The notes beneath the pieces were generated by a model, which saw only the letters and a program-made list of their open reading frames with translations, had not been told where the DNA came from and did not search any database. A program made the position numbers and the translations under genes. From the NCBI RefSeq assembly GCF_003261055.1, contig NZ_CP030073.1:8246001-8310000 (forward strand): a stretch of 64,000 bases of DNA, written 5' to 3'. The DNA is from Streptomyces cadmiisoli. GTDB lineage: Bacteria; Actinomycetota; Actinomycetes; Streptomycetales; Streptomycetaceae. This document shows, in pieces, positions 1 through 64,000 of this stretch (positions within the stretch are counted from its first letter, which is position 1; each line of letters starts with the position of its first letter).

Positions 1-867
1 GTCGGCGAGGTGGTGGAGCATGGACAGCATGGGCGTGACACCGATCCCGGCGGACGCCAGCAGCAGCGGCCCGTCGCCCTCCGGCAGAACGAGGTCGCCG
101 AACGGGCGTGACACGTTGATCGTGTCGCCGACCCGGGCGTTCTCGTGGAGCCACGACGACACCTCGCCCTCCGGGCCGGCGCCGTCGCGTACGCGCTTGA
201 CGGTGATGCGCCACAGCGTGCCGGTGGACGTGCGCGAGAGGCTGTACTGGCGTATCTGCCGGGCTCCGTCGGGAAGTTCCACCTGGACGCTGACGTACTG
301 GCCGGGCCGGAACGAGCCGGTCGGGCTGCCGTCGGTGGTGCGCAGTTCGAGAGAGACCGCGTCGGCGGTCTCCTCCTGCCGTCCGGCGATCTCCATCGTC
401 CGCCACACATCGCCCTCGGCGGTGCCGGCGGCCTGGTAGAGGCGGGCCTCGATGGCGATCAGGGCGTTGGCCATCAGCCAGTAGACCTCGTCCCAGGCGG
501 CGGCCACCTCCGGCGTGACGGCGTCGCCGAGGACCTCGCCGATGGCCGCGAAGAGGTGCCGGTGGACGAGCTTGTACTGGTCGGCGGTGATGCCGAGCGA
601 GGCGTGCTTGTTGGCGATCCGGGAGAGCATGACGTCGGGCCGGGTGTCGGGGTGCTCGATCAGTGCCGCGGCGAAGGCGGCGATGGAGCCCGCCAGTGCC
701 TTCTGCTGTTCTCCGCTGGCCTGGTTCCCGCGGTTGAAGAGGTCCCTCAACAGCTCGGGGCGGTCGGCGAAGAGCCTGGTGTAGAACCGCTCGGCTATCT
801 CGCCGATGTTGGCGCCGATGGCGGGCAGGGTGGCGCGGACGACCGGGACGGACTGCTCGGACAGCAC
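1..867 (-). CDS. hmp: Flavohemoprotein (nitric oxide dioxygenase), 3' end beyond window
   Basis: Turns NO plus O2 into nitrate using NAD(P)H, FAD and heme in the cytoplasm. The visible 289 residues begin VLSEQSVPVVRATLPAIGAN, a typical flavohemoglobin start. A globin domain fills about residues 1-140, with the FYTRLF helix (distal Tyr) and a KHASLGI...QYKLVH segment near the proximal His. A ferredoxin-reductase FAD domain follows, and the window edge cuts the protein inside the NAD domain at a GIGVTPML motif. The GTG start was chosen because AGGAG lies five bases upstream. It sits 73 bp downstream of nsrR on the same strand, so NO-responsive control is expected. Identity is secure from the globin-plus-reductase architecture; the C-terminus cannot be seen. 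Confidence 0.93.
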   Translation of the reverse strand, partial: MLSEQSVPVVRATLPAIGANIGEIAERFYTRLFADRPELLRDLFNRGNQASGEQQKALAGSIAAFAAALIEHPDTRPDVMLSRIANKHASLGITADQYKLVHRHLFAAIGEVLGDAVTPEVAAAWDEVYWLMANALIAIEARLYQAAGTAEGDVWRTMEIAGRQEETADAVSLELRTTDGSPTGSFRPGQYVSVQVELPDGARQIRQYSLSRTSTGTLWRITVKRVRDGAGPEGEVSSWLHENARVGDTINVSRPFGDLVLPEGDGPLLLASAGIGVTPMLSMLHHLAD

Positions 868-889
868 GGCAACTCCTAAAGTGGTAAGT

Positions 890-912
890 GATCTGCGTAT
901 TTAAAGGTGCGC
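890..912. promoter_or_regulatory. Candidate NsrR operator before hmp
   Basis: An A/T-rich block with a central TTTAAA flanked by TGCG-type half sites lies 23 bp upstream of the hmp start. It has the general form of NsrR boxes (a dyad around TTTAAA) but imperfect arms. The call rests on position and on the better box before nsrR. Confidence 0.5.
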
Positions 913-940
913 GTCGGCGCGAGAGGGGTGGGGTGGCTTC

Positions 941-1384
941 TCAGTCGGGCCGGTGGCCTGTCAGGCCGACGAGGACCGGCCCGGTCGGGGAGGTCACGAG
1001 GTCGGCCACGGTGATCGGGTCGAGTGCGGCGTAGAAGGCCTCCTGTGCGTCGCGCAGTGCCCGGCGCAGCCGGCACGCCCCCCGCAGCGGGCAGGGTGTG
1101 TCGCCTTCGCAGGTGACGACCTCGCCCTCACCCTCGAGTTCCCTGACCAGCCAGCCGACGGATGCCTGACGGCCCAGGCCGGTCAGCTCCAGGCCGCCGC
1201 CGCGGCCTCGCCTGGCCTCCAGTACGCCGAGGTGCTGGAGTCGGGTGACCGCCTTGGCCATGTGTGTGGCGGGCACGCCCATCACCTCCGCCACTTCCCG
1301 GGTGGTCAGGAAGTCGTCCTGCTCGGAGACCGCCAGGCGCATCACGGCACGTAGCGCCAGGTCGGTGAACTTCGTCAGCCTCAC
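941..1384 (-). CDS. nsrR: Rrf2-family NO-sensing repressor NsrR
   Basis: A 147-residue Rrf2 regulator. The winged helix-turn-helix spans about residues 1-60 (TTREVAEVMGVPATHMAKAV recognition region). Cys92, Cys98 and Cys104 (CEGDTPCPLRGAC) plus Asp8 match the three-Cys, one-Asp ligand set known for the [4Fe-4S] cluster of Streptomyces NsrR; nitrosylation of that cluster abolishes DNA binding in characterised members. It lies directly upstream of hmp, its usual target. The start is GTG with no clear ribosome binding site, and an operator ends only five bases before it. This suggests a leaderless transcript and autoregulation. Confidence is high because ligand residues and gene context agree. 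Confidence 0.93.
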   Translation of the reverse strand: MRLTKFTDLALRAVMRLAVSEQDDFLTTREVAEVMGVPATHMAKAVTRLQHLGVLEARRGRGGGLELTGLGRQASVGWLVRELEGEGEVVTCEGDTPCPLRGACRLRRALRDAQEAFYAALDPITVADLVTSPTGPVLVGLTGHRPD

Positions 1385-1388
1385 GTAA

Positions 1389-1411
1389 GCGATGCTAGCA
1401 AATACGCATCC
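1389..1411. promoter_or_regulatory. NsrR operator before nsrR
   Basis: A perfect inverted pair GATGC (1391-1395) and GCATC (1406-1410) flanks an A/T-rich centre. The symmetry and GATGC arms resemble known NsrR boxes. It abuts the nsrR start, so bound repressor would block transcription initiation there. Confidence 0.65.
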
Positions 1412-1484
1412 TGGATTCCTCTTTAAAGGGATGCCTGTACGGTGTGGGTCGCGTCACGCGCTCGTCCTCGACGGCGCGCCGTGC

Positions 1485-1769
1485 TCACACCATCAAGGTG
1501 ATCGCGTACGCCAGGAAGAACGCGGCGATCAGCACGGTGAGGACCGCGATCACGATCAGCGGTCCCTTGGTCCAGCCCCGTGCCCGCTGGTAGTCCAGCT
1601 GTGGAACAGCCTCCGCCATGCTGCTCTCGCAGGGGGGAGTCTCGCCCGGTGGAACCCCGCCCGGCTCCACCCTGGGCATCCGGGACGACTCGGTGCCGGG
1701 TGCGCCGAACCGGTCGCCCCGCGCCTGGCCGAGTCCGCTGTTCTGGTTCATTTGGTCCATGTTGTCCAT
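1485..1769 (-). CDS. Small DUF6480-like membrane protein
   Basis: About 94 residues from the ATG preceded by a GGGGGG tract four bases upstream; an in-frame ATG 12 codons earlier lacks such a site. The N-terminal two thirds is polar and rich in Pro, Gly and Gln. The C-terminus carries one hydrophobic helix (GPLIVIAVLTVLIAAFFLAY). Small proteins of this layout are common in Streptomyces (DUF6480); their role is unknown. It faces gcvH divergently. Confidence 0.7.
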   Translation of the reverse strand: MDNMDQMNQNSGLGQARGDRFGAPGTESSRMPRVEPGGVPPGETPPCESSMAEAVPQLDYQRARGWTKGPLIVIAVLTVLIAAFFLAYAITLMV

Positions 1770-1940
1770 GTAACCCCCCGGCCGACCCTCCCGCGACATC
1801 TGCATGAGGGAGGTCCGTGCCGCACGCCGGGCTCACTCGATCGGCTGCGAATTCTCGCTGCGGCCCGTCGGCTGTAGGACGCTCTGCGGTGGTGCCCGAA
1901 CGATCCGTCGGCACGACGGCGATCACCCCACGGAGGAACC

Positions 1941-2333
1941 ATGGTCACCCCGGACGGCCTCAAATACAGCAAGGACCACGAGTGGGTCCGCGTCACGGGC
2001 GACAAGGCCCGTGTGGGCATCACCGACCATGCCCAGAAGCAGCTCGGGGACGTGGTCTACGTGGAACTCCCGAACAAGGGCGACCGGTTCGAGGCTTCGG
2101 AGCCGTTCGGCACCGTGGAGTCGGTCAAGGCGGCGAGCGAGGTCTACGTGCCGCTGTCCGGCTCGGTCACCGCCGTGAACGAAGCACTCCACGACGAGCC
2201 CGAATCGGTCAACACGGACCCGTACGACGACGGCTGGATGATCGAGATCAAGCTGACCGACACCTCGCAGCTGGACTCCCTCCTCACCGCCGCCGAATAC
2301 GAGGACTACATCAAGGCCGAGTCAGCCGAGTGA
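1941..2333 (+). CDS. gcvH: Glycine cleavage system H protein
   Basis: A 130-residue lipoyl carrier that shuttles the aminomethyl intermediate between the P, T and L proteins of glycine cleavage. The lipoylated lysine is Lys63 in ESVKAASEVY, in the usual hammerhead fold with the DPYDDGWM segment after it. GGAGG seven bases before ATG fixes the start. Length is normal for the family. No gcvT, gcvP or glyA is nearby, so this is an orphan, possibly a second copy. It is convergent with rox, with a strong hairpin between them. Confidence 0.95.
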   Translation: MVTPDGLKYSKDHEWVRVTGDKARVGITDHAQKQLGDVVYVELPNKGDRFEASEPFGTVESVKAASEVYVPLSGSVTAVNEALHDEPESVNTDPYDDGWMIEIKLTDTSQLDSLLTAAEYEDYIKAESAE

Positions 2334-2352
2334 CCCCGCGGCGGTCGAGGTG

Positions 2353-2392
2353 CGCCGCCGGCCGGGGACCGGGCGGGTCCGGGCCGGCGGCG
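2353..2392. terminator. Bidirectional hairpin between gcvH and rox
   Basis: An 11-bp perfect inverted repeat (CGCCGCCGGCC and its complement) has a nested GGACC/GGTCC pair inside. It sits between two convergent stop codons, the right place for a shared terminator. There is no T-tract, as is common in high-GC actinomycetes. Confidence 0.7.
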
Positions 2393-2416
2393 GCCTCACC
2401 CCTCCGCGGAGAAGGA

Positions 2417-5438
<3,022 letters not shown>

Positions 5439-5635
5439 CCGGGCCGCGCCCCCGCTCGCCGACACATCAGGTAGTCGGGCGTGCACTCCGGGTTGCACGG
5501 GAGCTTCCGTCACGCCGGCCGCGTCGTGGCCGGGCTGACGCGGCCGGCGGCCGACGTCGCGGTTTCCACCGGACATGCCGTGCCGCCCCACCTCCTCGAT
5601 AATGGAGGTCACACACATCGGAAACGGGGCACGCC

Positions 5636-6235
5636 ATGCCTATCATTTCGCGTGGATTCCATGGCCGGGCTCGTGATCCGCGGCACAGACTTCCTCCTGG
5701 GCAGTACGAGACGAACGGCTTCCCCGTTCTGTCCACCGGGCCCACTCCCGCGGTGCACCTCGACCAGTGGGAATTCACCATCCGCACGGAGACGGGCGCC
5801 CGGCACAGCTGGGACTGGACGCAGTTCCTGGCACTCCCCGACGAGACACCGACGGTGGACCTGCACTGCGTCACCAAGTGGTCGAAGTTCGACACGGACT
5901 GGCAAGGAGTCTCCCTGGACGTCCTGCTGGAGGACGTCGAGACCAATGCCGATTACGCGCTCGTCCGCTCCTACGGCGACTACACGACCAACATGCCCCT
6001 GGAGGACCTGGTCGACGGCCAGGCATGGATCGCGTACCGCTACGACGGCGAGGAACTCGATCCCGAACACGGCGGCCCCGCACGGCTGTTGATTCCGCAC
6101 CTGTATTTCTGGAAGTCCGCCAAGTGGGTGCGCGGAATTCAGTTGCTCATGGAAGAAGAACGGGGCTTCTGGGAGACATACGGCTACCACGATTATGGGG
6201 ACCCATGGCGGGAGCAACGGTACCAAGGCGACTAG
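5636..6235 (+). CDS. Sulfite-oxidase-like molybdopterin oxidoreductase
   Basis: 199 residues, the size of a bare YedY/MsrP-like catalytic domain. LHCVTKWSKFDTDWQGV contains the molybdenum-ligating cysteine (Cys78) in the usual CVxxW setting, and PHLYFWKSAKWVRGI near the C-terminus is typical of the family. There is no Tat signal or heme domain, so it is probably cytoplasmic. The next gene overlaps it by 31 bp, which points to translational coupling with the flavin reductase as electron donor. The physiological substrate is unknown. Confidence 0.87.
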   Translation: MPIISRGFHGRARDPRHRLPPGQYETNGFPVLSTGPTPAVHLDQWEFTIRTETGARHSWDWTQFLALPDETPTVDLHCVTKWSKFDTDWQGVSLDVLLEDVETNADYALVRSYGDYTTNMPLEDLVDGQAWIAYRYDGEELDPEHGGPARLLIPHLYFWKSAKWVRGIQLLMEEERGFWETYGYHDYGDPWREQRYQGD

Positions 6236-6957
6236 GCGAACGGTTGCGCTGGAGGGCCGCCCGGCTCACCGAGCGGGTCACCGAGACCGGTACGGCCCGC
6301 ACCCTCGTCTTCGACGTGCCGGGCTGGCCGGGGCATCTGGCGGGACAGCACGTCGATGTGCGGCTCACGGCCGAGGACGGCTACAGCACGCAGCGGAGCT
6401 ACTCGCTGGCTTCGGCGCCCGACGGCGAGAGCGTCGCACTGACCGTTCAGCGGCTCGAGGACGGCGAGGTCTCTCCGTATCTGACGGACGAACTGGCCGT
6501 GGGTGACCTGGTGGAACTGCGCGGACCGGTCGGCGGCTGGTTCGTGTGGCGCACGGAGCAGAAGGAACCGATCCTGCTCGTCGGCGGCGGCTCCGGCCTG
6601 GTGCCGCTGATGGCGATGATCCGCACGCGCCGCGCGGTCTCCGACCGCACGCCCTTCCGGCTCCTGTATTCCGTGCGCAGCCCTGACGACCAGCTCTACA
6701 CCGCCGAGCTGAGAAGGGACGATCCGGGCCTGGACAAGACGTACCTCTACACGCGCTCCACGCCCGAGCACTGGCCGCGGCCGCCCGGACATGTCACGGC
6801 GTCGGACCTGTCGACCGGCGGATGGCCGCCGGACTTCGAACCCACCTGCTACGTCTGCGGTTCCACCGGTTTCGTCGAAACGGCCGCCGGCCTGCTGGTC
6901 GCCCTCGGCCACCATCCCGGCCGTATCCGCACCGAGCGCTTCGGCCCCAGCGCCTGA
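6205..6957 (+). CDS. FAD/NAD(P)-binding ferredoxin-reductase-like oxidoreductase
   Basis: 250 residues of the FNR superfamily. An FAD domain with RSYSLAS is followed by an NAD(P) domain with GGGSGLVPLMAM, CYVCGSTGFVETA and the terminal ERFGPS. No 2Fe-2S domain is present. It starts inside the molybdoenzyme gene (ATG after GGGG) and is followed by a zinc-ribbon gene, so all three probably form one redox unit in which this protein passes electrons from NAD(P)H to the molybdenum enzyme. Confidence 0.87.
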   Translation: MAGATVPRRLGERLRWRAARLTERVTETGTARTLVFDVPGWPGHLAGQHVDVRLTAEDGYSTQRSYSLASAPDGESVALTVQRLEDGEVSPYLTDELAVGDLVELRGPVGGWFVWRTEQKEPILLVGGGSGLVPLMAMIRTRRAVSDRTPFRLLYSVRSPDDQLYTAELRRDDPGLDKTYLYTRSTPEHWPRPPGHVTASDLSTGGWPPDFEPTCYVCGSTGFVETAAGLLVALGHHPGRIRTERFGPSA

Positions 6958-7022
6958 GGAGCCGCTCATGATCCCGGTCGGACAGACGCCGCCCCATCGC
7001 TACGACAGGGAGCTGAACCGCC

Positions 7023-7295
7023 ATGACCTCGACGCCTGACTTCCTCGACGGCAACGCCGCCGCCGGGGACCTCGAGTCGCTGTTCGGAACCGATATGACC
7101 ATGGCTTTCGGACGATGCAGTGGCTGCGGCGCACAGATGATGCTCGCCGAGACGCACGCCTACCTCGACGCCCCCGGAACGGTGCTGCGGTGCCCCGGAT
7201 GCGACAACGTGCTGCTCAGCCTCGTCCACTCGCCCACCCACATGTGGCTGAACACCGGCGGACTGGACTACCTGAAGGTCCCCGTTCCGCAGTGA
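7023..7295 (+). CDS. DUF6510 zinc-ribbon protein
   Basis: 90 residues with two CxxC knuckles (Cys32/Cys35 and Cys57/Cys60) that would bind one zinc ion. The rest is mixed polar sequence with no membrane helix. It is the last gene of the molybdoenzyme-reductase unit, 65 bp downstream. Its function is unknown; a small electron-transfer or assembly partner is the obvious guess. Confidence 0.8.
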   Translation: MTSTPDFLDGNAAAGDLESLFGTDMTMAFGRCSGCGAQMMLAETHAYLDAPGTVLRCPGCDNVLLSLVHSPTHMWLNTGGLDYLKVPVPQ

Positions 7296-7321
7296 CCCGC
7301 CGCGACCGGCCGGCCGGGGCA

Positions 7322-7341
7322 GCAGGGCGTCATCGCCCTGC
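7322..7341. terminator. Hairpin between the redox unit and the HAD-EEP gene
   Basis: An 8-bp perfect stem (GCAGGGCG/CGCCCTGC) with a TCAT loop is followed by GTTCTT on the plus strand. It lies between convergent genes and overlaps the 3' end of the minus-strand gene. Confidence 0.6.
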
Positions 7342-8925
7342 CGTTCTTCCCAGGTCCGGCAGCACGAAGGTCGTGACGACGGCCGCGTGGTCCGACGGCC
7401 AGTCGTTGTCGGTGACGTCGGGCCAGGCGCGCGGTGTGCCGGCCACGTAGGTGCGCGAGGCGACCACGCGCAGGCCCCGGTGGAGGACGTAGTCGATGCG
7501 GTCCTGCGGTTCGGGCCGGCCACTGCCGTCCTCGTGCAGGACGTGCACCGGCGACCAGGTGTGGCCGGGCGCGAGGCGGGGGTCGGGATGCGCCTCGCGG
7601 AAGGAATCGCGCAGGCCCGCCTCCTCGGCGGCGCGTGTCACCGGCCAGTCGACGTCCGGCCGGTCGAGGTGGGAGGGGCAGTTGAAGTCGCCGACGAGCA
7701 CCACGGGTACGCCGTCGTCGCCCGCGTCCGCGATCCGCCGCAGCGCGTCCTGCATCTGGGCGAGCCGGACCTCCTCGTGGACGACGAGCTCCGCGGCGCC
7801 GAGCCCGTCGAAGGCGGACTCGTAAGGCCCGTACGGCGTGTAGTGCAGGTGGGCCGTCCATACGTCGACCTCACGGCCGGGGCCGACCCGGATCCGTACG
7901 CCGGCGGACCCGTAGAAGCCGACGTCCGGTCCGCCGTGCCGGACGGTGATCGGGTGCCGGCTGATGACGCCGAGGTTCTCGCCGGCGGTGTGGTGGTGCC
8001 AGCCGAGTGCCCCGGCCAGTTCACGGGTCGCGGTGCCGGCGGTCTCCTGGAGGCCGACGACGTCCGCGCCGGAGTCCAGGACGGCCCGGACCTGCTTGGC
8101 CCGATGGCCGTTGACCTGCGCCCCGCCGAGCCACAGGTTCCAGGTCATGACGCGCAGTCGGGGTGCGGCCGTCGGGCCGGGCCCCTCCTTCGCCGTCACG
8201 CCCGGTCCGGGTGCGGCGCCGGCCGGGCCGACGGCCGTCGGCCACGGCGCGGGGGCGTTCACGGCGCTCGGTTCACGCGCCACCATCGCGTTCAGCTCCC
8301 GCGTCGTCACGCCCACGAGGCTGGCCCGTACGATCCGCCCCGGTGCCGCCGCGATCGGTGCCAGCGACGGTACGGCCAGCACCGCGCACCCGGCTGCCTC
8401 GGCCGAACTGACACCGGTCTGGGTGTCCTCGATGGCGACGCAGGCCGCGGGTTCGGCGCCGAGGGCGTGGCAGGCTGCCAGGTAGGGGTCGGGGGCCGGT
8501 TTGCTGACGGCGGTGTCGTCGGCGGTGACGGCCACGGCGAACCGGTCGGCGCCGAGAGCGTCCAGCACGGTGCCCGCGACGGCCCGCGGCGACGCGGTGA
8601 CCAGCGCGGTCGGTACGCCGTCCCGGGCGAGCGCGTCCAAGAGGTCGAGGGCACCGGGGCGGGGGACGATGCCGGTGCGGACGCGCTCGGCGAACTCCCG
8701 GTGCAGCGCGGCGGACAGGTCGGGAGCGGGGCGGCCGGTGGTGTCGGCCAGCCATGCGGCCGTGTGCTCGACGGGCCGGCCCAGCACCTCGGGCCGGTCC
8801 ACGTCGGTCAACGGCCGCCCGGCGACGTGTTCCACCGCCTCCCACCACAGCCGCTCGGTGTCGACGAGCGTGCCGTCCATGTCGAACAGGACGGCCTGGA
8901 GGGGGAGTCGGGGGTGGGGGGTCAC
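7330..8925 (-). CDS. Fused HAD-family phosphatase and EEP phosphodiesterase
   Basis: 531 residues. Residues 1-220 form a HAD hydrolase of the beta-phosphoglucomutase-like group: nucleophile motif FDMDGTLVDTE, then LVTASPRA, then SKPAPDPY and IEDTQTG. A Pro/Ala-rich linker leads to an endonuclease/exonuclease/phosphatase domain (about 255-525) with MTWNLWLGG, LQET, VGDFNCPS and WPSDHAAV. The two domains could act in sequence, a phosphodiesterase then a monophosphatase, on an imported organophosphate. It is the last gene of the ABC importer operon, 49 bp after the ATPase gene. The GTG start has only a weak binding site. The substrate is not evident. Confidence 0.85.
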   Translation of the reverse strand: MTPHPRLPLQAVLFDMDGTLVDTERLWWEAVEHVAGRPLTDVDRPEVLGRPVEHTAAWLADTTGRPAPDLSAALHREFAERVRTGIVPRPGALDLLDALARDGVPTALVTASPRAVAGTVLDALGADRFAVAVTADDTAVSKPAPDPYLAACHALGAEPAACVAIEDTQTGVSSAEAAGCAVLAVPSLAPIAAAPGRIVRASLVGVTTRELNAMVAREPSAVNAPAPWPTAVGPAGAAPGPGVTAKEGPGPTAAPRLRVMTWNLWLGGAQVNGHRAKQVRAVLDSGADVVGLQETAGTATRELAGALGWHHHTAGENLGVISRHPITVRHGGPDVGFYGSAGVRIRVGPGREVDVWTAHLHYTPYGPYESAFDGLGAAELVVHEEVRLAQMQDALRRIADAGDDGVPVVLVGDFNCPSHLDRPDVDWPVTRAAEEAGLRDSFREAHPDPRLAPGHTWSPVHVLHEDGSGRPEPQDRIDYVLHRGLRVVASRTYVAGTPRAWPDVTDNDWPSDHAAVVTTFVLPDLGRTAGR

Positions 8926-8974
8926 GTGTGGTTCTCTTTTCGTCGGTGGTCTGCTGCCGGTAGGGGGACCGGCG

Positions 8975-10060
8975 TCAACTGTCCTTGCGCTCGGCCACCA
9001 GCACGGCCCGCTGCGGCAGCGACACGCCGACGGCGGATCCGACGGTGAGCCCGGCCGCGTCGTGCGCGGGCAGGTCGGCCTTGACGTCGGTGCCGTCGGC
9101 GAGCCGTACCGTCGCCCGGACGACGGCGCCGAGGAACGCGGTGGCGACGACCCGCGCCGAGCCGGCCGCGTCGGCGTCCACGCGCACGGCCTCGGGCCGC
9201 ACCAGCACGTCCACCTCCGACGCGCCGCTGCCGGGCACCGGCCCCTCGACCGGCAGCCGCTGCCCGAGGACCTCGACGTCGTGCTCCTCGAGCGTCCCGG
9301 GGATGCGGCTCATCGTGCCGACGAACTCGGCGACGAAGGGGGTCGCCGGACGGCCGTACAGCTCGGCCGGTTCGGCGCACTGTTCGAGTCGTCCGGCCCG
9401 CATCACGGCGACCCGGTCGGCGACGGACAGTGCCTCTTCCTGATCGTGCGTGACGAACAGGGTGGTGATGCCGAGTTCCTGCTGGAGCCGCCGGATCTCC
9501 TCGCGCAGCGACAGCCGCACCTTGGCGTCGAGGGCGGACAGCGGCTCGTCCAGGAGCAGGACACGCGGGCGCAGCGCGAGCGCGCGGGCCAGCGCGATGC
9601 GCTGCTGCTGGCCGCCGGAGAGCTGGTGCGGGAACCGCTCGCCCTTGTCGGCGAGCCCGACCAGATCCAGCAACTCGGCCGCACGGGCGCGGCGGTCGGA
9701 GGCGCGCACCTTGCGCATCCGCAGCCCGAAGGCCACGTTGTCGAGGGCGTTCAGATGCGGGAAGAGGCTGTAGGACTGGAAGACCATTCCGGCGTCGCGG
9801 CGATGCGCGGGGATCCGGGTGACGTCCTGTCCGTCGACCAGCACGGCGCCGGAGTCGGGATGCTCGAACCCGGCGAGCATCCGCAGCGCGGTGGTCTTGC
9901 CGCAGCCGGACGGGCCGAGCAGGGCGAGGAACTCACCGGGCCGGACGGTCAGATCGAGCCCGCCGAGGGCGACGGTCGTCCCGAACTCGCGGCGCAGCGC
10001 CCGGAATTCGACGGTGGCCGCCTGGGCGGTGTCGGTCTTCTCAACAGTGGTGGCGGTCAT
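8975..10060 (-). CDS. ABC transporter ATP-binding protein (PotA/FbpC class)
   Basis: 361 residues. Walker A is GPSGCGKTT (49-57); LSGGQQQRIALARAL is the signature, LLLDEPLSALD the Walker B, and FVTHDQEEAL carries the switch His. A C-terminal TOBE-like domain follows. It powers import by the two permeases encoded three bases upstream. This ATPase class serves importers for iron, thiosulfate, polyamines or phosphonates, so the family alone does not name the substrate. Confidence 0.92.
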   Translation of the reverse strand: MTATTVEKTDTAQAATVEFRALRREFGTTVALGGLDLTVRPGEFLALLGPSGCGKTTALRMLAGFEHPDSGAVLVDGQDVTRIPAHRRDAGMVFQSYSLFPHLNALDNVAFGLRMRKVRASDRRARAAELLDLVGLADKGERFPHQLSGGQQQRIALARALALRPRVLLLDEPLSALDAKVRLSLREEIRRLQQELGITTLFVTHDQEEALSVADRVAVMRAGRLEQCAEPAELYGRPATPFVAEFVGTMSRIPGTLEEHDVEVLGQRLPVEGPVPGSGASEVDVLVRPEAVRVDADAAGSARVVATAFLGAVVRATVRLADGTDVKADLPAHDAAGLTVGSAVGVSLPQRAVLVAERKDS

Positions 10061-10063
10061 GGT

Positions 10064-10876
10064 TCATCCCCGGGATGCGGTACGGGTGCGTCCGCCGGCA
10101 CCGGCGAGCGCGAGAAGCAGGACCCATGTCACGAGCAGGCTGAGCACGGACACGGCGACGGAGAGCTGGGCCTGGGAGCCGCTGACGTTCACGATCCACA
10201 CCGCGAAGGGCTGGAAGCCCAGCAGCTGTGCCACCGTGAACTCGCCGAGCACCAGGGCGAGGGTGAGGAACGAGGCGTTGAGCAGCGCGCCGCGCAGATT
10301 CGGCAGCACGGCCCGGACCAGTGCCTGCGGCCAGCCCGCCCCGCAGGAGCGCGCGGCCTCGACGAGGGTGGGCACGTCGACGGCGCGCAGCCCGGCGTCC
10401 AGGGCGCGGTACACGAAGGGCAGCGCCATCACGACGTACGCCGGCACGAGCACGAACGGGAAGTCCGGGTTCTGGATCGCGACGAACGTCTGGAACAGCG
10501 GGGTGCGCGACAGGTGCTCGGGTCCCCACTTCAGCACGGTCCCGATGCCCGCCACGAACGCGATGGGCGGCACCACCAGCGGCAGCGAGCAGACCACCTC
10601 GACGACGGGCCGCAGCCGGGGCGCGCCGAGCCGCAGCGCGACCATGGCGGGCACCATCAGCAGCAGGACGATCGCGATGGTGGCGGCGGCGAGGCCCAGC
10701 GAGAGGAGCAGGCTGGAGACGAAGCCGTCGGTGGAGAAGATCCGTGTGTAGGCGTCGAAGGTGATGCCCTGCCCGGGCACGTCCACCGTGAAGACGACGG
10801 ACGCCGCCATCGGGACTAGGAAGTACAGTCCGGCGAGGCCGAGCACGCCCCACCGCCACAGGTTCAGGCGAGCCAT
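10064..10876 (-). CDS. ABC transporter permease
   Basis: 270 residues with about six transmembrane helices and the EAA-type cytoplasmic loop (EAARSCGAGWPQALVRAVLP) that contacts the ATPase. Its start overlaps the preceding permease by 13 bp and its stop is three bases from the ATPase start. It forms the membrane channel with the other permease. Confidence 0.9.
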   Translation of the reverse strand: MARLNLWRWGVLGLAGLYFLVPMAASVVFTVDVPGQGITFDAYTRIFSTDGFVSSLLLSLGLAAATIAIVLLLMVPAMVALRLGAPRLRPVVEVVCSLPLVVPPIAFVAGIGTVLKWGPEHLSRTPLFQTFVAIQNPDFPFVLVPAYVVMALPFVYRALDAGLRAVDVPTLVEAARSCGAGWPQALVRAVLPNLRGALLNASFLTLALVLGEFTVAQLLGFQPFAVWIVNVSGSQAQLSVAVSVLSLLVTWVLLLALAGAGGRTRTASRG

Positions 10877-11760
10877 CGGGCACTCCGGCGTTGCAGGGGC
10901 AGGTACACGGCCATGACGAGGCCGGCGACGAGGACCATGTCGAGGCTGAGGGCGAGTGCCACGTTCTCCTGCCCGACCAGCACATTGCCCGAGATCGCGT
11001 CGGCGATCTGGAGGGTGACCAGCGGGACGGAACTGCCCACCATGGCCGCCGCCGTGGCGTAGGCGGCGAACGCGCTGCCGAACAGCAGCACCAGGCCGCC
11101 CAGCAGCGAGGGCAGCAGTACGGGCAGGGCCACGTGCCGCCAGTACTGCACGGCGGTCGCGCCGTTGTTCTGCGCGGCCTCACGCCACTGGGTGCGCAGT
11201 CCGTCCAGGGCCGGGGTGATGGTGAGCACCATCAGCGGGATCAGGAAGTACAGGTAGACGAGGACCAGTCCCCAGAAGCTGTACAGGTCCCAGCCGGTGT
11301 CCGCGAGGCCCAGGTGCCGGGTGAGCACACCGGCGTTGCCGAGTGTGGCGACGAACGCGAAGGCGAGCGGGACGCCGCCGAAGTTGGCGAGCACCCCGGA
11401 CGCGGTGAGCACGGCCTCGCGCAGCGCGGGGAACCGGGAGGTCACCACGGCCTGGGCGAGCGGCAGGCCGAGCAGTGCCCCGAGGGCGGCCGAGACGGCC
11501 GACAGCTTGACGCTGCCGAGGAGCGCCGTGAGGTAGGCACCCTGGAGTGACGTCGTCAGGTTCTCGGTGGTGTAGGACGTCGTGCCGCTCGCCGGATCCT
11601 TGACGGTGAAGGCGCCGTTCAGTATGGCGACGGCCGGCAGGCCGAAGGCGACCGCGGTGAAGACGAGCAGCGGGAGGACGGCGAGCCATCCGGGGGCGCG
11701 GCGCCGCCGCTTCGAGGAAGCGACGGGCGCCGCGTCCGCCCGCGTGAGCGCGGCGGTCAT
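10864..11760 (-). CDS. ABC transporter permease
   Basis: 298 residues from the ATG that overlaps the binding-protein stop (ATGA). There are about six helices and an EAA loop (EAAQNNGATAVQYWRHVALP). An upstream in-frame extension runs through the binding-protein gene and is not real. The large periplasmic-side segment after the first helix (KDPASGTTSYTTENL) is typical of the first permease in FbpB/PhnU-like pairs. Confidence 0.9.
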   Translation of the reverse strand: MTAALTRADAAPVASSKRRRRAPGWLAVLPLLVFTAVAFGLPAVAILNGAFTVKDPASGTTSYTTENLTTSLQGAYLTALLGSVKLSAVSAALGALLGLPLAQAVVTSRFPALREAVLTASGVLANFGGVPLAFAFVATLGNAGVLTRHLGLADTGWDLYSFWGLVLVYLYFLIPLMVLTITPALDGLRTQWREAAQNNGATAVQYWRHVALPVLLPSLLGGLVLLFGSAFAAYATAAAMVGSSVPLVTLQIADAISGNVLVGQENVALALSLDMVLVAGLVMAVYLPLQRRSARWLA

Positions 11761-12914
11761 CCGGATACGGCCTTCGCCCAGCCCTCGGCGAGCACGGTCT
11801 TGGCCTTGTTCTGCTGCTCCTCGCTCGGGAAGGCGGGGGTGCCGGAGACCTCGGGCAGCAACGCGGCGGCGGTCTTGTCGAGGGTGCCGGCCCGCTCCAT
11901 GGCCGGCATCAGCGCGGGCCGCGCGTATCCCTTGAGCCACAGGTTCTGGCCCTCGGCGCTGTAGAGGTACTCCTGCCACAGACGGGCGGCCGCCGGATGC
12001 GGGGCGTCCTTGTTGATGGCCTGCGAGTAGTACTGGGAGAACTGGCCGTCGGTGGGCACCGCGACCTTCCAGTCGACTCCCTTGGACTTGAACTGCTCGG
12101 CGTAGCCGGCGTTGAGGTAGTCCCAGTCGATGCTGATCGGCGTCTCGCCCTTCTCGACCGTGGCCGGGGTGGACTCGACGGGGGTGTAGTTGCCGTTCTT
12201 CTTCAGCTCGGCGAAGAAGTCCAGGCCTGGCTGGATGTCGTCGAACGAGCCGCCGTTGGCCAGGGAGGCCGCGTAGACGCCGCCGAAGGCCGAACCGGAC
12301 TTGGTGGGGTTGCCGTTGAGCGCGACCTGGCCCTTGTACTGCGGATCGAGGAGGTCCTCGAAGGTGGTCGGGCACTCCTTGACGCGCTTCGCGTCGCAGC
12401 CGATGGAGATGTAGCCGCCGTAGTCGTTGTACCAGCGGGCCTGCGCGTCCTTCTGCGCCGCGGGGATGTCGTCGTACGCCTCCACCTTGTACGGGGCGAG
12501 CAGGTCCTGCTGTGCGGCGCTGATGGCGAACGAGGAGCCGAGGTCGAGGACGTCGGGCGCGCGGTCCTGGCCCTTGCGGGAGGTGACGGCGTTGATCTCG
12601 TCCTGGCTGGAGCCGTCCGGGTTCTCGACCTCGATCTTGATGCCGTACTTCTTCTGGAAGCCGTCGATGAGGGCGCCGTAGTTGGCCCAGTCGCGCGGCA
12701 GCGCGATGGCGTTGAGCTTTCCCTCCTTCTTGGCGGCTTCGACCAGCTTGTCCATGCCGCCGAAGTCGGCGGCGGAGGTGGCGGTGGTGGCGGACTTGCC
12801 GTCCGCGGTGGTGGACGCGTCGTCGGGAGCGGCGCCGCAGGCGCTCAGGGCGAGCGCGGCGACGACGGCGAGGGAGCCGCCGAGAACGGCTGATCGCGGC
12901 AGGGACACGGACAC
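11757..12914 (-). CDS. ABC transporter substrate-binding lipoprotein
   Basis: 386 residues from the GTG preceded by GGAG at five bases; a GTG six codons earlier would lie before that site. The signal peptide ends in lipobox LSAC, giving a lipid-anchored protein. The fold is a cluster D type-II binding protein like those for iron, spermidine or 2-aminoethylphosphonate. It leads the five-gene operon. Together with the downstream phosphatase fusion, an organophosphate or phosphonate ligand is the best guess. Confidence 0.88.
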   Translation of the reverse strand: MSVSLPRSAVLGGSLAVVAALALSACGAAPDDASTTADGKSATTATSAADFGGMDKLVEAAKKEGKLNAIALPRDWANYGALIDGFQKKYGIKIEVENPDGSSQDEINAVTSRKGQDRAPDVLDLGSSFAISAAQQDLLAPYKVEAYDDIPAAQKDAQARWYNDYGGYISIGCDAKRVKECPTTFEDLLDPQYKGQVALNGNPTKSGSAFGGVYAASLANGGSFDDIQPGLDFFAELKKNGNYTPVESTPATVEKGETPISIDWDYLNAGYAEQFKSKGVDWKVAVPTDGQFSQYYSQAINKDAPHPAAARLWQEYLYSAEGQNLWLKGYARPALMPAMERAGTLDKTAAALLPEVSGTPAFPSEEQQNKAKTVLAEGWAKAVSG

Positions 12915-12983
12915 GGTCTCTCCAGGGTGCACACGTGGGTGGGTGCTGCGGGACGAGACGCCGCAGAACTGCCTGCGGCGCGA

Positions 12984-12999
12984 ACTTGTCTGAACAAGT
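12984..12999. promoter_or_regulatory. Likely GntR operator in the importer/gntR promoter region
   Basis: ACTTGT-CTGA-ACAAGT is a perfect 6-4-6 palindrome 70 bp before the binding-protein start, between divergent genes. The divergent UTRA-GntR regulator is the obvious ligand-responsive binder. Confidence 0.6.
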
Positions 13000-13159
13000 C
13001 GGCCCCAGTACGCCCGCCTCGAATGACCTGAAGATGAACGCGAACCAAATCGTTGACCCCTGCCGCCTGCACAATCGCGGCTGACAGCGATGGCTTGGAT
13101 GGTGGGGGATATCGATTAAGCTGCTCAAGCTGTGCACACAAACTGAGCAGAGGGACGGT

Positions 13160-13900
13160 ATGGCGGCGCGACACGAGGAGATCGCCGAGGCGCTGCGGCG
13201 CGCGATCGACCGCGAGGAGTACACCGTGGGCAGCCGACTGCCCTCCGAGACGGAACTCGCCGCGCAGTACGCCGTCTCACGCGGCACCGTCCGTCAGGCA
13301 GTCGCGAGCCTGACCGCGGAGGGCTTGATCGGCTCCCGCCAGGGCGCCCGCCGGGTCGTCCTCGCCAGCCGCCGCAGCCAGAGCTTCGCGGAGCTGCGCA
13401 GCTTCGCCCAGTGGGCGCGCGCGATGGGCCGTGAGGCGACCGGCCGGGTGGTCGAGCAGGAGTACCGGCCGGCCACCGTCGAGGACTCGACGCGACTCCA
13501 ACTCCCCGTCAGCACGCCTGTGTTGTACGTACTGCGAGCGCGCGGGCTGGACGGTGAGCCGGTGCTGCTGGAGCGGACGGTGTACGCGGACTGGATCGCG
13601 CCGGCGGTGGAATCGATCGAGGCGGACTGTCCGTCCGTCACCCAACGGCTGTACGAGGAGACGGGTCTGGTCTTCGCGTACGGCGAGCACGTCATCGACG
13701 CGGTCGCCGCCGGTGCGCAGGACGCCGACCTGCTCGGCATCCGGCGTACCAGCCCGCTGCTGCGGGTGCGACGGGTGACGACGACGCACGAAGGGCGGCC
13801 GGTGGAGTGGTCGGACGACCGCTACCGGTCGGACGCCGTGAGCTTCAGCGTGCACAACTCGATCGAGAACAACGCGCTCGCCCGCAAGACCGCGGAGTAG
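13160..13900 (+). CDS. GntR-family regulator with UTRA ligand domain
   Basis: 246 residues. The winged HTH (about 8-70) contains SRLPSETELAAQYAVSRGTV, and a UTRA effector domain fills the rest (LYVLRARGLDGEPVLLERTVY, ending in YRSDAVSFSV). HutC/PhnF-type proteins of this form repress adjacent uptake and catabolic operons until the ligand binds. It is divergent from the importer operon, and a palindrome lies between them. Confidence 0.9.
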   Translation: MAARHEEIAEALRRAIDREEYTVGSRLPSETELAAQYAVSRGTVRQAVASLTAEGLIGSRQGARRVVLASRRSQSFAELRSFAQWARAMGREATGRVVEQEYRPATVEDSTRLQLPVSTPVLYVLRARGLDGEPVLLERTVYADWIAPAVESIEADCPSVTQRLYEETGLVFAYGEHVIDAVAAGAQDADLLGIRRTSPLLRVRRVTTTHEGRPVEWSDDRYRSDAVSFSVHNSIENNALARKTAE

Positions 13901-14119
13901 GGCCGGCACCGAGGCCGCGCGTCCCCGCCGCGGCGCTCGGTTCGACGGGCGCCGAGGAGCCGCCGGGCCGGACCCGCCGACGGCCGCCCGCGCATGCGCG
14001 AGCAGCACTCACCCCGGGGTGGCGCGGCGGCCCGGACGCCTTCCCGCCGGATGATGGGATGACCTCCGTGCCGCGGCCCGTCCGTCCGCGGCACCAAGAT
14101 CGCGAGTGTGGCCGGGTTG

Positions 14120-14137
14120 ACTTCAAGCGCTTCAGGT
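14120..14137. promoter_or_regulatory. Likely MerR operator with -35 element
   Basis: ACTTCAAGCGCTTCAGGT is an 18-bp dyad (14 of 18 positions symmetric) overlapping a TTGACT -35-like hexamer. It is 16 bp upstream of the merR-type gene. MerR proteins bind such dyads inside the spacer of their own promoter. Confidence 0.5.
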
Positions 14138-14153
14138 ATCGGAGGCTCTCCAC

Positions 14154-14609
14154 ATGGCAGGAGCGACCAGAGAGCAAGCCGGGGATCTGACCATCCAGGA
14201 GATGGCACGGCGATCGGGTTTCAGTGAGCCCACGCTGCGTTACTACGAGAAGATCGGTTTGCTGGGAGAGGTCGCCCGGGACGAGTCCAGTGGTCACCGC
14301 CGATACGGGCCGGCGACCGCGGACCGCGTCGAGGCACTGTCCTGCCTGCGTTCGGCGGGAATGTCGGTCAGCGGGATGCGCCGCTATCTGGACCTGCTCG
14401 CTCGAGGCGACTCCGCGGCGGCCGAGCAGCGGGACCTGTTCTCCGCACAGGCCGAGAAGCTGGCCGCGGACATCGAGCAGCTTCAGCTGCGCCTGACGTA
14501 TCTGCGGGGCAAGGCCGACCTGTGGGACGCCCGCGTCCGCGGGGACCGCGTCGCCGAGGAGCGGGCGATCGACGACGTCGTGCGCGTAGTGGAACGATTC
14601 GCACACTGA
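14154..14609 (+). CDS. MerR-family transcriptional regulator
   Basis: 151 residues. The N-terminal winged HTH (TIQEMARRSGFSEPTLRYYEKIGLL, about 13-37) is followed by a long coiled coil (about 85-125) and no separate ligand domain, as in the NolA/oxidative and aldehyde-responsive groups. GGAGG lies eight bases before ATG. It is 13 bp upstream of a reductase gene that it probably controls. The inducer is unknown. Confidence 0.88.
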   Translation: MAGATREQAGDLTIQEMARRSGFSEPTLRYYEKIGLLGEVARDESSGHRRYGPATADRVEALSCLRSAGMSVSGMRRYLDLLARGDSAAAEQRDLFSAQAEKLAADIEQLQLRLTYLRGKADLWDARVRGDRVAEERAIDDVVRVVERFAH

Positions 14610-14622
14610 AGGACTGAACAAG

Positions 14623-15702
14623 TTGAGCACAGAAGATCCCACCGACGTCATCGCGAGGCACGAGACGGTACTGGTCACAGGCGCCACCGGGCTCGTCGGC
14701 AGCCACTCGGTGGCCCGGCTGCTGCGTGAGGGCTACCGGGCCCGGGTGACGGTCCGGCGAGCCGGACAGGAAGCCGAGGTACGGGGTGCGCTCCGGTACG
14801 CCGAGGTCGAGCCGGCCGACCGGCTGGAGTTCGCCGTCGCCGACCTCGGAGCCGGCACCGGCTGGGCGGAGGCGATGGACGGTGTCAGTCATGTGCTGCA
14901 CCACGCGTCACCCTTTCCGCTCACGCCGCCCGAGACGGAGGACGAACTCGTCCTCCCCGCCCGTGACGGCGCGCTGCGGGTCATCGCCGCGGCGCGCGAG
15001 GCAGGTGTGCCACGCGTGGTGATGACGTCGTCCTACGCCGCGGTCGGCTACACCGTGAAGCCCGACAACAACTACTCGGAGGCGGACTGGACCGACCCGG
15101 ACACCGAGGGCCTGCCCGCCTATCACAAGTCGAAGGTGCTGGCCGAGCGCGCGGCCTGGGAGTATGTCCGCGCCCAGGGAGACATCGAGCTGGCGGTGAT
15201 CAATCCCACCGGCATCTTCGGTCCCCAGCTGGGCGACCGGCCGTCCGGCTCGATCGGCCTGGTCGAGAACATGCTGACCGGGCGGATGCCCGTGGTGCCG
15301 GTCATGTACTTCGGTGTCGTCGACGTACGCGACGTCGTGGACCTGCATCTGCGCGCCATGGTCCACCCGAAGGCGGCGGGGGAGCGGTTCATCGCCGTCA
15401 GCGGATCGTCGATCAGCCTGTTCGGCATGGCGCGGATCCTGCGCGAGCACTTTCCCGCCGCGGCCGGACTGCTGCCCTCCGCAGAACTGCCCATCGAGCA
15501 GGTTCGCGAGGCCGCGAAGACCGAACCGGCACTTCGGGACGCCGCGACGTTGCAGGGCCGGATCCCCGTCATCAGCAACGAGAAGGCCCGATCGGTACTG
15601 GGCTGGAGGCCCCGGGACGTCAGCGAGACGATCGTGGCCACGGCGGAGTGCCGGTTCCGGCGGGGCCTGACCTTGCCCGAGGGCGACATTGCGCAGCTGT
15701 GA
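14623..15702 (+). CDS. NAD(P)-dependent extended SDR (epimerase/dihydroflavonol-reductase-like)
   Basis: 359 residues. The Rossmann motif is TGATGLVG (residues 19-26), the catalytic pair is Tyr167/Lys171, and the SSY segment precedes it. NPTGIFGPQ and the overall layout match aldehyde or dihydroflavonol-4-reductase-like enzymes that reduce carbonyls. The start is TTG with AAGGA nine bases upstream. It is co-transcribed with the MerR gene, which suggests detoxification of a reactive carbonyl. Confidence 0.85.
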   Translation: MSTEDPTDVIARHETVLVTGATGLVGSHSVARLLREGYRARVTVRRAGQEAEVRGALRYAEVEPADRLEFAVADLGAGTGWAEAMDGVSHVLHHASPFPLTPPETEDELVLPARDGALRVIAAAREAGVPRVVMTSSYAAVGYTVKPDNNYSEADWTDPDTEGLPAYHKSKVLAERAAWEYVRAQGDIELAVINPTGIFGPQLGDRPSGSIGLVENMLTGRMPVVPVMYFGVVDVRDVVDLHLRAMVHPKAAGERFIAVSGSSISLFGMARILREHFPAAAGLLPSAELPIEQVREAAKTEPALRDAATLQGRIPVISNEKARSVLGWRPRDVSETIVATAECRFRRGLTLPEGDIAQL

Positions 15703-16242
15703 CCGGCACGGCGAGCCGGCCGTGACGGGCAACAGCGACGGACCGTGAACGGCACGACCGGCCCGGGGCGGGGCGAGGACCGCCCTGCCCCGGAAATCCG
15801 AAAGCGCTTCGCACGCGGTTCGGCTTGAACTGCCGCGGCTCTGCACAGGTGTTCACGAAGGAGTTCGCGGCGATGGCTCTGGCTCCCTGTCGGCATGTCC
15901 GGCCGGCCCTGTGGGCCGAAGCGCCGTCGGCGCGGAGGGCGGCGTCGGCGGAGCACCTGCGTGCGGCCTCGCGCCGCACGGCGAGGTGGTCGTGCACGAC
16001 CGGGGGCCCTGCCGTCGCGCCTCTGAGATGCTGCCTTCGGGATTCGCCTGACACTTCGCGGGTCCACGTCGGACCGCCTGCGGGCTCTCGGCTTCAGCCG
16101 GGACGAGACGGAGGATCTCGACGGGAGCGACCTGGAACCGACCGGCTGGGATGTGCGGCTCCACGGTGGACGTACCGGCGTCACTTCCGACGGTGCGGTG
16201 GTGACGGCGTCCGGCCGCGCCTCCGCCCCGGAGGACGGTCCC
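15703..16242. other. 540-bp region without a confirmed gene
   Basis: From about 16027 the plus strand is open in the frame of the next gene. It encodes a plausible-looking stretch (RALGFSRDETEDLDGSDLEP) but has no good start codon or binding site until the ATG of the next gene. It may be the remnant of a longer N-terminus. Nothing else was recognised. Confidence 0.4.
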
Positions 16243-16506
16243 ATGCGCAGTGTCGAGGACGAGGACGTGTGCCGTGTCTGCGGCTACACGGACGGCAGTC
16301 AGTTCTTCGAGGACACCTGGCCGACCCACATCATCTGCGACTGCTGCGGCTGGGAGTCGGGCACCCAGGCGCTTGGTCTGGAGGGCACCAGGGAGTACCG
16401 CGGTCTGTGGCTCGGCCAGGGTGCCGAATGGTTCTCGCGGGGTGCGCGCCCGAAGGACCGGGACGTGCTGGAGCAAGTGCGGAACATTCCCGCGCACTCG
16501 CGTTGA
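16243..16506 (+). CDS. Small Cys-rich protein (CPCC-like zinc ribbon)
   Basis: 87 residues. Cys10, Cys13, Cys32, Cys34 and Cys35 form CxxCG and CDCCGWESG clusters that could bind zinc. The layout recalls the CPCC cysteine-rich family, some of which appear beside toxins as immunity-like proteins; no toxin is recognisable here. GGAGG lies eight bases before ATG. The open frame extends about 70 codons upstream without a start. Function unknown. Confidence 0.7.
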   Translation: MRSVEDEDVCRVCGYTDGSQFFEDTWPTHIICDCCGWESGTQALGLEGTREYRGLWLGQGAEWFSRGARPKDRDVLEQVRNIPAHSR

Positions 16507-16519
16507 CCGGCCTCCCGGA

Positions 16520-16540
16520 CGTGCCGCTCCCGTCGGCACG
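16520..16540. terminator. Hairpin after the Cys-rich gene
   Basis: A 7-bp perfect stem (CGTGCCG/CGGCACG) with a 7-base loop lies 14 bp after the stop codon. Confidence 0.5.
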
Positions 16541-16616
16541 CGGGTGAGGCAGGGGCGGCCGGGGGCCTTGAGGAGCGCACCGAAGTAGAAAGACCCGATA
16601 TGTTCCGTTTTCGGGT

Positions 16617-17831
16617 ATGAGCGGCCGCTGGTCCGGATACCCGTACGGAATGGTACGAACATTGAAGGGGCACGGACGGCATGGCGCGCGCGCCGCGGCC
16701 GGCCGTGCGGACGAGAGCGTGCGGAGGCCCGCCACCGCGGCGCCGGACGATCAGCGGTCCCCGGCTGCCGAGGGACCCGGAGAACGGGCGGTGCAGCGGC
16801 CACCGGACGCCGAAGGGGCCGGCGCGCAGGCGGCGCAGCGGCCACCGGCTGCCGAGGGACCCGGCGAACAGGTGGAGCGGCGGGACCCGGACAGCCCGGC
16901 GGAGCTGCCCAGGAGTTCCTGGAAAGAGGTGTTCGCGGGCACCCTCCGGGAGTTCAAGAAGGACGAGCTGACCGACCGGGCAGCGGCATTGACCTACTAC
17001 GGGATCCTGGCCCTCTTCCCCGCGCTGCTCGCGCTCGTGTCGCTGCTCGGCATCGTCGGACCGTCGGCGACGCAGCAGGTGCTGGACAACATCCAGCGCC
17101 TGGCCCCGGGCCCCGCCCAGGACTTTCTGCGCAGCGCGGTGCAGCAGTTGCAGGGCACCGCAGGCCTCGGCTCGATCGCGGCGATCGTGGGGCTGGCGCT
17201 CGCGGTCTGGTCGGCGTCCGGTTACGTCGCCGCATTCATCCGCAGCGCGAACGCGGTCTACGACATACCCGAGGGCCGTCCGGTGTGGAAAGTGCTGCCC
17301 GTCCGGGTCGGCGTGACTCTGGTGCTCATGGTGATGGCCGTGTTCAGCGCGGTGATCGTCGTGTTCACGGGAGCTCTCGCACGGCAGGTGGGCACCGCAC
17401 TCGGCATCGGGGACGCGGGGCTGACCGCCTGGTCGATCGCGAAGTGGCCGGTGCTGGTGCTCCTGGTCACCGTCATGATCGCCCTGCTGTACTGGGCGAC
17501 CCCGAACGCCAAGGTACGCGGCTTCCGCTGGATCACACCGGGCAGCCTGCTCGCCATCGTGATCTGGATGGTCGCCTCCGCCGGGTTCGCGCTGTACGTG
17601 GCCAACTTCGGTTCCTACAACAAGACCTACGGCACCCTCGCCGGCGTGATCATCTTTCTGATCTGGCTGTGGATCACCAACCTGGCGATTCTCCTGGGGC
17701 TGGAGTTCGACGCCGAGCTCGTCCGTCGGCGTGCCGGGGCCGGAGTTCATCGCGCGGACCGGGAGCCGTACGTCGAGCCGCGCGACACCCGTAAGTGGGA
17801 CGAGGGGGACCGGCGTCGCCTCGGGGCCTGA
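16617..17831 (+). CDS. YihY/BrkB-family inner membrane protein
   Basis: 404 residues. The first 100 or so are hydrophilic and contain a 14-residue tandem repeat. The rest is the YihY domain with six membrane helices: LTDRAAALTYYGILALFPALL opens it, WSASGYVAAFIRSANAVYD follows, and YNKTYGTLAGVIIFLIWLWITN closes it. The family was once called ribonuclease BN but is now treated as a membrane protein of unknown function. No binding site is clear; an ATG at codon 12 is an alternative start. It is convergent with an MFS gene. Confidence 0.88.
   Translation: MSGRWSGYPYGMVRTLKGHGRHGARAAAGRADESVRRPATAAPDDQRSPAAEGPGERAVQRPPDAEGAGAQAAQRPPAAEGPGEQVERRDPDSPAELPRSSWKEVFAGTLREFKKDELTDRAAALTYYGILALFPALLALVSLLGIVGPSATQQVLDNIQRLAPGPAQDFLRSAVQQLQGTAGLGSIAAIVGLALAVWSASGYVAAFIRSANAVYDIPEGRPVWKVLPVRVGVTLVLMVMAVFSAVIVVFTGALARQVGTALGIGDAGLTAWSIAKWPVLVLLVTVMIALLYWATPNAKVRGFRWITPGSLLAIVIWMVASAGFALYVANFGSYNKTYGTLAGVIIFLIWLWITNLAILLGLEFDAELVRRRAGAGVHRADREPYVEPRDTRKWDEGDRRRLGA
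16755..16880 (+). repeat. Three tandem 42-bp units in the YihY N-terminus
   Basis: Three consecutive 14-residue units (RSPAAEGPGERAVQ, RPPDAEGAGAQAAQ, RPPAAEGPGEQVER) encode a disordered linker. Unit identity is visible at DNA level as well. Unit number may vary between strains. Confidence 0.8.
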
Positions 17832-17835
17832 CACC

Positions 17836-17850
17836 GGGGCGACGCGCCCC
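17836..17850. terminator. Short hairpin between convergent YihY and MFS genes
   Basis: A 6-bp GC stem (GGGGCG/CGCCCC) with a three-base loop starts five bases after the YihY stop codon. It is short, so the call is tentative. Confidence 0.4.
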
Positions 17851-17929
17851 ACGGTGAACGCGTCGCGTGCCGCCGGGTGTCCGCCGTGGGAACGAAGAAG
17901 CGGCCGGCCGTCCCCGCGCGCCGTGGGGC

Positions 17930-19243
17930 TCAGATGTCGGTGGCGCTCTCGTACCGCGCCTGTGTGCTCGGCAACGCCGCCGACGCGGTGTGGCGCGGGC
18001 TCAGCAGACGACGTGTGCCGACCGCGCAGAGGGTGATCAGCACGGCCGTGAAACCGATCAGCGCCGTCTTGTCGGAGATGAACCGGGTGGCGACGCCGAT
18101 GCCCAGGATGGGCAGGGCCAGCCCGCTGTACGCGGCGAGGAACAGGCCGGCCAGGGTCTCGCTGCGGGACTCGGGCTCCGCCAGTCCGAGTACGGTGCTG
18201 ACGCTTCCCTTGAACAGCAGGCCCGCGCCGGCGCCGGTGATGACACCTGCGCCGAGGAACAGGGCGAGGTCCGCCTGCCAAACGGCGGCCGTGACGGCGA
18301 TCAGCCCGAGCGGCATCAGCAGCAAGCCGTAGGTCAGCAGTTTGCGCTGGGCGACGCCCAGCAGGCTCGTCTGGGTGACGGCAGCGGCACCGAAGACCAT
18401 GAAGGCGGCCAGCCCGGCGAGGGTGCGGGAGGGCTCGTGCAGGGTGCCGGCGATGAAACCGGGGCCCAGCGAGGTGAACAGCCCGAACGCGCCGAACGCG
18501 GCGAACGTGGCCGCCGAGGCGGCGAAGAACGTGCCGCGGGCCGCGTGGGGCACCGACACACGCTGCGGGCGGTACGGCGGGCGCGTCCGCGAGAGCTCGA
18601 CCGTCTCCGGGCTGAGGACCACGCCGATCGCGCTGACCAGCAGCAGCCCCAGGAAGAGCAGGTACGGGGTGCGCAGCGGGCCGGCGACGTACTCGGCGAG
18701 CAGCCCGCCGACCAGCGCACCGATGGCCAGCCCGCCGACGTTCGCGACGGTGGCGACGATGTCCGCGCGGGTGCGTGAAGCGCCCGGCCGGGCCCTTCCG
18801 TGCAGATCGATCAGATAGGCGGTGGCGGTCGCGGTCACCATGCCGATGCCGAAGCCGACGACCAGACGCGTCACGATCAGCACGGGCAGCGCGGTGGAGG
18901 TCACGGCCATCAGGGCCGAGACTGCCCCGGTCAGCACTCCGATCAGCAGCAGGCGCCGGCGGCCGTGCCAGTCGGACAGATGGCCGACCAGGAAGAGGCT
19001 GATGATCACGCCTATCGAGTAGGACGCGAAGACGACTGTGATCGTGAAGGTCGAGAAACCGTGCTGCTCCTGGTAGATGGACCACAGAGGCGCGGGTACG
19101 GCGGAGTGGGCCAGGTTGATCATGTAGGCGAAGGCGATGAGCCAGAAGGCCTTTCCGTGCCCGACCTTCCCGGCCCGTGTGTGGCGGTGCGCGCCGTGGG
19201 AGGGCTGCGACCGGTCCGGTCCGGCGGATGACGTGACCGTCAT
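17930..19243 (-). CDS. MFS transporter (drug or metabolite efflux)
   Basis: 437 residues with about 12 hydrophobic helices and the MFS loop motif GHLSDWHGRRRLLLIG between helices 2 and 3. AGGAG seven bases before ATG fixes the start, and the 55-codon upstream extension is excluded. It is divergent from a LysR gene across 112 bp with dyads, so that regulator probably controls it. The substrate cannot be read from the sequence. Confidence 0.88.
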   Translation of the reverse strand: MTVTSSAGPDRSQPSHGAHRHTRAGKVGHGKAFWLIAFAYMINLAHSAVPAPLWSIYQEQHGFSTFTITVVFASYSIGVIISLFLVGHLSDWHGRRRLLLIGVLTGAVSALMAVTSTALPVLIVTRLVVGFGIGMVTATATAYLIDLHGRARPGASRTRADIVATVANVGGLAIGALVGGLLAEYVAGPLRTPYLLFLGLLLVSAIGVVLSPETVELSRTRPPYRPQRVSVPHAARGTFFAASAATFAAFGAFGLFTSLGPGFIAGTLHEPSRTLAGLAAFMVFGAAAVTQTSLLGVAQRKLLTYGLLLMPLGLIAVTAAVWQADLALFLGAGVITGAGAGLLFKGSVSTVLGLAEPESRSETLAGLFLAAYSGLALPILGIGVATRFISDKTALIGFTAVLITLCAVGTRRLLSPRHTASAALPSTQARYESATDI

Positions 19244-19297
19244 GGAGACACTCCTGGGTGATGCGTTGCAACTTTCCCCTCCACGATGGGCGGGACC

Positions 19298-19352
19298 AAC
19301 CATCACGTCCAACACCTGTTCGTGCTCGTATCCAGCACGATGGATGATGGTT
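19298..19352. promoter_or_regulatory. LysR-type operator region between MFS and lysR
   Basis: An outer pair AACCATC (19298-19304) and GATGGTT (19346-19352) encloses ATCCA-N6-TGGAT (19330-19345). Nested dyads of this kind are typical of LysR recognition and activation sites in divergent promoters. Confidence 0.55.
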
Positions 19353-19355
19353 TTC

Positions 19356-20285
19356 ATGGAGCTGCGACACCTGGAGTACTTCCTGGCAGTGGCCGAGGAG
19401 TTGAACTTCACCCGGGCCGCTCAGCGGCTGCACGTGGTGCAGTCCGGCGTCTCCGCCTCGATCCGGGCGCTGGAGCGCGACCTCGACGCGCGGCTTTTCG
19501 ACCGTACGTCGAAGAAGGTCACGCTCACCGAGGCGGGTGCCGCCTTGATTCCGCAGGCCAGACGGGCCGTGGAGGCGGCGCAGGCGGCGCGTGACGCGGT
19601 GGCCCGGGCGCAGGGCGGACTGCAGGGCTCGGTGACCATCGGCACGCTGTCCGTGCACAGCGTGGTCGACCTTCCCGCACTCTTCGCCGAATACCACGCG
19701 ACGCATCCCGGTGTCCGCCTCACGCTCCAGGCCGCCGCCCGCGGCTCGGCGGGGCTCGCGGAGAGGCTGGAGGAAGGAAGCCTGGACATGGCGTTCCTCG
19801 CGCTGCCGGGCCCGCTGCCCGGTCTGAACGTTCGGCGCCTGACCAGCACGCCGATGGTCGCCCTGCTCCCTGCCGACCATCCGCTCGCCCCGCGTCCCGA
19901 GGTGGACCTGCGCGATCTGGCCGGCGCGGACTTCATCGATTCGCCCGTCGGCTACGGCAACCGCATCGTCGTCGACGAGCGGATGGCGGCCACCGGGCTC
20001 CAGCGGCGGGTCGTCATCGAGGTGCCGGACGTCGTCACCGCCCCCGCCTACGTCCGCGGCGGTCTGGGCGTGGCCGTGGTGCCCGCCTTCGCCGCCCCGG
20101 TGGGCGATCCGGCCGTGCGGGTGCTCCGGGTCGCCGGCCCGCCGTTGTTCTGGGAGACCGGCATCGCCACCGCCGCCCACGGCAGGCTCAGTCCCGCGGC
20201 GCGGGCGCTGCTGTCCCTGGTGGACAAGCACGTTCAGTCAGGCGTCCACGACGGTGCGCCGCCGGAGAGGCCAGGACCGCGGTGA
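19356..20285 (+). CDS. LysR-family transcriptional regulator
   Basis: 309 residues. The HTH is MELRHLEYFLAVAEELNFTRAAQRLHVVQSGVSASIRALE at the N-terminus, followed by a periplasmic-binding-like effector domain. The ATG used here begins the canonical N-terminus; longer open frame upstream lies over the MFS gene start. It is divergent from the MFS gene. Confidence 0.92.
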   Translation: MELRHLEYFLAVAEELNFTRAAQRLHVVQSGVSASIRALERDLDARLFDRTSKKVTLTEAGAALIPQARRAVEAAQAARDAVARAQGGLQGSVTIGTLSVHSVVDLPALFAEYHATHPGVRLTLQAAARGSAGLAERLEEGSLDMAFLALPGPLPGLNVRRLTSTPMVALLPADHPLAPRPEVDLRDLAGADFIDSPVGYGNRIVVDERMAATGLQRRVVIEVPDVVTAPAYVRGGLGVAVVPAFAAPVGDPAVRVLRVAGPPLFWETGIATAAHGRLSPAARALLSLVDKHVQSGVHDGAPPERPGPR

Positions 20286-20421
20286 CTTCCAGGGGCCGGT
20301 CGGGCCGGTCGAAGGGCAGGGCCGCGGACTCCCCGCCACAGGCCGCTCGGTGTACCCGGCACCTCCCGTCCCCCGATAAGTAACACTTGTGCATTCGGTG
20401 ACAGTCGTGCAAGATTGAAAT

Positions 20422-21036
20422 ATGGAGTTCCATCTACCGGTCGGGCCCGAGGTGCGGGACAGGCGGGTTCAGCGGTCCCGGTCGGCGTTGCTGTCGGCGG
20501 CGGTGCGGCTGGTCGGCGAGCGCGGCACGACCGCGGTGTCCGCGACCGAACTGGCTGAGGCCGCGGACGTGAGCCGGCGGGTGCTGTACCTGCACTTCGG
20601 GGACCGTGACGGCGTGCTGATCGCGGCCGCGGTGGACCTCGTCACCCGGGAACTGCTGACACAACTGCCGCAGGAGCTGGAAGATGCGCCGACCGCGCTC
20701 GCGGTGGCCCGCCACTTCGCCGAGCACCGATCGTTCTATCGCCCCCTGCTGACCGGATCGTGCGCGTACAGCGCGATCAGAACGGTGGTCAGCCTGTTCC
20801 GCCAGCAGAGCGTCTCCAGTGCCCGTCAGCTCTTCGGCGACCTCGACGAACAGATCGTCGGCGAGGTGGCGGACTTCTTCACGGGCGGCATGGCGATGGC
20901 GCTGACCGAATGGCTGGTCGACGGGCCGACCTGGCTGGATCCCGAGGAATTCGCCGCACGCCTGGTGCGGATCCAGTCCGTTCTCAGCGGCGCGCATCGC
21001 GGCCCAGCACGTACGTACACCGAGGAACCTGAATGA
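20422..21036 (+). CDS. TetR-family regulator
   Basis: 204 residues. The HTH region (about 20-65) contains VSATELAEAADVSRRVLYLHFGDRDGVL. The C-terminal half is helical and variable. Its stop overlaps the start of the CocE-type hydrolase (ATGA), so the two are translationally coupled and it probably regulates that gene. A TTGTGCA/TGCAAG partial dyad precedes the start but is too imperfect to call. Confidence 0.9.
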   Translation: MEFHLPVGPEVRDRRVQRSRSALLSAAVRLVGERGTTAVSATELAEAADVSRRVLYLHFGDRDGVLIAAAVDLVTRELLTQLPQELEDAPTALAVARHFAEHRSFYRPLLTGSCAYSAIRTVVSLFRQQSVSSARQLFGDLDEQIVGEVADFFTGGMAMALTEWLVDGPTWLDPEEFAARLVRIQSVLSGAHRGPARTYTEEPE

Positions 21037-22661
21037 AAACACCACCCCTGACCAGTCTGCTCGTCGAGCGGCTGCGGGGACTGCCGGCGCCGAAGACCCG
21101 GGACTTGGTGGTCGAGCGCGACCTCGAGGTCCCGATGCGGGACGGCACCGTGCTGCTGGCCGACCGATGGGCGCCGCGCGCCGGTGGCGAGGACCTGCCG
21201 ACCGCGTTGCTGCGCAGCCCGTACGGACGCGGGGGGCCGTTCGCGCTGCAACTGGTCCGGCCCCTGGCCGAACGGGGCTTTCAGGTGCTGCTGCAGAGCA
21301 CGCGGGGCACGTCCGGGTCGGGCGGCACCTTCGACCCGCTGCGCCATGAGCGGCTCGACGGGATCGACACGGTCGACTGGGTCTGCAAGCAGCCGTGGTT
21401 CGACGGATCGCTGGTGCTGTGCGGCCCCAGCTACCTGGGATACACGCAGTGGGCCATGGCCGACCAACTGCCCGCGCAGGTCAAGGCGATGATTCCCGCG
21501 ATGACCGAATCGGCGCTGGGCCTGGCGTTCCTGCGCAAGGACGCGTTCGCGCTGGAATCGGCGTTCGGCTGGGGCGTGCTCGTGGAGGCGCAGCGGCGGC
21601 GCTGGGCCACGGCCAGGTTCCTGCTGGGTGCTCGCCGGCGGCGCCGGGCCGAAAAGGTGCTGCCGCTGTGCGACGCCGACAACTCCCTGCTCGGCCGTCA
21701 GTCGGACATCATTCAGAACTTCATCGTCTACGACACCGACTCCCCGTTCTGGTACGGGACCGACGCCAGCGAACGGGTCCCGCACGTGACCGTCCCCGCC
21801 AGCCTGATCGCCGGCTGGCACGACGTGTTCCTGCCGGGCCAGTTGCGTGACTACGCCCTGCTTCAGGCCGCGGGCCGCCGGCCCCGTCTCACCATCGGTC
21901 CGTGGTCGCACAACTCGGCCTCGGTCGTGAAGCCGATCCTCGACGAGATCCTGGGGTTCGGGCTCGCCCACGCGCGCGGCACCGTCCCCGACGACCGGGC
22001 GCCGGTGCGCGTGTTCGTCATGGGCGCCGAGCAGTGGCGCGATCTGCCCGCCTGGCCCCCGCCGGGCTACGCGCCGGAAAAACTCCATCTGCACCCCGCC
22101 GGACGTCTGGCTCTCGACGCGCCCTCGGAGTCGGCGCCGGACTCCTATCGCTACGACCCGGCCGACCCCACCCCCGCCGTCGGCGGACTGCGTCTGCTGC
22201 CCGGCGTCAAAGCAGGCCGCGTCGACAACACCGCGCATGAAGCCCGCCACGACGTGCTGACCTACACCAGCGACATCCTCACCGACGACGTCGAGATGAT
22301 CGGGGAGGTCAGCGCGGACATCTGGTTCCGCTCCAGCCTGCCGCACGCCGATGTGTTCGTGCGCGTCTGCGACGTCGACGCGTCAGGCCGCTCGACGAAC
22401 ATCTGTGACGGCATCAGCGGTGTCACCGGGGCCGACGAACTCTCACGCGTCGCCGTCACCCTGGCGCCCACGGCCTATCTGTTCCGCCGCGGCCACCGCA
22501 TCCGGCTGCAGATCTCCAGCGGCGCGTTCCCGCAGTACAACCGCAACCCGGGCACGGGCGAACCCCGGCGCACGGCCACCCGTCTGGAGGCCGCGACCCA
22601 GCAGGTGTTCCACGACCCCGACCACCCTTCCACCGTCAGCCTGCCGACCCGCGCCCACTGA
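21033..22661 (+). CDS. CocE/NonD-family alpha/beta hydrolase
   Basis: 542 residues. An S15-type alpha/beta-hydrolase domain has nucleophile Ser133 in CGPSYLGY (GxSYxG), RSPYGR earlier and GPWSHN with the catalytic His. A C-terminal jelly-roll domain follows (SADIWFRSSLPHADVFVRVCDVD). The family hydrolyses acyl esters or amides, cocaine esterase being the best-known member. No signal peptide is visible. It is co-transcribed with the TetR gene. The natural substrate is unknown. Confidence 0.9.
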   Translation: MKTPPLTSLLVERLRGLPAPKTRDLVVERDLEVPMRDGTVLLADRWAPRAGGEDLPTALLRSPYGRGGPFALQLVRPLAERGFQVLLQSTRGTSGSGGTFDPLRHERLDGIDTVDWVCKQPWFDGSLVLCGPSYLGYTQWAMADQLPAQVKAMIPAMTESALGLAFLRKDAFALESAFGWGVLVEAQRRRWATARFLLGARRRRRAEKVLPLCDADNSLLGRQSDIIQNFIVYDTDSPFWYGTDASERVPHVTVPASLIAGWHDVFLPGQLRDYALLQAAGRRPRLTIGPWSHNSASVVKPILDEILGFGLAHARGTVPDDRAPVRVFVMGAEQWRDLPAWPPPGYAPEKLHLHPAGRLALDAPSESAPDSYRYDPADPTPAVGGLRLLPGVKAGRVDNTAHEARHDVLTYTSDILTDDVEMIGEVSADIWFRSSLPHADVFVRVCDVDASGRSTNICDGISGVTGADELSRVAVTLAPTAYLFRRGHRIRLQISSGAFPQYNRNPGTGEPRRTATRLEAATQQVFHDPDHPSTVSLPTRAH

Positions 22662-22724
22662 CCCGGTACACCACCGGCACGCTCGAACGGGCCCGAGAAC
22701 GGGGGACCGTGACACCGGTCGTGT

Positions 22725-22750
22725 CGCGTCCCGCCTCGTGACGGGACGCG
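22725..22750. terminator. Hairpin between convergent CocE and thioesterase genes
   Basis: A 9-bp perfect stem (CGCGTCCCG/CGGGACGCG) with an 8-base loop lies between two convergent stop codons. Confidence 0.6.
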
Positions 22751-22775
22751 GCACAGCCGGCGCGTGCCGGCGTGG

Positions 22776-23285
22776 TCACCGCGGAGTCGTCTCCCGGCCA
22801 GGGACGGGGAACAGCATGCAGCTGCTCGTGGCGTGGGCGAGCAGGCGGTCCGTGGCGTCGAACAGTTCGGCCTGGGCGAGCGCGGTGCGCCGGCCGTGGT
22901 TGAGGACGGTGCCGATGGCGCGGACCTTGCCCGTGTCGACGGTGATCGGACGCAGGAACTTCAGGTTCAGGTCGAGCGAGGTGTAGCCCATTCCGGCCGG
23001 GAGCACGGACTGGACGGCGCACCCGGCCGCGGAGTCGAGCAGGGTGGCGTAGACGCCGCCGTGGACGCTGCCGATGGGGTTGTAGTGCTCCTCACCCGGC
23101 TCCAGAGCGAAGACCGCGTGACCGGCGTCGACCTGTTCCAGGGTGAATCCGAGGGTCGCGGCGATGGGCGGGGCGGGGAGGCGTCCCGCCAGCACGTCGC
23201 GGAGGAATTCCAGTCCGCTGGCCCGGCCGACGGCGGCCGCGGAAACCATGGGGTCCCCCCATTCGAACGTGCGTGACCTCGCCAT
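22776..23285 (-). CDS. PaaI-family hotdog thioesterase
   Basis: 169 residues of hotdog fold. NPIGSVHGGVYATLLDSAAGCAV carries the HGG motif and the aspartate of the active site; it likely hydrolyses aryl- or acyl-CoA thioesters. GGAAGGA six bases before ATG fixes the start. It is divergent from an HxlR regulator with shared operator repeats. Confidence 0.88.
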   Translation of the reverse strand: MARSRTFEWGDPMVSAAAVGRASGLEFLRDVLAGRLPAPPIAATLGFTLEQVDAGHAVFALEPGEEHYNPIGSVHGGVYATLLDSAAGCAVQSVLPAGMGYTSLDLNLKFLRPITVDTGKVRAIGTVLNHGRRTALAQAELFDATDRLLAHATSSCMLFPVPGRETTPR

Positions 23286-23320
23286 GGCTGTTCCTTCCGC
23301 TGACTGTGACTTTCGAAGTT

Positions 23321-23357
23321 AGCCAGTCGCACCTCTGGCTGTCAATGGCGAAGCCAG
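23321..23357. promoter_or_regulatory. HxlR-type operator: three AGCCAG half sites
   Basis: AGCCAG (23321-23326) and CTGGCT (23335-23340) form a perfect inverted pair with 8-bp spacing. A third AGCCAG follows at 23352-23357, just before the hxlR-type start. A further ACTTTCGAAGT near-palindrome lies at about 23310-23319. Confidence 0.55.
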
Positions 23358-23371
23358 CCTAGGATGGCCGT

Positions 23372-23839
23372 ATGACCTGGCTGGACACCAGTACCGAGAA
23401 CTGCACGGTGCAGCGGACCCTCGACCTCGTCGGTGAGAAGTGGTCGCTGCTGGTGCTGCGCGACGCCATGAGCGGCGTGCGCCGTTTCGACGACTTCCGC
23501 CGTCACATGGGGGTGTCCGAGGCGGTGCTGGCGGACCGGCTGCGCAAGCTGGTCGCGGCCGGGATCCTGGACACCGTCCCGTACCGCGAGCCGGGCAGCC
23601 GCACCCGCAACGAGTACCGGCTCACGCGCAAGGGATGGGACCTGTGGCCTGCGATGATCGCCCTCAAGCAGTGGGGCGACCGCTACGCCGCGGACCCGGA
23701 GGGCCCGCCCCTGGAGATTCGCCACCGCGACTGCGGCGAACCCGTCGAGGCCGTGGTCGTCTGCGCCGGGCGGCACGAGGAGCTCACGCCCCGGCAGGCC
23801 TACACCCGCCTGGGGGCCGCGGCCCGCGCCGCGGTCTGA
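23372..23839 (+). CDS. HxlR-family transcriptional regulator
   Basis: 155 residues. Cys11 sits in ENCTVQRTLDLVGEKWSLLVL, the conserved N-terminal cysteine used for redox or electrophile sensing in characterised HxlR proteins. A winged HTH (MGVSEAVLADRLRKL) follows. A second CxxH-like cluster (HRDCGEPVEAVVVCAGRHE) near the C-terminus resembles a zinc ribbon. It is divergent from the thioesterase gene, its likely target. Confidence 0.88.
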   Translation: MTWLDTSTENCTVQRTLDLVGEKWSLLVLRDAMSGVRRFDDFRRHMGVSEAVLADRLRKLVAAGILDTVPYREPGSRTRNEYRLTRKGWDLWPAMIALKQWGDRYAADPEGPPLEIRHRDCGEPVEAVVVCAGRHEELTPRQAYTRLGAAARAAV

Positions 23840-23937
23840 CGAGCGGTACGGGGAGAACACCGCCCGTCCGCCGGCCGCGCCGACACCCTGTCCGATGAGC
23901 CGGCCGTCGACGCGCCGTCCGCGGGACCTCGCCCTGT

Positions 23938-24153
23938 CTAGTCCGTCTCGCGCTCCAGGACGCGGCGGGCCGCCTCTGCCTCGGCCGCGGGCGGGGAGAG
24001 CTCGTCGAGGGTGTCGAGTTCGTCGTCCGACTCCAGTTCGCGCTCCCACGCCGCGGCGAGCTGCTCCTGCTCCTCGCGGGGCCTGGCGCCGATGTCCTTC
24101 CGGTGTTCGGGGTCCAAAGCCGCCAAGAATCGTCCGACCGGGTCCGTCGGCAT
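23938..24153 (-). CDS. Small acidic protein of unknown function
   Basis: 71 residues, highly charged and mostly acidic, with no membrane helix. The ATG has GAGGAG six bases upstream, which selects this start over a longer frame. No family was recognised. It lies alone between HxlR and LacI genes. Confidence 0.6.
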   Translation of the reverse strand: MPTDPVGRFLAALDPEHRKDIGARPREEQEQLAAAWERELESDDELDTLDELSPPAAEAEAARRVLERETD

Positions 24154-24412
24154 GCCGTGCTCCTCATCGCCGCGAAGGGTGCCTGTCCCGGTCAGCATGG
24201 CCAACCGGACCCGCGACGGCGGCCCGACACGGCCTTGCACCACCCTGATGGCCCCGGCGCCGCGTCCACCCCGCCGCGCCGCCACGAGCCACCGGGGACG
24301 GTGTGCCGACGGTCGGCCGCCCCGGCGTCGGTGCGGCCGCCCGGCGGCCCGGGCGGACTCCGTCACCGGGTCCCGGTGGGGTGGCCACGCACTCGGCACG
24401 GCGGCACGCGCG

Positions 24413-25465
24413 TCAGCTCCGGACGCGTCCCTCGGTGCTCTCGCGCAGCACGAGACGGTGGGCCACCACCAGGTCCTGAGGGGAGCGGACGTCCGGCACG
24501 GCGGCCTCCGCCGTGGCCGACCCCGCGGCCTCGTCCATCCTGAGTTGCAGGAGTTCGACGGCGACCTTGGCGACCGCGGCCTTGTCCGGGGCCACGGTGC
24601 TGAGCGTCGGTACGCTGAACCGGCCGCCCTCCACGTCGTCGAATCCGATCACGGCGACGTCCTCGGGCACCCGGAGTCCCTGCTCGTGCAGCGCCCGCAG
24701 CGCGCCCAGCGCCAATTGGTCGTTGAAGCACAGCAGCGCGTCCGGTCGCGCGCCGCGGTGCAGCGCCGAGGCCACGGCGTCGGCGCCGTCGGGCATACGG
24801 AACGACGTCACGGGCAGCAGGGCGGCCGGATCGAAGGGGATGCCCGCTTCGGTGAGGGCGGCGCGGTAGCCGCGGGTGCGGGCCTCCGCCGTGCCGAGCC
24901 CCGCGTCGTCACGGCCGCCGACGGCCAGGATCGTGCGGCGGCCGAGGCCGATCAGATGCTCGGTCGCCTGCCGCGCGGCCTTCTCGTTGTCGATGGCGAC
25001 ATGGTCCGCGCCTTCCTCCAGCAGTTCGCCGAGCAGCACGGTCGGCGGCGCGCCGGCGCGGTCGCGCAGATCGTCGGCGGTCAGGGCGAGCGGACTGAGG
25101 ATGACCCCGTCGACGAAGGTCGAACCGAATCCGGCCAGTGCCGCCAGTTCGTGGTCGCGGTCCGCTCCGGTCTGGTGGATCAGCACGGTCAGGGAGCGCT
25201 GTTCGGCTTCGCGGATGACGTGCCGGGCCAGTTCGGCGAAGTAGGGGACGTCGAGTTCGGGCACGACGAGGGCGATGATGCCGGTGCGGCCCTGGCGCAG
25301 GTGACGGCCGGCCAGATTCACCTTGTAGCCGAGGTGTTCGATCGCCTCCTGCACCGCGCGTCTGGTCCGGTCGGACACGTGGACGTAGTCGTTGATCACA
25401 TTGGACACCGTCTTTTCCGACACCCCCGCCTGTCGTGCGACGTCCTTGATCCTGGGCCGTGCCAC
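24413..25465 (-). CDS. LacI-family sugar-operon repressor
   Basis: 350 residues. The HTH is RIKDVARQAGVSEKTVSNVINDYVHVSDRTR at the N-terminus, followed by a periplasmic-binding-like sugar domain (GIIALVVPELDVPYFAEL through VAVIGFDDVEGG). The GTG start was chosen because GGAGG lies five bases upstream. It is divergent from the sugar ABC-GH2 operon, whose promoter has a CG-centred palindrome. Confidence 0.92.
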   Translation of the reverse strand: MARPRIKDVARQAGVSEKTVSNVINDYVHVSDRTRRAVQEAIEHLGYKVNLAGRHLRQGRTGIIALVVPELDVPYFAELARHVIREAEQRSLTVLIHQTGADRDHELAALAGFGSTFVDGVILSPLALTADDLRDRAGAPPTVLLGELLEEGADHVAIDNEKAARQATEHLIGLGRRTILAVGGRDDAGLGTAEARTRGYRAALTEAGIPFDPAALLPVTSFRMPDGADAVASALHRGARPDALLCFNDQLALGALRALHEQGLRVPEDVAVIGFDDVEGGRFSVPTLSTVAPDKAAVAKVAVELLQLRMDEAAGSATAEAAVPDVRSPQDLVVAHRLVLRESTEGRVRS

Positions 25466-25578
25466 CGCAACCTCCCTGCCCCTCGCCGCCACTGAGTCTA
25501 GGGCGGGCGCGCCGCAGGCCCGACCGGCGGTTGCCGGTCGGGCCGGTCCTGGGCTTCCGGGCGGTGTCCCGCAGACTC

Positions 25579-25605
25579 TTTACAGCCAATGTACATCGAT
25601 GTAAA
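25579..25605. promoter_or_regulatory. LacI operator before the sugar operon
   Basis: TACATCGATGTA (25592-25603) is a perfect palindrome centred on CG, the hallmark of LacI-family sites. An outer TTTACA/TGTAAA pair surrounds it. It lies between the lacI-type gene and the binding-protein gene. Confidence 0.7.
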
Positions 25606-25718
25606 AACTTGCCACCGCACCGTTTCACATGGTGCGCCCCGTCTGCCGTGCGCGATGGTCCGCTCTCGCGTGGCCATCGCCGGTACGGCATGCGTGTCCG
25701 GCCGTCGAAAGGTCCGTG

Positions 25719-27083
25719 ATGAGTTCCCGCTTCCCTGTCCCAGAAGTGCCGTCGGCGTCCGGCCCGGCGCACCGCTTCTCCCGCCGCCGGCTACTGCGCC
25801 ACGGCATGGCCGCCGCTGGCGCGCTGCTCGCCGCGGGCCCGCTGTCCGGCTGTGCCGCACCGGCCTCGGCCTCCGACGCCTCCGCGCTGAGCGTCTGGGA
25901 CCTGTTCCAGGGCGGAGACGGCATGCTGATGGACGACATGATCAAGGCCGTGTCCGGGGGATCACGGGGCTTCGAGATCGATCGCACGATCCTGGACTGG
26001 GGTCCGTCGTACTACACCAAGCTCGCGATGTCCGCCGCCGGAGGACGTGCCTCCGACGTGGCCGTGGCCCATCTGTCCCGCCTGGCCGGCTACGCCCCCG
26101 GCGGCCTGCTGGACCCCTTCGACCTCGACGTACTGGCCGAGTTCGGAGTCACCCGGCGGGACTTCACCCCCGCGGTCTGGGCGCGCACGCAGCACGACGA
26201 CGCCACCTACGCCGTCCCGCTCGACGTGCACCCGTTCATCGTGTTCTACGACAAGGAAGCCGCCGGCCGGGCGGGTCTTCTCGACTCCTCGCAGGAACTG
26301 GCCCCGATGGGCTCGCCGGAGGCGCTGCTGGAGGCGGGCAAGGCCCTCGCCGAGGCCAACGGAGAGGCCGGCATCCTCTTCGGCCACGTCACCGACACGG
26401 CGCAGACCTGGCGCCTGTTCGCCGCCCTCTACGCGCAGACCGGTGCCGCCTTCACACTGCCGGACGGAGGGCGGGCGGAGATCGACGTGGACGCCGCCGT
26501 GCGGGTCGTGTCGTTCATGCAGCAGCTCTTCGACGGCCGGAGCAACCCCAACAACCTCGACTACAACGGCGCGATAGCCAATTTCGTCAGCGGACGCGGC
26601 GGCATGCTCATGGTCGGCGAATGGGAGCTGCCGACCCTGAAGAAGTCGGGCATCCCGCTGGGAGCCGCGCCGTTCCCGCAGGTCTTCGACGAGCCGGCGG
26701 TCTACACCGACAGCCACGCCTTCGTCCTCCCGCACCAGGAGAGCCCGGACCCGGCGCGCCGCCGTGAGGCGCACCGCTACGTCGCCGAGATGCTCAAGCA
26801 GAGCCTGACCTGGGCGAGCGCCGGTCACATCCCCGCGTACCAGCCCGTGCTCGCCGAGCCGGAGTACGCGGCCCTCGATCCCCAGTCCTCGTACGCGGAC
26901 GCCGGACGGGTGGCGGTGCTCGATCCGCCGAACTGGTTCACCGGCGCCGGTTCGAACTTCCAGAACCGGATGTGCCAGCCCCTCCAGTCGGCGCTTCTGG
27001 GCAACACGTCCGCCGAGAAGGCCGTCCGCCAGATGGTCAGCGAAGCGAACACGCTGCTGCGGCAGCCCAATCCGGTGGCCTGA
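25719..27083 (+). CDS. Sugar ABC transporter substrate-binding lipoprotein (Tat type)
   Basis: 454 residues from the ATG with AAAGG upstream. The signal has twin arginines (SRRRLLRHG) and lipobox LSGC, so it is probably exported folded by Tat and lipidated. The body is a family 1 extracellular solute-binding protein. It leads an operon with two permeases and a GH2 enzyme but no ATPase, so a shared MsiK-type ATPase elsewhere probably energises it. Confidence 0.9.
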   Translation: MSSRFPVPEVPSASGPAHRFSRRRLLRHGMAAAGALLAAGPLSGCAAPASASDASALSVWDLFQGGDGMLMDDMIKAVSGGSRGFEIDRTILDWGPSYYTKLAMSAAGGRASDVAVAHLSRLAGYAPGGLLDPFDLDVLAEFGVTRRDFTPAVWARTQHDDATYAVPLDVHPFIVFYDKEAAGRAGLLDSSQELAPMGSPEALLEAGKALAEANGEAGILFGHVTDTAQTWRLFAALYAQTGAAFTLPDGGRAEIDVDAAVRVVSFMQQLFDGRSNPNNLDYNGAIANFVSGRGGMLMVGEWELPTLKKSGIPLGAAPFPQVFDEPAVYTDSHAFVLPHQESPDPARRREAHRYVAEMLKQSLTWASAGHIPAYQPVLAEPEYAALDPQSSYADAGRVAVLDPPNWFTGAGSNFQNRMCQPLQSALLGNTSAEKAVRQMVSEANTLLRQPNPVA

Positions 27084-27104
27084 CGACTGAAAGGAGTGAC
27101 CGAC

Positions 27105-28052
27105 GTGACCACCACCGCACCCCTCGGCGCCGAAGCACAGACAGGCCCGGACGCGTCCCCGACCGACGGCGGACGGCGGGCCGGCCGCCGGATCCGTATG
27201 AACTCCGGCACCGGACTGGTCTTCGTGCTGCCGTTCCTGCTCGTCTTCGGCCTCTTCCTGGTCTGGCCGGTCGTCCAGGGACTGTGGATGAGCTTCACCG
27301 ACAGTTCGCTCTCCCTGCGCGAGACGTCGTTCGTCGGCTTCGACAACTACGCCGAGGCGCTGGGCGATCCGGACGTCTGGAGCAGCCTCGGCAACACGGT
27401 GTTCTTCACCGCCATTTCCAGCGTTCCGCTCGTGCTGATCGCGCTGGCGATGGCGCTGCTGGTGCACAGCGGGCTCGCCGGTCAGTGGGCCTGGCGACTG
27501 GCGTTCTTCGCCCCCTATCTGCTGCCCGTGACCGTGGTGACGCTCATCTGGACCTGGCTCTACCAACCGGACCTCGGCCTGGCCAACCAGTTCCTCGACA
27601 CCTTCGGCGTCGGCCCCGTCGGCTGGCTGTCGGACGAAGCCGTCGCGATGTGGTCCATCGCCGGCCTCACCGTCTGGTGGACGGTCGGCTTCAACTTCCT
27701 GCTCTACCTCGCCGCACTCCAGTCCCTGCCGTCGACCTACGACGAGGCCGCCGCCCTGGACGGCGCGGGGGCGTGGCGGCGCCTGTGGTCCATCACGCTG
27801 CCGCAACTGGGCCGGACCACCGCGCTGGTGGCCATGCTCCAGATCCTCGCCTCACTGAAGGTGTTCGACCAGATCTACATCCTCACCAAGGGCGGCCCGA
27901 ACGGTTCCACCCGCCCCATCCTCGAGTACGTCTACGACGTCGGATTCACCGGCTACCGGCTCGGCTACGCCTCCGCGATCTCCTATCTCTTCTTCGCCGT
28001 CGTCATCGTCGTCTCCCTCGTGCAGCTCCGCCTCTTCCGTCAGGAGGACTGA
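27105..28052 (+). CDS. Sugar ABC transporter permease
   Basis: 315 residues with about six helices and an EAA loop (EAAALDGAGAWRRLWSITLP). The GTG start sits eight bases after AAGGAG; a GTG three codons earlier overlaps that site. It pairs with the next permease. Confidence 0.9.
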   Translation: MTTTAPLGAEAQTGPDASPTDGGRRAGRRIRMNSGTGLVFVLPFLLVFGLFLVWPVVQGLWMSFTDSSLSLRETSFVGFDNYAEALGDPDVWSSLGNTVFFTAISSVPLVLIALAMALLVHSGLAGQWAWRLAFFAPYLLPVTVVTLIWTWLYQPDLGLANQFLDTFGVGPVGWLSDEAVAMWSIAGLTVWWTVGFNFLLYLAALQSLPSTYDEAAALDGAGAWRRLWSITLPQLGRTTALVAMLQILASLKVFDQIYILTKGGPNGSTRPILEYVYDVGFTGYRLGYASAISYLFFAVVIVVSLVQLRLFRQED

Positions 28053-28055
28053 CCC

Positions 28056-28955
28056 GTGTCCGCAACCGCAACGACCGTCCGAGCACGGCGTCGTCCGCCC
28101 AACGAGACGGTGGGCTCCCCTCTGCTCCTGGGCCACGGCCGGCTGCCGCGCGTCCTGGCCGGCACCGCGCTGGCCGTCCTCGCCGCCCTGTGGCTGCTGC
28201 CGTTCCTGTGGGCGATCGCCACCTCCCTGCAGAGCGAGCAGGACGTGGCCACACCGGGACTGTCCCCGATCAAGGGTGCCTTCACCACGCAGGCGTACGA
28301 GCAGATACTGGAACGCGGGAACGTGCCCGTCTGGGCCTTCAACAGCTTCCTGATCGCCGGACTGGTCACACTGATCACCGTGGTCGTCTCCACCCTGGCC
28401 GCGTACGGCTTCTCCCGCGGAACCTTCCGCGGGCGACGCGCCCTGCTGGCCGTCACCGTCGCCGCCATCCTGATCCCGCCGCAGCTTCTCGTCGTGCCGC
28501 TGTTCGAGCAGATGCTGCTGTTCAACATGGTGGACACCTATGCGGCGGTCATCCTGCCCCAGGTCGTGGCCCCCATGATGGTGTTCATCCTCAAGCGGTT
28601 CTTCGACGGCATCCCCCGGGAGCTGGAGGAGGCGGCACGCATCGACGGTGCCTCCGAGTTCCGGGTCTTCCTCTCGATCGTGCTGCCGCTGTCCCGGCCG
28701 ATCGTCTCCGCGGTCGCGATCTTCGTGTTCATCGGGGCTTGGAACAACTTCATGTGGCCGTTCATCGTCACCAACGACCCGGACCTGATGACCCTTCCGG
28801 TGGGACTGGCCACCGTGAAGGACGCCTACGGCGTGCAGTACGCGCAGTCCATGGCGTCCGCGCTGCTGGCGGCACTGCCGCTGATCGTGGTGTTCCTCCT
28901 CTTCCAGCGCCGCATCGTCAACTCCGTGGCCACCACCGGCCTCGGCGGCTCCTGA
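28056..28955 (+). CDS. Sugar ABC transporter permease
   Basis: 299 residues with about six helices and an EAA loop (EAARIDGASEFRVFLSIVLP). It starts at GTG eight bases after AGGAGG, three bases beyond the previous stop codon. It is a MalG-type partner. Confidence 0.9.
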   Translation: MSATATTVRARRRPPNETVGSPLLLGHGRLPRVLAGTALAVLAALWLLPFLWAIATSLQSEQDVATPGLSPIKGAFTTQAYEQILERGNVPVWAFNSFLIAGLVTLITVVVSTLAAYGFSRGTFRGRRALLAVTVAAILIPPQLLVVPLFEQMLLFNMVDTYAAVILPQVVAPMMVFILKRFFDGIPRELEEAARIDGASEFRVFLSIVLPLSRPIVSAVAIFVFIGAWNNFMWPFIVTNDPDLMTLPVGLATVKDAYGVQYAQSMASALLAALPLIVVFLLFQRRIVNSVATTGLGGS

Positions 28956-29025
28956 CCTCACCCCCCTCGCTGTCAACTCAAGGCACGGCGGCAGCACGCC
29001 GGCCGTCCGATCGACTGGAGCATGT

Positions 29026-30849
29026 GTGTCCATCAACTCCGTACCGCGCCCGGAGTATCCGCGACCGCAGTTCGTGCGCCGCGACTGGCTCAACCTGAAC
29101 GGCGCCTGGCAGTTCGAGACCGACCGGGGGGACAGCGGCCTCGAACGCGGCCTCCTCGGCCGTGAACTGCGCGACGAGATCCTCGTCCCCTTCCCGCCCG
29201 AGTCCGAGCTGTCCGGTATCGGCGACACCGACTTCCTGGAGGCCGTCTGGTACCGCCGTGCCGTCACGCTGCCGGCGGAGTGGGCCGGACGCCGTGTGCT
29301 GCTGCACTTCGGCGCCGTCGATCACGACACCACCGTGTGGGCCGACGGCAAGGAGGTCGCCCGGCACCGGGGCGGCTTCACCCCCTTCACCGCCGATCTC
29401 GGTGACCTCGCCGGGGCGGGGGAGGAAGTCGTCCTCACCGTCCGGGCCCGCGACCCCAGGTCCGGCCCGCAGGCACGGGGCAAGCAGGCCGTCCAGTACG
29501 CCAACCACGACTGCAACTACACGCGGGTGACCGGTATCTGGCAGACCGTCTGGCTGGAACCCGTCTCCGACGTGCACCTGCGGCGTCCCCGCATCACCCC
29601 CGACCTGGCCGGATCCGCGTTCCACCTCGAACTGCCCCTGTCCGGCAACCGGCCCGGACACCGCGTGCGCGCAGTCCTGAGCGACGGCCACGGCGAGGTG
29701 AGCAGCGCGCAGGCGCGCGCCGACCTCGATCTCGCCCCGCGCCTGTATCTGCCGGTGCCCGACGACAGGCGGCGCGAGTGGAGCCCGGAGGACCCGCACC
29801 TGTACGACCTGCGGCTGGAACTCCTCGACGCCGCCGGCCAGGTGGTCGACAGCGCCGTGAGTTACGCGGGCCTGCGCTCCGTGGGCCTGCGGGGCAAGGC
29901 GGTCACCCTCAACGGCCGCCCCGTCTTCCAGCGTCTCGTCCTCGACCAGGGCTGGTACCCGGACGGTCTGATGACCGCCCCGACCGACGAGGCCCTGGTG
30001 CGGGACATCGAACTCGCCATGGCCGCCGGTTTCAACGGCGCGCGCCTGCACCAAAAGGTGTTCGAGGAGCGCTTCCTCTTCCACGCCGACCGCCTCGGCT
30101 ATCTGGTCTGGGGCGAGTTCGGCGACTGGGGCTGCGAGACGGGCGGCTCCTCGGGCGACAACCAGCAGCCCGACGCCTCCTACGTCGCCCAGTGGCTGGA
30201 AGCGCTGGAGCGGGACTACTCGCACCCCTCGATCATCGGCTGGTGCCCGCTCAACGAGACGTACCAGAAACTGCACGACCGCATCACCCAGCTCGACGCC
30301 GTCACCCGGGCGATGTTCCTGGCCACCAAGGCCATGGACACCACGCGGCCGGTCATCGACGCCTCCGGCTACGCCCACCGGGTCGACGAGACCGACATCT
30401 ACGACTCGCACAGCTACGAGCAGGACCCCGAGGCCTTCCGGCAGCAGATGTCGGGACTCGCCAAGGGCGAACCCTTCGTCAACGCCTACGAGAGCGGCGC
30501 GCCCTACTCCGTGCCCTATCGGGGCCAGCCGTACTTCGTCAGCGAGTTCGGCGGCATCTGGTGGGATCCTGAGGCGGCCGCCGCGCAGTCCGGCGAGGAC
30601 CGCACCCAGTCCTGGGGCTACGGCACACGGGTCGGCGACGAGGAGGAGTTCCACGCACGCTTCAGCGGCCTCACCGGAGTGCTGCTGGCGGACCCCGACA
30701 TGTTCGGCTACTGCTACACCCAGTTGACCGACGTCTTCCAGGAACAGAACGGCGTCTACCGCTTCGACCGTGGCCTCAAGCTCGACGTCGCACGCATCCG
30801 CGCCGCGCAACTGCGGCCGGCCGCGATCGAGGAGCAGGACCAGGCGTAG
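29026..30849 (+). CDS. Glycoside hydrolase family 2 enzyme
   Basis: 607 residues. A sugar-binding N-terminal domain (LNLNGAWQFE) and an immunoglobulin-like domain precede the TIM barrel. The acid/base is Glu411 in CPLNE and the nucleophile Glu507 in SEFGG. No signal peptide is seen, so it probably cleaves an imported oligosaccharide in the cytoplasm. GH2 covers beta-galactosidase, beta-glucuronidase and beta-mannosidase; which one cannot be decided here. It is the last gene of the LacI-controlled operon. Confidence 0.9.
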   Translation: MSINSVPRPEYPRPQFVRRDWLNLNGAWQFETDRGDSGLERGLLGRELRDEILVPFPPESELSGIGDTDFLEAVWYRRAVTLPAEWAGRRVLLHFGAVDHDTTVWADGKEVARHRGGFTPFTADLGDLAGAGEEVVLTVRARDPRSGPQARGKQAVQYANHDCNYTRVTGIWQTVWLEPVSDVHLRRPRITPDLAGSAFHLELPLSGNRPGHRVRAVLSDGHGEVSSAQARADLDLAPRLYLPVPDDRRREWSPEDPHLYDLRLELLDAAGQVVDSAVSYAGLRSVGLRGKAVTLNGRPVFQRLVLDQGWYPDGLMTAPTDEALVRDIELAMAAGFNGARLHQKVFEERFLFHADRLGYLVWGEFGDWGCETGGSSGDNQQPDASYVAQWLEALERDYSHPSIIGWCPLNETYQKLHDRITQLDAVTRAMFLATKAMDTTRPVIDASGYAHRVDETDIYDSHSYEQDPEAFRQQMSGLAKGEPFVNAYESGAPYSVPYRGQPYFVSEFGGIWWDPEAAAAQSGEDRTQSWGYGTRVGDEEEFHARFSGLTGVLLADPDMFGYCYTQLTDVFQEQNGVYRFDRGLKLDVARIRAAQLRPAAIEEQDQA

Positions 30850-30858
30850 CGGGTCCGG

Positions 30859-30894
30859 GCGGCGCCTGACCGGCTCACGCCGGCCGGGCGCCGC
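30859..30894. terminator. Nested hairpin between convergent GH2 and LAL genes
   Basis: An 8-bp perfect outer stem (GCGGCGCC/GGCGCCGC) encloses a 5-bp inner hairpin (CCGGC-TCAC-GCCGG). It lies ten bases after the GH2 stop and can serve both convergent genes. Confidence 0.7.
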
Positions 30895-30943
30895 ACGTCT
30901 GCCGGCTCACGTCAACACGTGGCCGGCCCGGTCGGTGCCATCG

Positions 30944-33679
30944 TCAACCCGTGCTCCCGGCGTCGTGGGCCGCGGGCCGTTCCTCGTGGAGGGTGGCGAG
31001 GGCGGCGGCGAGCCTGCCGCGGCTGGTGATGCCCAGCCGCGGATAGATCCGGTAGAGGTGGGCGCCGACGGTGCGGTGCGAGATGAACAGGCGCTGGCCG
31101 ATCTCCCGGTTGCTCAGCCCTTGTGCGGCGAGCTCGGCCACCTGCATTTCCTGGGCCGACAGCAGCTCACTGGTGTTCGCCTGCCGCCGGACGTTCGCCT
31201 CGCCCGCGGCCCGAAGCTGCTCGCGGGCCAGGTCGGCCCAGGGCTGCGCGCCGATCCGGTCGAACTCGTCGCGGGCAGTGCGCAGCGGGCTGCGGGCGTC
31301 GACGTTGCGGCGTTGCCGGCGCAGCCAGCGGCCGTGGTGCAGGCGCAGGCGGGCCCGCAACAGGGTCCAGTGGGCGGGCAGCTCGCCGAGCGCCGCGGCG
31401 TACCGCTCCTCCGCCGTGTCGTCGGTGGCCAGCACCGCACGGGTGTAGGCGTGGGCGGTCACGATCATCTCCGAGGGCAGGCTCCCGGCCAGCTCGGCGA
31501 GATCGGACAGCAGTTCCCGGGCCTGCGGGACGGTGCCCGCGGCCACCGCGGCGTCCGCGAGGTCCGGCGCGAGCAGCCAGCGACTCACCGAGTGGTAGTG
31601 CAGATCCGTCGGATCGAACGCACGGGCGAGAAGATCGTAGGCCCGGTCCGCATGACCCTCGAAAAGGGCGAGCAGAGCGTCGGTCTGCTGCGCCCTCGCG
31701 GCGACGAACGGCACATGGGCGAACAGGCTCCGGGCACGCAGCGCGCCGATCGTCCGTGTCGCTTCCTCGGACTCACCGCGCAGCGCCGCGACCAGGCCGG
31801 CCGTCGCCTTGAGGTTCATCCAGGCCTTTTCCCCGGTCTCCTCGGCCAGCGTGAGCCCTTCGGCGGACTCCTCGCGCACGCGCTCCAGTTGACCGAAGTA
31901 CACCCGTGGCCACGCGCCCGCCAGGGAACGGGCGAGCAGGCTGAGGCGGCCCTGTGACCGCCAAGCCGAGGACGCCAGCGCCCAGTACTGCGTGGCGCGG
32001 TGCAGGTCACCGACGGCCATCGCGGCGCTGCCGAGGAAGTGCAGGACTCTGCCGTCGGCACGATCCACTCTGAGGTCGTCGAGTCGGGCGAGCACGTCCG
32101 CCCCGTACTGATACGGGTGGGTGAACCCCCGCACCATCAGCACATGGGGAGCGTTCGGATCGGGGTTCCAGCGGTCCAGTTCGGCAGCCGTCTGGGCCCG
32201 TACATGTGTGTTGCCGTCATGGAAGAAGCAACGCGCCGAGGCGCGCCACAGCAGGTTCTCCGCGGCGTCCGTGCCTCCCGCGTCGAACGCTCCGCCCGCC
32301 GCCGTGACCATGTCCTGGATCTGGCGGTTCGGATCGATGACTTCGGAGGTCCTGTCCGACACCAGCAACAGGCGGGCCCGTTCCACCGGGCCCAGCGTGC
32401 TCGTCCTGGCGCGCTCCAGCAGCACCTGGGTGTGCACGCCGTCGTCGACCTCGCTGGACAGCTCGGCGGCCCGGACGAGAAGGCCGGCCCGGCGGCTCTC
32501 GTCCAGGACGAGTTGGGCCGCTTCGACCAGGGCCGGAACGGCCGCCGCCGTCTTGCCGCGGGCCTGCGACTCGTCGGCGAAACGCTCCAGTCGGCCGGCC
32601 AGTTCTTCGTCGGGGCCGAACGCGGCCTTGGCCAGGTGGGCGAGTTGCCGTTCGGGCGTCGCCTCCAGCGCCACGGCCATGGCGCGGTGAGTGGCCAGCC
32701 GTTCGGCCACCGAGGCCCGGGTGTAGATCGCCGACCGCATCAGCGCGTGCCCGAACTCCGGGATACGCCCGACCAGGGTGATCAGACCCGCGTCCACCGC
32801 CTCCTGAACCGCCTCCACGGAAACCGTCGTGTCGCAGAGCTGGCTCGCGACGTCGAGCAGCAGGTTCAGCGGTGCGGTCGACTCGACGGCCAGGGCCAGC
32901 AGGAACGCGCGGCACTCCTGGCTCACCGAGTCGGTGCGCGCGGCGAACGCGTCCTCCAGCCGCCGGGTCAGCGGCAGGCTGTCCGTCCGAGCCGTCCGGC
33001 CCTGGGCCGCCTTGGGCAGTTCGATCAGGGCCAGCGGATTGCCCGCGGCGCGCTCCAGGATGAGGTCACGCAGATGCGCCGGCAGTCCGGGGGCGCTCGC
33101 GTCGAGCAACTCGGCGGCGGCCGCCGCGTCGAGGGGTCCCAGACCGAGCTCCGAGTAGACGGCCTGCCAGGGCGAGTCGAACGGCTGGGTCCGGGCGGCT
33201 CCGACCGCGAGGATGGCGAGGTCACGGGTGCGCCGGGCCACGAACCTGATCACATCGCGGCTGGCCGAGTCGATCCACTGCAGGTCGTCCACGAGCAGGA
33301 GCAGCGGCTGCCGTACGGCCGCGTCGGCGAGGAGTTCCAGTACGGCGAGTCCCACCCGGAAGATCTCGGGCTCGGTCTGCAGGTTGCCCAGAGCGATGCC
33401 CAGCGCCTGCCGGTGCGGGTCCGGAAGGTCATCGATACCCCGGGCGACCGGCTGCAGCAGCAGTTGGAGTGCTGCGAGCGGCATCCACTGCTCGGTCTGC
33501 ACGCCGGACGTACGCAGCACTTTGAAGCCGGCTGCCGCGGCTTCGGTGCCGAAAGTGCGCAGCAGCGTCGACTTGCCGACACCGGCGGTGCCGTGGACCA
33601 GCAGCGCGCCGCCGTCCCCGGCCGCGGCCTCCGACAGCATGCGGCGAAGCACGCGCATCTCTTCGTCCCGGCCGATCAT
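30944..33679 (-). CDS. LuxR-family regulator of the LAL type
   Basis: 911 residues. An N-terminal STAND-type ATPase has Walker A GTAGVGKST (30-38) and Walker B LLLLVDDLQW. A long helical TPR-like region follows, then a C-terminal LuxR HTH (LSAQEMQVAELAAQGLSNREIGQRLFISHRTVGAHL). The ATG is preceded by GGGGA at five bases; a TTG four codons earlier is less likely. LAL proteins often activate natural product or sugar genes. No target is obvious; a GH2 operon lies convergent beside it. Confidence 0.9.
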   Translation of the reverse strand: MIGRDEEMRVLRRMLSEAAAGDGGALLVHGTAGVGKSTLLRTFGTEAAAAGFKVLRTSGVQTEQWMPLAALQLLLQPVARGIDDLPDPHRQALGIALGNLQTEPEIFRVGLAVLELLADAAVRQPLLLLVDDLQWIDSASRDVIRFVARRTRDLAILAVGAARTQPFDSPWQAVYSELGLGPLDAAAAAELLDASAPGLPAHLRDLILERAAGNPLALIELPKAAQGRTARTDSLPLTRRLEDAFAARTDSVSQECRAFLLALAVESTAPLNLLLDVASQLCDTTVSVEAVQEAVDAGLITLVGRIPEFGHALMRSAIYTRASVAERLATHRAMAVALEATPERQLAHLAKAAFGPDEELAGRLERFADESQARGKTAAAVPALVEAAQLVLDESRRAGLLVRAAELSSEVDDGVHTQVLLERARTSTLGPVERARLLLVSDRTSEVIDPNRQIQDMVTAAGGAFDAGGTDAAENLLWRASARCFFHDGNTHVRAQTAAELDRWNPDPNAPHVLMVRGFTHPYQYGADVLARLDDLRVDRADGRVLHFLGSAAMAVGDLHRATQYWALASSAWRSQGRLSLLARSLAGAWPRVYFGQLERVREESAEGLTLAEETGEKAWMNLKATAGLVAALRGESEEATRTIGALRARSLFAHVPFVAARAQQTDALLALFEGHADRAYDLLARAFDPTDLHYHSVSRWLLAPDLADAAVAAGTVPQARELLSDLAELAGSLPSEMIVTAHAYTRAVLATDDTAEERYAAALGELPAHWTLLRARLRLHHGRWLRRQRRNVDARSPLRTARDEFDRIGAQPWADLAREQLRAAGEANVRRQANTSELLSAQEMQVAELAAQGLSNREIGQRLFISHRTVGAHLYRIYPRLGITSRGRLAAALATLHEERPAAHDAGSTG

Positions 33680-34086
33680 CTGGTTCCCCAAGGCTGCGTT
33701 TCGAGGTACACCTCCCGCAACCCGCCCCTGTCACGGCGGAGCGAAGCGGAGGGAGGGGACGCGATCACGGCTGAGGTTCCGCGACATCGGCCCATCGGGT
33801 GTCTGTCGCCAGGACGGGTCCGCGTGGTGCGGGAAGGCTCGGTCGGGGTCGGACGTTCGGACGCTGCCGCAGCGGGTCTCGAACTCAGCACGTGTGGGTT
33901 CTCCTGGTGGCGATTACCGCCTGTCACACGATACGGGCCCGGCACAAGTCGCATGTCAGGGGCCGCGTCCTCAGTGGTCCGACTCATCACGCCACCGATC
34001 CGGGACGTCGCCGCGCGCTGCGGCCTCCGTTTCGGACCGAAGCGCCCCCGGCCTGCTGGTGATCTCGGGGTGGTGGTGGCACCGGC
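33680..34086. other. 407-bp region without a gene
   Basis: It contains the LAL promoter and the downstream flank of a TetR gene. No coding frame, repeat or clear operator was recognised. Confidence 0.5.
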
Positions 34087-34674
34087 TCATACCGTTCGGT
34101 TCGGCCCGGCCAGACTCGTGACGAGGGCCTCGGCGATGTTGCGCAGTTCGTCGGGTCCGTGGTGCGCGCGTTCCATGACCGCCAGACCCCGGGTCGTGGT
34201 GACGACGAGGCGCGCCGCGGACCGCAGATCGACGGCGAGGTCGCCGTCGTCGATCGCCTCGAGCCCGTCGTGCACGACGTCTTCGAGATCGTCCAGGAAG
34301 CTGCGCACCGCGGTCTCGACGTGGGGCGCCTCCGCGCTCGCGTCGAGCACGGTCCGGGTGGACAGGCAGCCGCGCGACGGTGTGCCGGCCGTGATCGACC
34401 GGATGCAGTACTCGAACAACGCCAGCAGTGCCGACCGCCGGTCGCCGGTGCGCAGTGCCTTGGCCGCGCCGGCCAGGAACACCCCGGTGTAGTCACCGAA
34501 CACCCGCAGGAAGATCTGCTCCTTGCCGCCGTAGGCGTGGTAGAGGGAGCCGCGCTGGACGCCGGTGCCGGCGGCGAGGTCGAGCATCGATGTCGCGCGG
34601 TACCCGCGGGCGCCGAACACTTCGAGGGCGAGACCGAGGGTCTCCCGCTCGTCGAATCGGCGTACTCCGGCCAC
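34087..34674 (-). CDS. TetR-family repressor
   Basis: 195 residues. The HTH (TSMLDLAAGTGVQRGSLYHAYGGKEQIF) is near the N-terminus, with a helical C-terminal domain. GTG with GGGAG four bases upstream was chosen. A longer frame would start at an ATG that lies inside a 22-bp operator, which argues against it. The same operator lies before the adjacent SnoaL-like gene, so both autoregulation and control of that gene are expected. Confidence 0.9.
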   Translation of the reverse strand: MAGVRRFDERETLGLALEVFGARGYRATSMLDLAAGTGVQRGSLYHAYGGKEQIFLRVFGDYTGVFLAGAAKALRTGDRRSALLALFEYCIRSITAGTPSRGCLSTRTVLDASAEAPHVETAVRSFLDDLEDVVHDGLEAIDDGDLAVDLRSAARLVVTTTRGLAVMERAHHGPDELRNIAEALVTSLAGPNRTV

Positions 34675-34732
34675 GTGACTCCCTCTGCCGTCCCGCCGAC
34701 GGCCGACCGGCTCGTCGGCGGATCCACTGCGT

Positions 34733-34754
34733 TGTTCGACATCGGTGTCCAACA
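34733..34754. promoter_or_regulatory. TetR operator, copy 1 (before tetR)
   Basis: TGTTCGACA-TCGG-TGTCCAACA has 9-bp arms and 4-bp spacing and matches copy 2 apart from one change in each arm and changes in the spacer. It is 58 bp upstream of the chosen tetR start. Confidence 0.75.
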
Positions 34755-34846
34755 TAACTCCGCACCGGTGCGGACGTCGAAAAATGCGAGGTGAGAGCGG
34801 TCACCCGGCAGTGGGCGGGAACGTCCGACGGCGTCGCGGAGTCGTG

Positions 34847-35275
34847 TCATGCGGTGGTGGCCGACGACCCGGTCAGGCGCTGGAACAACTCCCAGGACGC
34901 GCGCTCCACCCAGTTGTGCACGAGCTTGCCGTCCGCGTCGACCGCCCAGACGGCGGTGCCGCTGAAGGAGATCGGCTGCTGGTCGGGCTCGGTGCCGAGG
35001 AAGCCGTTGTTCTTGCCGTGCACGACCCAGCGCGAGGCCACCCGGGTGCCGTCCTGGTTCTGGAAGGTCTCGACGGCCTCCAGTCGGAGGTCCTGGACCC
35101 GGTCGAGGAAGGCCGTGACCCACGCCTTGAAGTTCTCCCGTCCTTCGATGCGCTCGCCGCCACTGGTGATCACGAAGTCCTCGGTCACGAAGTCGTCGAT
35201 CCTCTCCGGCGCGTGGGCGTTCCAGACCTCGTCCCAGAACGCCTCCACGATCTCGACAGAACTTCCGTACGCCAT
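34847..35275 (-). CDS. SnoaL-like/NTF2-fold protein
   Basis: 142 residues of the NTF2-like fold (VEIVEAFWDEVWNAHAPERIDDFVTEDFVITS...WVVHGKNNGFLG...VDADGKLVHNWVERASWELFQRL). The family includes polyketide cyclases and ester cyclases, and many members bind small hydrophobic molecules. The ATG after GGTGGGCACC begins the conserved part. A TetR operator sits 30 bp upstream, so it is probably induced when that repressor meets its ligand. Confidence 0.85.
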   Translation of the reverse strand: MAYGSSVEIVEAFWDEVWNAHAPERIDDFVTEDFVITSGGERIEGRENFKAWVTAFLDRVQDLRLEAVETFQNQDGTRVASRWVVHGKNNGFLGTEPDQQPISFSGTAVWAVDADGKLVHNWVERASWELFQRLTGSSATTA

Positions 35276-35304
35276 GGTGCCCACCGCCGCTTTCTCGGAC
35301 TCAA

Positions 35305-35326
35305 TGTTTGACAGTGGTGTCAAACA
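35305..35326. promoter_or_regulatory. TetR operator, copy 2 (before SnoaL-like gene)
   Basis: TGTTTGACA-GTGG-TGTCAAACA is a perfect inverted repeat with 9-bp arms and a 4-bp spacer. It has the same spacing and almost the same arms as the copy before the TetR gene. Confidence 0.8.
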
Positions 35327-35429
35327 TACGGATCGCCGGCTCATACGCCAAACGCGACGGTGCTGACCTGGGCTTCAAGGGTGCTGCCGGCAGAGAGCCA
35401 GGTGGCCCGGCGGTACGGTGGCGCCGGCT

Positions 35430-36230
35430 TCAGCGCCTGTGGCCGGTCGATCCCCTCGGCGCGGGCTCGGTGGGGCGCGGCAGCAGTGTGCCGTCCACGG
35501 ACAGGTCGACGTGCTCGTTGAAGAACGCGATCATGCCGGCGATGCGGTTGGCGTGGATGGTCGGGAAGTCGTAGGCCCAGGCGATGTCCTCGTGGGTGGC
35601 CATGTCGCTGTCGAACGACCAGTAGCTGCTCGTCGTCCCCTTGTAGGGGCAGTGGGTGACCGTGTCGGTGCCGCGCAGCCGGGTCAGGTCGACGTACATG
35701 CGGTCGAGGTAGTAGCGGGTCGGCAGGCCCGTCTCGAAGAGCTTCACGCAGTCCGGCGCGTCCGCCAGGACGACCCCGTCCAGCTCGACGCGGACGGTGC
35801 TGGAGGAACGCAGTGCGTCCACCCGGGAGTAGGGGCTCCTCGGGTGGACGAAGACCGGCTCGTCCTCCTCGAACCAGGAGTCCAGGGCGTCCCACTCGAA
35901 ACGAACGGTGCCGTGCAGCGGCTCGGGGGCGCCCTCCTCCCAGACCCAGGCCGCACCCTCGCGGACCTGCGACCCGACGCGCAGCGAATGGCGCCGCGCG
36001 GGCCCGGCACCCAGCTCCTCGGTGTGCTGGTCGTCGGTGAGCACGGCCTCGACCAGGTCGTCGACCGGGATGCAGAACTGGGGATAGGCGGGCCACTCCC
36101 ACACGTACAGGGCGCGCCGGGTGTCGAAGGCGACGCGCCCGCCGATCACTCCGCGGACGCGCCGCGGCACGGGCTCGACGTGCCCGACCGGGGCGATCAG
36201 GCTCGGATGCAGCACGCTCTCGTCGGCCAT
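35430..36230 (-). CDS. DUF427 domain protein (two copies of the domain)
   Basis: 266 residues. The C-terminal domain is a clear DUF427: VRVELDGVVLADAPDCVKLFETGLPTRYYLDR, then HCPYKGTTSSYWSF. The N-terminal half is a diverged second copy (GRVAFDTRRALYVWEWPAYPQFCIPVDDL). Function unknown. No signal or membrane helix. CGAGG lies nine bases before ATG. Confidence 0.85.
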   Translation of the reverse strand: MADESVLHPSLIAPVGHVEPVPRRVRGVIGGRVAFDTRRALYVWEWPAYPQFCIPVDDLVEAVLTDDQHTEELGAGPARRHSLRVGSQVREGAAWVWEEGAPEPLHGTVRFEWDALDSWFEEDEPVFVHPRSPYSRVDALRSSSTVRVELDGVVLADAPDCVKLFETGLPTRYYLDRMYVDLTRLRGTDTVTHCPYKGTTSSYWSFDSDMATHEDIAWAYDFPTIHANRIAGMIAFFNEHVDLSVDGTLLPRPTEPAPRGSTGHRR

Positions 36231-36514
36231 CGGCGGTTACCTCGGTTCACTCGTCGCGCGGCGCCCCCGCGCCCGGCTGCTGGGATGCCCATTAGCCCTA
36301 CCCGGTGGGGCGCTGAGGCTGTCCCTATTCATCCGAAAGGCGCGCAGCGTGGGACGCGGGGCGTCACGAACCGGCGGCCGCGTTGCCGGAGCGGCCCGTC
36401 GTCGGCTCCGGCGGCCCACGGCGCCTTGCCCGCCCGCCACGGGTGGCACGGAAGGTCACTCGTTGCGGCGCGTTCGGTCAGGGCGGAAGCCTGGAAGAGG
36501 CGCACCCTTCTCGT

Positions 36515-37090
36515 ATGACCAGCAACGACACCACGGCCTTCGGTGGCCGTCTGCTCATCGGCGCGACCGGCTCGGCCGCCGTGGCGACACTTCCGATGTA
36601 CATCGGCGCACTGCGGACCACCTTCACCGGAACCGTCACCGTGCTGATGACGCACACGGCGGCCGCGTTTCTGCCGCCCAGCACCGTCGCACTCTTCGCG
36701 GACCGGGTGGTGACCGGCGAGGAGCCCTCGACCTGGGCGGGGCAGAACCACGCCACGCTCGCCGAGGAGCACGACATGTTGGCCGTTCTGCCGGCCTCGG
36801 CGCACATCCTCTCGGCGGTCGCGACGGGCGCCGCGCCGAACATGCTCGCGGCCACGGTGCTGACCGCGACCTTCCCGGTGGCCTTCTTTCCCGTCATGAG
36901 CGGAGAGATGTGGGCGAAACCCGCCGTCAGCCGCAATGTCGAGCAGCTCCGCAGCGATGGATACCGAGTCGTCGATCCGGTCTGGGGGCAGCGCTACGAC
37001 GTCGCGTTCGGCGACTTCGTGAAGGCGCCGATGCCGCCGCCTCCGCCAGGGTTCGTCGACGTGGTCAGGGAACTCATGCCGAGTCGGTGA
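36515..37090 (+). CDS. HFCD-family flavoprotein (PPC decarboxylase-like)
   Basis: 191 residues. The three family signatures are present: GATGSAAVATLPMYI (FMN phosphate site), PASAHILSAVATGAAPNML (PASA motif) and PVMSGEMWAKPAVSRNVEQL (PxMNxxMW motif, with Ser in place of Asn). Members include CoaC-type phosphopantothenoylcysteine decarboxylase and the decarboxylases that make aminovinyl-cysteine in ribosomal peptides. It is not fused to a CoaB domain, and no precursor peptide is recognisable nearby. The Asn-to-Ser change may alter activity. Its 3' end overlaps the convergent AraC gene by 17 bp. Confidence 0.82.
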   Translation: MTSNDTTAFGGRLLIGATGSAAVATLPMYIGALRTTFTGTVTVLMTHTAAAFLPPSTVALFADRVVTGEEPSTWAGQNHATLAEEHDMLAVLPASAHILSAVATGAAPNMLAATVLTATFPVAFFPVMSGEMWAKPAVSRNVEQLRSDGYRVVDPVWGQRYDVAFGDFVKAPMPPPPPGFVDVVRELMPSR

Positions 37091-38084
37091 GCCGGCGTCC
37101 GGCCGCCGTGGGACCGGGGAGCGGCACAGCGGCGACCGGTGATGCCGAACGGTAGGCACCCGGGGTCAGTCCGGTGGTCCTGCGGAACGCGCGGTGGAAC
37201 TGTGCCTCACCGCCGAATCCGCAGGCGCGGGCGACCGCCGCGATCGGCCGCTCCGGCGCGGCGCGCAGCAGATGCCGGGCCCGGGTCACCCGTGCCTCGC
37301 GGATGAGCCCGGTGAGTGTCTCTCCGTGAGCGGCCAGGGCGCGGAAGAGCGTTCTGCGGGAAAGCCCGCAAGCTGCGGCGACGGTATCGGCGTCCAGTCG
37401 CGGGTCGTCGGCGTGCCGGGTGATGAAGCGGTGGACGCGCTCGCGCTGGAGCGCCGCGTTCGAGGCGGCGGTCGGCGTGCTGGACGCGGCCCAGCTCACC
37501 GCCGTGTCCAGCAGACCGATCGCATGCGGCAGCAGGCCGGCGACAGCGCCGGGGTCGAGGTCCTGCCGCCGGTGCAGCCCCAGGAGGAAGTCGCTGACCA
37601 GGCGCCCCGGTCCGGAGGCCGCCAACTCCACCGCCGCCGCCTCGGCGGGTGAGCGGTACGACAGCGCGGCTCTGGGAACCTTGACCACCAGTTGGGAGAA
37701 GGTGCCGGCGAAGGACAGTTCATACGGGTGAGCGCTGTCCACGAAGGTCATCGAGCCGGGGGACAGCCGGGCGATCCGGCCCTGCTGCTTCACCTCGGCC
37801 CTGCCGTCCAGCTGGATGTTGGCGAGGACGAACTCCTCGTGATCACGGGCGATCATGCGAGAGGTGCGGACGACCTGCTGGGCGCCGGAGGCGACCGTGG
37901 AGAGCTCGATGCTGCCGAACGTCAGATGGTCGATGGATCCGGAGAAGGGTCCGGGAGCCCCCGGCCGCGCGGACACCCCGACGAGGGCCTCACACACGAT
38001 GTCGGACCAGTGGTCCGAGGCGTGGGCGGAACCTGCGTGAGCCGTGGACCAGACGGTGCGGGGAAGACCATCCATCGGCCCCAT
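37074..38084 (-). CDS. AraC-family transcriptional regulator
   Basis: 336 residues. The N-terminal part resembles the AraC-binding-like domain (SGSIDHLTFGSIELSTV). The C-terminal double HTH is DADTVAAACGLSRRTLFRALAAHGETL and PIAAVARACGFGGEAQFHRAFRRTTGLTPGAYR. No strong binding site precedes the ATG, and an ATG three codons later is possible. It is convergent and overlapping with the flavoprotein gene. Confidence 0.9.
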   Translation of the reverse strand: MGPMDGLPRTVWSTAHAGSAHASDHWSDIVCEALVGVSARPGAPGPFSGSIDHLTFGSIELSTVASGAQQVVRTSRMIARDHEEFVLANIQLDGRAEVKQQGRIARLSPGSMTFVDSAHPYELSFAGTFSQLVVKVPRAALSYRSPAEAAAVELAASGPGRLVSDFLLGLHRRQDLDPGAVAGLLPHAIGLLDTAVSWAASSTPTAASNAALQRERVHRFITRHADDPRLDADTVAAACGLSRRTLFRALAAHGETLTGLIREARVTRARHLLRAAPERPIAAVARACGFGGEAQFHRAFRRTTGLTPGAYRSASPVAAVPLPGPTAAGRRLTDSA

Positions 38085-38455
38085 GGTCCGTCACCGCTCG
38101 GCGGGAAGCAAAGAGCGCTCGCGGGACGTGCGCCTCAGGCACGTCCGGTCGCCGCGAGTGAACGCAGAGTGTCCGTACGATCGGCTCGCCGAGGCGGCGC
38201 GGGTACTGAGGACGAGACGCGAGCGAAGAGCCCACCGAGCGACGCGAGGTGTGGGGGCGAGCGGGCAGGGGACTTGGGTGTGCAGGCCGGGTCGTGCGTG
38301 TTCCCATGGGGCCGGCCTGGCTCAGGCTTCTCTGGTTCAGCCCACGTGCCAGGGAAGCCGCTGCTCGGAGCATGGAGAGACGGCCGTGTTCCGGACCTGG
38401 GCGCGTTCGTGCCCCACCGTCCGTCCAGGACGTCCCCCGGACGACCGGGCTGCGA
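38085..38455. other. 371-bp region without a gene
   Basis: It lies between the AraC start and the ArsC stop codon. No coding frame with a binding site, repeat or clear hairpin was recognised. Confidence 0.5.
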
Positions 38456-38878
38456 TCATGCCGAAGCCGGGATCCCCAACTCGGTGAGCAGCCCGCGTAC
38501 TCGCTGCTCCACGGCGTCGCGGATCGGCCGGACGGCGTCGACGCCCTGCCCCGCCGGGTCGTCCAACTGCCAGTCCAGGTACCGCTTCCCGGGGAAGACG
38601 GGGCAAGCGTCCCCGCAGCCCATGGTGATCACCACGTCCGAGCACTGCACTGCCTGCGTGGTGAGGACCTGCGGCGTCCGGGCGGAGATGTCGATGCCCA
38701 CCTCCTTCATCGCCTCCACGACCGCGGGGTTGACGGAGTCGGCGGGGGCGGAGCCCGCCGAGCGGACCTCCACCCGGTCGCCGGCGAGATGGGCGAGGAA
38801 CGCGGCGCCCATCTGCGAGCGGCCGGCGTTGTGCACGCAGACGAACAGCACCGACGGACGGACGACGGACGTGGTCAT
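38456..38878 (-). CDS. arsC: Arsenate reductase (low-molecular-weight phosphatase fold)
   Basis: 140 residues. The CX5R catalytic loop is CVHNAGR (Cys14, Arg20). Cys79, Cys88 and Cys92 (VQCSDVVITMGCGDACP) are placed for a disulfide relay or mycothiol chemistry. It reduces arsenate to arsenite. It is the third gene of the arsR operon, 26 bp after the aquaporin gene. Confidence 0.92.
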   Translation of the reverse strand: MTTSVVRPSVLFVCVHNAGRSQMGAAFLAHLAGDRVEVRSAGSAPADSVNPAVVEAMKEVGIDISARTPQVLTTQAVQCSDVVITMGCGDACPVFPGKRYLDWQLDDPAGQGVDAVRPIRDAVEQRVRGLLTELGIPASA

Positions 38879-38904
38879 GGCAGATGTCTTTCTCGGGGAT
38901 GCGG

Positions 38905-39648
38905 TCAGGAAGAGGCGGGTTCGAGGTCGTCCTCGCGGCGCGGAGCACCGATGTCGCGGCGGGCCGGGGCGGTGTCCGGGCCGTGGACCACGGCCACGAC
39001 ACCGAGCCCGACCGCGGCGCCCAGCAGTTGCGCGGCGATGAAGGGTGCGACGGAGGAGGGCGCGATCCCGGCGAAGCTGTCGGTGACGGCCCGGCCGACG
39101 GTCGCCGCCGGGTTCGCGAACGAGGTGGAGGAGGTGAACCAGTAGGCCGCCCCGATGTAGGCGGCCACCGCGGCCGGGGCGAGCGCGGAGCGGCCGATCC
39201 GGCCGAGGCCGAGGACGAGCAGAATCAGCCCGGCCGTCGCGACGACCTCACCCAGCCACAGATGGCCGGCGAACCGCTCCCGGGTGGAGAACGACGCGAG
39301 CGGCCTGGCGAACATCGCGTCGGCCAGCACCGCACCACCGAGCGCGCCGGCGATCTGAGCGGGTACGTACACGGCGACGTCGCGCAGGCTGAGGCCGTGC
39401 GGGGTGCGGCGGCCGGTGAACCAGACCGCGAGGGTGACCGCCGGGTTGAAGTGTCCGCCGGAGACCGGTCCGAGCAGGGTGATCAGAACGCCCAGGCCGA
39501 GGACGGTGGCAAGGGAGTTGGCGAGCAACTGCACGCCGACGTCGTCCGACAACACAGTGGCCTGGATGCCGGAGCCGACCACCACCGCGACCAGCAGCGC
39601 CGTCCCGACGGCCTCGGCCGCGACGCGGCGGCCGAGCGGCGGGCTCAC
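38905..39648 (-). CDS. MIP-family aquaglyceroporin (AqpS-like)
   Basis: 247 residues from a GTG that overlaps the arsR stop codon (GTGA). About six helices carry the two half-helix motifs NPAVT (Asn68) and NPAAT (Asn179). In ars operons such channels let arsenite made by ArsC flow out of the cell and replace an ArsB or Acr3 pump, as shown for AqpS in rhizobia. No arsenite pump is present here. The long frame upstream of the GTG overlaps arsR and is excluded. Confidence 0.88.
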   Translation of the reverse strand: MSPPLGRRVAAEAVGTALLVAVVVGSGIQATVLSDDVGVQLLANSLATVLGLGVLITLLGPVSGGHFNPAVTLAVWFTGRRTPHGLSLRDVAVYVPAQIAGALGGAVLADAMFARPLASFSTRERFAGHLWLGEVVATAGLILLVLGLGRIGRSALAPAAVAAYIGAAYWFTSSTSFANPAATVGRAVTDSFAGIAPSSVAPFIAAQLLGAAVGLGVVAVVHGPDTAPARRDIGAPRREDDLEPASS

Positions 39649-40019
39649 GCGTCGGCCCCGGCGGCCTGCGGGGTGGCCAGAAACGCGGCGAGCCGGTCCA
39701 GGACACCGGGCAGCACCCAGTAGTACACCCAGGTCCCGCGCCGTTGGCAGTCGATGAGTCCGGCCTGCCGCAGCAGCTTGAGATGGTGGGAGATCGTCGG
39801 CTGCGACAGGTCGAAGGCCGGTGTCAGCTCGCACACGCAGACCTCACCGCTCTCGCCGCGCGAGGCGATCATCGACATCAGCCGCAGTCGGACCGGGTCG
39901 CCCAGGGCCTTGAAGAACTTCGCCAGCTCGCCCGCCTCGTCCTCGCCGAGCGGCGCGGCGGACAGGGCCGGGCAGCAGGCGGCGTCCTGGTCGATGATCT
40001 CGAGCTCTTGCTTCGACAT
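39645..40019 (-). CDS. arsR: ArsR-family arsenite-responsive repressor
   Basis: 124 residues with winged HTH (DLSQPTISHHLKLLRQAGLIDCQRRG). Cys15-Cys16 near the N-terminus and the EVCVCEL pair (Cys62, Cys64) are likely As(III) ligands; an N-terminal CC pair also occurs in the Corynebacterium-type ArsR. It heads the arsR-aquaporin-arsC operon and faces arsM across a palindromic operator. Confidence 0.92.
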   Translation of the reverse strand: MSKQELEIIDQDAACCPALSAAPLGEDEAGELAKFFKALGDPVRLRLMSMIASRGESGEVCVCELTPAFDLSQPTISHHLKLLRQAGLIDCQRRGTWVYYWVLPGVLDRLAAFLATPQAAGADA

Positions 40020-40028
40020 GCGTCTATG

Positions 40029-40075
40029 TTGACGTTCTTCGAATCAAAGCGCAAGCTTGCATCAAGGAACGTCAA
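40029..40075. promoter_or_regulatory. ArsR operator between arsR and arsM
   Basis: TTGACGTTC (40029-40037) and GAACGTCAA (40067-40075) are perfect 9-bp inverted arms. They enclose two ATCAA elements and a GCAAGCTTGC palindrome (40051-40060). It can control both divergent transcripts. Confidence 0.75.
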
Positions 40076-40124
40076 TACAAGCCGTTCAGGGGCGTGCCCA
40101 GCCCCCACCATCCAGGAGTGAGTC

Positions 40125-40901
40125 ATGCGTGAGCAGTCCACTGACCTGCGTGAAACCGTCCGCCGACGCTATGCCGCGGCGGCCGTCCAGGTCACCGAGG
40201 GAGGCACCGCCTGCTGCGGTCCCGAACCGGTGGAGGTCGACGAGAACTTCGGTTCCACCGTGTACACGGCAGCTGAGCGCGACGCCTTGCCCGCGGAGGC
40301 CGTCGCCGCCTCCCTCGGCTGCGGCAACCCCACCGCGGTCGCCGAGCTCCGGGAGGGCGAGTGCGTCCTGGACCTCGGCTCCGGCGGCGGCATCGACGTC
40401 CTGCTCTCCGCCCGCCGTGTCGGACCGACGGGCAAGGTGTACGGGCTCGACATGACCGAGGAGATGCTGGCCCTGGCCGTGGCCAACACGCGCAAGGCGG
40501 GAGCCGAGAACGTCGAGTTCCTCAAGGGCGCGATCGAGGCGATACCGCTGCCCGCGAACACCGTCGACGTGGTGATCTCCAACTGTGTGATCAACCTGTC
40601 GGTGGACAAGCCGGCCGTCTTCGCCGAGACCTTCCGCGTGCTGAGGCCCGGCGGCCGGATCGGTGTGTCGGACGTCGTCGCCGACGACACTCTCACCGGC
40701 GAACAGCGCGCCCAGCGGGGCGACTACGTCGGCTGCATCGCCGGGGCCCTGTCCTTCGCCGAATACCGTGCCGGTCTGGTGGCCGCCGGGTTCACCGACG
40801 TCTCGATCACGCCCACCCACCCGGTGGCCGACGGCATGCACTCCGCCGTCGTCCGCGCCGTCAAGCCGCACGATGCGCCGCCGCCCCCGGAGACGGCGTA
40901 G
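40125..40901 (+). CDS. arsM: Arsenite S-adenosylmethionine methyltransferase
   Basis: 258 residues. The SAM motif is VLDLGSGGGIDVLLSA (81-96). Cys66, Cys154 (ISNCVINLS) and Cys204 (GDYVGCIAGAL) match the three conserved cysteines that bind As(III) in ArsM. A CC pair (30-31) is extra. It methylates arsenite to volatile or less retained species. AGGAG lies six bases before ATG. It is divergent from the arsR operon. Confidence 0.93.
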   Translation: MREQSTDLRETVRRRYAAAAVQVTEGGTACCGPEPVEVDENFGSTVYTAAERDALPAEAVAASLGCGNPTAVAELREGECVLDLGSGGGIDVLLSARRVGPTGKVYGLDMTEEMLALAVANTRKAGAENVEFLKGAIEAIPLPANTVDVVISNCVINLSVDKPAVFAETFRVLRPGGRIGVSDVVADDTLTGEQRAQRGDYVGCIAGALSFAEYRAGLVAAGFTDVSITPTHPVADGMHSAVVRAVKPHDAPPPPETA

Positions 40902-41057
40902 TCGTGAGCCGCGCCGGCGCGCCGCCGGCCGTCGCGCGTGTTCCGCGCGGTGCGGATGGGCGGGTCGGGTGACGACGGAACTGCTCGCGGAGCTCGGAGG
41001 CGCCGGCGTTTCAACTCGTCGTGTCGGGGCGGTCTCACAGCTTCCCGCCGCCTGACG

Positions 41058-41210
41058 GTTCGTCACCTCGAGGAGGCGCAGTCGGACGGGGGCTCCGCCG
41101 GGGTTGTCGGGCAGCCTGATGCCGTCGCCGAGCAGTCCCGGTGCGCTGTGCAGGTCGATCTCGTCGATCAGCCCGCGCTCCAGGAGTCGCCGGCCGCCCG
41201 TCGGCATCCT
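41058..41210 (-). pseudogene. Remnant of a dihydrofolate-reductase-like (RibD C-terminal) gene
   Basis: About 50 codons read GGRRLLERGLIDEIDLHSAP, LLGDGIRLPDNPGG and VRLRLLEVT, the C-terminal part of RibD_C/DHFR-like reductases. The N-terminal two thirds is absent, replaced by the ankyrin gene, and no stop follows at the expected place. It is a decayed fragment. Confidence 0.6.
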
Positions 41211-41215
41211 CCGCG

Positions 41216-41713
41216 TCAGGGGCATGGATACACCCGACGCCTACCGATGAACCCACCCGTCGGCGGGGCCTCCGACCGCTGTTCCGCCTTCCGCGCAGGC
41301 TTCGCTCCCCCTGCGATGAGGAGTTCGGCGGTGTCCGGGTGGGGGCCGTGTTCCGCCCAGTCCAGGGGGGACCGGCCGTTGCCGTGCTCTTCGCGGAGGT
41401 TCGGATCGGCGCCGTGCGCCAGCAGTTCCCGCACGGTGTCGGTGTGTCCCCAGCAGGCGGCCGCGCAGAGCGGTGTGCCGTCCGAACCCGGGCCCCTGCT
41501 CTCGGTGTCGGGGGAGGCCCCCGCCTCCATGAGCAGGCGGACCACTTCCGCTTCTCCCTGCACCGAGGCCAGGTACAGAGGGGTGGTGCCGTCGATGTCC
41601 CTGCTCTCCGCGCTCGCACCGCCGCGCAACAGAGCTTTCACACCGTCGGCGTCGCCTGCCAGGGTCGCTTCGAAGAGACGACGGGAGAGCTTCTTCTGCT
41701 GTCGCTGCTTCAT
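41216..41713 (-). CDS. Ankyrin-repeat protein
   Basis: 165 residues with about four ankyrin repeats (DGTTPLYLASVQGEAEVVRLLMEAGASPD, then DGTPLCAAACWGHTDTVRELLAHGADPN, then GRSPLDWAEHGPHPDTAELLIAGGA). There is no signal peptide or other domain, so it is a cytoplasmic binding protein of unknown partner. It directly follows the reductase remnant. Confidence 0.85.
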   Translation of the reverse strand: MKQRQQKKLSRRLFEATLAGDADGVKALLRGGASAESRDIDGTTPLYLASVQGEAEVVRLLMEAGASPDTESRGPGSDGTPLCAAACWGHTDTVRELLAHGADPNLREEHGNGRSPLDWAEHGPHPDTAELLIAGGAKPARKAEQRSEAPPTGGFIGRRRVYPCP

Positions 41714-41797
41714 GGCCGGTGAGGCTAGCGATCATGGATGTGCTGGGGCCGGCCGTATCCGCTCGCGGGCCACAGCGATCAGCGCGTTCGCTGCGTA

Positions 41798-41837
41798 GTG
41801 CTGTGCTGTGCTGTGCAGTGCAGTGCAGTGCGGTGCA
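41798..41837. repeat. Pentanucleotide repeat (GTGCN)8
   Basis: Eight consecutive 5-bp units: GTGCT three times, GTGCA three times, GTGCG once, GTGCA once. It lies between the ankyrin start and the iron box. Such tracts can change length by slippage. Confidence 0.85.
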
Positions 41838-41912
41838 GGTCAGGGCGAGGCTGGGGGTTGCCGGCGATGCAGCGGGGGAGTGGTCGCTGCTACGGGCCGA
41901 CACCCCCTCGAA

Positions 41913-41931
41913 TTAGGTAAGCCAAACCTAA
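41913..41931. promoter_or_regulatory. Iron box (DtxR/DmdR/IdeR operator)
   Basis: TTAGGTAAGCCAAACCTAA matches the 19-bp DtxR-family consensus at about 16 positions, with perfect outer arms TTAGGT/ACCTAA. It ends nine bases before the PPOX start codon, so iron-loaded repressor should block that gene. Confidence 0.85.
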
Positions 41932-41940
41932 TGTCAGATA

Positions 41941-42552
41941 ATGTTCATCGCGCAACCATCCGTGCACTCAGACAGCTTGGAGCCGGCCTTGCCGCACACG
42001 ACCGACACCACAGGGAACCGGCCGGACGGCGGCGCCCGCGAAGGCTGGGTCGAACTCGGCTCGTCCGAGGAACTGCGCGACATCCTCGGTGAACCCTGGC
42101 CCGTGGTCATCGACAAGGTGCACGACCGGCTGACCGACGAGGACGTGGACATCCTCTCCCGATCACCCTTCTGCCTGCTGGCGACCTCCGACGCCGCGGG
42201 CAACTGCGACGTCTCTCCGCGCGGCGACACCCCCGGCTTCACCCACGTCCTCGACGCCGGCACCATCGCCCTGCCGGACCGCCCCGGCAACCGCCGCGGC
42301 GACAGCTTCCACAACATCCTGGACAACCCGCATGCCGGGCTGCTGTATCTCATCCCCGGCAGCAAGCAGGTCCTGCGTGTCAACGGCCGCGCCCGCATTC
42401 TCACCGACGCGCCGTTCTTCGACGCGATGACCCGTGACAACCGTCGCCCCCTGCTGGCGATCGTCCTGGACATCGACGAGATCTACCTGCACTGCTCTCA
42501 GTCGCTGAACCGGTCGGGCGTGTGGAAGCCCGAGTCCTGGAAGGCGACTTGA
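41941..42552 (+). CDS. FMN-dependent PPOX-type flavoprotein (MSMEG_1061-like)
   Basis: 203 residues of the pyridoxamine-phosphate-oxidase split barrel: SRSPFCLLATSDAAGNCDVSPRGDTPGF, NRRGDSFHNILDNPHAGLLYLIPG and VNGRARI. Members bind FMN or F420 and reduce small molecules or degrade heme. The iron box immediately upstream means expression under iron starvation; a role in reducing ferric siderophores or handling heme is an inference. No binding site precedes the ATG, so the transcript may be leaderless or a TTG about 12 codons later may be used. Confidence 0.82.
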   Translation: MFIAQPSVHSDSLEPALPHTTDTTGNRPDGGAREGWVELGSSEELRDILGEPWPVVIDKVHDRLTDEDVDILSRSPFCLLATSDAAGNCDVSPRGDTPGFTHVLDAGTIALPDRPGNRRGDSFHNILDNPHAGLLYLIPGSKQVLRVNGRARILTDAPFFDAMTRDNRRPLLAIVLDIDEIYLHCSQSLNRSGVWKPESWKAT

Positions 42553-42698
42553 GCCGCCACCTCGAACAGGGCGACGTGGCCTGTGCGTCGGGCGTGAGGT
42601 GCGGCTCCGCGGTACGACCTCGTGGATTCCTGTTGGTCAAATGATCATTCCGGCTACAGTCGGCGTTGGCGTACCGGTGATCGACCAGAGGGCGGGCC

Positions 42699-45626
42699 AT
42701 GGCGAGACAGGTCAACACCGATGCCGGCCGACTCCCGGCGCTCGGCGTGCCGCGGTTCGTCGGGCGGGACCGGGAACTCGCCGTACTGGGTGAAGCGCTG
42801 GAAGATCCGCCCGTCGTGGTGCTGATCGACGGCGAGGCCGGCATCGGCAAGACGCGGCTGCTGCGGGAGTTCCTGGCACCCCAGGCCGAGCGTGGGCGTC
42901 GCGTCCTGGCCGGGGCGTGCCCGGAGTTGCGCGTGCCGTACACGCTCGGCGCGGTGGTGGACGCGGTGCGCGACGGTGTCGCGGGTGTGTCCGGGCTGCG
43001 GCTCAGCGGACTGGGCGGTGCCCTGCGGCCGTTGTTCCCCGAGTGGGCGGCCGACCTGCCGCCGGCGCCGGAGCCGCTGGAGGACGCGACCGCGGCGCGA
43101 CACCGCCTGTTCCGGGCTTTCGTCGAGGTGTTCAGCCGGCTCGACGTGGCGGTCCTGGCACTCGAGGACGTGCACTGGGCGGACGAGGCGACCCTGGAGT
43201 TCCTGCTGTTCCTGGTCTCCCGCCGACCGCAGCCGGTGAGCGTGGTCGTGACCTTCCGGCGGGAGGAGGTGCCGGGAGATTCGCTGCTGCTGCGCCTCTC
43301 CTCCCGGCTGCCCGCCGACGCGCACCTGGCGAGACTGACCCTGAAGCCGCTCGCGATCGGCGAGACCGCCGCGTTCGTCTCCTCGATGCTCGCCGACGAA
43401 CATGTGTCGGCCGAGTTCGCGACCTTCCTGCACACACGGACGGAAGGCGTACCGCTGGCGGTGGAGGAGTCGGTGCGGTTGATGCACGACCGGGCCGACC
43501 TCGTACGCCAGGACGGCGGATGGGCTCGCCGCCGGCTGGACCGCATCGAGGTGCCGCCCACCATCCGTGACGCCATGCTGGAACGTGTCGGGCGGCTCCC
43601 GCCGGACACGCGCACGGTCCTGTACGCGGTGTCGGTGCTCTCCGGCCCGGCCGACTACGCGACCCTCAACGCGGTGACCGGCCTGCCCGCGGACCGGTTC
43701 GCCGCGCAGGCTGCCGACGCGATGGCGTGCGGCCTGCTGCGTGAGGACGGGCCCGGACAGTGGTCGTTCCGGCACTCCCTGGCGTGTCACGCCGTGTACG
43801 AGGCCATCCCGGCCCAGGAGCGGCGCGCCATGCATCTGCGGGCGGGCCGAGCGCTGGAGGAGTGGCGGCTGCCGCCGGTGGCGCAGTTGGCCCGGCACTT
43901 CCGGCTGGCCGGTGACATCGAGACGTCGTGCCGGTACACCGAGCAGGCAGCGGACCTGTGCGCGCAGTCCGGTGACGTGGCCACCTCCGCACTGCTGCTC
44001 CACAGCCTCGTCACCACGGTCGCCCTGCCGGTGGAGGCGCTGGTACGGCTGGTCATGAAGATTCAGTTCCAGGCGCTGCCCGGTTCCGACCCGTACTCGA
44101 AGATCGTCGGAGCGTTGCGGTCGGCGCTGCGGACCCAGGCCCTGCCACCGGAACAGGAGGCACTGGTCCGCTTCCACATCGGCCGGGTGCTCATGACGGC
44201 GGGCGACATGGAAACGGGCCGTCTCGAGGTGCTCGGAGCGGTGCCCCACCTCGCGCCGGACTCGCTGGAAGCTGCGCGGGCCCGCATCCTGCTCGCCCTG
44301 CCCCTCGGCAACACATGTCCCGCATCGGAGCATCTGCGGTGGCTGCACAAAGCACCCGCGGTGGCGCCGGCCGTCGCGCCTCACGAGCGACTGCGCCTGT
44401 TCCTGGACCGTGCGCTCGCGCTGCTCGTGCTCGGTGAGGAGGCCGGGTGGGCCGAGGCCCGGCGGATACCGGACGACGTCGCCAGCCCACGGGAGGCGGC
44501 GCTCGTCGCACTGGGCCACGCCAATGCCGGCGAGGTCGCGATGCGCTGGGGGCGGTACGACGAGGCCGCGGCACGGTTCGCCAAGGCCAGGGCGCTCGCC
44601 GAGCGCTACGAGTTGCTGGGCACTCTCGACGGCATCACCTCGACCGGTGTCCACCTGGCCTGGTTCACCGGCGCCTGGACGGGACTCGCGGACCGGGCCG
44701 CGGGACTGGTCGACGACGACGGGGTGCGTCTGAAGGACCGGTGCGAGGCCGCCCTCGTCGCGGGCTTGATGGAGGCTGCCGCCGGAGACCGCGAAACGGC
44801 GGAGCAGCGTCTGCGCTTCGCCGAGCGCGACGAACAGCAACGCATCGATGCCGTGGCCGCGCTGGCACACCTGCGCCTGCGCGACGGAGACACCGACGAG
44901 GCGCTGCGGCTGACCGATGAACTGGCCGAGATCGCCGTGGGCAGTGGAATCTGGCCCCGGGCCGTCGAGTTCGCCCCGGTGCGGCTCGCGGCCCTGGTGG
45001 CCGCCGGTCGGCTCGGACCCGCCGCCGACCTGGTGACGATGTTCGAACGGGCGTTGGGCACCAAGGACGCTCCGGCCGCCCAGGCTTCCCTGCTCCTGTG
45101 TCGCGCGGTCCTGACCGAAGCGGACGGCGCACTCACCGAGGCCGCGGAGTTGTTCGCGCGGACGTCCGACGCCTGGCAGGCACTGCCGCGGCCGTACGAC
45201 GCCCTGCTCGCCCGGGAGCGCCATGCCCGCTGCCTGCTCGCCGCGGGGCGGCACGAGGCCGCGCTGTCGCTGCTGTCCGACGTCGCGAAGGCGTTGGCGG
45301 AACTCGGTGCCCACAACGACGCCGACCGAGTGGCACGGATCCTCGGCGAGCACGACGGGAACACCCGGGTGTCGCGCGGACGGGGCCGACCCGGCTACGG
45401 CAACCGGCTCTCGCCGCGCGAACTGGAGGTGGCCCGACTGCTGGTCGGCGGTCTGACGAACCGACAGATCGCGGAGGATCTCGGGGTGTCGACGCAGACC
45501 GTGGCCAGCCAGGTGAAGTCGGCCATGCGCAAGCTGTGTGTGACGTCGCGGACGGCGCTCGCGCTCAGAGTCGTGGAGTCGGGTCTCGTCGGCGAGCAGG
45601 GGCGATCGCCGCTGCTCGCCGAGTAG
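42699..45626 (+). CDS. LuxR-family regulator of the LAL type
   Basis: 975 residues. An AAA/STAND ATPase has Walker A GEAGIGKTR (45-53) and Walker B VLALEDVHWAD. A TPR-like middle is followed by a C-terminal LuxR HTH (LSPRELEVARLLVGGLTNRQIAEDLGVSTQTVASQV). It is upstream of, and in the same direction as, the Pls-like gene, with 718 bp between them. It is therefore a candidate pathway-specific activator, but that is only positional. Confidence 0.9.
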   Translation: MARQVNTDAGRLPALGVPRFVGRDRELAVLGEALEDPPVVVLIDGEAGIGKTRLLREFLAPQAERGRRVLAGACPELRVPYTLGAVVDAVRDGVAGVSGLRLSGLGGALRPLFPEWAADLPPAPEPLEDATAARHRLFRAFVEVFSRLDVAVLALEDVHWADEATLEFLLFLVSRRPQPVSVVVTFRREEVPGDSLLLRLSSRLPADAHLARLTLKPLAIGETAAFVSSMLADEHVSAEFATFLHTRTEGVPLAVEESVRLMHDRADLVRQDGGWARRRLDRIEVPPTIRDAMLERVGRLPPDTRTVLYAVSVLSGPADYATLNAVTGLPADRFAAQAADAMACGLLREDGPGQWSFRHSLACHAVYEAIPAQERRAMHLRAGRALEEWRLPPVAQLARHFRLAGDIETSCRYTEQAADLCAQSGDVATSALLLHSLVTTVALPVEALVRLVMKIQFQALPGSDPYSKIVGALRSALRTQALPPEQEALVRFHIGRVLMTAGDMETGRLEVLGAVPHLAPDSLEAARARILLALPLGNTCPASEHLRWLHKAPAVAPAVAPHERLRLFLDRALALLVLGEEAGWAEARRIPDDVASPREAALVALGHANAGEVAMRWGRYDEAAARFAKARALAERYELLGTLDGITSTGVHLAWFTGAWTGLADRAAGLVDDDGVRLKDRCEAALVAGLMEAAAGDRETAEQRLRFAERDEQQRIDAVAALAHLRLRDGDTDEALRLTDELAEIAVGSGIWPRAVEFAPVRLAALVAAGRLGPAADLVTMFERALGTKDAPAAQASLLLCRAVLTEADGALTEAAELFARTSDAWQALPRPYDALLARERHARCLLAAGRHEAALSLLSDVAKALAELGAHNDADRVARILGEHDGNTRVSRGRGRPGYGNRLSPRELEVARLLVGGLTNRQIAEDLGVSTQTVASQVKSAMRKLCVTSRTALALRVVESGLVGEQGRSPLLAE

Positions 45627-46084
45627 ATTCCCCCGGCGCTCGCCGCGACAGGAAGAAGGCCGTACGAGCGCGTGGCGCACGAACCGGTCCCCGATGGGCT
45701 GCCGACCGGCCGACCCGGCGGATGATCCGGCCCTTCGAGGAGTCGGTGGCGCCGACGTCGTCGGCGAGTACGCAACGCTCTGAGCGGAAGGCCCATGCCC
45801 GGAACGTGACGCGAGCGGCGAGAGGCGCCACCCCGCTCACGGCCGCGCCGCACCACCCGGTCCGCCTGCGGAGGCGGGGCCGGCAACCGAAACGGGACCA
45901 GGCCGCCAAGGGCGTCGGACCGCGGATCTGCGCGACCGACGGCGCGGGCACCAGCGTCGAGCGGACTCTCCCCACGGCGTTCACGCTGCGCTGACGAGGC
46001 CCCGCGGCGGCGGAAACGACGGCCAGGTCACCGGCCGGTGTTCACCCGGACCACCTGCCCGCAAGGGTGTGGCAGAGCCCGGCC

Positions 46085-46114
46085 GGTCGACGCGGCAGGT
46101 CAGCCGCGTCGACC
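46085..46114. terminator. Strong hairpin in the leader before the Pls-like gene
   Basis: GGTCGACGCGGC and GCCGCGTCGACC are perfect 12-bp arms around a six-base loop. It is 460 bp after the LAL stop, so it may be a terminator or a leader structure. Confidence 0.5.
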
Positions 46115-46258
46115 AGTCCGAGACGCCTGTCCTCTGGCCGGAGACCCCCTCCGGTCGGCTGGGAATGTCCAGCCAGTAGACGGGGTAAAACGTCCGCCAT
46201 GTGGAGGTAAATTAATCTTTCGGTGTTTTCGCCCGTATCGGTTCGGGGTGATCGGAGT

Positions 46259-46279
46259 CGAGTCGGCGGAGTCGACTCG
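46259..46279. promoter_or_regulatory. Inverted repeat upstream of the Pls-like gene
   Basis: CGAGTCG-N7-CGACTCG is a perfect 7-7-7 dyad 65 bp before the start codon and about 40 bp downstream of an A/T-rich promoter-like stretch. It is a candidate operator for the neighbouring LAL or another regulator. Confidence 0.45.
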
Positions 46280-46344
46280 AGACGACGCACCCGCATCAAG
46301 CCGAAGGGAGCCGTGGAGAGGCGGAGGCCCCTGGAGGTGCTGTC

Positions 46345-49248
46345 ATGATCGGCCACAGTCAGGACACCACGGACACACATTCGGCAACGGCCGGCACCGA
46401 GTCGCTGCTGGCCGAGGTGTTGGCTGGTGTGTTGCGGGTGGATCGGGTGCCGGTCGAGGGTCATTTCTTCGAGGATCTGGGTGCTGATTCGCTGTTGATG
46501 GCGCAGTTCTGTGCGCGGGTGCGGAAGCGGGGTGATTTGCCGGCGGTGTCGATGAAGGATGTGTACCGGCATTCCACGATCCGGAGCCTGGCCGCCGCGC
46601 TCGCGGAGACCGCGCCGCCGTCTGCGCGGACCGCATCATCGCCTGCGACGACCGCATCATCGCCCGCGGGAACGGCGGCTTCGCCAGCCGGAGCAGCGTC
46701 GGCGATCCGCTCCCCGGCCGGCACCGAGTCGCTGCTGGCCGAGGTGTTGGCTGGTGTGTTGCGGGTGGATCGGGTGCCGGTCGAGGGTCATTTCTTCGAG
46801 GATCTGGGTGCTGATTCGCTGTTGATGGCGCAGTTCTGTGCGCGGGTGCGGAAGCGGGGTGATTTGCCGGCGGTGTCCATGAAGGATGTGTACCGGCATT
46901 CCACGATCCGGAGCCTGGCCGCAGCCTTCACGGACACTCCACCCCCGCCCGAGTCGACGTCATCGGCTCCGCCCTCGCCCGAGCCGACAGCAACCTTCTC
47001 ACCCGAGCATCCGGGCCGGGCCGTCGCGGCGGCGCCCGACGCAACGGACTCACCGGACGCATCGGCGATCAGCGCATGGAAATACCTGGTGTGCGGGACG
47101 GCGCAGCTTCTGGTCTTCGCGGGTTTCAGCTGTGCCGGTGCGCTCATCGCCGTGCACGGCTACCAGTGGATCGACGCGGGCGTCGGAACAGCTGACGTCT
47201 ACCTGCGAGCGGTGGCGTTCGGGGCAGTGGTCTTCGTCGGGCTGTGCGCGCTGTCCATCGTGGCCAAATGGACGCTGATCGGCCGTTTCACCGCTCGCGA
47301 GATCCCGCTGTGGAGCCTCGCCTACCTGCGCTTCTGGTGCGTCAAGACCCTCATCCGCACCAGCCCGGCACGGCTGTTCCCCGGGTCACCGCTGTACGTG
47401 CTGTACCTCAGAGCGCTCGGCGCGCACATCGCGAAGGGCGTCACCGTCCTCACTCGTAACGTTCCGGTCTGTACCGACATGATCTCCATCGGCAGCGGCA
47501 CGGTCATTCGCAAGGACGTTTTCATGTCCGGCTATCGCGCGCACGGCGGCCGGATCGAGACGGGTCCGGTCACCCTCGGCGCGGGGGTGACCATCGCAGA
47601 GCAGTCCGTCATCGACATCGGGACATCGATGGGCGACAGCTCCCAACTCGGGCACGCCTCTTCCCTGCATCCAGGACAGTCCGTACCGGCCGGCCAGTCC
47701 TGGCACGGCACGCCCGCGCGGCCGACGAGCACGGACTTCCGGGCGGTGGAATCCGTGAGCTGTGGAACCCTGCGCAGGGCCGTCTACGGGTCGTGGCAGT
47801 TCCTCGGCCTGGTGCTGGTGTATTTCCCGCTGACGCTGGCCGGCATCGGTCTGCTGCTCGCGCTGGTGCCGCAGCTGAACGCCGTGGTGACTGCGGGCGG
47901 GCCGGACTTCACGAGTCCGGCGCTCGTGGCAGAAGCGCTGGTCGCGTCGCTGGTGGGCTTCTTCGGCGTCCTCCTGGCGGCCCTCGTGATCATGACCACC
48001 GTACCGAAGGTGCTGGGGCGGGTGATCGAGCCGGGCAGGACGTACCCCCTCTACGGCTTCCACTACGGCGTCCAACGACTGGTCATGCTGATGACCAACG
48101 TCAGGTTCCTCGTGCTGCTGTTCGGCGACAGCTCCGCGATCGTGCACTATCTGCGGTCCCTCGGCTACGACCTGTGCAGGGTGCAGCAGACGGGGTCGAA
48201 CTTCGGCTCGTTGGTCAAACACGAAACCCCGTATCTGAGCAGGGTCGGCTCCGGAACGATGGTGGCCGACGGTCTGTCGATCATCAACGCAGACTTCTCC
48301 AGCACGTCGTTCCGCTACGCCCGGACGTCGATCGGGGAGAGCAGCTTCCTCGGCAACAACATCGTCTATCCGTCACGTGCCCGCGTCGGCGACAACTGCC
48401 TGCTCGCCACGAAGGTGATGGTTCCGATCGACGGGCCGGTCCGCCAAGGTGTCGGCCTGTTGGGTTCGCCCAGCTTCGAGATACCGCGCACCGTGTACCG
48501 GGACAGCCGGTTCGACGACCTGGCCGCCGGTGACGAGCTGCGCCGCCGCCTCGCCGGGAAGAACCGGCACAACGCGCAGACCGCGGGCCTCTTCCTGCTG
48601 ATGCAGTGGTTCCACTTCTTTGTGCTCGCGGTCGTCGCCACGGTCGCCGTGGACCTGTACCCCGATGTGGGCCCACTGGTGTTCGCGGCGGCCGGGCTGC
48701 TCAGTCTGTCGTTCACCGTGGCCTTCTTCGCGGCGGTCGAGCGGACCGTGACGAGACGCCACCCGCTGAAGCCGTTGTACTGCTCGATCTACGACCCGTC
48801 CTTCTGGCAACACGAACGCTTCTGGAAGTTGACCACGCACCGGTACATGCAGGTCTTCAACGGCACCCCGTTCAAGGCCCTGGTCTGGCGGCTCCTGGGC
48901 GTCAGGATCGGCCGCCAGGTCTTCGACGACGGCTGCTCGCTGATCGAGCGGTCACTCGTCAGCATCGGAGACCGCTGCACCCTCAACGCCGCGACGGTCG
49001 TGCAGTGCCACTCGCAGGAGGACGGCGCCTTCAAGTCCGACCGCATCGCGATAGGCGCCGGCGTGACCCTGGGTGTCGGAGCCTTCGTGCACTACGGCAC
49101 GACCATCCACGACCGGGCGCAACTCGCCGCCGACTCGTTCCTGATGAAGGGGGAGGAAGTCCCGGCCGAGTCGCGATGGAGCGGAAACCCGGCCGAGGAG
49201 GTCGAGGCCGCGGTGGAACCGTCGCCAGCCCGGGCGCGGCTTCACTGA
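46345..49248 (+). CDS. Pls/PosA-type poly-amino-acid synthetase half with two carrier domains, no adenylation domain
   Basis: 967 residues. Two phosphopantetheine carrier domains (about 17-85 and 126-194) have attachment serines Ser49 and Ser158 in DLGADSLLM; their protein sequences are identical. After a Pro-rich linker comes the Pls C-terminal half: two helices (about 244-270, 285-312), a hexapeptide-like soluble domain (360-450), two helices (482-510, 527-555), a second (630-710), two more (746-800) and a third (840-955). In epsilon-poly-lysine synthetase this half extends the polymer, but an adenylation domain precedes its single carrier. Here none is present, nor any nearby, so amino acids must be activated in trans. 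GGAGG seven bases before ATG fixes the start. The product is unknown. Confidence 0.85.
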   Translation: MIGHSQDTTDTHSATAGTESLLAEVLAGVLRVDRVPVEGHFFEDLGADSLLMAQFCARVRKRGDLPAVSMKDVYRHSTIRSLAAALAETAPPSARTASSPATTASSPAGTAASPAGAASAIRSPAGTESLLAEVLAGVLRVDRVPVEGHFFEDLGADSLLMAQFCARVRKRGDLPAVSMKDVYRHSTIRSLAAAFTDTPPPPESTSSAPPSPEPTATFSPEHPGRAVAAAPDATDSPDASAISAWKYLVCGTAQLLVFAGFSCAGALIAVHGYQWIDAGVGTADVYLRAVAFGAVVFVGLCALSIVAKWTLIGRFTAREIPLWSLAYLRFWCVKTLIRTSPARLFPGSPLYVLYLRALGAHIAKGVTVLTRNVPVCTDMISIGSGTVIRKDVFMSGYRAHGGRIETGPVTLGAGVTIAEQSVIDIGTSMGDSSQLGHASSLHPGQSVPAGQSWHGTPARPTSTDFRAVESVSCGTLRRAVYGSWQFLGLVLVYFPLTLAGIGLLLALVPQLNAVVTAGGPDFTSPALVAEALVASLVGFFGVLLAALVIMTTVPKVLGRVIEPGRTYPLYGFHYGVQRLVMLMTNVRFLVLLFGDSSAIVHYLRSLGYDLCRVQQTGSNFGSLVKHETPYLSRVGSGTMVADGLSIINADFSSTSFRYARTSIGESSFLGNNIVYPSRARVGDNCLLATKVMVPIDGPVRQGVGLLGSPSFEIPRTVYRDSRFDDLAAGDELRRRLAGKNRHNAQTAGLFLLMQWFHFFVLAVVATVAVDLYPDVGPLVFAAAGLLSLSFTVAFFAAVERTVTRRHPLKPLYCSIYDPSFWQHERFWKLTTHRYMQVFNGTPFKALVWRLLGVRIGRQVFDDGCSLIERSLVSIGDRCTLNAATVVQCHSQEDGAFKSDRIAIGAGVTLGVGAFVHYGTTIHDRAQLAADSFLMKGEEVPAESRWSGNPAEEVEAAVEPSPARARLH
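46388..46595 (+). repeat. Carrier-domain duplication, copy 1
   Basis: 208 bp repeated 327 bp downstream with one difference, G46551 versus C46878, which is synonymous (TCG/TCC serine). It encodes carrier domain 1. The codons here end in T more often (GAT, GGT, TGT) than in the rest of the gene. Confidence 0.95.
46715..46922 (+). repeat. Carrier-domain duplication, copy 2
   Basis: Second copy of the 208-bp unit, encoding carrier domain 2. The linker between the copies has its own short repeat: GACCGCATCATCGCC occurs twice, 21 bp apart, at 46629 and 46650. Confidence 0.95.
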
Positions 49249-49390
49249 TCAGCGCCTGCGGACACCGTTGTTGATGTCGAATGTGGCACCGGTGACCAAG
49301 CCGCCGGCTCGCTCACCAGGCAGCTCACATGAGCGGCGGCCTGCTGCGGTCTGCCTGCCCGTGCGTCCCGGGCCGGGGAGCCGGCGAAAG
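49249..49390 (-). pseudogene. C-terminal remnant of an SDR gene
   Basis: The frame ending at 49249 reads GGLVTGATFDINNGV, the classic end of short-chain dehydrogenases. The matching upstream piece (HVSCLVSEPA) is in another frame, so a frameshift is present and the rest is missing. It lies just downstream of the intact SDR and may come from a different paralogue. Confidence 0.6.
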
Positions 49391-49392
49391 CG

Positions 49393-50241
49393 TCACACCT
49401 TGGACCTGGTGTCGTCGTGGTCGGTGGACAGAGCGAGGTCCCGCCAGGTGTCCGCCTCTTTCCGGAGATGGGCGATCTTCTCGTCCATCGCGGCGGCGCA
49501 GTCACTGCCCAGCTGGGCGCGCAGCGGCGGGTTCTCCGCGTCGGCCAGTGCGATCATGGCCGCGGCGCCCTTGACGGGGTCTCCGGGCTGGTCGTGATTG
49601 AGGCCGGGGACGGCGTCGCGTACCGCGCCCGCCGTGGTGGCGTAGTCCTCGATGACCTGGCCCTCGGTGTGGAGGCTGGTGGCGTCGAGGAAGTCGGTGC
49701 GGAAGTACCCCGGCTCGACGACGGTGACCTTGATCCCGAGCGGTGCGAGCTCGTCGTGCATGGCCTCGGAGAGCCCTTCGACCGCGAACTTGGTGGAGCA
49801 GTAGACGCCGAACCCGGGGGCGGCACGGAAGCCGCCGATGGAGCTGAGGTTGAGGATGTGCCCCGACCTCTGCCGGCGCATGACGGGCAGAACGGCCCGG
49901 GTGACGTTGGCCAGGCCGAAGACATTGGTGTCGTACACCGAGCGGAACGCGGCGTCGGACGTCTCCTCCACGGCGCCGAGCACGCCGCGTCCGGCGTTGT
50001 TGACCAGGACGTCGATCGTGCCGAACGCGTCCACGGCCGCGTCGACCGCCGCACGGGCCTGTGCCTCGTCGGTCACGTCCAGGGCGGGGGCGAGCAGCCG
50101 GTCTCCGTACCCGGAGAACTCCTCCTGGACCGTGCGGGGATTGCGTGCCGTCGCCACGACCTTGTCGCCCCGCTCGAGTACCTGACGCGTGAGTTCACGG
50201 CCGAATCCGCGGGCCGCACCCGTGATGAACCACGTGGTCAT
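49393..50241 (-). CDS. Short-chain dehydrogenase/reductase
   Basis: 282 residues. NAD(P) motif TGAARGFG, NNAG at the end of strand 4, catalytic Ser-Tyr-Lys with NLSSIGG and YCSTK. The C-terminal extension (GDPVKGAAAMIALADAENPPLRAQLGSD) marks the classical group that reduces assorted carbonyls. GGAGGG eight bases before ATG selects the start. The substrate is unknown. Confidence 0.9.
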   Translation of the reverse strand: MTTWFITGAARGFGRELTRQVLERGDKVVATARNPRTVQEEFSGYGDRLLAPALDVTDEAQARAAVDAAVDAFGTIDVLVNNAGRGVLGAVEETSDAAFRSVYDTNVFGLANVTRAVLPVMRRQRSGHILNLSSIGGFRAAPGFGVYCSTKFAVEGLSEAMHDELAPLGIKVTVVEPGYFRTDFLDATSLHTEGQVIEDYATTAGAVRDAVPGLNHDQPGDPVKGAAAMIALADAENPPLRAQLGSDCAAAMDEKIAHLRKEADTWRDLALSTDHDDTRSKV

Positions 50242-50797
50242 GACATTCACCCTCCACCTTGGCGTGAATAACCGCAAAAAGTCCCCTTTTCGCAGTTTAT
50301 GGGTGAATGAGTGACGACGCTCCTCGGTGCGCGACCGTGCGGTGATCGGTCGTGGCCGCACGATCGCCGACTCCCGCTCGGGTGGACGGGCGCCTGGCGA
50401 ATCCCCGTGCCGAGGAGGCGCTCGGAATCAACAGTCCAACTGGTTCGAGGTTTTGGAGCCTGGCCGTCGCGAGAGACAGGCCCTCGGCATGAGAGAGGCG
50501 GCGAGAACCTTATGCGCGTTTTGATGCAATTTAAAATACTTTACCTCGATCTGGTGGCATCCGTCACCAGATGGGTACCATTGATGTGTCGCTGTCCGGC
50601 TCGACTGCCGTTGGACTGCGCAGCGGCGCGAACCGGCGGTCGGCGGACGCCGGAAACCGCACGCGGCACCCGGCGGTGCCGACCGTGCGATTTCGGTTCC
50701 TGAACTGAGAATTCCCTTCCGTCGCCGCGCTCTTTCCGGCCCGCTCGGCCGGCGCGACCACACGGCGGTCGGGCCCGATCCCTCAACGGAATCAGCC
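50242..50797. other. 556-bp region without a gene
   Basis: It holds the divergent promoters of the SDR and the DUF2180 operon, an A/T-rich tract near 50523-50545 and a hairpin just after it. No credible coding frame. Confidence 0.5.
50549..50572. promoter_or_regulatory. Perfect inverted repeat in the SDR/DUF2180 region
   Basis: ATCTGGTG-N8-CACCAGAT has perfect 8-bp arms next to an A/T-rich tract. It could be an operator or a transcript hairpin. Confidence 0.45.
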
Positions 50798-51004
50798 ATG
50801 CATTGCTTCGACTGCGCCCAGGAGGGGCGCGACACCGCGGGTGTCGGTGTCTGCACGAGCTGTGGGCTGTTCATCTGCGGTGACCACGCCCGCATCACGG
50901 GCACGGAGGTGCAGCGCACCATCGGCGTCCTGCCGCGCAGCAGCCCCCTCGCCGCGCGCCGTCTCGTCTGTGTCCCGTGCCGCGCGGCCGAGACCGCGCA
51001 CTGA
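50798..51004 (+). CDS. DUF2180 small zinc-binding protein
   Basis: 68 residues. MHCFDCAQEG, VCTSCGLFICGDH and VCVPC form a Cys/His cluster for zinc. It is common in Streptomyces, of unknown role. It heads a three-gene unit, 25 bp before the GMC gene. Confidence 0.85.
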   Translation: MHCFDCAQEGRDTAGVGVCTSCGLFICGDHARITGTEVQRTIGVLPRSSPLAARRLVCVPCRAAETAH

Positions 51005-51029
51005 TCCACCGACCCCGAAGGGGTGTGCG

Positions 51030-52571
51030 ATGTCATCGTCCGAAGAGTTCGACCACGTCGTCGTCGGCGCCGGCACCGCGGGCTGTGTGATGGCGGCGCG
51101 TCTGTCACAGGACCCCGGTGTCAGTGTGTGCCTGCTGGAGGCGGGCGGCCGCGAACAGCCCGAGGCCGTGGACGTGCCCCCCGCCTGGCCGGCCCTGCAG
51201 CGAACGGAAGCCGACTGGGCGGACGTCACCGTGCCGCAGGCGGCGGGGAACGGCCGCCAGGTGTCATGGCCCCGTGGCCGGGGCCTGGGAGGCAGCTCGT
51301 CCATCAACGCCATGAACTTCCTGCGCGGCCATCGGTCCGTCTTCGACACCTGGGCCACGACCGATGCGCCCGGCTGGGGATACGACGACCTGTTGCCGTA
51401 CTTCATGCGCAGCGAGAACGTCTCCGGGGTCCCCGGCCGCGATCCGGCGGTGCGGGGGACCAGCGGCCCGTTGCGGGTGAGACCCGCCCTCGGCCGGCAC
51501 CCGGTCGCCGAGGCGTTCCTGCGGTCCGCGGTCGCCTCCGGGTACCCGGAGGCCGAAGACCTCACCGCCGGCCTGGAGGAAGGGTTCGGGTGGGGCGACC
51601 TGAGCATTGCCGAGGGAATACGGCAGGACGCCGTCCGCGGCTACCTTCGCCCGGCCACGAACAGACCGAACCTTCACGTCGTGACCGACGCCGTCGTGCA
51701 CAAGGTCGTCGTGGACAGCAACGGACGGTGCACCGGTGTGCGGTACACGCGCGGTGACGACCCCTTCGCGGTGCGGGCGACACGAGAGGTGCTGCTCTGC
51801 GCCGGGGCGGTCGGCTCCCCGCAGATCCTCCTGCTGTCCGGCATAGGGCCGTCGAAGCACCTGCGGGAGTTCGACATCCCGGTGGTGACCGATCTGCCCG
51901 GTGTCGGCGCCAACCTTCAGGACCACCCCTTGTCCAGCATCGTGTACGAGTCCCGCCGCCCCGTGCCACCCGGCGTCAACAACCACGGCGAGGTGCAGGG
52001 CTTCATCCGCAGTGACCCGCACCTGGTGGGTCCGGACGTGCAACTACAGCTCGTGGACGTGCCGCTGAGTGCCGACGGTCTGCCCGGTCCGGCGATCGGC
52101 GAGGGATACACCATCATCTTCGCGCCGATGACGCCACGGAGCCGGGGGACCCTACGGCTGTCCGGCACAGAACCGGGAACCGCTCCGCTCATCGACCCCT
52201 GTTACTACGTCGACGAGCGCGATCTGGACGTGATGGTCGGCGCGTTCCGCATCGCTCGTGAGCTGGGCGATGCCGAACCGATGGGGGAGTGGCGCGCCAC
52301 GGAGGCCCTTCCGGGCCCCGCAGTGGTGGACGAGAGTGACGTACGGGCCTATCTGCGCAGCAATCTCCGTTCCTACAGCCACTATGTGGGCTCCTGCCGC
52401 ATCGGTGGGGACGGCGACGCGGTGGTGGGAACCGACCTGCGTGTGCACGGCGTCGAGGGCCTGCGGGTGGCGGACGCCTCCGTCATGCCCTCGACGCCCT
52501 CGGCCAACACCAATGCAGCCGTCTACGCGATCGCCGAGCGCGCCGCCGAGTTGGTGGCCGGTCAGGACTGA
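51030..52571 (+). CDS. GMC-family FAD oxidoreductase (choline dehydrogenase-like)
   Basis: 513 residues. The FAD motif is GAGTAGCVMAARLS (12-25), with GRGLGGSSSINAMNFLRGH (GMC signature 1) and GSPQILLLSGIGP (signature 2). The catalytic His is in SHYVGSCRIGG, and the second position is Asn in PSANTNAAVYAIAERAA. It oxidises an alcohol or similar substrate with FAD. It lies between DUF2180 and a PP2C gene in one probable operon. Confidence 0.9.
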   Translation: MSSSEEFDHVVVGAGTAGCVMAARLSQDPGVSVCLLEAGGREQPEAVDVPPAWPALQRTEADWADVTVPQAAGNGRQVSWPRGRGLGGSSSINAMNFLRGHRSVFDTWATTDAPGWGYDDLLPYFMRSENVSGVPGRDPAVRGTSGPLRVRPALGRHPVAEAFLRSAVASGYPEAEDLTAGLEEGFGWGDLSIAEGIRQDAVRGYLRPATNRPNLHVVTDAVVHKVVVDSNGRCTGVRYTRGDDPFAVRATREVLLCAGAVGSPQILLLSGIGPSKHLREFDIPVVTDLPGVGANLQDHPLSSIVYESRRPVPPGVNNHGEVQGFIRSDPHLVGPDVQLQLVDVPLSADGLPGPAIGEGYTIIFAPMTPRSRGTLRLSGTEPGTAPLIDPCYYVDERDLDVMVGAFRIARELGDAEPMGEWRATEALPGPAVVDESDVRAYLRSNLRSYSHYVGSCRIGGDGDAVVGTDLRVHGVEGLRVADASVMPSTPSANTNAAVYAIAERAAELVAGQD

Positions 52572-52597
52572 CGCCCACCCGGCGGGAGGAGCGGGAC

Positions 52598-54991
52598 ATG
52601 CACGGATGGATCTCCGCATCAGGTGGCGTGCACGCGAGTCTTCCAGCGGCGAGCCTGCTGGCGGTCGTGTCGCTGGATTCCAGGGACCGGGTGAGCGGCT
52701 GGAGCGACGAAGCCGAAGCCATCCTCGGGTATCGCTCGTCCGAAGTGGTGGGACGACCGGCCATCGGGCTGGTCGCCGAAGGCCGATGGCACGCGCGGAC
52801 CGCGGCTCTTGTCCGGTGCCATGGCAGCGGTCGAGTGGTCTTCGTGCACAAGAGCGGGTTCCCGGTGGAGGCCACCCTGCTGGTGGAGCCCGCGGTCGCT
52901 GCGGGGCATCCGTGTGTCTGGTTCATCAGCGAGCCGTCGTGCCACGGGGCCGGCCATGACATCGGTCTGCTCGAAGGAGCATGGACCCAGTCCTCCACGG
53001 CCATTTCCGTGTGGTCGTCCGAGTTGCGTCTGCTGTGGGCCAACGAACTCGCCTGCCAGATCATCGAGGAACCGATCAGCGACGTGCGTGGCCGGCGCCC
53101 CACGGAAGTCTTCCTGCCCGACAGCCAGCATCACGCCCTGGAAGAGCAGATGCGCACCGTCCGCGACACCGGAACACCGCGATCGGTTCTCACGTACGAA
53201 CGGGTGGCGGGGCAGAACCGCCCGCGCGAGTGGGTCATTCACATCGATCCCGTCCGGGACCTCAACGGTGCGGTGGTCGCGCTGTGCACGATGGCCCGCG
53301 ACAACTCCACAGAATTCTGGGCGCGGCAACGACTGTGTCTGCTCGACCGGGCGCGGCGGAACATCGGCCTGTCCCTGGACACCGAAAGAACCGCCCGGGA
53401 GCTCACCAGCCTCTCGGTGCCCGATTTCGCGGATGTGGCCTTCGTACAGGTGCTGCCCCATGCTTGGGGCGCCGATCGTGCCCGCTCGCGCGGTCCCGTG
53501 GAGATGCGACTCATCGCGCTGAGCGGTGAAATCCCCTCGCGGCCTCACGTCTTCTCCACCGCGTCCGACGACGCGTCCACCGCCTGGCGGGTCGTGGACC
53601 GTGAGAGCCTTCCCAGTCTTGCCCTGTCTCTGCGGCGGGCCGTGCGCGTCGACCTTCCCCACGAGGCGGCCTCCTGGCCCGAGCTGCCGGACGACCTCGT
53701 CTCGAGCAGGCGTGGCGGGGCCATCTGCGTGCCCTTGACCGCACGTGGCGCCGCCCTGGGGGTCGCGACGTTCCTGCGGGCCGAGAGTTCCTTCGACGCC
53801 GAGGACCTGCTCCTCGTGGAGGAACTGGCCGAAACCACGGCGACATGCATGGCGAACGCCCGGCACTACGAACGTGAGCACAGCACCGCCCTCACCCTGC
53901 AACAGAGCCTTCTTCCCCGGGAGCCGCCGGCGCAGAGCGCTGTCGACGCCGCCTACGCCTACCGGCCCGCGGATGTCGCGGCAGGTGTCGGCGGGGACTG
54001 GTTCGACGTGATTCCCCTCTCCGGAGCGCGGGTGGCCCTGGTCATCGGTGACGTCGTAGGACGCGGCGTGCGGGCGGCGGCGACCATGGGGCGGCTGCGC
54101 TCGGTCGTCCGTACACTGGCGGAGGTCGATCTGTCTCCGGAGGAACTGCTCACCAGTCTGGACGACACCGTGAACCGGGTCGACCAGTCCGGCGAGCCCG
54201 GTGCCTCCGATCCGGAGTTCGCGGCATCGATCCTCTACTCCGTCTACGATCCGACCTCCCGCCGCTGCTGCTTCGCACGTGCGGCGCACGTGGCACCGGT
54301 TCTCGTGCGGCCGAGTGGAGACACTCACCTGCTGGACCTTCCGGAGGGACCACCACTGGGACTCGGGGGTCTGCCTTTCGAGAGCGTCGAAATGGCGATT
54401 CCGGAAGGTTCCATGCTGGTCTTCTTCACCGACGGCGTGGTGGGAACCCATCACCGGGATCTCAGTGCCGGGATCTCACTCCTGCAGGAGTATCTGGCCT
54501 CCACGACCTGCACACCGGCAGCCGTCTGCGACGACATTCTGGAACTGATGTTGCCCAAGGGCGGGGGCGACGACGCCGCCGTTCTGGTGGCGCGGTCGCG
54601 TGTCATCGACGAGGCCAACATCGCCCAGTGGGACGTGCCGGCCGACGCTTCGGCCGTCGCGCCGGTCCGCGATCAGGTGACCGAACGGCTCGGTGCCTGG
54701 GGTCTGGACGAAAAGGCCTACGCGACGGAGATCATCGTCAGCGAACTGGTGACCAACGCCGTGCGCTACGGGCGCCCGCCCATCCGCCTGCGGCTCATCA
54801 GGGACAGCACGCTGATCTGCGAGGTCACGGACGGGAGCAGCGCCGCCCCTCATCTGCGGCGTGCGCGAAGCTTCGACGAGGGGGGACGCGGGCTGTTTCT
54901 CGTCGCCCAGCTGTCGTCGCGCTGGGGAAGCCGGCACCTGAGCGACGGAAAGATCATCTGGGCTGAGCAGCAACTGCGACTGGCCGGGTGA
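52598..54991 (+). CDS. PAS-PAS-GAF-PP2C-ATPase signalling protein
   Basis: 797 residues. Two PAS domains (about 20-115, 125-240), a GAF domain (255-430), a SpoIIE/PP2C phosphatase (450-670; GGDWFDV, GDVVGRG, FTDGVV, GGDDAAVLV) and a C-terminal HATPase_c of the RsbW type (680-795; EIIVSELVTNAVRYG, GRGLFLVAQLSSRWG). Phosphatase and anti-sigma kinase in one chain is a frequent Streptomyces design for controlling sigma-factor partner switching. It is the last gene of the DUF2180-GMC unit. Confidence 0.9.
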   Translation: MHGWISASGGVHASLPAASLLAVVSLDSRDRVSGWSDEAEAILGYRSSEVVGRPAIGLVAEGRWHARTAALVRCHGSGRVVFVHKSGFPVEATLLVEPAVAAGHPCVWFISEPSCHGAGHDIGLLEGAWTQSSTAISVWSSELRLLWANELACQIIEEPISDVRGRRPTEVFLPDSQHHALEEQMRTVRDTGTPRSVLTYERVAGQNRPREWVIHIDPVRDLNGAVVALCTMARDNSTEFWARQRLCLLDRARRNIGLSLDTERTARELTSLSVPDFADVAFVQVLPHAWGADRARSRGPVEMRLIALSGEIPSRPHVFSTASDDASTAWRVVDRESLPSLALSLRRAVRVDLPHEAASWPELPDDLVSSRRGGAICVPLTARGAALGVATFLRAESSFDAEDLLLVEELAETTATCMANARHYEREHSTALTLQQSLLPREPPAQSAVDAAYAYRPADVAAGVGGDWFDVIPLSGARVALVIGDVVGRGVRAAATMGRLRSVVRTLAEVDLSPEELLTSLDDTVNRVDQSGEPGASDPEFAASILYSVYDPTSRRCCFARAAHVAPVLVRPSGDTHLLDLPEGPPLGLGGLPFESVEMAIPEGSMLVFFTDGVVGTHHRDLSAGISLLQEYLASTTCTPAAVCDDILELMLPKGGGDDAAVLVARSRVIDEANIAQWDVPADASAVAPVRDQVTERLGAWGLDEKAYATEIIVSELVTNAVRYGRPPIRLRLIRDSTLICEVTDGSSAAPHLRRARSFDEGGRGLFLVAQLSSRWGSRHLSDGKIIWAEQQLRLAG

Positions 54992-55041
54992 CCGTACCTG
55001 CGCCAGAAGCGGCCGTTCCCTCCAGCTGCCCCCGGGCGCTC

Positions 55042-55210
55042 CTAGTGCCGCGGCAGGCAACGTTCGCCCCGTCGCGACGCCCGGCACGCCCTCTCGCCGC
55101 ACCGGCCGAAAGCCCGAGTACGTCCAGTACGAGGACTTCCGGCCGGCACGCCGAGAGCACGCGCCGAACGCCGCTCCTTGACGGGCAAACGTTGCCTGCC
55201 GCGGCACTAG
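55042..55210. repeat. 169-bp near-palindromic intergenic element
   Basis: Its ends are perfect 23-bp inverted repeats beginning CTAGTGCCGCGGCAGG and ending with the complement. The interior is also largely self-complementary, for example CTCTC...GAGAG and GGCCG...CGGCC around a GTACGTCCAGTAC core. The whole element can fold into one long hairpin. It encodes nothing and lies between two convergent genes. It looks like a dispersed repeat (MITE-like or REP-like) and may act as a terminator. Confidence 0.85.
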
Positions 55211-55249
55211 ATGGGGAGGAGCGCCCGGGGGCTCGAGCCGGGGAGAGTG

Positions 55250-58200
55250 TCAGCCGCGGGTGACCGTGATGGTCCGCTGCGTGGTCACCCCGTTGACGGT
55301 CACCCGCAGGACCGCGGTGCCCGGTCGCAGCGCGGTGAGCGTGCCGGTCGCCGGGTCGTAGGACACCACCGCGGCACCCCCGTGGCTGTCGCGTCCGCTG
55401 CCGGTCACCTCGACCCGGGTGCCGGTCCAACTGGCGCTGACGGGCCAGGCCACCGGGACGGTACGCGTGCCGTCCTGGGTGAGCGTCGCCGATGCCCGGG
55501 AGCGGTCCCCGACCTCGAGGGTCGCCGGAGCGCTGAGGTCCAGCGCGTCGGTGCGTGCGTGCACCTCGGCGCGCAACCATGCCTGGGAGTCGCGCGTGGG
55601 AACGTCGAAGACGTCATCGACCCGGCCCTTGCGCGGGTCGATGCCCAGCATCGTCCAGCCGGTGAAACCGCCGTCGCCCGGGGTACTGGCCGGGTTCTTG
55701 CCGGAGTTGCCGTTGACCAGGTATGAGACGCCGTCCGCCGAGGTGGCGGAGAACGCGCCGACGTGGCCGGCGACGAACGCGGCGGACTTGTGGCTGTCGT
55801 CCCGGAAGTCGGCCAGCCACTGCTCGACCAGCGCCGCTTCCTTGCGGTCGCCCAGCTGGCTGGCCTTGTCCGGCAGCGGGTCCTGGGTGGGGTGGTGCTC
55901 GAAGACCACGACACCGCTGATGGACCGGTCCCGGGCCGCCGCCGCGAGCTGGTCGTGCAGCATCTGCAACTGGGCGAAACCGCCGCCGCGCAGAGTGCCG
56001 CTGGAGGAGTCCAGGGTGATGAAGCGGGTGCCCTGGAGATCGAGCACCGATGTGGTGTCACCGAACTCGGCCTTGAAGTTGACCGGCGAGCCCGGGCCCA
56101 TCACCTCGTGGTTGCCGGGGACGTAGCGCCAGGGGATCCGGCCCGCGGTGCGGTTGTCGAACTCGTTCAGGAGCTTGCGGGCCAGCGCGAAGTCGGCCGG
56201 CGAGCCCTCGTCGACGAGGTCGCCGTTGATGACCAGCAGATCGGGCTCGGCGTCCGCGATCTCGGCCAGCGTCCGCCGGGCCGCCTGGACCAGCGGGCTG
56301 TCCGGGTCACGCGCGACGAACTGTGCGTCGGACATGACGGCTACGCGCAGCGGACGGCCGTCGACCGTGCCGTTGGTGACCACCACGGGGTCGGCCACCT
56401 TCTCCTGCACGGGCAGCTCCACCTCGGGCGCGACCTTGACCTTCAGATCGCTGACCGTGACCTGCCCGGTGTAGGAGCGCGCGGCGCTCGTCTCCAGCAG
56501 CCGCACCCGCTGGAACGTCAGCGGGTAGGGGGCGCCGACGGGCACCGGGAACTCGACCTTGCGCCAGCCGGTCCAGGTGATCAGCGGGCCGTCGAGGTTG
56601 GCGGTCACACCCGCCGCGGTGCGGTACTGCAACCGCGGCCACGCGCCGTTGCCGTCGCCGTTGATCCACATGGTGACGGCCTGCGGCTGGCCGGGCAGCT
56701 GGATCTGCTGCGGCGGCACCGCGTACTGGCCGCGGGTGGCCGTGGACTTGGTGAAGTCGTACGTCAGCTTCAGGCCGGGCGCGCCGTCGTGGCCTTCGGC
56801 CGGCGTGACCGAACCGCCCGGGGCGCGGTCGTTCGCGGAGGTCCAGGAGGCGGCGTCCGACAGGTCCGCGAAGGTCGTCTCGGTGAGTCCGACCGTGACG
56901 GCGACGTCGGTGGTCATCTTCCCGACGGTGAGGCGGAGCGTCGCGGAGGCGCCGTCGGCGAGACCGCGCACGGTGAACGTCCCGTCCGTGGCGCGGTCCA
57001 GGGCGACCACGCCGTCGCCGCCGCTGACCTTGACGTCGGACGCCTCGATCGGGGCGGAGTTCCCGAGAGCGTCGTAGCCGGACACGGTCAGGCGCGCGGT
57101 GTCCTCGGCGGTGTCGAGCGCCACCACCTGGGTGCTCGGCGCGATCCGTACCGCGGGAGCGAGCACGGTCAGCTCGGTCGTCCCCTCGGCGCGGTGACCG
57201 CCCTTCGCCACCACACGGACGGTGCCGGAGTGCCGGCCGGTGACCACCGCCGTGCCGTCGCGCTCGGCGTCGACCGAGACGCGGCCGTCACCGCCGTGCC
57301 GCTCCTCGTGCCAGTGCACACGGCCCGAGGGCACCGGCGCGTAGGTCTCGTCGTGGGCCAGGGCACGCACGGTGCGGCGCAGACCGGGGAAGACCTTGTC
57401 CGAGTCGTCGGCGGTCAGCGCCGGCAGAACGCGGAATCCGCGCAGGGAACCGGAACCGGGGGCGGCGAAGAGGCCGATCCCGTTGGCGACCTGCCGCTCC
57501 GAGCCGTCCGAGGGGCTGTTGACGAGGCCGGTCGCGCCCTCGCCGGGCAGCCGGGCGGCCATGGTGGTCGAGCCGCCGCCGTCCATGTTCAGGGCGTTGA
57601 CGGCGCCGAGGCCCTTCATGAAGGCGCCGAGTTCGTTGAGGTCCATGCCACGGCTGTTGGTCTGCTTGCCGTCGATCGCGACCAGATACATCGTGCGACC
57701 GTCGGCGGAGAAGCCGACGGACGTGCGCGAGGTGGCCGTGACGGTGTCGCCGTCGGTGTAGTGCTTCACCACGCCGTTCTCGACCAGTACCTGGCCGCCG
57801 CCGACCGCGACCGCCACGTCGCCGAAGTCGGCGCGCGGGCGGTAGGCGACGTCGACGGTGTCACCCGTCGCCAGAGCGGCCAGCGCGTCGGCACCGGCCT
57901 CCCGGCCGAGGAGCACGCTGGTGCCCGCCGGAATCTGCTCGCTGCTGACGAACGGGTGCACCTGGGTGACCTTGCCGTCGCGCAGCCACACCTCGGTGAC
58001 CCGGTCGGCGCCGCCGACCGGCTTGGTGCGGGCGGCGGCGCCCCACTGGGCGGTGAACAGGCCGATGCCACCGGAGGTGAGAGCGGGGGAGTTGACACCC
58101 GAGAGCTTCAGGCGTTCTCCGCCGCCCGTGGTGACCTCGCCCTCCAGGAACACCTGGGCGAGCCTGCCGAGTCCGTCCGCGCCGATGGCGACGCTCTGGT

Positions 58201-58732
58201 TGCGCCCCTGAGTCGGTGAGTTGACCAGGCCGTCCTTGCGGGACACCGCCGCGCCGATCGGGGCCTCGGTGTCGTTCATGTCGAAGTAGTCGCCGTTGAT
58301 CGCGGCGATCGCCCTGGTGCGCTCGGCCTGTTCGGTTACCCGGGACTTGCCGGTGACCGTCCCGGAGGAGATGTGGTCCACCTTCAGCCGCTGCTCGGCG
58401 AGATCCGCGACGAGCACCTGCCCGCGTACCCAGCCGTCGGCCCCGAAACGGTCGAAGCGGGTGAGGACGAGGCCCGGCGCGATCGACGTGCGGTTCTCGT
58501 TCGTGACGATGGACTGCCCGGGGGTGCTGGGGATCAGGCCCCGGGCGGGACTGCCGGGCTTCGGCGTGCCGGCGCCGGCGGACATCGGCATCAGGTGCTC
58601 GGGCGTGAACGCCTGAGCGGTCGTCATCATTCCGGCGCCGACGCTGAGCGCGGTGGCCAGGGCGAGCACGACGGCGCCGCGCCGTGCCGCGGAACGCGGT
58701 CTCGGGGCAGCGGGGTCAAGGGAAAACGGCAC
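55250..58732 (-). CDS. Secreted phosphodiester glycosidase-metallophosphoesterase fusion
   Basis: 1160 residues. An N-terminal Sec signal ends near residue 41. A NAGPA-type phosphodiester glycosidase domain follows (INGDYFDMND near 150, NMDGGGSTTMA near 385). Ig-like and galactose-binding-like regions lie at about 480-770. A calcineurin-type metallophosphoesterase comes next: MSDAQF near 795, INGDLVD, PGNHE near 873, EHHP near 945, AGHVG. A bacterial Ig-like tail closes it. It should act outside the cell on glycosyl phosphodiesters such as teichoic acid or sugar phosphates. GTG was chosen over a TTG ten codons earlier. Confidence 0.88.
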   Translation of the reverse strand: MPFSLDPAAPRPRSAARRGAVVLALATALSVGAGMMTTAQAFTPEHLMPMSAGAGTPKPGSPARGLIPSTPGQSIVTNENRTSIAPGLVLTRFDRFGADGWVRGQVLVADLAEQRLKVDHISSGTVTGKSRVTEQAERTRAIAAINGDYFDMNDTEAPIGAAVSRKDGLVNSPTQGRNQSVAIGADGLGRLAQVFLEGEVTTGGGERLKLSGVNSPALTSGGIGLFTAQWGAAARTKPVGGADRVTEVWLRDGKVTQVHPFVSSEQIPAGTSVLLGREAGADALAALATGDTVDVAYRPRADFGDVAVAVGGGQVLVENGVVKHYTDGDTVTATSRTSVGFSADGRTMYLVAIDGKQTNSRGMDLNELGAFMKGLGAVNALNMDGGGSTTMAARLPGEGATGLVNSPSDGSERQVANGIGLFAAPGSGSLRGFRVLPALTADDSDKVFPGLRRTVRALAHDETYAPVPSGRVHWHEERHGGDGRVSVDAERDGTAVVTGRHSGTVRVVAKGGHRAEGTTELTVLAPAVRIAPSTQVVALDTAEDTARLTVSGYDALGNSAPIEASDVKVSGGDGVVALDRATDGTFTVRGLADGASATLRLTVGKMTTDVAVTVGLTETTFADLSDAASWTSANDRAPGGSVTPAEGHDGAPGLKLTYDFTKSTATRGQYAVPPQQIQLPGQPQAVTMWINGDGNGAWPRLQYRTAAGVTANLDGPLITWTGWRKVEFPVPVGAPYPLTFQRVRLLETSAARSYTGQVTVSDLKVKVAPEVELPVQEKVADPVVVTNGTVDGRPLRVAVMSDAQFVARDPDSPLVQAARRTLAEIADAEPDLLVINGDLVDEGSPADFALARKLLNEFDNRTAGRIPWRYVPGNHEVMGPGSPVNFKAEFGDTTSVLDLQGTRFITLDSSSGTLRGGGFAQLQMLHDQLAAAARDRSISGVVVFEHHPTQDPLPDKASQLGDRKEAALVEQWLADFRDDSHKSAAFVAGHVGAFSATSADGVSYLVNGNSGKNPASTPGDGGFTGWTMLGIDPRKGRVDDVFDVPTRDSQAWLRAEVHARTDALDLSAPATLEVGDRSRASATLTQDGTRTVPVAWPVSASWTGTRVEVTGSGRDSHGGAAVVSYDPATGTLTALRPGTAVLRVTVNGVTTQRTITVTRG

Positions 58733-59335
58733 TTGGTGACTTCTTCCGGTACGAAACGTCAAGGTCGACCCTCAGTCGACGCAGCATCGGCCACGCCGCG
58801 TCGAGTAGCGAATGATCATTGAGCGAGCGGATCATGAACAATCGGGAGAACCGAACGGTCGGGTGGCGAGACCGGTGTACGGCCGGCCGGCGTACGCAGG
58901 CGTATCGGCGAGCACGAGCAGGAGCTGTGGGGCGGGTTCAGGGCGGGCGGCGCCGCTCCGCGTCGGCACGGGGACCGCAGACCTCATCAGCCGCAACTGC
59001 CGCGTCCATGCGGCCATCCTGGCCCATCACGAGTGGACTTCGCCGGTGAAAGTCCGAACGCCTCGGTTCCGGCTCGCTGCGGTGCCGCCGATCGCGCGTG
59101 GACGGTGCCCTGCTGAGTGCTCGGGCACCGTTTTCACCTGGAGTCCGTTCCATCCGTGTGTGCCGTACGGGGAGCACGTGCCGGTGCGCGTCGCGGCGAT
59201 GCCGCTGGCCGTATCGGTCCAGTACCCAATGAGGCCACCGGGATAGGTACGTCACGACCTCGGCGGTCGAGCAGAGTGGATGGTGGCGGCCGGACGCCAA
59301 GTCGAAATGGGGACTGGGGTGACGTCCGACGCCGG
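58733..59335. other. 603-bp region without a gene
   Basis: It holds the promoter of the large secreted protein and an AATGATCATT palindrome at 58811-58820. No credible coding frame. Confidence 0.5.
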
Positions 59336-59368
59336 AGCCGTCCTGCCTGCCTGCCAGGCAGGACGGCT
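59336..59368. terminator. Perfect 14-bp-stem hairpin
   Basis: AGCCGTCCTGCCTG and its complement flank a five-base loop, followed on the plus strand by TGTTG. It lies 65 bp downstream of the aldehyde dehydrogenase remnant (minus strand) and is probably that gene's surviving terminator. Confidence 0.65.
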
Positions 59369-59432
59369 TGTTGCGTCACCCGGGTCACGCCGTCGCCCGG
59401 GCGGCGTCGCCCACTTGGGCGTCGGAGGCGCA

Positions 59433-59669
59433 TCAGGTCCGCGTCCACACACCGCCGCTGAGTCCGTTGGGGGAGTCGTCGGCGATCCGGACCGCGCCGT
59501 CCTCGTCCTCGTCCTCGTACGGTATGACGACCAGGACCGGTCCGAGGATCTCCGCCCGGGCGATCCGCGTCGCGCTGTCGATGTCGGCGAGGACATTGGG
59601 CCGTAGGTAGTTGCCGCGCTCCAGTCCGATCGGTGCGCCGAGGCCGCCCGTGACGATGTGGGCAGGTTG
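59433..59669 (-). pseudogene. Aldehyde dehydrogenase fragment
   Basis: About 78 codons read AHIVTGGLGAPIGLERGNY, LRPNVLADIDSATRIARAEI, LGPVLVVIPYEDEDEDGAVR and IADDSPNGLSGGVWT before a stop. This is a C-terminal part of an NAD-dependent aldehyde dehydrogenase. The N-terminal part, including the catalytic Cys, and the last residues are absent. Its upstream end abuts a PAS-GAF remnant on the other strand. Confidence 0.75.
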
Positions 59670-60640
59670 GGCGCTGCGAGGAACTGGCGGGCATCCCCGT
59701 CGCGAGCGGTCTGGGCCGGCGTCTGTCGGGAGTGGTTCCGGCCGGACCGGCGGCCGTTCTCGAGAAGCATGCGAGAGATGTGCTGGTCACCGGGGAAGCG
59801 GAACTCGACACCGAGTACGCACAGCAGTCCAGACCCGCAGTGAGCGGCGGCCGCGTCTGGTCCGTCTCCCAGTTCCGCCTCGAGAGCGGTCGAGGCCGCC
59901 CCATGGGCGTCGGCTGCTCGTTCGTCGACTCCAGCGGTCGCTCCGGCCCACGGCAGCGGCTCGACCTGCTGGGTGGGGCCGGACTGCGGACGGGCGGCTC
60001 GCTGGACGTGAGGGAGATCGCTCACCAACTCGCCTCTGCCGCGGTGCGCGACTTCGCCGACCTCGCCACCGTGGATCTGCGGGAACACTTCATCCGTCCA
60101 TGTCAGCCGTTCCGGGCGGACAGCCCGCTGCGGAGGATGGTCGTGCGGAGCAGCCACGAGGGCAGGCGGTGGGGCACCGAAGCATCCGGCAGGGAAGGAT
60201 CGGCCACCGAAGCATCCAGCGCCGGAGCATCCAGCAGCCGTGCGGCTTCTGGTGCCGAGGACTCGCCTGAAGTCCGGGCCGTGACATACGGCCGCACCGT
60301 GCGCACATCCGTCGACGAACCCCACGCCCGTGCCGCGGGCTCGGAGCCGGAGGCGGCGGACGGGCCGCACGCACTCGCCGTGCCCCTGATCGCGCGTGGC
60401 TCAATGCTGGGCGTCCTGGGCTTGCGCAGCCCATCAATCTGCGCCTGATCAGGAACGAGGCGCTGATCGTGGAGGTGTCCGACACAGGCGGAACCATGCC
60501 CATTCTGAAGCGGTCCTCGGAAGACGACGAAGGCGGGCGCGGGCTGTACATCACCGCTCAGCTCACCCCGCGATGGGGTGCACGGCCGACCGGCCGCGGC
60601 AAGACGGTGTGGGCCGAGCTTTCTCCGAGTACCTATCAGG
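59670..60640 (+). pseudogene. Decayed PAS-GAF-(PP2C lost)-ATPase gene
   Basis: The plus strand begins inside a PAS domain (ELAGIPVASGLGRR, VLEKHARDVLVTGEAELDTE, FRLESGRGRPMGVGCSF) and continues into a GAF domain (LDVREIAHQLASAAVRDFADLATVDL, ALAVPLIARGSMLGVLGL). At about 60430 the frame shifts and the sequence jumps to a HATPase C-terminus (INLRLIRNEALIVEVSD, GGRGLYITAQLTPRWGAR). The whole PP2C domain is deleted, and the 5' end is missing. The GAF part has an internal GCATCC-rich repeat (about 60174-60240). Compare the intact paralogue at 52598-54991. Confidence 0.75.
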
Positions 60641-60776
60641 CGATCCGCTCCTGCGCGTTCCGGCCCCTCGTTCGCATGCCGTCCGGGACGGCGGCGGAGG
60701 CGCTGCGGGCACCTTCCGGCCGTGCGGCCCCGGCGCGACCAACGGATAATTCCAGGAGGAGACCCGGGAGGTCGGC

Positions 60777-61529
60777 ATGGGGCAGCTTGACGGGAAGACG
60801 GCGGTCGTCACCGGCGGAACCAGCGGCATCGGGCTCGCGACGGCCCAGCGCCTGGTGCAAGAAGGTGCCTATGTGTACCTCACCGGGCGTCGGGAATCCG
60901 ACCTGGCCGACGCGGTGGCGGCCGTCGGCGAGGACAGCGCCACGGGCGTACGCTGCGATGTCGCCGTGCTGGCGGACCTGGACAGGCTGTTCGCCGCGGT
61001 CGAGGAGCACGGGCGGCGTATCGACATCCTCTTCGCCAATGCCGGCGGGGGCGGTCTCTTGCGCCTGGAGGACGTCACCGAGAAGCACTTCGACGACACG
61101 TTCGGCTCCAATGTGAAGGGGATGCTGTTCACCCTGCAGAAGGCTCTCCCGCTGTTGAACGACGGTGCCTCGGTGATTCTCACGGGCTCGACGGCGGGCA
61201 GCGGCGGGGACGAGTCGTTCGGTGTCTACAGCGCTTCGAAGGCGGCGGTGCGTTCGTTCGCCAGGACCTGGGCCAACGAACTGAAGAGACGGGCCATCCG
61301 GGTGAACACCCTCAGTCCAGGGCCCATCGACACCCCCGGGCTCAGTGGTCTGGCCGGCGACGAGGAGCAGGCACGTCAGCTGAAGGCTTCCCTGGTCGAC
61401 CAGGTGCCACTGGGCCGACTGGGCCGGCCCGAGGAGGTCGCGGACACGGTCGTCTTCCTGGCCTCGGACCACAGCACGTTCATCACCGGTGTGGAACTCT
61501 TCGTCGACGGAGGCCAACGGCAGGTGTGA
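60777..61529 (+). CDS. Short-chain dehydrogenase/reductase
   Basis: 250 residues of classical SDR: TGGTSGIG cofactor site, ANAGGGG, catalytic Ser in LTGSTAG, YSASK (Tyr-x-x-x-Lys), and the C-terminal ITGVELFVDGG. GGGAGG six bases before ATG fixes the start. The substrate is unknown. It is intact, unlike the remnant just upstream. Confidence 0.92.
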   Translation: MGQLDGKTAVVTGGTSGIGLATAQRLVQEGAYVYLTGRRESDLADAVAAVGEDSATGVRCDVAVLADLDRLFAAVEEHGRRIDILFANAGGGGLLRLEDVTEKHFDDTFGSNVKGMLFTLQKALPLLNDGASVILTGSTAGSGGDESFGVYSASKAAVRSFARTWANELKRRAIRVNTLSPGPIDTPGLSGLAGDEEQARQLKASLVDQVPLGRLGRPEEVADTVVFLASDHSTFITGVELFVDGGQRQV

Positions 61530-61625
61530 CGCCGCCGAGCGCCTGACGAGCCCGTGCCCGGGTCGCCGAGCATGCGAGCTGGCGGTGACGCGTGCGCAGG
61601 ACCCGCACAGCGTCGGCGACCGGAA

Positions 61626-61657
61626 GGGGGGCCGGCAGCGACGGCTGCCGGCCCCCC
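61626..61657. terminator. Bidirectional hairpin between SDR and amidase genes
   Basis: A 14-bp perfect stem (GGGGGGCCGGCAGC and complement) with a four-base loop lies between two convergent genes, 24 bp before the amidase stop codon. Confidence 0.75.
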
Positions 61658-61680
61658 GCGGGTCCCCCCCGGCTCATATG

Positions 61681-63615
61681 TCAGTGGGACGGATGCCCCT
61701 TGGCGATCACACCGTCGGCGTAGATCAGAGCGGTCTTGTGGCTGTACTGGATCGTGTACATCTTCTTGGCGCCGAAAACGACCTTCCCGCTGGAGGGGAA
61801 GAAGTCGTCCGTGAGGGCCGGTGCCGCGGTGGACACATAGGCCTGGCCCGCGGGAACGGTGTACATGCTCAGCGGAGCCTGGGTCGACGGCGAGAGGCCG
61901 GCCGGGTACTCGGCGGCATCCGGGTAGTTGGTGCCGTAGACCTTCAGCGACCCGGTGCCCGCCGGCTTGACGATCGTCACGTCGCGGGCCGGGACGGTGT
62001 TGCGGCCGAGCGGGTTGTGGAACCACACCTTGCTGCCGCTGTACCAGATCGCCGTCCAGGCGCCCTTCTTGTCGGCGACGACAAACTGCTGCCCGGCCTG
62101 TGCGGCGCTGCCCCAGTCGCTGATCCGGTCGGTGCCGGGGGCGCCGTCGGGGTGGATCGTCTGCTCACCGAAGAGGGGAGCGTCGGCACGCGGTTCGGTA
62201 CGCAGGCGGACGAAGTTCGACGCCTTGCGCACGGTGGTGCATTCCTCGGTGGCACCGCTGCCGTCGTCTTCCGGGCAGAGCTCCATCGTCTGCTTGTTGC
62301 GGGTGAAACCCGGGGCGATGGTCACCGCGGAGCCGACGGGGCCGACGCCGTGCCTGCCCTCGACCGGCGCGCCCACCATGGCCATGAAGCGCTCCCAGTT
62401 CCACGACGGACCCGGGTCCCAGTGCTGGTCCTTCGTGAACCGGTCGGCCGGCGCGATGATGTTGTCGTGGCCGATGATGTGCTGCCGGTCCAGCGGGATG
62501 TCGAACCGCTCGGCCAGGTACTTCACCAGTTCCGCGTTCGCGTGGTACTGCGACTGGGTGTACCACGTGGCGCCGTGGGCGGCGTAACCCTCGTTCTCGA
62601 TACCGATCGAGTGCAGGTTCGTGGAGTAGTTGCCCGCGTGGAAGCCCAGGTCCTTCGTGGGCACCATCTGGGTCACCGCGCCGTCGGAGGACCGCACCAC
62701 GTAGTGGGCGGCGACCTTCTTCGCCGGGTTCTGGAACGTGGCGATGGCCGACTCGTAGGGCGACTCGGTGTCGTGGATGATGATCTGGTCGATCCGGATG
62801 CCGTTCGCGGGCCGGTTCGAGACCTGGCCGTTGCCCGGCGCGGCCGGAATGAAGCGGCAGTCCAGGCCCGGCGGGCACTCGGTGTCCGCCGCCACGGCCG
62901 CGGACAGTTTGAGCTTGTTCAGCTGCGACGTGACCGGGGCGACCGCGCTGTCGGCGGCGAGCTTGACGCTCTCTCCGTCGTCCGTCTTGCGCGCGACGCC
63001 CTTCTTCATGGTGGCGTAGACGCGGTCGGCGAAGGCGGTCGCGCTCTGACGTACCGTGGACTCGCTGTAGCGGGCGACCGCCCCGTACCAGTCATCCGGG
63101 TTGTCGGACGTCTCGCCCTGCAACTGCTTCTGGTAGGACGCCAGCAGGGCCGCGCCACCGCGGATGTTCGCGGAGGGATCGTTGCGCAGCTCGTCGGCCG
63201 GCAGGCCGGTCAGCTCGGCCGCGGTCTGCAGCGTGTGCAGAGCCTCGTCCTCGGCCAGTTCCTCGGCCTCCGCCCGGCCGGCCATACCGGCGGCTCCGCC
63301 GGCGAGCATCTCCGGCGTGACGTCGGTCAGGTGCATGGGGCCGAATCCACCGGACGCGCTGTGGTGTCCCTGGTTGCTGTCCCATGCCGACTGCTCGTAG
63401 GCCACCGCCAGCAGCACCTGCTGGGGCACCTTGTACTCCTTGGCCGCCGCCGCGAAGTCCTGCTGAAGTGTCGGGTCCGCGGCGGAGTTGTCCCCCGTGG
63501 CCTGCGCCACGACGGGAACGGTGATGGCTCCCGCCACTGCAATGGCCACCGCACCGAGCGCGATGGGCCGCCGCCGGGAGGCATGCTTCCGGCGTGATGC
63601 TGTGTTTTTTGTCAT
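61681..63615 (-). CDS. Secreted N-acetylmuramoyl-L-alanine amidase
   Basis: 644 residues. A Sec signal fills residues 10-38 ([26 protein letters not shown]). An alpha-helical, lysozyme-like N-terminal region (45-240; [35 protein letters not shown]) precedes an amidase_2 domain (275-415) with zinc ligands His281, His383 and Asp400 (IIIHDTE, IIGHDNI, HWDPG). A C-terminal SH3-like and tail region follows. It cleaves the amide bond between muramic acid and the peptide stem. The ATG with GGAA six bases upstream was chosen over a long unsupported extension. Confidence 0.9.
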
Positions 63616-63926
63616 TGAGTTTCCGATTCCGGGCTGACGGGACACCCCACCCGTCAGCAACGTGAAGCGACACGAAGTGGATCGTCGGGCGACGGCTCGT
63701 TCAGCGCAGGAGGCCGACGTGGGCCGTCCTGAAGCGCCGTCAACACCTGTTCGTGTCAACCCTGAAGTCGATGTATGACGAACGTACCAGACCGCTCGAC
63801 ACGCAAACACAACATGCTGCGCTCGGGGTCTTGGGGTGCGGCGGGTATGCCAGTTATGCGGGTATTTGATGCGACCTGTTGAACCCGTCGGCCACCTGAA
63901 GATGACGACATTTACACGTTTTCTTC
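63616..63926. other. 311-bp region without a confirmed gene
   Basis: It contains the amidase promoter region. A TTGACA hexamer on the minus strand near 63755 is a possible -35 element, but no matching -10 was found. Confidence 0.4.
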
Positions 63927-64000
63927 ATGAGAACAGTGGCAAACAGTGTGTCGCTGATCCGAGGCCTCTCGCGGATCCGTCCGGCGCTGCCGCCGATACA
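63927..64000 (+). CDS. Possible gene start running off the window
   Basis: An ATG opens a 24-codon frame (MRTVANSVSLIRGLSRIRPA) that reaches the window end. No binding site precedes it and no family can be named. It may be a real N-terminus or chance. Confidence 0.3.
   Translation, partial: MRTVANSVSLIRGLSRIRPALPPI

Follow-up and report, generated by a model that had tools for sequence, protein, structure and literature searches.

A complete gene in the 64,000-nucleotide stretch of Streptomyces cadmiisoli DNA analysed here (the window, C1:8246001-8310000 of a 10.24 Mb genome in two contigs) encodes two tandem carrier domains joined to the terminal domain of Pls/PosA-type synthetases, in a protein that has no adenylation (A) domain, and this carrier-carrier-Pls arrangement is a conserved architecture and not a lesion. 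We propose that the gene specifies a split, trans-loaded variant of the Pls/PosA/PDAP-type synthetases, probably charged with L-2,3-diaminopropionate (Dap) or a derivative by the A protein of a paralogous cluster, L049, and we give this proposal an even chance of being correct. The features of the gene, in window coordinates, are:

46345..49248, plus strand: complete gene for a carrier-carrier-Pls terminal domain protein of 967 aa without an A domain (open reading frame, TIGR02353, Pfam; start residues the same as in the nearest homologue, P0002)
46388..46981, plus strand: 267-nt direct repeat pair (46388-46654 and 46715-46981; 91% identity, spacing 327 nt) bearing both carriers
46405..46611, plus strand: carrier domain 1, residues 21-89, predicted phosphopantetheine serine S49 in FFEDLGADSL (PF00550, carrier HMM, motif position)
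46732..46938, plus strand: carrier domain 2, residues 130-198, predicted serine S158, near-identical to carrier 1 (PF00550, carrier HMM, motif)
47089..49194, plus strand: Pls/PosA terminal (polymerisation) domain, residues 249-950, with six membrane-length helices and three beta-helix acyltransferase-like domains
49009..49011, plus strand: codon of H889 in the third beta-helix domain, a candidate catalytic histidine (His in 207/207 aligned Pls domains)

The gene is a single intact open reading frame whose only stop is its end, and the open frame upstream adds only ~31 aa (998 aa from stop to stop). Besides two PF00550 (PP-binding) stretches, a Pfam scan of the protein recovers hexapeptide matches and weak ones below cut-off, and no PF00501 at E <= 1, which bears out the first-pass annotation of this DNA in its description of two carriers without an adenylation domain. 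A sequence error concealing an A domain is ruled out, since the carriers and the Pls domain share one frame and the layout is common to many relatives; so is a chance or unique architecture, as A-less carrier-Pls genes are common in Streptomyces. Set against the cationic homo-poly(amino acid) synthetases of the Pls, PosA and PDAP type, the protein lacks their same-protein N-terminal adenylation domain but has their phosphopantetheine-serine carrier in two copies, with a GADS motif in each. Epsilon-poly-L-lysine synthetase Pls and delta-poly-L-ornithine synthetase PosA, as described in the available part of PMC10522769, share with it the TIGR02353 domain, the six membrane helices and the three beta-helix domains, but they are A-carrier-Pls enzymes with a Glu-containing pocket code. 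The poly(L-diaminopropionic acid) (PDAP) synthetase of Streptomyces albulus PD-1 (PMC4668381, in the part available) is alike in its Pls-type C-terminal domain with three tandem domains; its A domain, however, is fused in one protein, whereas the window protein has none and carries two carriers, and the relatives of the window gene differ from it further in having a separate A protein with its own carrier, as well as a TauD dioxygenase. In Pls-type enzymes a diamino acid is loaded on the carrier and polymerised by the terminal domain, according to the available portions of PMC10522769 and PMC4668381.

The terminal domain matches TIGR02353 (NCBIfam) over residues 249-950 and the entire profile (1-695 of 695) with 734.5 bits against a cut-off of 423.1. 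The AlphaFold2 model of the protein (mean pLDDT 74.9, pTM 0.72) contains two helical carrier bundles, membrane-length helices at residues 244-277, 281-312, 475-507, 525-558, 730-775 and 778-805, and three beta-rich domains, one after each helix pair. These beta-helix domains resemble acetyltransferases in fold matches, the VIA-align match covering mainly the acetyltransferase-like parts, so that the fold claim excludes the membrane helices. The six helices separating three soluble beta-helix domains that mark the TIGR02353 family are thus predicted here, by the model and the acetyltransferase fold matches, and the earlier statement that this half of the enzyme is intact holds. A PDB sequence search at E <= 0.01 returned carrier-bearing and hexapeptide-repeat proteins and no Pls terminal domain, and the available text of PMC10522769 describes the domain as being without structural information. 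The histidine equivalent to H889 occurs in all 207 aligned Pls domains, those of fused A-carrier-Pls enzymes included, and the window protein retains 75 of the 82 columns that are conserved in >= 90% of 11 fused enzymes.

The two carriers differ by one codon in a 66-codon core (dN 0, dS 0.019), and S158 is invariant in a 44-sequence alignment. The nearest relative, P0002 (98% identity), has a single carrier and falls short of the window protein by exactly 109 aa, one repeat unit. By profile matches, carriers number 1 to 6 per protein among the relatives, with at least two in 60/121 proteins; with P0002 having just one, a pair is not essential, which bears on the earlier idea that a second carrier may raise throughput. 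When two-carrier proteins are compared in pairs, sister carriers of one protein resemble each other more than carriers at the matching position of the two proteins do in 678 of 703 pairs (with the reverse in 24 and a tie in 1), which indicates homogenisation or repeated duplication, and, judged from these comparisons, the carrier copies evolve in concert. The serine motif is present in 140/145 carriers of multi-carrier proteins; in L103 an internal deletion took out the serine segment of the first carrier. Near-identical tandem ACPs are also a feature of polyunsaturated fatty acid synthases, an earlier analogy for this protein; their catalytic domain is unrelated, and the Pfam scan of the window protein finds no ketosynthase or other fatty-acid synthase domain.

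A TIGR02353 match over cut-off is present in 98 of 179 Streptomyces genomes. For a survey of neighbourhoods we took 71 of the 72 matches whose open frame is shorter than 1,200 aa (all but G014:C76, which lies at a contig edge) together with L195 of G112, giving 72 loci; removal of three fused-type fragments (L196, L197 and L199) left 69 A-less carrier-Pls genes, which include L198 and L190, both cut by contig ends. Most fused TIGR02353 matches lie outside this set of loci. Taking a tblastn match above 55% identity in a flank of up to ~8 kb as lying beside the gene, at least one of a trans-A-carrier protein (trans-A), a TauD dioxygenase, SbnB and SbnA flanks 65/69 of these genes, and all four flank 59/69. 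The tabulation of homologues, carrier numbers and neighbours that the first-pass annotation had called for thus finds a layout that recurs with partner genes. In one natural fusion (L195) a single 2323-aa open reading frame joins carrier-Pls (171-872) to A (1259-1614), followed by a weak match to a second carrier (1909-1970). A trans-A gene lies near an A-less gene in 59/179 genomes, a lower bound since a trans-A elsewhere would be missed. The four solo genes among the 69 are the window gene, L103 (G034), L186 (G118) and L188 (G093).

Three TIGR02353 proteins of the window genome exceed the cut-off: the window protein, a fused A-carrier-Pls protein (L050, C1:6887392-6889425) and a second A-less carrier-Pls (L003/L049, C1:8101093-8103192). 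The last of these lies in a complete cluster ~190 kb from the window gene, in which the A-less carrier-Pls gene (L049 6683-9226) overlaps the next gene (9223-11907) by 4 bases. Its partner genes, in L049 coordinates, are:

9223-11907 (C1:8103222-8105906): trans-A protein with AMP-binding, AMP-binding_C and PP-binding domains
11966-13000: TauD dioxygenase
12997-14067: ornithine-cyclodeaminase/SbnB-like protein (PF02423), named SbnB here from PF02423 and its position
14121-15143: SbnA (TIGR03945, 380 bits, over cut-off)

This SbnA is the sole one over cut-off in the window genome. Neither the 80 PF00501 nor the 3 PF01648 matches of the genome fall inside C1:8246001-8310000, and trans-A, TauD, SbnB and SbnA markers find no match in window 36001-60000 at E <= 1e-30. 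The earlier statement that the window holds no adenylation enzyme is thus right as far as it goes and misleading in that a candidate partner is encoded outside; the search of the genome for a stand-alone adenylation protein, which had been proposed along with it, leads to the L049 trans-A. The absence of a phosphopantetheinyl transferase from the window was likewise stated correctly, and the three PF01648 matches elsewhere in the genome are available for carrier priming.

On this basis, the window protein would supply the polymerising part of a split homo-poly(amino acid) synthetase that arose from Pls/PosA/PDAP-type enzymes via separation or loss of the A domain. An A-carrier protein encoded elsewhere, most likely L049 9223-11907, would activate a small amino acid, which would be loaded in trans onto both serine carriers of the window protein, and the six-helix, three-beta-helix domain, perhaps via H889, would join the charged units at the membrane. 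Since the L049 cluster contains SbnA and SbnB, the enzymes of L-2,3-diaminopropionate synthesis, this amino acid is the likely monomer, and TauD may hydroxylate it. The available part of PMC4668381 derives the PDAP monomer of S. albulus PD-1 from a cysteine-synthetase homologue and an ornithine-cyclodeaminase homologue, which parallel SbnA and SbnB of the L049 cluster. In Streptomyces scabies, overproduction with potato tuber is reported for an SbnB homologue whose gene lies close to an NRPS gene and a homologue of sbnA (PMC11479980, in the part available), in what may or may not be the same cluster. Trans-loading has a precedent in capreomycin, for which the available text of PMC12400406 describes CmnA-A1 loading L-Dap in trans onto the A-less CmnI, with a mass shift of +86 Da; CmnI, however, has a condensation domain and not a membrane Pls, and its partner comes from the same pathway. 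The suggestion of the first-pass annotation that loading occurs in trans gains indirect support from the partner-flanked genes, the L195 fusion and the L049 cluster, and trans-loading of the solo copy, its monomer, polymerisation and product are what we infer from them. A homopolymer product of the window gene is plausible by homology.

The weakest links are the identity of the monomer and the partner of the solo copy. The A3 motif is kept in 63/63 trans-A proteins, and their pocket is near-constant, D-I-W with S-T-A-D-D in 60 of the 63 and three differing, as read by motif (regular expressions) with the fourth pocket position unreadable in 56/63 loci. Pocket positions follow GrsA numbering. 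For the L049 A domain the motifs give the pocket D-I-W-Q-S-T-A-D-D. According to the available part of PMC10522769, Glu at pocket position 3 is conserved in cationic homopolymer synthetases; the L049 pocket, unlike theirs, has no Glu at this position, and the link to the monomer is weak for this reason. The trans-A pocket string has no match in the available main text of PMC12283262, and no substrate was matched to it. Among 120 listed trans-A homologues, A3 and NxYGxTExxDD are found in all 120. A strict A10-lysine pattern matches 29/63 trans-A proteins, and of the 34 misses all six inspected show a lysine-bearing variant, [GS]K[IT]D. Neither HHxxxDG nor HHxxxD[GA] occurs before the A domain in any of the 63, and HHxxxD[GA] anywhere is found in 2 of the 120 homologues.

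Thioesterase (PF00975) matches occur in 41/120 and TauD (PF02668) matches in 6/120 of the listed trans-A homologues; GxSxG is present in the last 250 residues of 37/51 homologues of at least 1000 aa, the stricter GxSxGG in 1/120. Because trans-A includes a carrier itself and a thioesterase is found in many of its homologues, it might be a chain, and not a monomer, that is passed to the Pls carriers. The thioesterase of these homologues and the TauD protein of the pathway, neither of which the available literature lists among the domains of Pls, PosA or PDAP synthetase, together with the acetyltransferase-like beta-helix domains, would also suit a different reaction, in which the tandem carriers act as donor and acceptor or hold two monomers and the Pls domain makes a short amide or conjugate instead of a polymer. 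We consider this very unlikely: most of the core is identical in the two carriers, and carriers of one protein resemble each other more than those of different proteins, which disfavours distinct roles, and the characterised relatives are homopolymer synthetases in the available literature.

In a tree of 207 leaves rooted on the fused group, the window protein belongs to a 58-leaf clade (support 0.917), whose six leaves with known neighbourhood are each solo, and a 65-leaf clade with support 0.994 unites this clade with clustered leaves. Judged by this tree, the window gene is a solo paralogue nested inside the clustered carrier-Pls family. A second solo group (L018/L188/L011/L012) adjoins clustered L098/L101. 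Solo genes are found in nine genomes, G000, G034, G118, G093 and those of L008, L009, L010, L011 and L012, those of L018 and L188 (G093) being identical and counted once. A trans-A cluster is present elsewhere in 8/9 of these genomes, the window genome with L049 included, against the background of 59/179; in the genome of L011 the A gene is split across two contig ends. All four solo genomes within the 179-genome sample carry the cluster (hypergeometric chance ~0.011, ignoring relatedness and the selection of the window), and such co-occurrence can reflect shared ancestry, because solo copies descend from clustered ones. Several observations count against the split reading: the candidate partner is ~190 kb off, no neighbour of the window gene is common to the other solo loci as a partner, and G063, with solo gene L010, has no trans-A match at E <= 1e-100 and has a different Dap-type cluster, L203.

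The case of G063 also fits a reading in which the split architecture is the same and the solo copies draw on another donor (an acyl group, the A domain of the fused epsilon-poly-lysine-type synthetase or one of the genome's other AMP-binding domains, 80 in all), with a substrate and product unlike those of the paralogous cluster. The fused L050 protein, whose A domain matches epsilon-poly-L-lysine synthase 7wew with 660 bits, would offer one such donor, and at L190 the TauD neighbour lies beside a different A-like protein (28% identity). Given, however, that the specific trans-A cluster is present in eight of the nine solo genomes and that the tree places the solo proteins inside the clustered family, we regard another donor as rather unlikely. 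Less likely still, the solo copies might be accessory or decaying paralogues that catalyse nothing themselves, or might modulate the clustered enzyme, as the serine-deleting event in L103, the unstable carrier number (one in P0002, two in the window protein) and the lack of a neighbour conserved across all solo loci might suggest. Against decay stand long intact open reading frames in many species, dN/dS of 0.27-0.58 across all 36 pairs of nine solo sequences (0.34-0.40 for the window Pls domain against the other five solo loci of the first clade), the invariance of H889 (207/207) and the carrier serine motif noted above.

Taken more broadly, it is possible, although we stop short of calling it probable, that these genes form an unreported split family of membrane homopolymer synthetases with a separate A-carrier protein and 1 to 6 concerted carriers, whose solo subunits left the cluster at least twice and share the trans-A protein, and whose product is new, possibly a hydroxylated poly-diaminopropionate. 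If so, one activating enzyme would give rise to several polymers or polymer lengths per genome. The first-pass annotation had suggested an undescribed system; the domain family is known, the architecture is common in Streptomyces and NCBI uses the name 'Pls/PosA family non-ribosomal peptide synthetase' for many of these proteins, and the part not found described is the split, trans-A, multi-carrier organisation, the search for an A-less Pls family or split cluster having covered the open-licence literature, which leaves out most subscription papers. Occurrence of the cluster in 59/179 sampled Streptomyces genomes points to a common product, none being found described in that literature. The split enzyme separates loading from polymerisation, so that the number of carriers (1 to 6 in nature) can be changed independently of the A partner, and it bears on the polymerisation mechanism and the control of chain length in Pls-type enzymes; polymer release and length control are called unknown in the available part of PMC4668381.

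A membrane protein (68-78% identity) absent at the window recurs at L009, L010 and L103, three of the six loci of the first solo clade, and the genome of L009 also has L204, an SbnA-A-TauD group with no Pls gene within 19 kb. Cis-loading was considered in view of the A domains fused to the closest A-bearing relatives, but these were rejected as evidence for it, since the sequences look degenerate. Eight such proteins with a precomputed PF00501 match (P0075, P0088, P0093, P0094, P0096, P0097, P0099 and P0103) have N-terminal sequences which, by eye, show an altered A3, no A10-like end and, in several, internal deletions. These eight fused A domains, which look degenerate, fall in a third group, and A-less forms may in some cases have arisen through such decay.

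Among the homologous proteins, eight (P0075, P0088, P0093, P0094, P0096, P0097, P0099 and P0103) carry at their N-termini fused adenylation domains with an altered A3 motif, an absent C-terminal part and, in several, internal deletions, and, judged by eye from their sequences, these domains look like a graded decay series. The number of carriers N-terminal to the Pls domain reaches six by profile, or four by motif, in the homologue P0046. Multi-carrier Pls frames lacking an adenylation domain also lie directly 3' of an SbnA gene in Arthrobacter ipis (L016 6781-11722, and L201), in a stretch that is partly masked.

Two fused adenylation-carrier-Pls genes are each followed on their 3' side by a gene for a small protein, which we take to be phosphopantetheinyl transferase-like; the two share 38% identity across 157 residues:

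L013 10430-11077, putative phosphopantetheinyl transferase
L015 6838-7488, putative phosphopantetheinyl transferase

Partner genes also occur in other settings. In the genome of L009, the trans-adenylation, TauD and SbnA genes lie together with no Pls gene within the fetched stretch (L204), and in the genome of L010 relatives of SbnA, SbnB and TauD, at about 40% identity, adjoin another NRPS gene (L203). Near three solo Pls genes, a conserved protein-coding gene, membrane-protein-like by eye, is found with 68-78% identity among its copies:

L009 6087-7316
L010 5764-6957
L103 5464-6690

This gene is absent from the surroundings of the window gene, upstream of which are the following:

42699-45626, same strand as the Pls gene, large LuxR-type ATPase regulator (AAA_16 and GerE)
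38456-40901, putative arsenic gene group, named by eye

The regulator is separated from the Pls gene by 718 bases. The putative members of the arsenic group, likewise assigned by eye, are a small phosphatase-type reductase, an ArsR-like regulator and an arsenite-methyltransferase-like protein.
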